Shown here in pieces: positions 1 through 36,599 of a stretch of 36,599 bases of DNA. The position numbers and the translations under genes are program-made. Source of the stretch: Actinomycetales bacterium (GTDB taxonomy: Bacteria > Actinomycetota > Actinomycetes > Actinomycetales > Kineosporiaceae); contig JAAYAH010000004.1 of assembly GCA_012719445.1 (NCBI GenBank), positions 1 through 36,599 of the forward strand. Reading direction: 5' to 3'. Each line of letters starts with the position of its first letter. Position 1 is the first letter of the stretch. The notes beneath the pieces are model-generated. The model was not told the origin of the DNA, searched no databases, and was given only the letters and a program-made list of their open reading frames with translations.

Positions 1-1063
1 GCAGGGTGCCGTCCGAGGCGAACTCCCACACCTGCCCGGAGCTGTCACCGCAGGTGTTGATCCGCGCCGAGGAACCGTTGCCGGTCCCGCTGACGTCCAG
101 ACACTTGCCCGCCGGCGTCACCAACTGACCAGCCCCCGAACCCGGCGTCGTACCCGTGCTCGTCGTCGTGGTGGTGCGGGTGGTCGTGGACGTGGTGCCC
201 GACGTCGAGGTGGTCGTGGAGCCGAGGGCGCTGAAGAAGGACCAGGCCTCGCTCCCGACGAACGACGGTGTGTAGTGGTCACCGGAGAAGGCGATCCAGG
301 TGACCGGGTAACCGGCGCGGCACCCCGTGTACTGGGTCTTGATCTGCGACTGGCCCGAGGACGGCTCGCGTGGTGACTGCGCCGTGCAGCCGTTCAGCCC
401 GACGAACTTGTCCCGCAGGCTGCGACCCTGGGAGATGTTGAGCACGCTGTCGTTCGTGCCGTGGATCCCCAGGTACGCCACCGGCTGGGTACCCCCGCTG
501 CACCCGCTGAGCTGGGCACCCGAGAACACCCCGACCGCCCGAAAGATCGTGGGCCGGGCACAGGCCAGCGCGTAGCTCATCGCCCCGCCGTAGCTGAAGC
601 CCATGGCGAACCGCTGGGTGGTGTCGACGCACAGCGCGTTCTCGATCTGGGTGCGGATGTCGTCCATCAGCGTGACGTCCTGGCCGTTGGTGTTGGCCCA
701 CCCGGCGTTCAGACCCTGCGGGGCGACGAAGATGGCGCTGTTGTTCGCCAGCGGCCGTACGCCGTAGAACTGGTCGTTGTCCACGTTCGTCGCGCTGCCG
801 TTCAGCCAGTGCAGCCCGAAGATCAGCTTGTACGGGCGGCTGCTGTCGTAGCCGTCCGGGATCCGCAGGATGTAGCTGCGGTTCTGCCCGCTGCTGGTGA
901 TCGTCCGGGTGCCGCTGGTCAGCGACGGCGTCTTGCCGCAGCCGGCTGTCGTCTCCGCACCGGCGGGGGCGGCACCGGTCACTGCAAGCAGCCCGGAGGT
1001 GGCCAGTGCGATCGCGGTGGCCACGGCCACCCCTGCTCGCCGCCGTACGTCGTCCTTCGTCAT
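1..1063 (-). CDS. Secreted CE1/PHB-depolymerase-like esterase with C-terminal ricin-type lectin domain (3' end cut by window)
   Basis: The frame runs from an ATG at 1063 off the left edge, at least 354 codons. Residues 1-36 look like a Sec signal peptide (Arg-rich start, hydrophobic core, AGA-E cleavage). Residues 45-275 form an alpha/beta-hydrolase of the feruloyl/acetylxylan esterase and PHB depolymerase type. The nucleophile elbow GFSYGG places Ser157, HGTND gives Asp205, and FSGDH gives a candidate His263. A Thr/Ser linker (about 280-308) leads into a beta-trefoil start (KCLDVSGTG, then QVWEF), typical of CBM13/ricin B lectins. Family knowledge suggests ester cleavage on plant polysaccharides, with the lectin domain holding the enzyme on its substrate. 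The exact substrate cannot be read from the sequence. GGAG lies 8 bases before the ATG. A PHB depolymerase is the main alternative. Confidence 0.85.
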   Translation of the reverse strand, partial: MTKDDVRRRAGVAVATAIALATSGLLAVTGAAPAGAETTAGCGKTPSLTSGTRTITSSGQNRSYILRIPDGYDSSRPYKLIFGLHWLNGSATNVDNDQFYGVRPLANNSAIFVAPQGLNAGWANTNGQDVTLMDDIRTQIENALCVDTTQRFAMGFSYGGAMSYALACARPTIFRAVGVFSGAQLSGCSGGTQPVAYLGIHGTNDSVLNISQGRSLRDKFVGLNGCTAQSPREPSSGQSQIKTQYTGCRAGYPVTWIAFSGDHYTPSFVGSEAWSFFSALGSTTTSTSGTTSTTTRTTTTTSTGTTPGSGAGQLVTPAGKCLDVSGTGNGSSARINTCGDSSGQVWEFASDGTL

Positions 1064-1383
1064 TTGCTCACTCCATCGTGTCGAGCCGACCGGGGGGGTC
1101 GAGCTCACCGAGCCGTCAAGGTGATGGACCGCCCGTCACGTCGGGGAAGCCGGGTGGCGTCGTAGCCCGCATGAGGCACCTGACGGCACAGCAACCGGAT
1201 GCGCAGCGCGGCGAGTGCCCCCCCTGATCCGTCTCCGAGGACGGACCCGAACCGGACGATGCGCGTCGTCCACCGCACCGCATACGAGTGGCCGGCTCCC
1301 GGGGCTTCATGCGTGGCAGTTAAAGTACCCGGGAACCGCAAATTGTCAACCGTCTCCCACAATCCTGCTGAACCGGTCCCGCA
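1064..1383. other. 320-bp intergenic region between the PaaX-family gene and the esterase
   Basis: No coding frame is convincing here. The region holds the esterase ribosome binding site, a candidate minus-strand promoter near 1322-1349 and a short 6-bp inverted repeat (TCCGTC/GACGGA) at about 1229-1246 that may be a weak hairpin. The stretch around 1318-1350 is clearly less GC-rich than the rest, as expected for a promoter. Confidence 0.5.
1322..1349 (-). promoter_or_regulatory. Candidate sigma-70-type promoter for the esterase
   Basis: Read on the minus strand, a perfect TTGACA (-35, 1344-1349) is followed after 16 bases by TACTTT (-10, 1322-1327). Shifting one base gives ACTTTA with 17-base spacing. 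It lies just past the stop of the PaaX-family gene and implies an untranslated leader of about 250 bases before the esterase start at 1063. Confidence 0.5.
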
Positions 1384-2379
1384 TCACTCGTAGCCAAGCC
1401 CCGCGGCCATCTGCTCGACGGTGTGAGCGCGCAGGCCGGGCAGATCGGCACCCCACGCCGTGGCGACGGCCCGGACATGGGTCTCGGCGGCGCGGGCCAG
1501 CCCGTCGTAGACCGCGACGAACACCTCCCGCGCGCGATGCCTCGGCCAGTCGGAGGGCAACAGCTCCGCGGGGAGCCGGGGGTCGAGAACCGGGAGAAGC
1601 CGATAGGTGTCCATCACCTCGGTGCGGAACCGGACGGCGTCGATGCCCCCGACCTCACCTCGTCGCACCCGGTCGGACACCGGGGTCCAGATCCCCAGGA
1701 AGTCCGCGTAGCTCTGCGCGATGAGTCCGAGATCCCACGCCGCCAGGGGCTCGCGATCGGTCGGCCAGTCCCGCCCCAGGTGCCGGGCTCGGAACAGCGC
1801 CGTCGCGCCGCCGGCCACGGCCCGCAGCCGCTCCTCGCCGTCGGCGTCCAGGTGGCGCGGCGAGACCCACAGGCCGTCGAACAGCGGGGCGAACCCGAGC
1901 CAGCGCAGCTGCCCGCGCAACCGACGCCGTTGCCGGGTCTCCTCCTTCGGCAGGGAGAAGGCCAGCAGGGTCCACGTGCCGTCCCAGGGGTCCGGTCCGG
2001 CCGCGAACGCGGCGATCCACCGGCCCGCGTGGGCAAGATGCGCGGCGACCGGACCGGGCAACCGGTAGAGCGTGCGCCTCCCGTCGCGACTACCGTCGAG
2101 CAGCCCACGACGCGAGAGCCTGCTGATCACCGTCCGGGCCGCGGCTGTGGAGACCCCCAGCTCCGTCAACAGGGCGACCAGAGCCGCCGACGGCAGCCAA
2201 CTGCGGCGCAGCAGGGTGTAGTCGGCCACCAGGGTGATCGCGAGCTCCTGAGCGGATCCCTCCTGGCGGCGGGGCAGGCGGACCGCATCGACGCCGACCG
2301 CCGGCCGACCGGCGTCGGGAAAGATCCCCTCGATGTCGAAGGGGGCGATGGAGACATCGTCCCGCGATGCAGGTGCCAC
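1384..2379 (-). CDS. PaaX-family transcriptional regulator
   Basis: About 331 residues from a GTG at 2379. The same frame stays open to another GTG at 2433. I prefer 2379 because AGGG lies 9 bases upstream and the conserved part begins only after it. The PaaX N-terminal winged helix is visible (DYTLLRRSWLPSAALVALL, then AARTVISRLSRRGLL, then RRTLYRL), followed by the central domain (WDGTWTLLAFSLPKE and LRWLGFAPLFDGLWVSP) and the helical C-terminal domain (LPSDWPRHRAREVF). Characterised PaaX proteins repress phenylacetate catabolism and release DNA on binding phenylacetyl-CoA. No paa genes are in the window, so the target is unknown. The decayed GNAT frame ends just upstream at 2446, and the esterase follows downstream. 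Confidence 0.85.
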   Translation of the reverse strand: MAPASRDDVSIAPFDIEGIFPDAGRPAVGVDAVRLPRRQEGSAQELAITLVADYTLLRRSWLPSAALVALLTELGVSTAAARTVISRLSRRGLLDGSRDGRRTLYRLPGPVAAHLAHAGRWIAAFAAGPDPWDGTWTLLAFSLPKEETRQRRRLRGQLRWLGFAPLFDGLWVSPRHLDADGEERLRAVAGGATALFRARHLGRDWPTDREPLAAWDLGLIAQSYADFLGIWTPVSDRVRRGEVGGIDAVRFRTEVMDTYRLLPVLDPRLPAELLPSDWPRHRAREVFVAVYDGLARAAETHVRAVATAWGADLPGLRAHTVEQMAAGLGYE

Positions 2380-2445
2380 GCCGCCCGACCCTAGCCGCAC
2401 CGTCGACCGGTACGGGAGTTGCCGCCGGACCACGCCCCGAACCGG

Positions 2446-3129
2446 TCAGAGCTTTCCCTGCCAGGTCTCCTCCACGGCGGCCGGGCGGTAGCCCAGCGCC
2501 TCGTTCACCGCGATCATGTACGGGTTCGAGACCGCGTTCCAGGTGACGACCCGGCGGGCCGCACGGGCGCCGGGAACGTCGGCGGCCATGGCGGCCCCGA
2601 GCACTGCGAGCTCGAGCCTGGTGCCCCTGGCCAGCCAGGACGTCTCGAACTCGTCGACCCGGCCCGCGTCCCAGACCTCCGGCTCGTAGTCCAGGTCGTC
2701 CAGCGGGGCGTCGGTGGACATCCGCGACATCAGGACGGCCATGCGGTCGCGGTGGTCCGGGTCGGTGCGACCCTGCCAGGTGATGATCCGGTATCCGGAC
2801 GCCGGTCCTGCGGTCGCGACGTCCAGGGCGGCAACCAGCTCGGCGTCCGGCGGCAGCGCCAGGTCGCGACGCACGGACACCTGGCCCAGCGCCAGGCCCC
2901 TGCCCCGGAGGAAGGCGGAACCGGGCCAGCCGGACCGGTCCCCGGTCACCGGATCGGAATCGGACGGCCCCTCGCCGGTCGGCTGCTCGTGGAGCGGCCG
3001 GCTGACGAACGCCATCACACTGGACCGGCCCTCCGCCCTGGCCAGGTCGCAGGCCGCCGTCCACAGCGCGGTGCCGACGCCGCGCCCGCGGTGTTCGGGC
3101 TCCCGCCCGGCCCGGGTACCCGCCCGAGG
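2446..3129 (-). pseudogene. Decayed two-domain GNAT acetyltransferase
   Basis: The open frame runs from a stop at 3130-3132 to the stop at 2446. It begins inside the first GNAT domain: the acetyl-CoA-binding loop PEHRGRGVGTALWTAA is at the very start, and the roughly 70 residues that should precede it are missing. No ATG or GTG occurs before that motif. The first available start, a GTG at 3018, would already lie beyond the loop. In the second domain, VDEFETSWLARG runs directly into LELAVLGAA and RRVVTWNAVSNPYMIAVNEALGY. The central strands normally found between these blocks are absent, which suggests an internal in-frame deletion. Intact relatives are two-domain proteins of the MshD-like type, about 400 residues. 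A short expressed 190-residue protein cannot be excluded, but catalysis looks unlikely. Confidence 0.6.
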
Positions 3130-3272
3130 TCACTCACCGGCTCCGTCATGCGACCACTACGTCACCTGCCCGCGACGACGTCCAAGAGATTTCCCGCCGG
3201 GAGGTGGCTCCTGCCGGGACCGCCCGGTTCCCCGGCGGTGAGCCCGTGGCCACCCGACCGCCGGCGGGCCGG

Positions 3273-3806
3273 TCACGTCTGCGGTCCCAGCTCGGCCGGG
3301 GTGACCAGGGAGGTCACCGACGGCAGGGACCGCCGCACGCCTCGCCCGCCCAGGTCGTCGACGACGACGGAGATCCCGACCAGGCTCGCCCCGCACGCCT
3401 CGACCAGGTGACGGGCGGCAACCGCCTGGCTGCCGGTCTCGATCCAGTCGTCCACGAGGACCACCCGATCCCCACCGGCCAGGGCGGCCCGCTGGACCAG
3501 CAGCTCACCGCTGATCCCGCGATAGTCGAGCTCGGTGCGGGTCCCCAGCGTCGGCCCGGGGAACAGTGAGCCGGCCTTGCGCAGCGGCACGAACCCCACC
3601 CCCAGCTCGACGGCGACCGCACCACCGAGCAGGAACCCCCGTGACTCGATCCCGGCCACCGCGGTCACGCCCAGGACCCGGCAGGGCGCGGCGAGCCCGG
3701 CCACCACGGCGCGCAGGGCTGCCGCGTCCCGGAACACCGCCCAGACGTCGGCGTGCCCGTCGATCCAGCGGAAGGTCCTCAGCACCGCCTCCCTGGCAGA
3801 CTCCAC
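3273..3806 (-). CDS. Adenine phosphoribosyltransferase-like protein
   Basis: A 177-residue type I phosphoribosyltransferase. I chose the GTG at 3806 because GAGGAGG lies 5 bases upstream; the frame extends to 3920 but that part overlaps a terminator. An APRT-like N-terminal half is visible (VWAVFRDAAALRAVV, then GVTAVAGIESRGFLLGGAVA, then FVPLRKAGSLFPGPT), and the PRPP-binding loop is VVLVDDWIETGSQA. Family members transfer a phosphoribosyl group from PRPP to a base such as adenine. The loop WIETGSQ differs from the usual LLATGGT of Apt, so this may be a divergent APRT-like clade with another substrate. It lies downstream of rpsI, separated by a strong hairpin. Confidence 0.75.
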   Translation of the reverse strand: MESAREAVLRTFRWIDGHADVWAVFRDAAALRAVVAGLAAPCRVLGVTAVAGIESRGFLLGGAVAVELGVGFVPLRKAGSLFPGPTLGTRTELDYRGISGELLVQRAALAGGDRVVLVDDWIETGSQAVAARHLVEACGASLVGISVVVDDLGGRGVRRSLPSVTSLVTPAELGPQT

Positions 3807-3889
3807 GTCGGCCTCCTCGCCGTCGGTGGGTGATCGCGAACGGTCCGGCAGGCCCTGGCCTGCGGATCCTTCGGGATCGCCCAAAGACC

Positions 3890-3921
3890 GGTGCCGGCCC
3901 CGGGGAACCGGGACCGGCACC
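3890..3921 (-). terminator. Hairpin terminator after rplM-rpsI
   Basis: Arms 3890-3903 and 3908-3921 pair over 14 bp with one mismatch around a GGAA loop. The hairpin starts 60 bases past the rpsI stop and ends before the phosphoribosyltransferase ribosome binding site. There is no clear T run, as is common in high-GC actinobacteria. Confidence 0.6.
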
Positions 3922-3980
3922 GACGTCTGGTCGCCGCGACCGGGGACCGCACGGGACGGGTGAACGCCCCGCGCGCCCGA

Positions 3981-4481
3981 TCAGCGCTTGCTGTACTGAG
4001 GCGCCTTGCGGGCCTTCTTGAGACCGGCCTTCTTGCGCTCCTTGACCCTCGCGTCGCGGGTGAGGAAGCCGGCCTTCTTCAGCGCCGGGCGGTTCGCCTC
4101 GGCGTCGATCTCGTTGAGGCACCGGGCGACCCCGAGCCGCAGGGCGCCGGCCTGACCGGTGGTCCCGCCGCCGTGGATGCGCGCGATGACGTCGAACCGG
4201 CCCTCCAGCTCCGTCACCCGGAACGGCTCGTTGACGAGCTGCTGGTGCACCTTGTTCGGGAAGTAGTCGTCGAGCGTCCTGCCGTTGATCTTCCAGGAGC
4301 CGTCACCGGGGATGATCCGGACCCGGGCGATGGCCTGCTTGCGCCGACCGGTCGCGGCACCGGGGGCGGTGATGCTGCTCCCGGTCCCCCGCGCCTCCGG
4401 GGTCGTGGTGGTGTAGCTGCTGGGGGTTTCCGCCTCGTCGAGCACGACGTCCTCGACGGTCTCGGGAGTGGTCTCGGCCAC
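3981..4481 (-). CDS. rpsI: 30S ribosomal protein S9
   Basis: A 166-residue S9. The conserved core starts near residue 45 with [17 protein letters not shown] and includes [37 protein letters not shown] and the C-terminal tail [12 protein letters not shown]. In S9 that tail reaches the ribosomal P site and contacts tRNA. The first 44 residues are an acidic, Thr-rich extension typical of actinobacterial S9. The start is GTG at 4481. The gene lies 41 bases downstream of rplM in the usual rplM-rpsI pair. Confidence 0.97.
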
Positions 4482-4522
4482 GGTTCTCCTCGGGTCCTTC
4501 GTCGCTGGGGTTAGGCCGTGGC

Positions 4523-4966
4523 TTACTGCGCGACCTGCGAGATCTGGAACGGCTGCGGCTTCTGGGCCGCGTGCGGGTGCTCGGGACCCGCGTAGACCTT
4601 GAGCTTGGTCAGCTGCTGCCGGCTGAGCGTGTTCTTGGGGAGCATGCCGCGCACGGCCTTCTCCACCGCCCGGGCCGGGTTCTTCTCCAGCAGCTCGGCG
4701 TAGGTGACGGCGCGCAGGCCGCCGGGGTACCCGGAGTGCCGGTAGGCCTTCTTCTGCTCCCGCTTGGCGCCGGTGAGCGCAACCTTGCCCGCATTGATGA
4801 TGATCACGAAGTCGCCCGTGTCCACGTGCGGTGCGAAGGTGGGCTTGTGCTTCCCGCGGAGCAGGACGGCGGCCTGGCTCGCCAGTCGGCCGAGCACCAC
4901 GTCTGTCGCGTCGATGACGTGCCAGCGGCGCTCGATCTCGCCGGGCTTTGGGGTGTACGTGCGCAC
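4523..4966 (-). CDS. rplM: 50S ribosomal protein L13
   Basis: A 147-residue L13 when started at the GTG at 4966, which matches the usual family length and N-terminus ([20 protein letters not shown]). GAAGG lies about 8 bases upstream. An in-frame ATG at 4987 lacks a ribosome binding site, and the frame running up to 5092 is not conserved. Conserved blocks are [41 protein letters not shown] and [12 protein letters not shown]13 is an early assembly protein of the 50S subunit. It is transcribed from a strong candidate promoter at 5104-5132, with a leader of about 130 bases. Confidence 0.97.
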
Positions 4967-5103
4967 GGTCGTAGCCTTCGTCCTCATCCGGAGTGTGTCC
5001 GCGGTGCGGGTCACGTCGTGTTCGAGACCCGCATGGCCCTGACGGCGCCGGTCCAACCCTGCGAGGGCTGCACCGGACGCAGCACGGGGCACAACGTCTG
5101 GCC

Positions 5104-5132
5104 AGGTTACCGGGGGGCTGTCAGGGGGTCAA
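5104..5132 (-). promoter_or_regulatory. Promoter of rplM-rpsI
   Basis: The minus strand reads TTGACC (5127-5132), 17 bases, then TAACCT (5104-5109). This is a very good sigma-70-type (HrdB/SigA) match. The inferred transcript starts near 5097, about 130 bases before the rplM GTG. The same GTTTTGAC...GGTAACCT layout occurs upstream of the str operon. The -35 element shares its Ts with the tail of the upstream terminator. Confidence 0.7.
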
Positions 5133-5171
5133 AACGCGGTCCCGTCCGCGCCGATCGGCACGGACGGGACC
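5131..5171 (-). terminator. Rho-independent terminator after the GH53 galactanase gene
   Basis: A perfect 11-bp stem (GGTCCCGTCCG at 5138-5148 with CGGACGGGACC at 5161-5171) encloses a second palindrome, GCCGATCGGC. In the minus-strand direction it is followed by GCGTTTT. It starts 46 bases after the galactanase stop and insulates rplM. Confidence 0.75.
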
Positions 5172-5216
5172 TGGTGACATCACCGGGCGACATGACCGGG
5201 TGACGTCACCGGGTGA

Positions 5217-6800
5217 TCAACCGGCCCCGAGAGCCGACATCGCCGGCAACGGCCGGTTGGAGTAGTCGAACAGCGCCTGGTTCTCCCAGGCGTTCCCGGA
5301 GTTCGGATCGGTGGGGTCCCAGCCGCCGCCTGCGACCGCGGTCCACGCAGGCTCCCAGTAGAAGACGCCCAGTCCCCTGCCGCCCGGCACCCGGGCCATC
5401 ACGGCGAGGACGTCCCGCACGAGCTGCGCCTGCCCCTCGGGGCTCGCGGAGTAGCCGCCGGCCTGGGCGAGGGAGGAGTCGAAGATGTTACCGAGGGAGT
5501 CCTTGCCCGAGAGCGTGAACCCGTACGCGGTCTCGACCACGACGACGGGCTTGCCGTACCGGGATGCGAGGTCGTTCGCCTCGGACTGGAGCGACGACAG
5601 CGAGCCGTGCCAGTACACGTAGTGCGAGAGCCCGATGACGTCGAAGGGCACCCCGTGGGACACCGCGGAGTCGTACCACCAGCGCAGGCCGGCGGTGTCG
5701 GTGATGTTGGCGAGGTGCAGCACGACCCTGGTCGAGGAGTCGACCTCCTTCGCCGCCCGGGAGCCCGCGGTGAGGAGCTGGGCGAGGTTGGACCAGTTGT
5801 CGCTGCTCCCGTCCGGCAGCAGCATCCCGGGGTTGATCTCGTTCCCGATCTGCACCATGTCCGCCGTGGTGCCCTGGCTCCTCAGCGCGCCGAGAACGTC
5901 GCGGGTGTGCGTGTAGACGGCGTCCCGGAGCTGGGCGAAGGTGTAGCCGCGCCAGGCGGCCGGCTTCTCCTGCCTGCCGGGGTCGGCCCAGTAGTCGGAG
6001 TAGTGGAAGTCGACGAGCAGCCCCATGCCCTGACCCTTGATCCGCTTGGCCATCTCGAGCACCCGGGTCTTGTTGTTGTACCCGTCCGCCGGGTTGACCC
6101 ACACCTTGAGCCGCGCCCAGTTCACGCCGTGCGCGCGGAGGATGGCCAGGGCGTCACCCCGGTTGCCCTGCGCGTCGTAGTACACGGCCCCCCGGTCCTC
6201 GTTCTTCTTCAGACTGGACACGTCGCCGCCGCGGATCTGGACCCCGGACCCGCCCGACGTCGTCGTGGTCGGCCGCGTCGTCGTGGTCACGGTGGTCGTG
6301 GGCACGGTGGTCGTCGTGGTCGGCCGCGTCGTGGTGGTCGTGGGCACGGTGGTCGTGGTCCGTCCCGAGGTGGTGGTGACGGACCCGGTGCAGGACACGC
6401 CGTTCAGGGTGAACGCTGCCGGCACCGGGTTGGCCGACCCCCAGCTGCCCTGGAAGCCGATGGACGTGCCCGCTCCGGTCCCCAGCCCGCCGTTCCAACT
6501 CGCGTTGGTCGCGGTCACCTGGTTCCCGTTCTGGGTGAAGGTGGCGTTCCAGCCGGAGAGGACCCGCTGGTCACCGGCGAAGGACCAGGTCAGCACCCAG
6601 CCGGAGAGGGGGTCGCCGAGATTCGTGAGCTGGAGGCCCGCGACGAAGCCGCCCGACCACTGCGCGGTCACGGTGTAGCCGACGGAACAGCCGGCCGCTG
6701 CGACGGCCGGTCCGGTCGTGGCGATCCCCCCGGTCAGGAGTGCGCTCGCGGCTCCGACGGTGAGCGCGACGAGACGGCGACGTCCCGATGTAGCGAACAT
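5217..6800 (-). CDS. Secreted arabinogalactan endo-beta-1,4-galactanase (CBM2 + GH53)
   Basis: A 527-residue secreted enzyme. Residues 1-35 are a signal peptide. Residues 36-139 are a family 2 carbohydrate-binding module (WSGGFVAGLQLTNLG, GWVLTWSF, GWNATFTQNGNQVTATNASWN, and Cys at both ends). A Thr/Pro linker spans 140-185. The remainder is a GH53 catalytic domain (RGGDVSSLKKNED, then WARLKVWVNP, then DFHYSDYWADPGRQEKPAAW). Glu321 in QIGNEINPG is the expected acid/base and Glu423 in VVVETAYGF the expected nucleophile. Family GH53 cleaves beta-1,4-galactan in pectin side chains (EC 3.2.1.89). GGAAGG lies 6 bases before the ATG. Two LacI-type palindromes upstream point to repression until galactan-derived sugars appear. 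No transporter or regulator gene for the pathway is in the window. Confidence 0.93.
   Translation of the reverse strand: MFATSGRRRLVALTVGAASALLTGGIATTGPAVAAAGCSVGYTVTAQWSGGFVAGLQLTNLGDPLSGWVLTWSFAGDQRVLSGWNATFTQNGNQVTATNASWNGGLGTGAGTSIGFQGSWGSANPVPAAFTLNGVSCTGSVTTTSGRTTTTVPTTTTTRPTTTTTVPTTTVTTTTRPTTTTSGGSGVQIRGGDVSSLKKNEDRGAVYYDAQGNRGDALAILRAHGVNWARLKVWVNPADGYNNKTRVLEMAKRIKGQGMGLLVDFHYSDYWADPGRQEKPAAWRGYTFAQLRDAVYTHTRDVLGALRSQGTTADMVQIGNEINPGMLLPDGSSDNWSNLAQLLTAGSRAAKEVDSSTRVVLHLANITDTAGLRWWYDSAVSHGVPFDVIGLSHYVYWHGSLSSLQSEANDLASRYGKPVVVVETAYGFTLSGKDSLGNIFDSSLAQAGGYSASPEGQAQLVRDVLAVMARVPGGRGLGVFYWEPAWTAVAGGGWDPTDPNSGNAWENQALFDYSNRPLPAMSALGAG
6256..6362 (-). repeat. Low-complexity repeats encoding the Thr/Pro linker
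   Basis: Short imperfect repeats rich in GGTCGT and GGTGGTCGTGG encode the TTTTRPTTTT and TVPTTT linker units. Two copies each of the units GTGGTCGGCCGCGTCGT and GTGGGCACGGTGGTCGT (plus strand) can be seen. Such tracts commonly change length by slippage. Confidence 0.7.
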
Positions 6801-6814
6801 GAGGACCTTCCCAT

Positions 6815-6830
6815 CTGTGAGCGCTCACAG
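6815..6830 (-). promoter_or_regulatory. LacI-family operator O1 at the galactanase promoter
   Basis: CTGTGAGCGCTCACAG is a perfect 16-bp palindrome with the central CG and GAGCGCTC core typical of LacI-family sites (CebR sites in Streptomyces share this core). It begins 15 bases upstream of the galactanase ATG and just downstream of a -10-like TAACCC at 6835-6840, so it would cover the transcription start. Confidence 0.75.
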
Positions 6831-6913
6831 TTCTGGGTTACGAACAGTGAGCGATCTCCGGTGGTAGCTGTTCTTTTCCCTGGTGAAGTCCGGGAAATGC
6901 TGATTGATACCAC

Positions 6914-6927
6914 TGCGAGCGCTCACA
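6914..6927 (-). promoter_or_regulatory. LacI-family operator O2 upstream of galactanase
   Basis: TGCGAGCGCTCACA matches O1 except at one position and keeps the GAGCGCTC core. Its centre is 98 bp from that of O1, suitable for DNA looping by a tetramer. A half-site, GTGAGCG, lies between them at 6847-6853. Confidence 0.65.
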
Positions 6928-7065
6928 GAACAAGACCCTCGGCTCGGTCGATCCAGCCGAACCTCGGGCAGCGACCCGACGCCGTCGCCGGTGCCCGGCC
7001 GCACGCCGCGTCGAGTCGCTCCCGTTCCCCGCGCCGCCGCGGGGTCTGCGCCGTCGGCAGACGAC

Positions 7066-8757
7066 TCAGCCGGCCGTCCGCGTCGCCGCCCTCCCCGCCT
7101 CACCCCAGACCGGCTCCGCGGACTCGCGGACCTCCCCACCCGCGGTGAAGGCGAGGAACCGGTCGAACGACCGCGCGAACCACCGGTCGTGGGTCACCGC
7201 GACCACCGTTCCCTCGAACGTCGACAACGCGACCTCCAGGGCCTCGGCGGAGTGCAGGTCGAGGTTGTCGGTCGGCTCGTCGAGCAGCAGCAGGGTGGCA
7301 CCGGACAGCTCCAGCAGCAGGATCTGGAACCGGGCCTGCTGGCCTCCGGACAACGAGTCGAAGGTCTGCTCCGCCGCCCGCGCCAGCCCGTACCGGTCGA
7401 GCACCCGGCTGGCCTGCTCCCTGGGCAGCCCGTCGCGGTGTCCGGTCCCACGGTGCAGGACGTCGAGCAGCGTCCGGCCGGTCAGCTCCGGGTGCTCGTG
7501 GGTCTGCGCGAACCAGCCCGGCCGGACCCGGGCACCGAGCCGCGCCGTCCCCGTGTGGACGACCGGAGCCACCTCGATCCCCTCCACCGGCCGGTGCTCG
7601 ACGTCCGGATCGCTGCCACCGGCCGCGAGCAGCCGGAGGAAGTGCGACTTCCCGGAGCCGTTGGCCCCCAGCACCGCGACCCGGTCCCCGAACCACACCT
7701 CGAGGTCGAACGGGGCGGTGAGACCGGTCAGGGCCAGCCGCTCGACGACGACGGCCCGCTTGCCGGTGCGTCCGCCGCGCAGACGCATGGTCACCCGCTG
7801 GCTCGACGGGACCGCCTCCGGCGGCCCGGCGTCCTCGAACCGCCGCAGCCGACTCAGCGCCGACTGGTACCGGGACGCCATCTCCGCGTTGTAGGCGGAC
7901 TTCGTCCGGTACAGCTGCACGAGGGCCCTGAGCTTGGCATGGTCCTCGTCCCAGCGGCGGCGCAGCTCCTCCAGCCGCGAGTTCCGCTCCTCCCGCGCCT
8001 GCTGGTAGGTGGCGAACGAGCCCCCGTGCACCCAGGCGGAGGCCCCGCCGGCCCGCGGCTCCAGGGTCACGATCCGCTCGGCCGCCCGCGCCAGCAACTC
8101 CCGGTCGTGCGAGACGAGCAGGACCGTCTTCGGGGTCTGGCCGAGTTGCTCCTCCAGCCAGAGTTTCGCGGGCACGTCGAGGTAGTTGTCCGGCTCGTCG
8201 AGCAGCAGGACGTCGTCCGGCCCCCTGAGCAGCGCCTCCAGCACCAGGCGCTTCTGCTCGCCGCCGGAGAGGGTGCGCACCTGGCGCCACTGGGCCGAGG
8301 CGAAGGGCAGGCCCGTCGCCGCCGTCGTGCACGCGTCCCACAGCGGCTCCACCTCGTAGCCACCCGCATCGCCCCAGTCGGCGAGGGCCTGGGCGTAGCG
8401 CAGCTGCGTCGGCTCGTCGTCGGTGTCCATCATGGCCAGCTCTGCGGCGTCGAGGGCCTCTGCCGCGGCCCGGAGCCGTGGCGGGGCGACCGACACCAGG
8501 AGGTCCCGGACGGTGGAGTCGTCGTGCACCGTCCCGACGAACTGGCGCATGACGCCGAGGCCGCCGCTGCGGGTGACCGCGCCGACGTACGGGTCGAGGT
8601 CCCCCGCGATGATCCGCAGCAGGGTGGTCTTTCCCGACCCGTTGGGACCGATCAGGGCGGTGGTGGTGCCGTCGCCGACCCGGAAGTGCACCTCGTCGAG
8701 CAGCGGCCGCCCGTCCGGGAGGGTGTAGCCGACGCCGTTGACCTCCACATGGCCCAT
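7066..8757 (-). CDS. ABC-F family ATP-binding protein
   Basis: A 563-residue soluble protein with two ABC ATPase domains and no membrane segments. Domain 1 has Walker A GPNGSGKTT (37-45), signature LSGGEQ (163-168) and Walker B VLLLDEPDNYLD (183-194). Domain 2 has GANGSGKS (364-371), LSGGQQ (469-474) and LLLLDEPTDNLD (489-500). An Arg/Glu-rich linker lies between them (EERNSRLEELRRRWDEDH). This duplicated layout defines ABC-F proteins, which act on the ribosome, either as translation factors or as antibiotic-resistance proteins. Which of these applies cannot be told here. I chose the ATG at 8757 (MGHVEVNGVGYTL); the frame extends to 8838 without a conserved sequence. It follows the VOC gene on the same strand. 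Confidence 0.9.
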   Translation of the reverse strand: MGHVEVNGVGYTLPDGRPLLDEVHFRVGDGTTTALIGPNGSGKTTLLRIIAGDLDPYVGAVTRSGGLGVMRQFVGTVHDDSTVRDLLVSVAPPRLRAAAEALDAAELAMMDTDDEPTQLRYAQALADWGDAGGYEVEPLWDACTTAATGLPFASAQWRQVRTLSGGEQKRLVLEALLRGPDDVLLLDEPDNYLDVPAKLWLEEQLGQTPKTVLLVSHDRELLARAAERIVTLEPRAGGASAWVHGGSFATYQQAREERNSRLEELRRRWDEDHAKLRALVQLYRTKSAYNAEMASRYQSALSRLRRFEDAGPPEAVPSSQRVTMRLRGGRTGKRAVVVERLALTGLTAPFDLEVWFGDRVAVLGANGSGKSHFLRLLAAGGSDPDVEHRPVEGIEVAPVVHTGTARLGARVRPGWFAQTHEHPELTGRTLLDVLHRGTGHRDGLPREQASRVLDRYGLARAAEQTFDSLSGGQQARFQILLLELSGATLLLLDEPTDNLDLHSAEALEVALSTFEGTVVAVTHDRWFARSFDRFLAFTAGGEVRESAEPVWGEAGRAATRTAG

Positions 8758-8823
8758 GAGGCACCAGTGTGCCGCCGGTACTGCCGCGGCTCTCCTCCTT
8801 TTCCGCCGGCCTGTCGCCTCACC

Positions 8824-8897
8824 CCGGCCGGTCCGCACCGCTCCCGGTCCGGCGCCGTCCGCTGCCCGGCGAGGACCGGGAGGAGGGGACCGGCCGG
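8824..8897 (-). terminator. Nested hairpin after the VOC gene
   Basis: An outer stem of 11 bp (CCGGCCGGTCC at 8824-8834 with GGACCGGCCGG at 8887-8897) encloses an inner stem of 10 bp (CTCCCGGTCC at 8841-8850 with GGACCGGGAG at 8873-8882). It begins 5 bases past the VOC stop, upstream of the ABC-F gene. There is no T run. Confidence 0.55.
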
Positions 8898-8901
8898 AGC
8901 G

Positions 8902-9345
8902 TCACGGCACCACGGCCCGGCCGTCGACGAGGGGGAAGCCCGGGTTGACGGCGAACTCCCAGTGGAAGCCGTCCGGGTCGGCGACGTAGCCGCTGTACCC
9001 GCCCCACTCCATCCGGCGGGCGGGTCGGGCCAGCGTTCCCCCGGCCGCGACCGCCGCCGCCAGGGCGGCGTCGACGGCCGCCTCGTCGGCGACATTGATC
9101 GCCAGGGTGACGCCGCTGAAGGACCCGGCCGGGACGCCGGACAGCTCCGGGGGCACCCCGGCGTCGGCGGCGAGTTCCGCGCGGGGGAACAGGCCGACGG
9201 CGACACCGCCCGCGTCGAACCAGCTGATCGCCCCGTCGACGGACGAGTCGGCCCGGCGCCAGCCGAGGGCGGAGTAGAAGGCGACGGCCCGATCGAGGTC
9301 GGTGACGCCGAGGGTCACGATGCTCAGGGCTGCAGGAACGCTCAT
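8902..9345 (-). CDS. VOC (glyoxalase/bleomycin-resistance fold) family protein
   Basis: 147 residues with the two beta-alpha-beta-beta-beta modules of the vicinal-oxygen-chelate fold: VTLGVTDLDRAVAFYSALGW at the start, DGAISWFDAGGVAVGLFPR in module 1, then VTLAINVADEAAVDAALAAAVAAGG and GGYSGYVADPDGFHWEFA in module 2. Proteins of this kind include glyoxalases, dioxygenases and drug-binding resistance proteins. The reaction is not evident. The ATG at 9345 has GGA 9 bases upstream; an ATG three codons earlier (9354) is the alternative. Confidence 0.85.
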   Translation of the reverse strand: MSVPAALSIVTLGVTDLDRAVAFYSALGWRRADSSVDGAISWFDAGGVAVGLFPRAELAADAGVPPELSGVPAGSFSGVTLAINVADEAAVDAALAAAVAAGGTLARPARRMEWGGYSGYVADPDGFHWEFAVNPGFPLVDGRAVVP

Positions 9346-9393
9346 GACAGCCATTCCAGCGCGGACCCCCGACAGTCCCCGTGGACCTCGGGC

Positions 9394-9672
9394 TCAGCTG
9401 CCCCTTCGCTCCGCCGCGTCCCGCGCCAACGCGCGGTCCGCCTCGCTCTCGTCGATGACGTGCATCGCGGCCTCCTCGGCGCTGGCCGCACCGTGGTCCA
9501 CGCCGACGTCCCGGGCGACGAGGTCGACCGTCAGCGCCGGATCCGGTTCCTCCTGGACCAGCCGCTGGTCGATGGTCTCCCCCGCCCGATGCTCGGCCGG
9601 CGTCGTCCCGTACCGGGTGCCGAGGTGTGCCCCATGCCCCACCCCCACCCAGGTATGTGCCCCATGCCCCAC
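9394..9672 (-). CDS. DUF5709-like protein, N-terminally truncated (possible pseudogene)
   Basis: 92 residues. The part from residue 25 on (TPAEHRAGETIDQRLVQEEPDP, then DLVARDVGVDHGAASAEEAAMHV) resembles the C-terminal half of DUF5709 proteins, acidic actinobacterial proteins of unknown function. The usual N-terminal half is missing, and the segment that often links the two conserved blocks is shortened. The first 16 residues come from a duplicated 18-bp sequence (VGHGAH twice). None of the GTG starts there has a ribosome binding site. It is divergent from the gene at 9741. It may be a remnant or a shortened gene. Confidence 0.45.
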   Translation of the reverse strand: MGHGAHTWVGVGHGAHLGTRYGTTPAEHRAGETIDQRLVQEEPDPALTVDLVARDVGVDHGAASAEEAAMHVIDESEADRALARDAAERRGS

Positions 9673-9674
9673 CC
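9627..9674. repeat. Pair of 18-bp direct repeats
   Basis: GTGCCCCATGCCCCACCC occurs at 9627-9644 and again at 9657-9674, 30 bp apart. It lies at the broken 5' end of the DUF5709-like frame and upstream of the divergent gene. Confidence 0.85.
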
Positions 9675-9740
9675 AGGAACGCCCCGTCCCGCGAGCACGA
9701 CCGGCGGGCGGAGGGCGGGGAGATCCGGGAGGATGGCCGG

Positions 9741-10403
9741 GTGACCGAGCCGTCCCTCCGCAGGCTCTACCTGGACACCGCCGAGGCGACCCTCGGCCTG
9801 GTCGGCGACCCGAGGGTCGCCCACGGCTGGGCCGACGCGAGCGTCCTCGCCGGGCTCACCGTCGGCGCTCTCGCCTCCCACACCGCACGGTCGGTGCTCC
9901 AGGTGGAGAACTTCCTGGACGCCGGGGAGCCCCAGGCCGCGGGGGACGACGGCACGCAGGACCCGGTGGACGCCGGCGGGTACTTCGCGGGCGTGGCGGG
10001 ACTCGACGACCCCGGGTCGGCGGTGAACACCGGCGTCCGGGACCGGGCCGCGCTCATGGCAGCCGATGGACCGCAGTCCCTCGTCGCCGACATGGCCGGA
10101 TGCCTCCGCCGGCTCACGGCCCGATTGCCCGATGAGCCCGCGGGACGCCGGGTGACGGCGTTCGGCGGGCAGCCGATGGCCCTCGACGAGTACCTGCGGA
10201 CCCGGCTGGTCGAGTTCTGCGTCCACGCCGACGACCTCGCCCTCTCGATCGGCGCCGGACCATCCGCGCTGCCGGAGGTCGCCCTGCGGGTGGCCGTCGA
10301 CGTCCTCGTCGGCACGGCCGTGACCCGCCACGGTGCCCCGGCGGTGCTGCGCGCCCTCGCGCGGCGGGAGCGGGACGCGGTCGCCGCTCTGCGGGTGCTC
10401 TGA
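9741..10403 (+). CDS. Maleylpyruvate isomerase family (mycothiol-dependent, DinB-like) protein
   Basis: The only convincing plus-strand gene: 220 residues from GTG at 9741, with GGGAGGA 6 bases upstream. It has the four-helix MDMPI/DinB-like metal-binding fold. His in VGALASHTARSV and the Glu/His pair in LVEFCVHADDLALS fit the expected metal triad. Family members use mycothiol as cofactor for isomerase or transferase reactions, or are detoxification enzymes of unknown substrate. It converges with truA, 40 bases away. Its exact reaction cannot be assigned. Confidence 0.8.
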   Translation: MTEPSLRRLYLDTAEATLGLVGDPRVAHGWADASVLAGLTVGALASHTARSVLQVENFLDAGEPQAAGDDGTQDPVDAGGYFAGVAGLDDPGSAVNTGVRDRAALMAADGPQSLVADMAGCLRRLTARLPDEPAGRRVTAFGGQPMALDEYLRTRLVEFCVHADDLALSIGAGPSALPEVALRVAVDVLVGTAVTRHGAPAVLRALARRERDAVAALRVL

Positions 10404-10423
10404 CCCCCTGCCCGCCGTCGCCG

Positions 10424-10444
10424 GCCGTCCTGCGTCGGGACGGT
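10424..10444. terminator. Small hairpin between convergent genes
   Basis: CCGTCC (10425-10430) and GGACGG (10438-10443) form a 6-bp stem with a 7-base loop between the stops of the plus-strand MDMPI gene and truA. It could end transcription from both sides. It is short and lacks T runs, so the call is weak. Confidence 0.35.
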
Positions 10445-11466
10445 CAGCACCCGCAGCCGGGGTCCGCCACCGGGTCACGGCGTGCCCTGGCCACGGCCAC
10501 CCGGGCGGCGAGCTCGGCGTCCGGCGGGTACGCCACCTCCTCCAGGGTCAACCCGTGCGCCGGGACGACGGTGACCCCCGGGTCCCGCTCCCGCGCCGCG
10601 AGCACCAGCTCCGGCCAGGCGACGTCCCGCCGTCCCTCGCCGACGGCCAGCAGGGCACCGACGAGAGCCCGGACCATGGAGTGGCAGAAGGCGTCGGCGC
10701 GGACCCGGGCGACGGCCAGGCCCGCGTCGTCCCGGGCCCACCGGTACTCCAGCAGGGTGCGCACGGTCGTTGCGCCCTCACGGCGGCGGCAGTAGGCGGC
10801 GAAGTCGCGCAGGCCGAGCAGGAGTTGCGCGGCCAGGTTCATCCGCTCCAGGTCCAGCGGCCGCCGGTTGCCCAGCACGTCGTGCCTGCGCAGCGGCGGC
10901 ACCCCGGCGGGATCGTCGCAGACCCGGTAGGCGTACCGCCGGTGCACGGCGCCGAAGCGGGCGTCGAAGCCCTCCGGTGCCGGGCCGGCAGCGTGCACCC
11001 GGACGTCCGGCGGCAGGACGCCGCGCAACCGGCGGAGCAGGGACGCCGCGGGGGGCAGCGAGGACCGCCCCGGCAGGCCCGCCCAGGCGGCCAGGGGCAG
11101 GTCCACGTGGCACACCTGGCCGGTGGCGTGCACCCCGGCGTCGGTGCGCCCGGCCACCACGAGCCGGACGTCCTCGCCCGGGACCCGGGTGACCCTGGCC
11201 AGCGCCCCGGCCAGCGTGCTCTCGACGGTGCGCAGGCCGGGCTGCGCGGCCCAGCCGGAGAATCCGGTGCCGTCGTAGCCGAGGTCGAGCCGGACCCGGA
11301 CCCACCCGGACCGGACCGCACCGGCGGCGGTGGCACCGGCAGTGACCGGTCCGGCGGGGGCGGCGGCGGAGCCGGAACGGGCGAGCCCGCCGGCCCGGAC
11401 CTCCGTGTCGGGAGGACCGGGCGCGACGGGCTCGTCCGGCTGCTGGTGCCTGCCGGTGCTGCTCAG
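10444..11466 (-). CDS. truA: tRNA pseudouridine(38-40) synthase TruA, probable CTG start
   Basis: TruA converts uridines 38-40 of the tRNA anticodon arm to pseudouridine. The catalytic motif [10 protein letters not shown] (Asp109 in my numbering) is clear, as are [14 protein letters not shown] and [17 protein letters not shown]. The first GTG is at 11160, but the frame upstream encodes the essential N-terminal block [20 protein letters not shown], so that start is wrong. Between that block and rplQ the frame contains no ATG, GTG or TTG. The best candidate is a CTG at 11464-11466 that overlaps the rplQ TGA (CTGA), with AAGGA 6-7 bases upstream. This gives 340 residues, the first 55 or so being a low-complexity leader. 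A sequencing error or a start inside rplQ are the alternatives. It is probably co-transcribed with rpoA-rplQ. Confidence 0.85.
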
Positions 11467-12089
11467 GCCTCGTCCTTCGCGGGCTTGGCCTTCGTGGACC
11501 GGGACCTCGGCTTGGCGGCGGGCTTGGTGCTCTCCTTCGCCTCCTCCGCCGGGGCCTCGGCCGCGGCGTCCGTCGGCTCGGCGGGGGCGCTGTCGGCCGG
11601 TTCCTCGGCCGCGGGGGCGTCCTCCGCCGGCTTCTTCGACGGCAGGGTGGTCCGGACCGGCTGGGACCGGTTCTTGGCTGCCCGCTTCGTGGCCGCCTCG
11701 GCCTCGCGCACCGTCGCCTGCTTGGCGGTCAGCGGCTCGAGCACCAGCTCGATCACGGCCATCGGGGCGTTGTCACCCTTCCGGTTACCGATCTTGACGA
11801 TCCGGGTGTAGCCACCCTGACGCTCGGCCATCGCGGGAGCGATCTCGGTGAACAGCTCGTGCACGACGGACTTGTCCCGCACGACCGTGAGCACCCGCCG
11901 CCGGGAGGCGAGGTCGCCGCGCTTGGCGAAGGTGACCAGACGCTCAGCGAGAGGGCGCACCCGCTTCGCCTTCGCCTCGGTGGTGGTGATGCGGCGGTGT
12001 TCGAACAGCTGACTCGCCAGGTTCCCCAGCAGCAGCCGCTCATGCGCCGGGCCTCCGCCGAGGCGCGGGCCCTTGGTGGGCGATGGCAT
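11463..12089 (-). CDS. rplQ: 50S ribosomal protein L17
   Basis: A 208-residue L17. The conserved core is residues 1-120 ([31 protein letters not shown], then [31 protein letters not shown]). About 85 extra residues at the C-terminus are rich in Ala, Glu, Pro and Lys and are predicted disordered. Such tails are common in actinobacterial L17 and vary in sequence. L17 binds 23S rRNA near the exit tunnel. It lies 58 bases downstream of rpoA, and its stop overlaps the proposed truA start. Confidence 0.97.
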
Positions 12090-12147
12090 GTGTCTCTCTC
12101 CTCGGATGTGCCGTGAGCGCGCTACGGGCGATCACGGGCGGGCTGGG

Positions 12148-13164
12148 TCAGAGCTGCTCGTCCTCGGCGAAGGACATGTCGTCGTCGGCACCGAAGCTGT
12201 CGACGACGAGCGCGGGATCAAAACCCGGCGGGCTGTCCTTCAGGGTCAGGCCCATCCCGGCCAGCTTCGCCTTCACCTCGTCGATGGACTTCGCACCGAA
12301 GTTGCGGATGTCCAGCAGGTCGGCCTCGCTGCGGGCGACGAGCTCACCCACGGTGTGGATGCCCTCGCGCTTGAGGCAGTTGTAGGAGCGCACCGTGAGG
12401 TCCAGCTCCTCGATGGGCAGCGCCAGGTCGGCGGCCAGCGCGGCGTCCGACGGCGACGGACCCATGTCGATGCCCTCGGCCTCGACGTTGAGCTCCCTGG
12501 CCAGGCCGAAGAGCTCCACCAGGGTCTTACCCGCACTGGCCATGGCGTCCCGCGGCTGCGTCGAGGGCTTCGTCTCGACGTCCACGATGAGCCGATCGAA
12601 GTCGGTCCGCTGCTCGACCCGGGTCGCCTCGACCTTGTAGGTGACCTTGAGCACCGGCGAGTAGATCGAGTCGATCGGGATGCGCCCGATCTCCTGGTCA
12701 CCCGACTTGTTCTGCTGCGCGGACACGTACCCGCGGCCACGCTCGACCGTGAGCTCCAGCTCCAGCTTGCCCTTGCTGTTCAGGGTCGCGATGTGCAGGT
12801 CGGGGTTGTGCACCTCGACCCCGGCAGGCGGCGCGATGTCCGCAGCGGTGACGGTGCCGGGGCCCTGCTTGCGCAGGTACATCACGACCGGCTCGTCGTG
12901 CTCGCTGGACACCACGAGCTGCTTGATGTTGAGGATGAGCTCGGTGACGTCCTCCTTCACCCCGGGGACCGTGGTGAACTCGTGCAGCACCCCGTCGATC
13001 CGGATGCTGGTCACGGCGGCTCCCGGGATGCTGGACAGCAGGGTCCGCCGCAGGCTGTTCCCCAGCGTGTACCCGAATCCCGGCTCGAGCGGCTCGATGA
13101 CGAACCGCGATCGGCTGTCACCGACGATCTCTTCCGTGAGCGTCGGTCTCTGAGCGATGAGCAT
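12148..13164 (-). CDS. rpoA: DNA-directed RNA polymerase subunit alpha
   Basis: 338 residues from the ATG at 13164 ([12 protein letters not shown]), chosen because of GAAGGAAGG about 9 bases upstream; the frame runs to 13230 but is not conserved there. The N-terminal dimerisation domain carries [22 protein letters not shown] and [14 protein letters not shown]-type motifs. The C-terminal domain ([20 protein letters not shown], then [16 protein letters not shown]) contacts UP elements and activators. The acidic tail is [12 protein letters not shown]. Alpha dimers nucleate polymerase assembly. It sits between rpsD and rplQ, and a strong hairpin lies 182 bases upstream. Confidence 0.98.
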
Positions 13165-13345
13165 GCTCCGGTACCTTCCTTCGCCGGCGCCCGCCATATG
13201 ACGCCGCGCGACAGTCTCCCCCTCCGGCATCGGTCCGCCGTCGAGGGCTCCGGCGCGGGTGAGGGGTCATGCCCCCGGCACCGCTCCGGGGTGCGGGGCG
13301 AGCCCCGCGGTGGGTCGGGATCGATGGGACGGACGTCCGATCGAC

Positions 13346-13374
13346 GTCCGCGGGGTGAGGTCCACCCCGCGGAC
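13346..13374 (-). terminator. Strong hairpin after rpsD (terminator or attenuator before rpoA)
   Basis: A perfect 12-bp stem (GTCCGCGGGGTG at 13346-13357, CACCCCGCGGAC at 13363-13374) with a 5-base loop starts 10 bases after the rpsD stop. An alternative 7-bp hairpin (GGACGTC at 13331-13337 with GACGTCC at 13343-13349) shares its arm, so the two cannot form together. Confidence 0.6.
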
Positions 13375-13383
13375 AGAGGTCTA

Positions 13384-14010
13384 CTACTTCGAGTAGAGCT
13401 CGACGATCAGCTGCTCCTGGACCGGCGTGTCGATGACCTGGCGAGCGGGCAGCCCGTGCACCAAGATCCGCATCCGCGACGGGAGCACCTCGAGCCATGC
13501 CGGCACGGTCTTCTCGCCGGCCTCGGCCCTCGCCACGATGAACGGCGTCAGCTCGACGGAGGACTTGCGCACCTCGACGATGTCGTTCTCGCTGATCCGG
13601 AAGCTGGGGATGTCGACCTTCCGGCCGTTCACCAGGAAGTGACCGTGCCGCACCAGCTGGCGGGCCATGTCCCGGGACTTGGCGAACCCGGCCCGGTACA
13701 CCACGTTGTCGAGCCGCGACTCGAGGATGCGCAGCAGGTTCTCGCCGGTCTTGCCCTGCCGGCGGTTGGCCTCCTCGTAATACCCGCGGAACTGCTTCTC
13801 CAGGACGCCGTAGATGCGGACGGCCTTCTGCTTCTCGCGCAGCTGGAGCAGGTACTCGCTCTCCTTGGAGCGGGCCCGGCCGTGCTCACCCGGCGGGTAG
13901 GGCCGGATCTCGATCGGGCACTTCGGCGAGTCGCACTTCGCGCCCTTGAGGTACAGCTTGGTCTTCTCACGACGGCAGCGCTTGCAGTCAGCGCCGGTGT
14001 AACGCGCCAT
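13384..14010 (-). CDS. rpsD: 30S ribosomal protein S4
   Basis: A 208-residue S4 starting with the ATG at 14010. The N-terminal region holds four Cys (CKRC at 9-12 and CDSPKC at 26-31) that mark the zinc-binding C+ form. The S4 RNA-binding domain follows ([33 protein letters not shown]). S4 nucleates 30S assembly on 16S rRNA and guards decoding accuracy. AAGGAG lies about 10 bases upstream of the start. It is 36 bases from rpsK in the usual rpsM-rpsK-rpsD order. Confidence 0.98.
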
Positions 14011-14046
14011 GTCGGCGTATCTCCTTCTGGCAGTCGGGACGGCGCG

Positions 14047-14457
14047 TCAGACGCGACGACGCTTCGGCGGGCGGCAGCCGTTGTGCGGCGTTGGGGTCAC
14101 GTCCTGGATGGACCCGACCTCGAGACCCGTCGCCTGCAGCGACCGGATGGCGGTCTCCCGGCCCGATCCCGGGCCCTTGACGAAGACGTCGACCTTGCGC
14201 ATCCCGTGTTCCTGCGCGCGCCGTGCCGCGGCCTCGGCCGCGAGCTGCGCCGCGAAGGGGGTGGACTTCCTCGACCCCTTGAACCCCACCTGCCCGGCGG
14301 AGGCCCAGGAGATCACGGCACCCGTCGGGTCCGTGATCGACACGATGGTGTTGTTGAACGTGCTCTTGATGTGGGCGTGGCCGTGGGAGATGTTCTTCTT
14401 CTCCTTGCGGCGCGGCTTGCGCGCCGACCCACTGGCCTGGCGGCTCTTGGGAGGCAT
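14047..14457 (-). CDS. rpsK: 30S ribosomal protein S11
   Basis: A 136-residue S11 from the ATG at 14457 ([22 protein letters not shown]). Conserved blocks are [37 protein letters not shown] and the C-terminal [18 protein letters not shown]. The frame runs open to 14628, but that part has no similarity to S11. S11 lies on the 30S platform near the mRNA exit. It is separated from rpsM by an unusually long 251-base gap. Confidence 0.97.
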
Positions 14458-14565
14458 CTGCCTAGCAACTCCTGGCTGGTATCGACATGTCCGATCGGAG
14501 GTTCCGTGCCCTGCCGTCCGCACCGGGCGACCTCTCGGCCTCCCCGGGCGTCCGACCGGCTGACG

Positions 14566-14597
14566 GGTCCGGCACCGGCACGGATCGGCGCCGGACC
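14566..14597 (-). other. Inverted repeat in the rpsM-rpsK gap
   Basis: GGTCCGGCACCG (14566-14577) pairs with CGGCGCCGGACC (14586-14597) over 12 positions with one mismatch and an 8-base loop. It sits in the middle of the 251-base gap 14458-14708. The rest of the gap shows only short hairpins, such as CCCAC/GTGGG at 14637-14650, and no gene. It may be an attenuator or a processing site. Confidence 0.45.
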
Positions 14598-14708
14598 CTG
14601 GCACACCCCTTCCCCGACTCGCGGCCATCCGAGCACCCCACCGGAGTGGGCTGCGCCGGGTACCGGCCGCGAGGACGGGGTCGCGAAGGAGCTGAGCCCT
14701 TCCCGGTA

Positions 14709-15089
14709 CTACTTCTTCCCTGGCTTCTTCTTGCCGGCGACGGTGCGCTTCGGGCCCTTGCGGGTACGCGCGTTCGTCTTGGTCCGCTGTCCCCGCACGG
14801 GCAGGCCACGGCGGTGCCGGATACCCGCGTAGCAGCCGATCTCCACCTTGCGGCGGATGTCGGCTGCGACCTCGCGGCGCAGGTCACCCTCGACGCGGAG
14901 GTTGTTCTCGATGTAGTCGCGGAGCTTCACCAGCTCCTCGTCGGTGAGGTCGCGCACGCGGCGACCGGGGTCGACCCCGGTCGCGGCGAGCGTCTCCTTG
15001 GCACGGGTGCGTCCCACGCCGTAGATGTAGGTGAGCGCGACCTCCAGCCGCTTGTCGCGGGGGAGATCGACGCCGACGAGACGTGCCAT
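14709..15089 (-). CDS. rpsM: 30S ribosomal protein S13
   Basis: A 126-residue S13: [21 protein letters not shown] and [20 protein letters not shown] at the start, [57 protein letters not shown]-type C-terminal sequence, and a Lys-rich tail [10 protein letters not shown]13 forms the subunit bridges at the 30S head and contacts the P-site tRNA with its tail. The ATG at 15089 gives the standard length. It is 208 bases downstream of rpmJ. Confidence 0.97.
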
Positions 15090-15297
15090 CTGTGGTTCTC
15101 AACCTTCCTACGGAGGTCTCGGACAGCACCGGTCCCGGTTGGCCCGGGTCCCCGGCCTCCGTCCGGGGGTGGCGTCCCGCCTCCTCGCCGCCGGGCGGGC
15201 CGTCCGTTCGCCGGTCGGTGACCGGTGGCGGGCGGACCCGGCTCGCGAGGACCGCGGGGGTCGGGTGCTGTCTCCTGTACTGCGAGGTGCTGGGGCC

Positions 15298-15411
15298 TCA
15301 GCCCTGGCGCTGCTTGTGACGCTGGTTCTCGCAGATCACCATGACCCGCCCGTGACGGCGGATCACCTTGCACTTGTCGCAGATCCTCTTGACGCTCGGC
15401 TTGACCTTCAT
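15298..15411 (-). CDS. rpmJ: 50S ribosomal protein L36
   Basis: A 37-residue protein read directly from the minus strand: [20 protein letters not shown] at the start and [10 protein letters not shown] at the end. Cys11, Cys14, Cys27 and His32 form the zinc ribbon of the C+ type. L36 binds 23S rRNA. It lies between infA and rpsM, its usual place in actinobacteria. Confidence 0.96.
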
Positions 15412-15526
15412 CGGTGTCTTCCAGACATGGCGCGGTTCTGCGCCGGCTGCGGCACGCCGCATCGGCATGCACCGGTGGGTGGTTCAGGTCGCTTGCTGCT
15501 CAGCGACCGGGAGTGTTCTCGCCCGG

Positions 15527-15748
15527 TCACTTGTAGCGGTAGACGATGCGACCACGGGAGAGGTCGTAGGGGCTCAACTCCACCACCACCCGGTCCTCGG
15601 GAAGGATCCGGATGTAGTGCTGACGCATCTTTCCCGAGATGTGCGCCAGAACCCGGTGGCCGTTCGACAGCTCGACCCGGAACATGGCGTTCGGGAGAGC
15701 CTCGACGACGGTCCCCTCGATCTCGATGACCCCGTCCTTCTTGGGCAT
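15527..15748 (-). CDS. infA: Translation initiation factor IF-1
   Basis: 73 residues from the ATG at 15748 ([20 protein letters not shown]), the exact family length. It is a single S1/OB-fold domain: [20 protein letters not shown], then [23 protein letters not shown]-1 blocks the ribosomal A site during initiation. The codons upstream in the same frame are not conserved. GGAGG lies just upstream, and a candidate promoter is at 15882-15911. Confidence 0.98.
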
Positions 15749-15881
15749 GTCCTCCGCGTTCCTTCTGCCCGCTCGACGCGGTGCGTGGGTTGATGTTCCG
15801 GCACACGTGTGACGACGTCCTCCGGCGCCAGACCAGCCGCGGGGCACCGCGAGGACATGGATGCACGTGAGCCGACGCACG

Positions 15882-15911
15882 AGTTTAGGGGATACCGACC
15901 TTGCTCGTGAA
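15882..15911 (-). promoter_or_regulatory. Candidate promoter for infA
   Basis: The minus strand reads TTCACG (15906-15911), 18 bases, then TAAACT (15882-15887), the most AT-rich spot between map and infA. The implied leader is about 125 bases. The -35 match is only moderate. Confidence 0.4.
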
Positions 15912-15930
15912 ATCGGGGTGCCCCGGGCAG

Positions 15931-16773
15931 TCAGTCGGCGAGGGGGGTCACCGGGACGCCGAGGGCTCCGAGGGCCTCGACACCCCCGTCGTGGGCGGTG
16001 AGCACCCACAGCCCACCCTCGAGGACGGCGATGGAGTGCTCGACGTGCGCGGCGTGCGAGCCGTCGTCGGTGGCGACGGTCCAGTGGTCCGCCCGGGTGT
16101 GCACGTGGGGCTCGCCCGCGGTGAGCATGGGCTCGATGGCCAGGCACATGCCCGGACGCAGCCGAGGCCCCCGGTCCCGGGTGCGGTAGTTGAGGATCTG
16201 CGGGTCCTGGTGCATCTCGGTGCCGATGCCGTGCCCGCCGTAGTCCTCGACCAGCCCGTACCTGCCGGCCACGTGGTCCTCGACGGCGATCCCGATGGCG
16301 TTCAGCCGGCCCCCGGTCGCGCCGGAGGCCGCCGCGGCGACCCCCCGCCACAGCGCCTCCTCGGTGACCCGGGCCAGGGCCAGGTCCGCCTCGTCGAGCC
16401 CGCCGTCCGGCCCGGGCAGGACGGCGGTGAACGCCGCGTCCCCGTGCCAGCCGCCGAGGATCGCCCCGCAGTCGACCGAGACGACGTCGCCCGCGCGCAG
16501 CACCTTGGACCCGGGGATGCCGTGCACGACCTCGTCGTTGACGGAGACGCACAGCGTGGCCGGGTACGGCGGGTCGCCGACCCCGATGAAGGACGGGATC
16601 GCCCCGGCGGACCGGATGACGTCCTCGGCGACGGCGTCGAGTTCCTTGGTGGTCACGCCCTCGCGCAGCTCGGTGCGCACCGCAGCCAACGCGTCGGCCA
16701 CGACGACACCGGCGCGGCGCATGAGTCGCACCTGGTCCGGGGTCTTGTACTGGATACGGTCCCGCCCGAGCAC
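15931..16773 (-). CDS. map: Type I methionine aminopeptidase
   Basis: 280 residues from a GTG at 16773. It removes the initiator Met from new proteins. The five metal ligands are in place: Asp in [11 protein letters not shown] and in WHGDAAF, His in [10 protein letters not shown], Glu in AIEPML and Glu in VEHSIAV. The substrate-side His is in VVHGIPG. It follows adk by 17 bases in the secY-adk-map unit. The N-terminus lacks the SH3-binding extension seen in one of the two actinobacterial map paralogues. Confidence 0.96.
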
Positions 16774-16790
16774 CCTGTCCCCAGGCCCGC

Positions 16791-17363
16791 TCAGCCCTCG
16801 GCCACGCCGAGAGCTGCGAGGAGACGCCCGGTCACGGTGTCGATCTCCCCCATGCCGTCGACCTGCCGGAGCAGCCCTCTGGCGGCGTAGAAGTCCCGCA
16901 GCGCGTTGGCGCTCTCCGCGTAGACCTCCATCCGCTTGCGGATCACGGGCTCGGTGTCGTCGGCCCTGCCCTCGATGCCGGCCCGCTTCAGCAGCCGCTG
17001 CACCACGGCCTCGGTGTCCGCGGTGATCTCCACAACGGCGTCCAGCGGCGTCGACGCCTCGGCGAGCACGTCCTGGAGCGCCTGGGCCTGGGCCGAGGTG
17101 CGCGGGTACCCGTCGAGCAGGAACCCCGCCTTAGCGTCGGGCTCGGCCAGCCGACCGGCCACCATGCCGTTGACGACCTCGTCCGGGACGTACTTGCCGG
17201 CGTCCATGTAGCTCTTGGCCAGAGTGCCCAGCTCGGTACCGCGTGACACCTCACCGCGGAAGATCTCTCCGGTGGAGATCGCCGGGACGTCCAGGCGGAC
17301 AGCCAGCCTCGCGGCCTGGGTGCCCTTGCCCGCCCCGGGGGGGCCGAAGAGGATCAGTCTCAC
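16791..17363 (-). CDS. adk: Adenylate kinase
   Basis: 190 residues. The P-loop is [10 protein letters not shown] near the start, the NMP-binding part contains [12 protein letters not shown], and LLDGYPRT supplies a catalytic Arg. It lacks the long zinc-type LID insertion, so it is the short actinobacterial form. It interconverts ATP + AMP and 2 ADP. The GTG start (17361-17363) overlaps the secY TGA in a GTGA, which indicates translational coupling. Confidence 0.97.
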
Positions 17364-18673
17364 CGCAGGAACCCTTCGTAGTGTCTTTGCTGCAACTGGG
17401 CTTCGATCTGCTTCACGGTCTCCAGGCCGACCCCGACCACGATGAGGATCGAGGTACCGCCGAAGGGGAAGTTCTGGTTGGCGTTGATGAGCACGAACGC
17501 GATGAGCGGGATCATCGAGACGATGCCGAGGTACAGCGACCCGGGCAGGGTGATCCGGCTCAGCACATAGCTCAGGTAGTCCGCCGTCGGCCGCCCGGCG
17601 CGGATACCGGGGATGAAGCCGCCGTACTTCTTCATGTTCTCGGCGACCTCGTCCGGGTTGAACGTGATGGCCACGTAGAAGTACGTGAAGAACACGATCA
17701 GGGCGAAGTAGATGATCATGTAGATCGGGTGGTCACCCTTGGTGAGGTACCGGTCGATCCACTCGGCCCACGCCGACTGCTTGCCCCGCTGGAACTGGGC
17801 CAGCAGCGAGGGCAGGTAGAGCAGGGACGAGGCGAAGATGACCGGGATGACACCGGCCATGTTCACCTTGATCGGGATGTAGGTGCTGGTCCCGCCGTAC
17901 ATCCGCCGGCCGATCATGCGCTTGGCGTACTGCACCGGCACCCGGCGCTGGGACTGCTCGACGAAGATGACGGCGGCCACGATCGCCAGCCCGATCACCA
18001 TCACGGCGATGAAGGTCTCGGTGCCGTGCTCGGACTGCCGGGCGATGGACCACATCGACGAGGGGAACCCGGAGGCGATCGAGGTGAAGATCAGCAGGGA
18101 CATGCCGTTGCCGATCCCGCGTTCGGTGATCAGCTCACCGAGCCACATGATGAGCCCGGTGCCGGCGGTCATGGTGATGACCATGATCACGATCGTGGTC
18201 CAGCCCTGGTTGGGCACGATCTTCTCGGGGCAGTTCCCGAAGAGGTTCCCGCTCCGTGCCACCGAGACCAGGGTGGTCGACTGCAGCACCGCGAGGCCGA
18301 TGGTGAGGTACCGGGTGTACTGGGTCAGCTTGGCCGTCCCGGACTGGCCCTCCTGCTTGAGGGTCTCGAACCGCGGGATGACCACGGTGAGCAGCTGGAC
18401 GATGATGCTCGCCGTGATGTAGGGCATGATCCCCAGAGCGAACACCGAGATGTTGAGCAACGCGCCGCCGCTGAAGAGGTTCACCAGTTGGTACAGGTTG
18501 TTCGAGTCCTGCGAGGACTCCACCATGTTCACGCACTTCTTCACAGCCTCATAGCTGACCCCCGGGGTGGGCACGAACGAGCCCAACCGGAAGAAAGCCA
18601 TGATCAGGAGCGTGAACAGGAGCTTGCGGCGCAGGTCAGGCGTCTTGAACGCCCGCGCGAACGCAGAGAACAC
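17360..18673 (-). CDS. secY: Protein translocase subunit SecY
   Basis: 437 residues from the GTG at 18673, chosen because AGGAGG lies 6 bases upstream; the open frame to 18718 is not conserved. It forms the channel of the Sec translocon in the cytoplasmic membrane and shows about ten hydrophobic segments. Recognisable parts are AFKTPDLRRKLLFTLLIMAFFRLGSFVPTPGV (first segment), NISVFALGIMPYITASIIVQLL, and RGIGNGMSLLIF. It leads a separate unit, secY-adk-map, downstream of a hairpin after rplO. Confidence 0.98.
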   Translation of the reverse strand: MFSAFARAFKTPDLRRKLLFTLLIMAFFRLGSFVPTPGVSYEAVKKCVNMVESSQDSNNLYQLVNLFSGGALLNISVFALGIMPYITASIIVQLLTVVIPRFETLKQEGQSGTAKLTQYTRYLTIGLAVLQSTTLVSVARSGNLFGNCPEKIVPNQGWTTIVIMVITMTAGTGLIMWLGELITERGIGNGMSLLIFTSIASGFPSSMWSIARQSEHGTETFIAVMVIGLAIVAAVIFVEQSQRRVPVQYAKRMIGRRMYGGTSTYIPIKVNMAGVIPVIFASSLLYLPSLLAQFQRGKQSAWAEWIDRYLTKGDHPIYMIIYFALIVFFTYFYVAITFNPDEVAENMKKYGGFIPGIRAGRPTADYLSYVLSRITLPGSLYLGIVSMIPLIAFVLINANQNFPFGGTSILIVVGVGLETVKQIEAQLQQRHYEGFLR

Positions 18674-18781
18674 GATGAACCTCCTGCACCGCCCCGAGGA
18701 CGGCTGTTCTGACCTCAACCGCCGCGTGAGCGGCTGATCTGGCGGTGGGCATCCCCCAGGACGCCCTGGTCGGTGACCATA

Positions 18782-18819
18782 ACACCCCGGTGAGGCGAAA
18801 CTCCGCCCGGCCGGGGTGT
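18782..18819 (-). terminator. Hairpin between rplO and secY
   Basis: ACACCCCGG (18782-18790) pairs perfectly with CCGGGGTGT (18811-18819); the loop contains a second small stem GGCG/CGCC. On the minus strand it is followed by TTATGG. It lies 60 bases after the rplO stop and probably ends most S10-spc transcripts. Confidence 0.6.
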
Positions 18820-18879
18820 CAGGTCACGTGCTGCTGCCGTGCTGGTGCGGCCCGGCGGATGCTCCGCCGGACCACCCCC

Positions 18880-19332
18880 CTACAGAGTCGTTGCCGTGCC
18901 GCCCGCAGCGGTGATCTTGTCCTTCGCCGAGGTGGAGAACGCGTGCACCTCGACCTGGAGCGCGACCGAGATCTCGCCGTCGCCCAGCACCTTGACCGGG
19001 GAGTTCGACCTGACCGCACCCCTGGCGACCAGGTCGGCCACGGTCACCGCGCCGCCGTCCGGGTACAGCTCGCCGAGCCGGGCGAGGTTGACCACCTGGT
19101 AGCTGACCCGGAACGGGTTCTTGAACCCGCGCAGCTTCGGCAGCCGCATGTGGATCGGCATCTGGCCGCCCTCGAACGACTCCGGGACGCTGTACCGGGC
19201 CTTGGTGCCCTTGGTCCCGCGGCCGGCCGTCTTGCCCTTGCTGCCCTCACCACGACCGACCCGGGTCTTCGCGGTGCGCGCCCCCGGAGCGGGCCGCAGG
19301 TGGTGCACCTTGAGGGTGTGCTCCTCGGCCAT
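18880..19332 (-). CDS. rplO: 50S ribosomal protein L15
   Basis: 150 residues from the ATG at 19332 ([18 protein letters not shown]). The Gly-rich N-terminal RNA-binding region ([20 protein letters not shown]) and [20 protein letters not shown] are classical L15. The start lies 1 base past the rpmD stop. The longer frame to 19422 overlaps rpmD and is not used. Confidence 0.97.
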
Positions 19333-19333
19333 C

Positions 19334-19516
19334 TCAGTCCACCTCCTCGACGGTGACGAGGTGGCGGACCGCGCGGACCATGCCACGGATCTCGGGCCGG
19401 TCCTCCTTGACCACGATGTCACCGATCCGCTTCAGCCCCAGCGTGCGCAGGGTGTCACGCTGCGGCTGCTTCTCGCCGATCTCCGACTTGACCTGCTTGA
19501 CCTTGAGCCGTGCCAT
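19334..19516 (-). CDS. rpmD: 50S ribosomal protein L30
   Basis: 60 residues, starting [20 protein letters not shown] and ending in [26 protein letters not shown] is the family core. The ATG at 19514-19516 overlaps the rpsE TGA by one base (TGATG), so the two are translationally coupled. Confidence 0.97.
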
Positions 19517-20148
19517 CAGGAGGTCACCCCCGCCCTCGCCCGCAGCAGGGCGGCGGGAGCCACGTCCTCCAGCGGCAGCCCGCGCCGGGCGGCGACCTCT
19601 TCCGGACGCTCCAGCGAGCGCAGTGCGGCGACCGTGGCGTGCACGATGTTGATCGCGTTGTCCGAGCCGAGGGACTTGCTCAGCACGTCCTTGATCCCCG
19701 CGCACTCGAGGACGGCGCGCACCGGGCCACCGGCGATGACCCCGGTACCGGGGGACGCCGGACGCAGCAGGACGACGCCGGCCGCGTCCTCCCCCTGCAC
19801 CGGGTGCGGGATGGTGCCCTGGATGCGGGGGACCTTGAAGAAGTGCTTCTTGGCCTCCTCGACACCCTTCGCGATCGCGGCGGGCACCTCCTTCGCCTTG
19901 CCGTAGCCGACACCGACGGTGCCGTCGCCGTCACCCACGACCACGAGAGCCGTGAAGCTGAAGCGCCGGCCGCCCTTGACGACCTTGGCGACGCGGTTGA
20001 TCGTCACGACCCGCTCGACGAACGCTGTCTTGTCGGCGGAGTCGTCCCGACCGCGCCGGTTGTCACGGTCACGACGGTCACGACGACCGCTGTTCTCACC
20101 GGAGCCGCCACCGGCACCCGGGCCGCCGCGACGCTGGGGTCCAGCCAT
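19516..20148 (-). CDS. rpsE: 30S ribosomal protein S5
   Basis: 210 residues. The first 40 are Gly/Arg/Asp-rich and disordered. The S5 double-stranded RNA-binding fold starts at [20 protein letters not shown], followed by [18 protein letters not shown] and [20 protein letters not shown]. The loop [10 protein letters not shown], where spectinomycin-resistance changes arise in other bacteria, looks wild type. The ATG is at 20148. Confidence 0.97.
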
Positions 20149-20218
20149 CAGACGTTCCTTCTCTCTCGCTCGTGCGTCGTTCGCTCGGCGCGGGGCATCT
20201 CCCGCGGCTGGGTCACGC

Positions 20219-20608
20219 TCACAGCGTCAGACCACCCTCACGGGCGCCGTCAGCCACCGCGGCCACGCGACCGTGGTACTTGTTCCCGGCGCGGTCGAAG
20301 ACCACGGCCTCGACCCCCGCTGCCCGTGCACGCTCGGCGACGAGCTCGCCGACCCGCTTGGCCTTGGCGGTCTTGTCGCCGTCCGCCGCCCGCAGGTCGG
20401 CCTCCATGGTCGAGGCCGAGACCAGGGTCCTGCCGACGGAGTCGTCGACGACCTGGACGAAGACGTGCCGAGCGGACCGGGTGACCACGAGGCGAGGCCG
20501 CTGCGCGGAGCCGACCACCTTCTTGCGCACCCGCAGGTGCCTGCGGGTGCGAGCCGCGACAGGACCCTTACCGGCCCCCCCACCGCTGCGCTTGAGACCG
20601 ACGACCAT
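20219..20608 (-). CDS. rplR: 50S ribosomal protein L18
   Basis: 129 residues. [21 protein letters not shown] and the 5S rRNA-binding region [20 protein letters not shown] identify L18, with the C-terminal [26 protein letters not shown]. The ATG overlaps the rplF TAA by one base (TAATG). L18 carries 5S rRNA into the large subunit. Confidence 0.97.
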
Positions 20609-21147
20609 TACCTCTTACCAGCCTTCCCGACCTTGCGCTTGATCTGCTCACCGGAGTAGCGGATGCCCTTGCCCTTGTACGGGTCGGGCTTGCGCAGCTT
20701 GCGGATGTTGGCCGCGACCTCGCCGACCTTCTGCTTGTCGATGCCCGAGACCGAGAACCTCGTCGGGCCGTCGACGGCGAAGGTCACCCCCTCCGGAGGG
20801 GTCACGACGATCGGGTGGCTGTAGCCGAGCGCGAACTCCAGGTCGGCGCCCTTCGCCATCACCCGGTAGCCGGTGCCGACGATCTCCAGCTTCTTCTCGT
20901 AGCCCTGGGTGACCCCGACGACCATGTTGGCCACCAGCGTCCGGGTCAGCCCGTGCAGGGAGCGGGAGACCCGCTCGTCGTTCGGCCGCAGCACCTTGAG
21001 GACGCCGTCCTCGCGCTCCACCGTGATCGGCTCGGCGACGGTGTGGCTGAGCGACCCCTTGGGCCCCTTGACCCTCACCTCGCGACCGTCGACGGTCACC
21101 TCGACGCCGGCGGGCACGGGGATGGGCAACTTCCCGATACGGGACAT
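20608..21147 (-). CDS. rplF: 50S ribosomal protein L6
   Basis: 179 residues, the standard length: [32 protein letters not shown], and the second repeat ending [28 protein letters not shown]6 binds near the sarcin-ricin loop and factor-binding site. It is 17 bases downstream of rpsH. Confidence 0.98.
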
Positions 21148-21164
21148 GGTGACGCTCCCCTTCC

Positions 21165-21563
21165 CTACCAGACGTAGGCGAGGACTTCCCCGCCCACGCC
21201 CTTCTTCGTGGCCTGCCGGTCGGTCAGCAGCCCGGAGGAGGTGGAGAGGATGGCGATCCCCAGTCCACCCAGCACCCGCGGGAGGTTGGTCGACTTGGCG
21301 TACACCCGCAGGCCGGGCTTGCTCACCCGGCGCAGGCCGGCGATGGACCGCTCACGATTCGGGCCGTACTTCAGCTCGATCATCAGCTTCTTGCCCACCT
21401 CGGCGTCCTCGACGCTCCAGCCGGAGATGTACCCCTCCTGCTGCAGGATCTCGGCGATGTGCGCCTTGAGCTTGCTGTAGGGCATCGCCACGTTGTCGTG
21501 GTAGGCGGAGTTCGCGTTCCGCAGACGTGTGAGCATGTCTGCGATCGGGTCGGTCATCGTCAT
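21165..21563 (-). CDS. rpsH: 30S ribosomal protein S8
   Basis: 132 residues: [20 protein letters not shown] at the start, [21 protein letters not shown] in the middle and [14 protein letters not shown] plus GGEVLAYVW at the end. It is an early 16S rRNA-binding protein and, in E. coli, the translational repressor of the spc operon. Its ATG overlaps the stop of the unrecognised upstream 94-codon gene in an ATGA, which is unusual because rpsZ is normally the direct neighbour. Confidence 0.98.
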
Positions 21564-21844
21564 CGGGCTTGCCCGCCCTTCCTCGCCGCGGTTTCCGCCG
21601 CGGCCTCGGGGGTCTCACCCTCGGGGTCGGCGGGGACCTGCGGCGTAGCCGTCGTCTGTTGCGGCCCGGTCACCGGGTCGTCGATCTCCGACACGGCGTC
21701 GGCGATCTCGTCCGCGATCTCGGCGATCCGGTCGTCGTCCGTCACCACGTCCGGCGCACCGTCGAACACCGGGATCTGGTATCGGAAGGTCGCGAGCCGG
21801 AACTGCATCGCGGACCTCAGGGGGTGGAGCTCGAGTGTCGGCAT
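21560..21844 (-). CDS. Unrecognised 94-residue acidic protein inserted between rpsZ and rpsH
   Basis: I do not recognise this family. The ATG at 21844 lies 6 bases after the rpsZ stop, with GGTGA about 7 bases upstream, and the stop overlaps the rpsH ATG (ATGA). About 85 of 94 codons end in G or C, as in neighbouring genes, so it is probably a real coding region. Residues 1-30 are mixed basic and hydrophobic ([26 protein letters not shown]). Residues 36-56 form a likely amphipathic acidic helix ([19 protein letters not shown]). The remainder is Pro/Thr/Glu/Ala-rich and ends in a basic patch (ARKGGQAR). It has no signal peptide or membrane segment. Ribosome-associated, regulatory or selfish roles are all open. 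Confidence 0.7.
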
Positions 21845-21850
21845 GTCAGC

Positions 21851-22036
21851 TCACCAGCTGCTCTTCGTGACACCCGGGAGCTCCCCGCGGTGGGCCATCA
21901 CCCGCAGGCATACCCGGCAGAGGCCGAACTTCCGGTAGACCGAGTGCGGCCGCCCGCACCGCTGGCAGCGGGTGTAGGCCCGCACCGCGAACTTGGGCTT
22001 GCTGTTCGCCTTGTTGATCAGGGCCGTCTTCGCCAC
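21851..22036 (-). CDS. rpsZ: 30S ribosomal protein S14 type Z (zinc-binding)
   Basis: 61 residues from the GTG at 22036: [20 protein letters not shown], then [20 protein letters not shown] with the four zinc-binding Cys, ending GVTKSSW. This is the short C+ form normal for the spc operon of actinobacteria. It is 2 bases downstream of rplE. The usual next gene is rpsH, but here a 94-codon gene intervenes. Confidence 0.97.
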
Positions 22037-22038
22037 GG

Positions 22039-22668
22039 TCAGCTCTCCTTGAAGGGGAAGCCGAGGAGGCGCAGCAGGGCTCGCCCCTCGTCGTCCGTCG
22101 TCGCGGTGGTCACGATGGTGATGTCCATGCCACGGACCCGGTCGATCTTGTCCTGGTCGATCTCGTGGAACATGGACTGCTCGTTGAGACCGAAGGTGTA
22201 GTTGCCCCGGCCGTCGAACTGCTTCGGCGACAGCCCGCGGAAGTCCCTGATCCGCGGGAGGGCCAGGGTCAGCAGCCGGTCCAGGAACTCCCACATCCGG
22301 TCGCCGCGCAGGGTGACGTGGGCACCGATCGGCATCCCCGCCCGCAGCTTGAACTGGGCGATGGACTTCCGGGCCTTGGTGACCTGCGGCTTCTGCCCGG
22401 TGATCGTGGTCAGGTCGCGGATCGCGCCCTCGATGAGCTTGGAGTCCCTCGCCGCCTCGCCGACGCCCATGTTCACGACGACCTTGACGACGCGCGGGGT
22501 GCGCATCACGTTGCCGAGCTCGAACTGCTGGTACAGGGCGGGAGCGATCTCGGAGCGGTAGCGCTCCCGCAGCCGCGGCTCGACGGCCTCGACCGCGGGC
22601 GCCTGGGCCTTCTTGTCCTTCGCGGCCGACTTCTTCGCCGTCGCCGGCTTCTCGGTTCGCGTCGCCAT
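22039..22668 (-). CDS. rplE: 50S ribosomal protein L5
   Basis: 209 residues with a 30-residue Lys/Ala-rich N-terminal extension before the core ([23 protein letters not shown]). Conserved blocks are [40 protein letters not shown] and [19 protein letters not shown]-type sequence. L5 binds 5S rRNA and contacts the P-site tRNA. It is 2 bases downstream of rplX. Confidence 0.97.
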
Positions 22669-22670
22669 TG

Positions 22671-23036
22671 TCAGATGTCCTTACCCGAGCGCTTCGCCAC
22701 GCGGACCCGCACCCGCTTGTCGCGGTCGCCACGTTCGACCGTCTCGACCCGGGAGCCGGTCCGGGTGGGCCGCTTGCTCTCCGGGTCCACCAGCATGACG
22801 TTGCTCACGTGCACCGGGGCTTCCTGGGTGATGATCCCACCGGTCCTCGCACCGCGGCCGGTGGTCCCCATCTTCGTGTGCTTCTTGATCCGGTTGATCC
22901 CCTCGACGAGCACCCGCTGGGTGTCGAGGTACACCGCGATGACCTTCCCCTGCTTGCCGCGATCGTCGCGGGAGCCAGAGATCAGCTGGACGGTGTCGCC
23001 CTTGCGGATCTTCATTGCGGCCTTGGTCTTGGCCAT
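22671..23036 (-). CDS. rplX: 50S ribosomal protein L24
   Basis: 121 residues. The KOW motif is [41 protein letters not shown] and [20 protein letters not shown] follow. The ATG at 23036 has a perfect GGAGGT upstream and overlaps the rplN stop (TGATG), so I prefer it to the internal Met at residue 8. L24 is an assembly initiator of the 50S subunit. Confidence 0.97.
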
Positions 23037-23404
23037 CAGAGCACCTCCGGGGCCAGCGAGATGATCTTCATGAACTTCTTCTCGCGCAGCTCCCTGCCGA
23101 CCGGGCCGAAGATGCGGGTACCGCGCGGGTCGCCGTCGTTCCTGAGGATGACCGCCGCGTTCTCGTCGAAGCGGATGTAGGAACCGTCGGCGCGACGGCG
23201 CTCCTTCACGGTCCGGACGATGACCGCCTTGACGACGTCACCCTTCTTCACGTTGCCGCCAGGGATCGCGTCCTTGACCGTTGCCACGATCACGTCACCG
23301 ATGCCGGCGTAGCGACGACCCGAACCACCGAGAACCCGGATGCAGAGGATCTCCTTCGCACCCGTGTTGTCGGCGACCCGGAGTCGCGACTCCTGCTGGA
23401 TCAC
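23036..23404 (-). CDS. rplN: 50S ribosomal protein L14
   Basis: 122 residues, the standard length: [20 protein letters not shown], then [30 protein letters not shown], ending [11 protein letters not shown]14 sits at the subunit interface (bridges B5 and B8). It is 76 bases downstream of rpsQ, a gap with no recognisable element. Confidence 0.98.
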
Positions 23405-23480
23405 TTCAGAACTCCGTTCGTCACGCCGGTTCTCCGCGGGGGAGCCTGGCGGAACCGGGGGCCGGACGGCCCGGGACTGT

Positions 23481-23828
23481 TTACTTGGCCTTGTCGAGAA
23501 TCTCGACGAGCCGCCACCTCTTCGTGGCCGACAGCGGACGCGTCTCCATGATCAGCACAAGGTCGCCGACGCCCGCCGAGTTCACCTCGTCGTGAACCTT
23601 CACCTTGCTCGAGCGCCGCAGGACCTTGCCGTAGAGCGGGTGCTTGACCCTCTCCTCGACCTTGACGACGACCGTCTTGTCCATCTTGTCGCCGACCACG
23701 TAGCCGCGGCGCACCTTGCGGTACCCGCGGGCGCCGGCCGACGCGACTGCCTGGTCGCTTCCAGTGTCGCGCACAACACCGCCCTTGTTCACGTCAGTGG
23801 CCTCGCTCACAACTGCCTTCTCGCTCAT
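23481..23828 (-). CDS. rpsQ: 30S ribosomal protein S17
   Basis: 115 residues from the ATG at 23828. GGAGG lies 10 bases upstream, whereas the in-frame GTG at 23837 would sit only 1 base from it. The S17 OB-fold is [21 protein letters not shown], then [21 protein letters not shown] and the C-terminal [17 protein letters not shown]. About 35 residues of N-terminal extension precede it. S17 is an early 16S rRNA binder. Confidence 0.97.
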
Positions 23829-23833
23829 CGGGC

Positions 23834-24067
23834 TCACGCCTCCGGACCGGAGGTGATGCCGAGCTCGCGCTCACGCATGATCGTGTAGATCCTGGCGATG
23901 TCACGACGGACGGCGCGCAGCCGGCCGTGGCTCTCCAGCTGACCGGTCGCGGACTGGAACCGGAGGTTGAACAACTCCTCCTTGGCCTTCTGCAGCTCCT
24001 CGACGAGCCGCTCGTCGTCGAAGGTCCGCAACTGGTCCGGAGTCAGGTCCTTGGAACCGACGGCCAT
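23834..24067 (-). CDS. rpmC: 50S ribosomal protein L29
   Basis: 77 residues from the ATG at 24067, which overlaps the rplP TGA (TGATG). A GTG directly upstream gives one extra residue. The family signature is [35 protein letters not shown]29 lies at the tunnel exit, where it forms part of the docking site for SRP and trigger factor. Confidence 0.97.
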
Positions 24068-24486
24068 CACGCCTCACCGCCCTCGCGCCGGACGATCCGG
24101 CACTTCATCGGCAGCTTGTGGATCGCGCGCGTGAGCGCCTCCTTGGCCACCTTCTCGTTGGGGAACGTCAGCTCGAACATCACCCGACCGGGCTTGATGT
24201 TCGCGACCCACCACTCGGGTGAGCCCTTGCCGGAGCCCATCCGGGTCTCGGCCGGCTTCTTGGTCAGCGGCCGGTCCGGGTAGATGTTGATCCACACCCG
24301 ACCGCCACGCCGCACGTGGCGGGTGATGGCGATACGCGCGGACTCGATCTGCCGGTTGGTCACGTAGGCCGGCTCGAGGGCCTGGATGCCCCACTCGCCG
24401 AAGGCCACGGTGGTACCGCCCTTGGCAGCGCCGGACCGGGTGGGCCGGTGCTGCTTGCGGTGCTTGACACGACGGGGGATGAGCAC
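24067..24486 (-). CDS. rplP: 50S ribosomal protein L16
   Basis: 139 residues: [20 protein letters not shown], then [48 protein letters not shown] and [17 protein letters not shown]16 organises the A-site region of 23S rRNA. It lies 3 bases downstream of rpsC. Confidence 0.98.
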
Positions 24487-24489
24487 GGC

Positions 24490-25332
24490 TCAGGCCTCCG
24501 TTCCGCTGCTGGTCGTCGGAGCGGCGCTCGACGCGTCCGACTTGCCGGACGTCGCGGGCGCCGCCGGGGAGGCGTCCTGCCCGGAGGTGCTGTCGGGACG
24601 ACGGCGCCCGCCGCGCTGCGGCCGGTCGCCACGGTCTCCGCGCTCGCGACGCGGCGCCCTGGGGGCCGCGGCCTGCTCGCGGGCCAGCTCCTTGCTGGTG
24701 ATGTCGCCCTTGTAGATCCACACCTTGACGCCGATCCGGCCGAAGGTGGTCCGGGCCTCGTAGATGCCGTAGTCGATGTTCGCCCGGAGGGTGTGCAGGG
24801 GGACCCTGCCCTCGCGGTAGAACTCGGAGCGGCTCATCTCGGCGCCGCCGAGGCGGCCGGAGCACTGCACCCGGATGCCCTTGGCGCCGGCGCGGAGCGA
24901 AGACTGCATGCCCTTGCGCATGGCGCGGCGGAAGGAGACCCGGCTGGCCAGCTGCTCGGCGATGCCCTGTGCCACGAGCTGGGCGTCGACCTCGGGGTTC
25001 TTCACCTCGAGGATGTTGAGCTGCACCTGCTTGCCGGTGAGCTTCTCCAGCTCGCCTCGGATCCGGTCGGCCTCGGCGCCGCGGCGGCCGATGACGATGC
25101 CGGGACGGGCGGTGTGGATGTCCACCCGGACCCGGTCCCTCGTCCGCTCGATCTCCACCCGGCTGATCCCCGCGCGCTCCATGCCCTTGCCCATGAGCTT
25201 GCGGATCGCGACGTCCTCTTTGATGTAGTCGCGGTACCGCTGGCCGGGCCGGGTGCTGTCGGCGAACCACCGGCTCTTGTGGTCGGTGGTGATGCCCAGG
25301 CGGAACCCGTGCGGGTTGACTTTCTGGCCCAC
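24490..25332 (-). CDS. rpsC: 30S ribosomal protein S3
   Basis: 280 residues from a GTG at 25332 that overlaps the rplV TAG by one base. [20 protein letters not shown] opens the protein, the KH domain contains [31 protein letters not shown], and [21 protein letters not shown] with KVWIYKGDI forms the C-terminal fold. The last 60 residues are an Arg- then Ser/Ala/Thr-rich tail usual for actinobacteria. S3 forms part of the mRNA entry tunnel. Confidence 0.98.
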
Positions 25333-25784
25333 TATCGGGTCCTCCCCTTCGTGGTGGATGCGGTGCGGCCCGACCCCTTGTCGGCCGAGGCGCCGGTCTT
25401 CTTCTTCGGCTTCGGCTGCTCGTCCCGGACGGGCTCGGGCGGCTCCGCGACGACGACCGTGATGTGGCTGGTCCGCTTGCGGATCCGGTAGGCCCGGCCC
25501 TGGGCGCGCGGCCGGAACCGCTTCAGCGTCGGGCCCTCGTCCACGTAGGCCTCACGGACGACGAGCGCACGCTCGTCGAGCGGCTCGGACGCCTGTTCGG
25601 CCTTGTGCCGGACGTTGGCGATCGCGCTCTGCACGACCTTGCGCACCGGCTCCCCCGCGGCCTGGGGGGCGAACTCCAGCACCGCAACGGCTTCGGCCGC
25701 CTGCCTGCCACGGATGAGGTCCACGACGCGCCTGGCCTTGCGGGGCGTGACACGGACGTACCGCGCCTGCGCCTTGGCTTCCAT
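25332..25784 (-). CDS. rplV: 50S ribosomal protein L22
   Basis: 150 residues. [43 protein letters not shown], and [28 protein letters not shown] are diagnostic; the last includes the hairpin that lines the exit tunnel. A 35-residue Lys/Ser/Thr-rich tail follows. Macrolide-resistance changes in other bacteria map to that hairpin; no deletion is evident here. Confidence 0.97.
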
Positions 25785-25837
25785 CGCTGTCCCTTGCTCT
25801 CTCTCGGTCTCGCGTCCGTCTCGGTCCGCACGCCGCG

Positions 25838-26119
25838 TCAGCGGCGGCGGCCCTTCCGGTCGTCCTTCTCGTGGCCGCGGAACGTCCGGGTCGGAGCGAA
25901 CTCGCCCAGCTTGTGGCCGATCATGGATTCGGTGACGAACACCGGCACGTGCTTGCGCCCGTCGTGCACCGCGATGGTGTGACCCAGCATCTCCGGAACG
26001 ATCATGGAGCGACGGGACCAGGTACGGATGACGTTCTTGGTCCCCTTCTCGTTCTGAAGATCCACCTTCTTCATCAGGTGGTCGTCGACGAAGGGGCCCT
26101 TCTTCAGGCTGCGAGGCAT
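25838..26119 (-). CDS. rpsS: 30S ribosomal protein S19
   Basis: 93 residues: [73 protein letters not shown]19 sits in the 30S head beside S13. It is 16 bases downstream of rplB and 53 bases upstream of rplV. Confidence 0.98.
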
Positions 26120-26135
26120 GGTTCAGGGGCTCCTA

Positions 26136-26972
<837 letters not shown>

Positions 26973-27045
26973 GCTGAGTCAGTCCTCGGGTCAGATCTTC
27001 TCGGCAGGATCGCCGTCGGCCGCTCGGCGGCCTCTGGCGGATCAC

Positions 27046-27348
27046 TCAGCCGAAGACGTCGATGGTGCCTTCCTTGAGCGTGATGATCGCGTGCTTGGTG
27101 TCCTTGCGCCGGCCGATGCCGGTGCGGGTCCGCCGGGTCTTGCCCTTCCGGTTGAGCGTGTTGACGGCCGAGACCTTCACGCCGAAGACCTGCTCCACGG
27201 CGATCTTGATCTCGGTCTTGTTCGCACCGGGGGCGACGACGAACGTGTACTTGCCCTCGTCCTGGTAGAGCTTGAAGCTCTTCTCGGAGACGATGGGGGC
27301 CACCAGGACGTCACGCGGGTTCCGGTGGACGTTGCCGATGGTGCTCAC
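27046..27348 (-). CDS. rplW: 50S ribosomal protein L23
   Basis: 100 residues from a GTG at 27348 ([24 protein letters not shown]), which overlaps the rplD stop in a GTGA. The frame stays open to 27459 but overlaps rplD there. [27 protein letters not shown] is the family core. L23 is the docking site for trigger factor and SRP at the tunnel exit. Confidence 0.97.
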
Positions 27349-28028
27349 TTCGCGGCCTCCTCGGACTCGGTCGCCGTGGCCTTCGCGCCCTTGCCCTTGG
27401 CGGGACCCGCGACGAAGGCCGCGAGAGCGCCCTCTGTGAAGACGATGTCGTCCGCGCACAGCACGTCGTAGGTGTTGAGCTGGTCGGTGACCAGGACGTG
27501 GACCTGCGGGAGGTTGCGCACGCTCTTCCAGGTGAGGTCGTCGTCCCGCTCCACGACCACGAGCAGGTTGGGCCGCTCGCTGATCCCGTCGAGGGCGACG
27601 GCGGCCTGCCGGGTGGACGGCTTCTCGGAGCCGATCAGGTCGCGCACCACGTGCACGCGCCCGTGCCGGGCCCGGTCGGACAGCGCTCCGCGCAGCGCGG
27701 CGGCCTTCATCTTCTTGGGCGTCCGCTGCGTGTAGTCCCTCGGCGTCGGACCGTGGACGACGCCACCGCCGGCGAACTGGGGTGCCCTGGTCGAGCCCTG
27801 GCGGGCCCTGCCGGTGCCCTTCTGGCGGTAGGGCTTCTTGCCACCACCGCGGACCTCGCCGCGGGTCTTGGTGTCGTGGGTGCCCTGCCGCGCCGCGGCG
27901 AGTTGGGCGACGACCACCTGGTGGATCAGCGGGACGTTGGTCTGGACGTCGAAGATCTCCGCGGGCAGCTCGGCCGTCCCGGCCTTGGCGCCCGTGCCGT
28001 CGAGGACGTCGATGGTGGTGCCGGGCAT
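27345..28028 (-). CDS. rplD: 50S ribosomal protein L4
   Basis: 227 residues. [68 protein letters not shown]-type sequence contains the tunnel-lining loop and is diagnostic for L4. The C-terminus is an Ala/Lys/Glu-rich tail. In E. coli, L4 represses its own operon; no matching leader could be recognised here. It starts 4 bases after rplC. Confidence 0.97.
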
Positions 28029-28032
28029 CGGG

Positions 28033-28686
28033 TCAGGCCCCCTTCGCGGCGGTCTTCACGAGGACGACAGCGCCCTTGGGGCCGGGGACGGCGCCCTTGA
28101 TGAGCAGCAGTCCGCGCTCGGTGTCGACCGCGTGGACGGTGAGGTTCTGGGTGGTCTGGCGGACGGCCCCCATCCGGCCGGCCATCCGCAGGCCCTTGAA
28201 GACCCGGCCGGGGGTCGCGCAGGCGCCGATCGAGCCGGGGGCGCGGTGCTTGCGCTGGGTGCCGTGACCCGCACCGAGGCCGCCGAAGCCGTGCCGCTTC
28301 ATGACGCCCGCGGTGCCCTTGCCCTTGGTCCTGCCGACGACGTCGACCTGCTGGCCGGCCTCGAACGTCGCCGCGGTGACCTCCTGACCGAGGGTGTACT
28401 CCCCCGCGTCGGCGGTGCGCAGCTCGACCAGGTGTCGGCGAGGAGTGACCCCGGCCTTCTCGAAGTGCCCGGTCATCGGCTTGTTCACCTTGCGCGGGTC
28501 GACCGCGCCGAAGGCGATCTGCACGGCGTCGTAGCCGTCGACGTCGGCGGTCCGGACCTGCGTCACGACACAGGGGCCGGCCTCGACGACCGTCACGGGG
28601 ACGACCCGGTTGTCGGCGTCCCACACCTGCGTCATGCCGAGCTTGCGGCCCAGCAGGCCCCGGACGGCGGTGATCTGCTTCGTCAT
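28033..28686 (-). CDS. rplC: 50S ribosomal protein L3
   Basis: 217 residues from the ATG at 28686 ([22 protein letters not shown]). [45 protein letters not shown] holds the long loop that reaches the peptidyl-transferase centre. The longer open frame upstream overlaps rpsJ and is not used. It is 11 bases downstream of rpsJ. Confidence 0.97.
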
Positions 28687-28697
28687 CGCGGCGTCCC

Positions 28698-29006
28698 TCA
28701 GAGCTTGATCTCGATGTCCACGCCGGCAGGCAGGTCGAGCCGCATCAGCGAGTCGACCGTCTTGGGCGTGGGGTTGATGATGTCGATGAGCCGCTTGTGC
28801 GTGCGCATCTCGAAGTGCTCGCGGCTGTCCTTGTACTTGTGTGGCGATCGAATGACGCAGAACACGTTCTTCTCGGTCGGCAACGGCACCGGGCCGGCCA
28901 CCGTAGCGCCCGTCCGCACGACCGTGTCCACGATCTTGCGCGCCGAACTGTCGATCACCTCGTGGTCGTAGGCCTTCAGCCGGATGCGGATCTTCTGTCC
29001 CGCCAT
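28698..29006 (-). CDS. rpsJ: 30S ribosomal protein S10
   Basis: 102 residues from the ATG at 29006 ([20 protein letters not shown]). [39 protein letters not shown] is diagnostic. S10 also acts as NusE in transcription antitermination. It heads the S10-spc array, after a 5' region of more than 240 bases that carries a sequence element shared with the str leader. Confidence 0.98.
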
Positions 29007-29100
29007 GGCGTCGCTGAGCTCTCTTCCCTCGACCGGCGCTCTGTGCCAACCGGTGCCGTCTCGAACCGCTGCCGTGGTGTCGGGCCTCCGCCCCCCGAGG

Positions 29101-29123
29101 TCGGGTGTGTCGCGCCTTTCGGC
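29101..29123 (-). promoter_or_regulatory. Leader element shared with the str operon (S10 copy)
   Basis: On the minus strand GCCGAAAGGCGCG runs directly into GCGACACACCCGA, the two overlapping by 3 bases. The first part can fold as a GCC-GAAA-GGC mini-hairpin with a GNRA tetraloop. Both 13-mers occur unchanged in the str leader. The function is unknown to me. Confidence 0.6.
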
Positions 29124-29257
29124 CGAACAGCTCCCGGCACCCTGCGGTGCCACCGCCTCGTGGTGGTCGTCGTCCCGGCCTCCGCCGGTGCTGGCGCGGG
29201 CCCGACCACCGACCCTCACGGGTGGTGCCGGAGCGCGAACCGCGCCGAGCAACTTGC

Positions 29258-29294
29258 CTAGTCTGCCAGAACTGCTCGTTCGTTGACCAATTCC
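29258..29294 (-). promoter_or_regulatory. Probable S10 operon promoter region
   Basis: The minus strand reads TTGGTC at about 29288-29293 and CAGACT/TAGGCA near 29256-29268. Spacing and hexamers are imperfect, so only the region, not the exact boxes, is proposed. It is placed here by its lower GC content and its position between the tuf terminator and rpsJ. Confidence 0.3.
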
Positions 29295-29315
29295 GGCCGC
29301 CCGTCGCCCGGGCCC

Positions 29316-29350
29316 GGTGTCCCGCCGGCCTCGTGGGCCGGCGGGACACC
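29316..29350 (-). terminator. Terminator hairpin of the str operon (after tuf)
   Basis: A perfect 15-bp stem (GGTGTCCCGCCGGCC at 29316-29330 with GGCCGGCGGGACACC at 29336-29350) and a 5-base loop start 8 bases past the tuf stop. No T run follows on the minus strand. Confidence 0.75.
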
Positions 29351-29358
29351 GCTCCTGG

Positions 29359-30552
<1,194 letters not shown>

Positions 30553-30651
30553 GGGGTCCTCCTGTCGGACTGTGTCGGTGTAGAGCCTTCGGTGGGTGCT
30601 GCTGTCGCTGCTGGAGCGCCTGCCGGTCGGGGATCGTCGTCCCGGTGCGGA

Positions 30652-32754
30652 TCACTCCCCTCGGGACTTCTTGACGATCTCCTCCGCAACGTTACGCGGG
30701 ACCTCGGCATAGGAGTCGAACTGCATCGTGTACACGGCTCGACCCTGTGTCCTGCTGCGCAGGTCACCGACGTACCCGAACATCTCCGACAGCGGGACGA
30801 GGGCTCGGATGACCTTGGCCCCGCTGACGTCCTCCATGGCCTGGATGTGGCCACGGCGGGCATTGAGATCGCCGATCACGTCGCCCATGTAGGGCTCCGG
30901 CGTCCGGACCTCCACGGCCATCATGGGCTCCAGCAGCACGGGATCAGCCCGCCGCGCCGCCTCCTTGAGCGCCATCGACCCCGCGATCTTGAACGCCATC
31001 TCCGAGGAGTCGACGTCGTGGGCCTGACCGTCGAGCAGGGTCGCCTTGATGCCGACGAGGGGGTACCCGGCCAGCACGCCGAACTGCATGGCGTCCTGGA
31101 CACCGGCGTCGACGGCCGGGATGTACTCCCGCGGCACCCGTCCACCGGTGACCTTGTTGTTGAACTCGTAGAAGGTGCCCCCGGAGGTGTCCAACGGTGC
31201 GATGGAGATCTGCACCTTCGCGTACTGGCCGGAGCCGCCGGTCTGCTTCTTGTGGGTGTAGTCGTGCTTCTCGACCGTCCGGCGGATGGTCTCCCGGTAG
31301 GCCACCTGGGGCTTGCCCACGTTGGCCGCGACCTTGAACTCGCGGCGCATCCGGTCCACCAGGATGTCGAGGTGCAGCTCGCCCATCCCGGCGATGATCG
31401 TCTGCCCGGTCTCGTCGTCCTGGTTGACCTGGAAGGTCGGGTCCTCCTCGGCCAGCTTCTGGATGGCCGTGCTGAGCTTCTCCTGGTCGCTCTTGGTCCG
31501 CGGCTCGATGGCCACCCGGATCACCGGCTCGGGGAAGGTCATCGACTCCAGCACGACGGGGTTGGCCGGGTCGCACAGGGTGTCGCCGGTGGTGGTGTCC
31601 TTGAGACCGATGACCGCGTAGATGTGGCCGGTGCTCGCCTCGGGGACGGGGTTCTCCTTGTTGGCGTGCATCTGGAAGAGCTTGCCGATCCGCTCCTTCT
31701 TCCCCTTGGTGGAGTTGATCACCTGGGAACCGGAGTTGACCCGCCCGGAGTAGACCCGGACGTAGGTGAGCCGGCCGAAGAACGGGTGGGTCATCACCTT
31801 GAAGGCCAGCGCGGAGAACGGCTCGGCCGTCGACGCCTTGCGGTGCAGCACCCGCTCCTCGTGGCCGATGGCGTGCCCCTCGACCGGCGGCACGTCCAGC
31901 GGCGACGGCAGGTAGTCGATGACCGCGTCGAGGACGGGCTGGACGCCCTTGTTCTTGAACGCGGTCCCGCACAGCACCGGGTAGGCCTCGCCGGCGATGG
32001 TGAGCCGACGGATCCCGCCCTTGATCTCCTCGACGGTGAGCTCCTCACCGGCGAGGTACTTCTCCAACAGGGTCTCGTCGGCCTCGACGACGGTCTCGAG
32101 CAGGTCGTGCCGGTACTCGGCTGCCTTCTCCGCCAGGTCGGCCGGGATCTCCTCGACCACGTAGTCCGCACCCTTGGTCGTCTCACCCCGCCAGGTGAGC
32201 GCCCTCATACCGAGCAGGTCGACGACGCCGACGAAGGAGCTCTCCGCACCGATGGGCAACTGGAGGGGAAGGGGCTTGGCCCCGAGCCGCTCGACGATGG
32301 TCCGCACCGTGAAGTAGAAGTCGGCCCCCAGCTTGTCCATCTTGTTGACGAAGCACACCCGGGGCACGTTGTACCGGTCGGCCTGCCGCCACACCGTCTC
32401 CGACTGGGGCTCGACGCCCTCCTTGCCGTCGAAGACCGCGACGGCGCCGTCGAGGACGCGGAGCGACCGCTCGACCTCCATGGTGAAGTCGACGTGGCCG
32501 GGCGTGTCGATGATGTTGACCTGGTGGTCCTGCCAGAAGCAGGTGGTCGCGGCGGAGGTGATGGTGATCCCCCGCTCCTGCTCCTGCTCCATCCAGTCCA
32601 TCGTGGCCGCGCCGTCGTGAACCTCGCCGATCTTGTAGTTGATGCCGGTGTAGAAGAGAATCCGCTCCGTCGTCGTGGTCTTGCCGGCATCGATGTGCGC
32701 CATGATGCCGATGTTCCTGACCTTCTTGAGGTCGGTGAGCACGTCAAGTGCCAC
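30652..32754 (-). CDS. fusA: Elongation factor G
   Basis: 700 residues from a GTG at 32754. Motifs are [19 protein letters not shown] (G1), [11 protein letters not shown] (G2), DTPGHVDF (G3), NKMDK (G4), and later [11 protein letters not shown] and [10 protein letters not shown]-type domain IV sequence with [11 protein letters not shown] in domain II. EF-G drives translocation and, with RRF, ribosome recycling. It lies 98 bases downstream of rpsG. Confidence 0.99.
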
Positions 32755-32852
32755 GGTGTCTGCCTCGCCTCATGTTCTGTCGTGGGTGCGTGGTCGGGCA
32801 CGCTGGGCGCGGCGCCGGGTCGCGGCGCCGCGCTGCGCCATCCCGGTCCGCC

Positions 32853-33322
32853 TCACCAGCGGTAGTGCGCGAAGGCCTTGTTCGACTCGGCCATCTTGTG
32901 GGTGTCCTCGCGGCGCTTGACCGCGGCGCCCAGGCCGTTGCTCGCATCGAGGATCTCGTTCATGAGCCGGTCGGTCATGGTCTTCTCGCGGCGCTGCCGC
33001 GCGTAGCTGACCAGCCAACGGAGGGCGAGGGTGGTCGCCCTTCCGGCGCGGACCTCGACGGGGACCTGGTACGTCGCGCCGCCGACGCGCCGGGACCGGA
33101 CCTCGAGGGTCGGCCGGACGTTGTCGAGGGCGCGCTTGAGGGTGATCACCGGGTCGGTCCCGGTCTTCTCCCGGCAGCCCTCGAGCGCGTGGTAGACGGT
33201 GCTCTCGGCGACGGACTTCTTGCCGTCGAGCAGGATCTTGTTGACCAGCTGGGTGACCAGCGGCGAGCCGTAGACCGGGTCGACGATGAGCGGTCGCTTA
33301 GGCGCGGGACCCTTGCGAGGCA

Positions 33323-33323
<1 letters not shown>
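32853..33323 (-). CDS. rpsG: 30S ribosomal protein S7
   Basis: 156 residues from the ATG at 33323, which overlaps the rpsL TGA (TGATG). [56 protein letters not shown] and the end [15 protein letters not shown] identify S7. It organises the 16S 3' domain and represses the str operon in E. coli. Confidence 0.98.
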
Positions 33324-33697
<374 letters not shown>

Positions 33698-33785
33698 CTG
33701 TTCTCCGTGTGTCTCGCTGGTGGCTTTCGCGCCGGTCCCGCGGGCTCCGTGGGCTCGCGACGCTGCATTCTGTTGTTCCGGGACG

Positions 33786-33876
33786 ACCCCGGACCTGTGG
33801 TCCCGGACGGCCCGGACTCGTGGTCCGGGTCACCCCGACCGTGTGTCCCGGGGCCCGGGACCGTGTCGTCCGGGGG
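33786..33876 (-). repeat. Four imperfect tandem hairpin repeats in the str leader
   Basis: Four units of 21-23 bp each contain a GGAC-loop-GTCC style stem: at 33788-33806, 33811-33829, 33833-33853 and 33854-33875. Loops are CTGTG, TCGTG, CGTGT and CGTGTC. The units differ in the outer bases but keep the CCCGGAC ... GTCCGGG outline. Confidence 0.6.
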
Positions 33877-34006
33877 GACCCGGGTTTCCGCCCGGGACGG
33901 CTCCCGGACGTCGCCCGGGACCACCACCGGTCGTGGTACCTCCGCGCCGGGGCCCTGGTACCACCCCGGGTCGTGCTGCTCTCGTGCTGCCCTTCGCCCC
34001 CCGCGC

Positions 34007-34031
34007 TCGGGTGTGTCGCAGACACACCCGA
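34007..34031 (-). promoter_or_regulatory. Inverted repeat in the str leader carrying a shared element
   Basis: TCGGGTGTGTC (34007-34017) and GACACACCCGA (34021-34031) form a perfect 11-bp stem with a 3-base loop. The 13-mer TCGGGTGTGTCGC at its left also occurs at 29101-29113 in the S10 leader. Confidence 0.6.
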
Positions 34032-34071
34032 ATCCCGGACCCGGACGTGCGGATCGGGATGCAGTCCCTGG

Positions 34072-34084
34072 CGCGCCTTTCGGC
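34072..34084 (-). promoter_or_regulatory. GAAA-loop element in the str leader
   Basis: On the minus strand GCCGAAAGGCGCG, identical to the sequence in the S10 leader at 29111-29123. It is about 60-70 bases downstream of the inferred transcription start and about 40 bases upstream of the inverted repeat that holds the second element. Confidence 0.5.
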
Positions 34085-34149
34085 TCTCGACGACGGTCGG
34101 AACCGGGGCGCACGCGGGACAGCCCGGGGGACCCCAGGCGCGAGCGTCG

Positions 34150-34179
34150 AGGTTACCCGCCCGGCCCGAGGGCCGTCAA
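34150..34179 (-). promoter_or_regulatory. Promoter of the str operon
   Basis: The minus strand reads TTGACG (34174-34179), 18 bases, then TAACCT (34150-34155). The surrounding GTTTTGAC and GGTAACCT match those of the rplM promoter. The start would be near 34143. Confidence 0.7.
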
Positions 34180-34214
34180 AACGGCGCGCGTCGGGGCGAG
34201 GCACGCGGGCAGGC

Positions 34215-34260
34215 GGCACCGACGGTTCCGGACCGTGTCGGCTCCGGAACCGTCGGTGCC
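34215..34260 (-). terminator. Terminator hairpin after rpoC
   Basis: A perfect 18-bp stem (34215-34232 with 34243-34260, arm GGCACCGACGGTTCCGGA) and a 10-base loop start 10 bases after the rpoC stop. No T run follows. It separates rpoBC from the str operon. Confidence 0.75.
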
Positions 34261-34270
34261 TGTCGCTCGC

Positions 34271-36599
<2,329 letters not shown>

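Follow-up and report, generated by a model that had tools for sequence, protein, structure and literature searches.

In the actinobacterial DNA described here, the gene for tRNA pseudouridine synthase (truA) is very probably translated from a CTG codon at 11466-11464 that overlaps the stop codon of the preceding gene, rplQ. In several relatives, truA likewise appears to start at such a CTG. This is the best reading of the sequence, because ordinary start codons (ATG, GTG or TTG) are absent, because an in-frame CTG is found wherever the ordinary start is missing in the sample of relatives, and because the reading frame is kept all the way from the rplQ stop to the TruA core. The analysed stretch, in the following called the window, comprises 36,599 bases from an Actinomycetales bacterium of the Kineosporiaceae (GCA_012719445.1, JAAYAH010000004.1:1-36,599), taken from a draft assembly of 283 contigs. 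The locus has the following features:

11463-12089, minus strand: rplQ, ribosomal protein L17; open reading frame from ATG at 12089 to TGA at 11465-11463
11473-11477, minus strand: AAGGA, a Shine-Dalgarno-like motif in the 3' end of rplQ, 6 bases before the CTG
11464-11466, minus strand: CTG, proposed truA start codon, overlapping the rplQ TGA as CTGA (11466-11463)
10444-11466, minus strand: truA, tRNA pseudouridine(38-40) synthase, read from the CTG to the stop, 340 residues
11290-11466, minus strand: leader from the CTG to the TruA core, 59 codons with poorly conserved amino acids
11382-11434, minus strand: strong hairpin within the leader, found by folding of 11271-11500, with arms that include GAGCCCG and CGGGCTC
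11158-11160, minus strand: GTG, first in-frame ordinary start and likely annotation start, from which TruA would be shortened and lack the N-terminal YDGTGFSGW block

The rplQ product scores 127 bits against the NCBIfam model TIGR00059 for L17, over the cut-off of 70, and 263 bits against NF051448, under the cut-off of 280. Sequence matches place the product of the downstream gene in the TruA family. When it is read from the CTG, this protein matches TIGR00071 with E = 6e-41 and 140.6 bits, just below the curated cut-off of 142.85, and NF000622 with 102 bits, far below the cut-off of 308, while its score against Pfam PF01416, 104 bits, lies above the cut-off. Residues 57-318 align to the solved TruA structure 2nqp_A (E = 8.9e-34), and by this alignment the TruA core is complete: the N-terminal YDG block and the GRTDAGVH block, whose Asp we take to be catalytic, are both contained in the CTG-started protein and both aligned. 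When the whole genome was searched, PF01416 matched a single TruA locus, in two pieces of the same gene, so that no second copy accounts for the missing ordinary start.

The surroundings of the locus include a plus-strand gene at 9627-10403 for a protein with a mycothiol maleylpyruvate isomerase N-terminal domain, which is convergent with truA and ends 40 bases from the truA stop. Further away, at 5217-6800, domain matches indicate a protein combining a family 53 glycosyl hydrolase with a CBM2 cellulose-binding domain, flanked by a ribosomal-protein gene (4523-5092) and a gene for an ABC protein (7066-8838).

A preliminary description of the window had claimed that no ATG, GTG or TTG occurs in frame between rplQ and the N-terminal block of TruA, and that a CTG overlaps the rplQ TGA as CTGA with AAGGA upstream of it. 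Both observations are confirmed. The overlap is real: the end of rplQ reads GAG GCC TGA, the CTG is made up of the final C of GCC and the TG of TGA, and AAGGA stands six bases before it. The TruA core starts at the codon 11289-11287, in frame with the CTG, and the first in-frame ordinary start is the GTG at 11160, 102 codons after the CTG, in agreement with the loss of about 100 residues that the same description had predicted for automatic annotation. A protein started at this GTG begins MVAGRTDAG and lacks 43 residues at the N-terminal end of the core, a stretch that belongs to the region aligning with 2nqp_A. Routine annotation therefore probably cuts off the front end of TruA here. Upstream of the CTG, the truA frame is open for 309 bases up to an in-frame stop with no ATG, GTG or TTG inside, which excludes an ordinary start within rplQ. 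Altogether, about 615 bases around the junction are without an in-frame ATG, GTG or TTG.

The junction was compared with those of relatives and named genomes, in which the L17 stop and the TruA core were placed by tblastn. The loci were the best TruA matches of each search together with 40 chosen stretches; 390 of 396 genomes gave matches, and part of them were sampled. From 165 truA loci, 93 had rplQ adjacent within the stretch, and 81 junctions, the window included, were left when duplicates and gaps longer than 350 bases had been dropped (82 once further loci were added). The sample is skewed to near relatives, and the genomes named are among the matches listed; it holds junctions identical to those of Kineococcus vitellinus, Kineococcus rubinsiae, Quadrisphaera sp., Demequina subtropica and one actinobacterial metagenome-assembled genome of the window's family.

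Among the 81 distinct junctions, 29 have a CTGA whose CTG is in frame with the core and open up to it. Of these, 16 lack an ordinary start between positions -60 and -9 relative to the core, a lack seen in none of the other 52 (Fisher p = 2e-9; since the sampled genomes share ancestry, the counts are not independent and this p value overstates the independent evidence). When the whole interval from the rplQ stop to the core is considered, ordinary starts are absent in 10 of the 29 (five of them in the Kineococcus family) and, again, in none of the 52. The 16 junctions without a near-core start span nine genera: the window's own, three more of its family, two of the Kineococcus family (both of its genera), two of the Quadrisphaera family, and Actinopolymorpha. 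That nine genera should all be in phase by chance is unlikely. All 16 have the CTG at the rplQ stop, a count for which in-frame CTGA is part of the definition of the group.

These junctions bear on the objection that a sequencing error or a broken gene conceals an ordinary start in the window genome. The assembly is a draft in 283 contigs, the region is very GC-rich and an off-frame GTG lies at 11305, all of which would favour such an error. Against this, nine further genomes likewise show no ordinary start from rplQ up to the core, and in the window the TruA core is complete by alignment and the gene is in single copy; the probability that remains for this explanation is minimal.

The proposal of the preliminary description that truA starts at a rare CTG is thus supported by the comparison, in that every junction without a near-core ordinary start has the CTG at the rplQ stop and, as described below, the lengths of the leader segments vary in steps of three. 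Its suggestion that the CTG might be replaced by ATG or GTG in relatives did not hold in the 82 junctions, where the stop tetramers are CTGA in 54, GTAA in 13, GTAG in 13 and GTGA in 2. No ATGA is among them, and the GTGA is out of phase in one case and closed by an in-frame stop in the other. What relatives show is an in-frame CTG, a downstream ordinary start, or the two together. In CTGA junctions that have an ordinary start, the CTG is in phase in 18 of 38 (and also open in 13 of the 38), only slightly above one third (p = 0.05).

The main rival to the CTG is a GTC near the core. In this alternative, truA would start at the GTC at 11301-11299, twelve bases before the core and after the hairpin, in the manner of Streptomyces sigR, for which a GTC start has been shown (PMC5472188), and the in-frame CTGA would be incidental. 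A GTC is found at -12 in 11 of the 16 junctions without an ordinary start, and several other junctions have GTG there. The remaining five of the 16 have instead CTG (two), CTT, GTA or CGA at this position, and the GTC also merely codes for the valine of VRVRLDL. A start at the GTC would moreover leave unexplained why the ordinary start is seen to be missing only together with an in-frame CTGA, and why all three segments of the leader keep the frame. For these reasons we consider this alternative improbable.

In the Kineococcus family, four junctions (L012, L113, L116 and L122) have extra leader codons after the hairpin. The codon at -12 is GTG in L012, L116 and L122, which may have gained a second, ordinary start, and GTC in L113 and in the other eight junctions of the family.

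To see how the leader keeps its frame, consider the hairpin that many junctions carry between rplQ and truA, with arms GAGCCCG (or GAACCCG) and their complement. It divides the leader into three segments: from the CTG to the 5' arm, the hairpin itself, and from the 3' arm to the core. In the window these measure 33, 51 and 93 bases. Membership in the group of in-frame open CTGA junctions fixes only the sum of the three lengths, and the test of their phase depends little on how the group was picked. The arms could be located in 22 junctions of this group of 29, and in 21 of the 22 all three segments are divisible by three, L127 being the sole exception. When only distinct length triples are counted, 13 of 14 consist entirely of multiples of three, against a chance expectation of one in nine (binomial 5e-12, with shared ancestry disregarded). 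Outside the group, 11 of the other 53 junctions showed the arms, and none of these 11 (0 of 10 triples) has all three segments in multiples of three. The arms are absent in seven of the 29, including L007 and L020, which lack an ordinary start, and for these seven junctions the phase test is therefore silent. Insertions and deletions in the leader thus keep to the frame set at the rplQ stop, as would be expected if ribosomes translate it, and from the constancy of phase in all three segments it follows that translation of the leader most likely begins at this stop.

The same constancy of phase would result if ribosomes made a -1 shift on reaching the rplQ end, producing an L17-TruA fusion for which no start codon is needed; the relation between the two frames is indeed -1. 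The last codon before the TGA is GCC, GAC, AGC or TCC in the 16 junctions, and by-eye inspection showed that none of these re-pairs one base back and that no common slippery heptamer is present. L067 has an in-frame stop six bases upstream of the CTG, so that only the last codon would be available for a shift. A fusion by frameshifting is accordingly very unlikely.

The hairpin itself is not confined to CTGA junctions. It occurs also in relatives where rplQ ends with TAA or TAG and truA has an ordinary start after the hairpin, and a GC-rich hairpin shortly after rplQ recurs across families regardless of the phase of truA with the rplQ stop. It may be an attenuator or a terminator without a tail; a simple scan of the window found no U-tract terminator and no promoter between rplQ and truA. 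In the 22 in-frame open CTGA junctions with arms, the 5' arm begins 21-33 bases after the first base of the CTG, a spacing that would just clear a ribosome seated on this codon.

The coding signal of the leader gives a less uniform picture. In the truA frame of the window the leader scores +9.0 bits, compared with -35.3 and -33.6 for the other two sense frames; two of its antisense frames score 0.8 and -1.8. The +9.0 bits lie below the fifth percentile of coding windows (15.1), and open intergenic windows have a mean of -22 with a standard deviation of 23, 22 of 411 reaching at least 20. In the Kineococcus family, the leader differs at codon positions one, two and three by 49, 113 and 102 changes, while the first 18 codons of the core give 28, 24 and 169. 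No bias toward the third position is thus seen in the leader, so that its amino acids are under no visible selection by this codon-position test in that family. Constraint on the RNA from the hairpin may blur both the codon test and the coding score. As an example, the leader of L114, a member of the Kineococcus family without an ordinary start, reads LSASRPDDEPVLPPGEGGLVRVR.

In 15 of the 16 junctions, the distance from the end of a purine-rich motif (GAGG, AGGA or longer) to the CTG is 6-9 bases; in L020 it is three, and in some of the 16 the motif amounts to GAGG only. The Shine-Dalgarno energy of the 29 in-frame open CTGA junctions is not significantly better than that of the 25 other CTGA junctions (p = 0.08).

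The downstream start of truA overlaps the upstream stop in the form NTGA (CTGA, 11466-11463), which is the -4 overlap described as the commonest arrangement for translational coupling. In PMC10666635 this overlap is given as ATGA or GTGA, and the term CTGA is absent from its main text; in PMC12548453 it is written NTGA in general, with no CUG in the passages considered. The rplQ-truA pair is like other stop-start overlaps in that an NTG shares two bases with the upstream TGA and has a purine-rich stretch upstream, and it differs from them in that N is C. The CTGA form is new, while the -4 arrangement is already known. Streptomyces sigR (PMC5472188) resembles truA as an actinobacterial gene with a non-canonical start that is conserved over a clade and was mis-annotated; the difference is that sigR has a demonstrated GTC start with an extensive AGGAGGTG site, where truA has a proposed CTG start at a stop codon. 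The ATT and ATC starts of infC are similar as rare start codons on a translation-related gene, but infC is autoregulated via IF3, according to the same source, and TruA is no initiation factor.

Other published data speak to how well CUG can initiate. CTG was not enriched as a start in mycobacterial reporters and was a poor start there (PMC4633059), another mycobacterial paper employs CUG as a non-start (PMC11260477), and a CUG upstream of Caulobacter dnaA bound ribosomes and gave a toeprint in vitro and was unused in vivo (PMC8443254). These data count against a CTG start of truA, as do the unconserved amino acids of the leader and the non-significant Shine-Dalgarno energies. An altered anticodon stem of the initiator tRNA is one route to CUG tolerance (PMC11497404). 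All nine genomes tested have the normal GGG/CCC stem, and no CUG-permissive initiator tRNA is therefore evident in them.

Ribosomes that end the translation of rplQ at the TGA would most likely start again at the CUG that overlaps this stop, with help from the purine-rich AAGGA in the 3' end of rplQ, and would then read through the GC-rich hairpin into the TruA core. Initiation would take place at the CUG itself with fMet, and would be coupled to the termination of rplQ. Such termination-coupled re-initiation at the rplQ-truA junction is plausible, though unproven, and the role of the overlapping CTG as a working initiator is likewise inferred. Re-initiation in E. coli is sensitive to IF3 (PMC2268962), and IF3 repression has been measured for the GTC start of Streptomyces sigR (PMC5472188); by analogy, weak and IF3-sensitive initiation is predicted for the CUG. 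A weak CUG start would keep TruA well below L17. More speculatively, and rather doubtfully, CUG may have been selected throughout the clade as the sole start of a housekeeping gene, with re-initiation at a stop codon relaxing the choice of start such that CUGA works where CUG alone does not, and with the weak start and the hairpin together setting TruA at a small, IF3-sensitive fraction of L17.

How general such starts are within a genome was surveyed in two samples of DNA, one of 265,217 bases from the window genome, with the window among them, and one of 400,000 bases from a relative in the Kineococcus family (G058). Between close neighbours, the CTG is in frame and open in 15 of 39 CTGA junctions of the former and 34 of 85 of the latter, near one third and about as expected by chance. 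Late-start genes were defined by a first ordinary start lying 12 or more codons past the upstream stop and 10 or more inside the coding signal. In the -4 phase there are two such genes in each genome, all with CTGA (truA and L187 in the window genome, L203 and L208 in G058); in the other two phases the numbers are 0 and 0 for one and 3 and 1 for the other. L203 and L208 were rejected as CTGA starts, the uncovered part having no or weak coding signal (-2.0 and 5.9 bits), and so was L187 (L187:16905-17020, leading into a 758-codon frame), which has a repetitive leader and a likelier start at an ATG 32 codons on. Given the chance rate of in-frame CTGA, and given that truA is the one convincing case in the sampled DNA, the CTGA start seems to be peculiar to truA and not a genome-wide trait.

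Gene finders in standard use recognise ATG, GTG and TTG as starts, and CTG is considered an almost unused start codon in bacteria. The restriction of start prediction to the same three codons is described in PMC5472188. In the open-licence literature, no CTG start of truA was found among the matches listed, nor any joint treatment of truA, rplQ and start codon. A conserved CTG without an ordinary alternative makes it possible to test cleanly whether CUG is tolerated in termination-reinitiation, and the test of frame preservation in segments around a conserved hairpin could reveal other hidden starts. For these actinobacteria, it also means that TruA may be annotated short, missing the N-terminal block of its fold.
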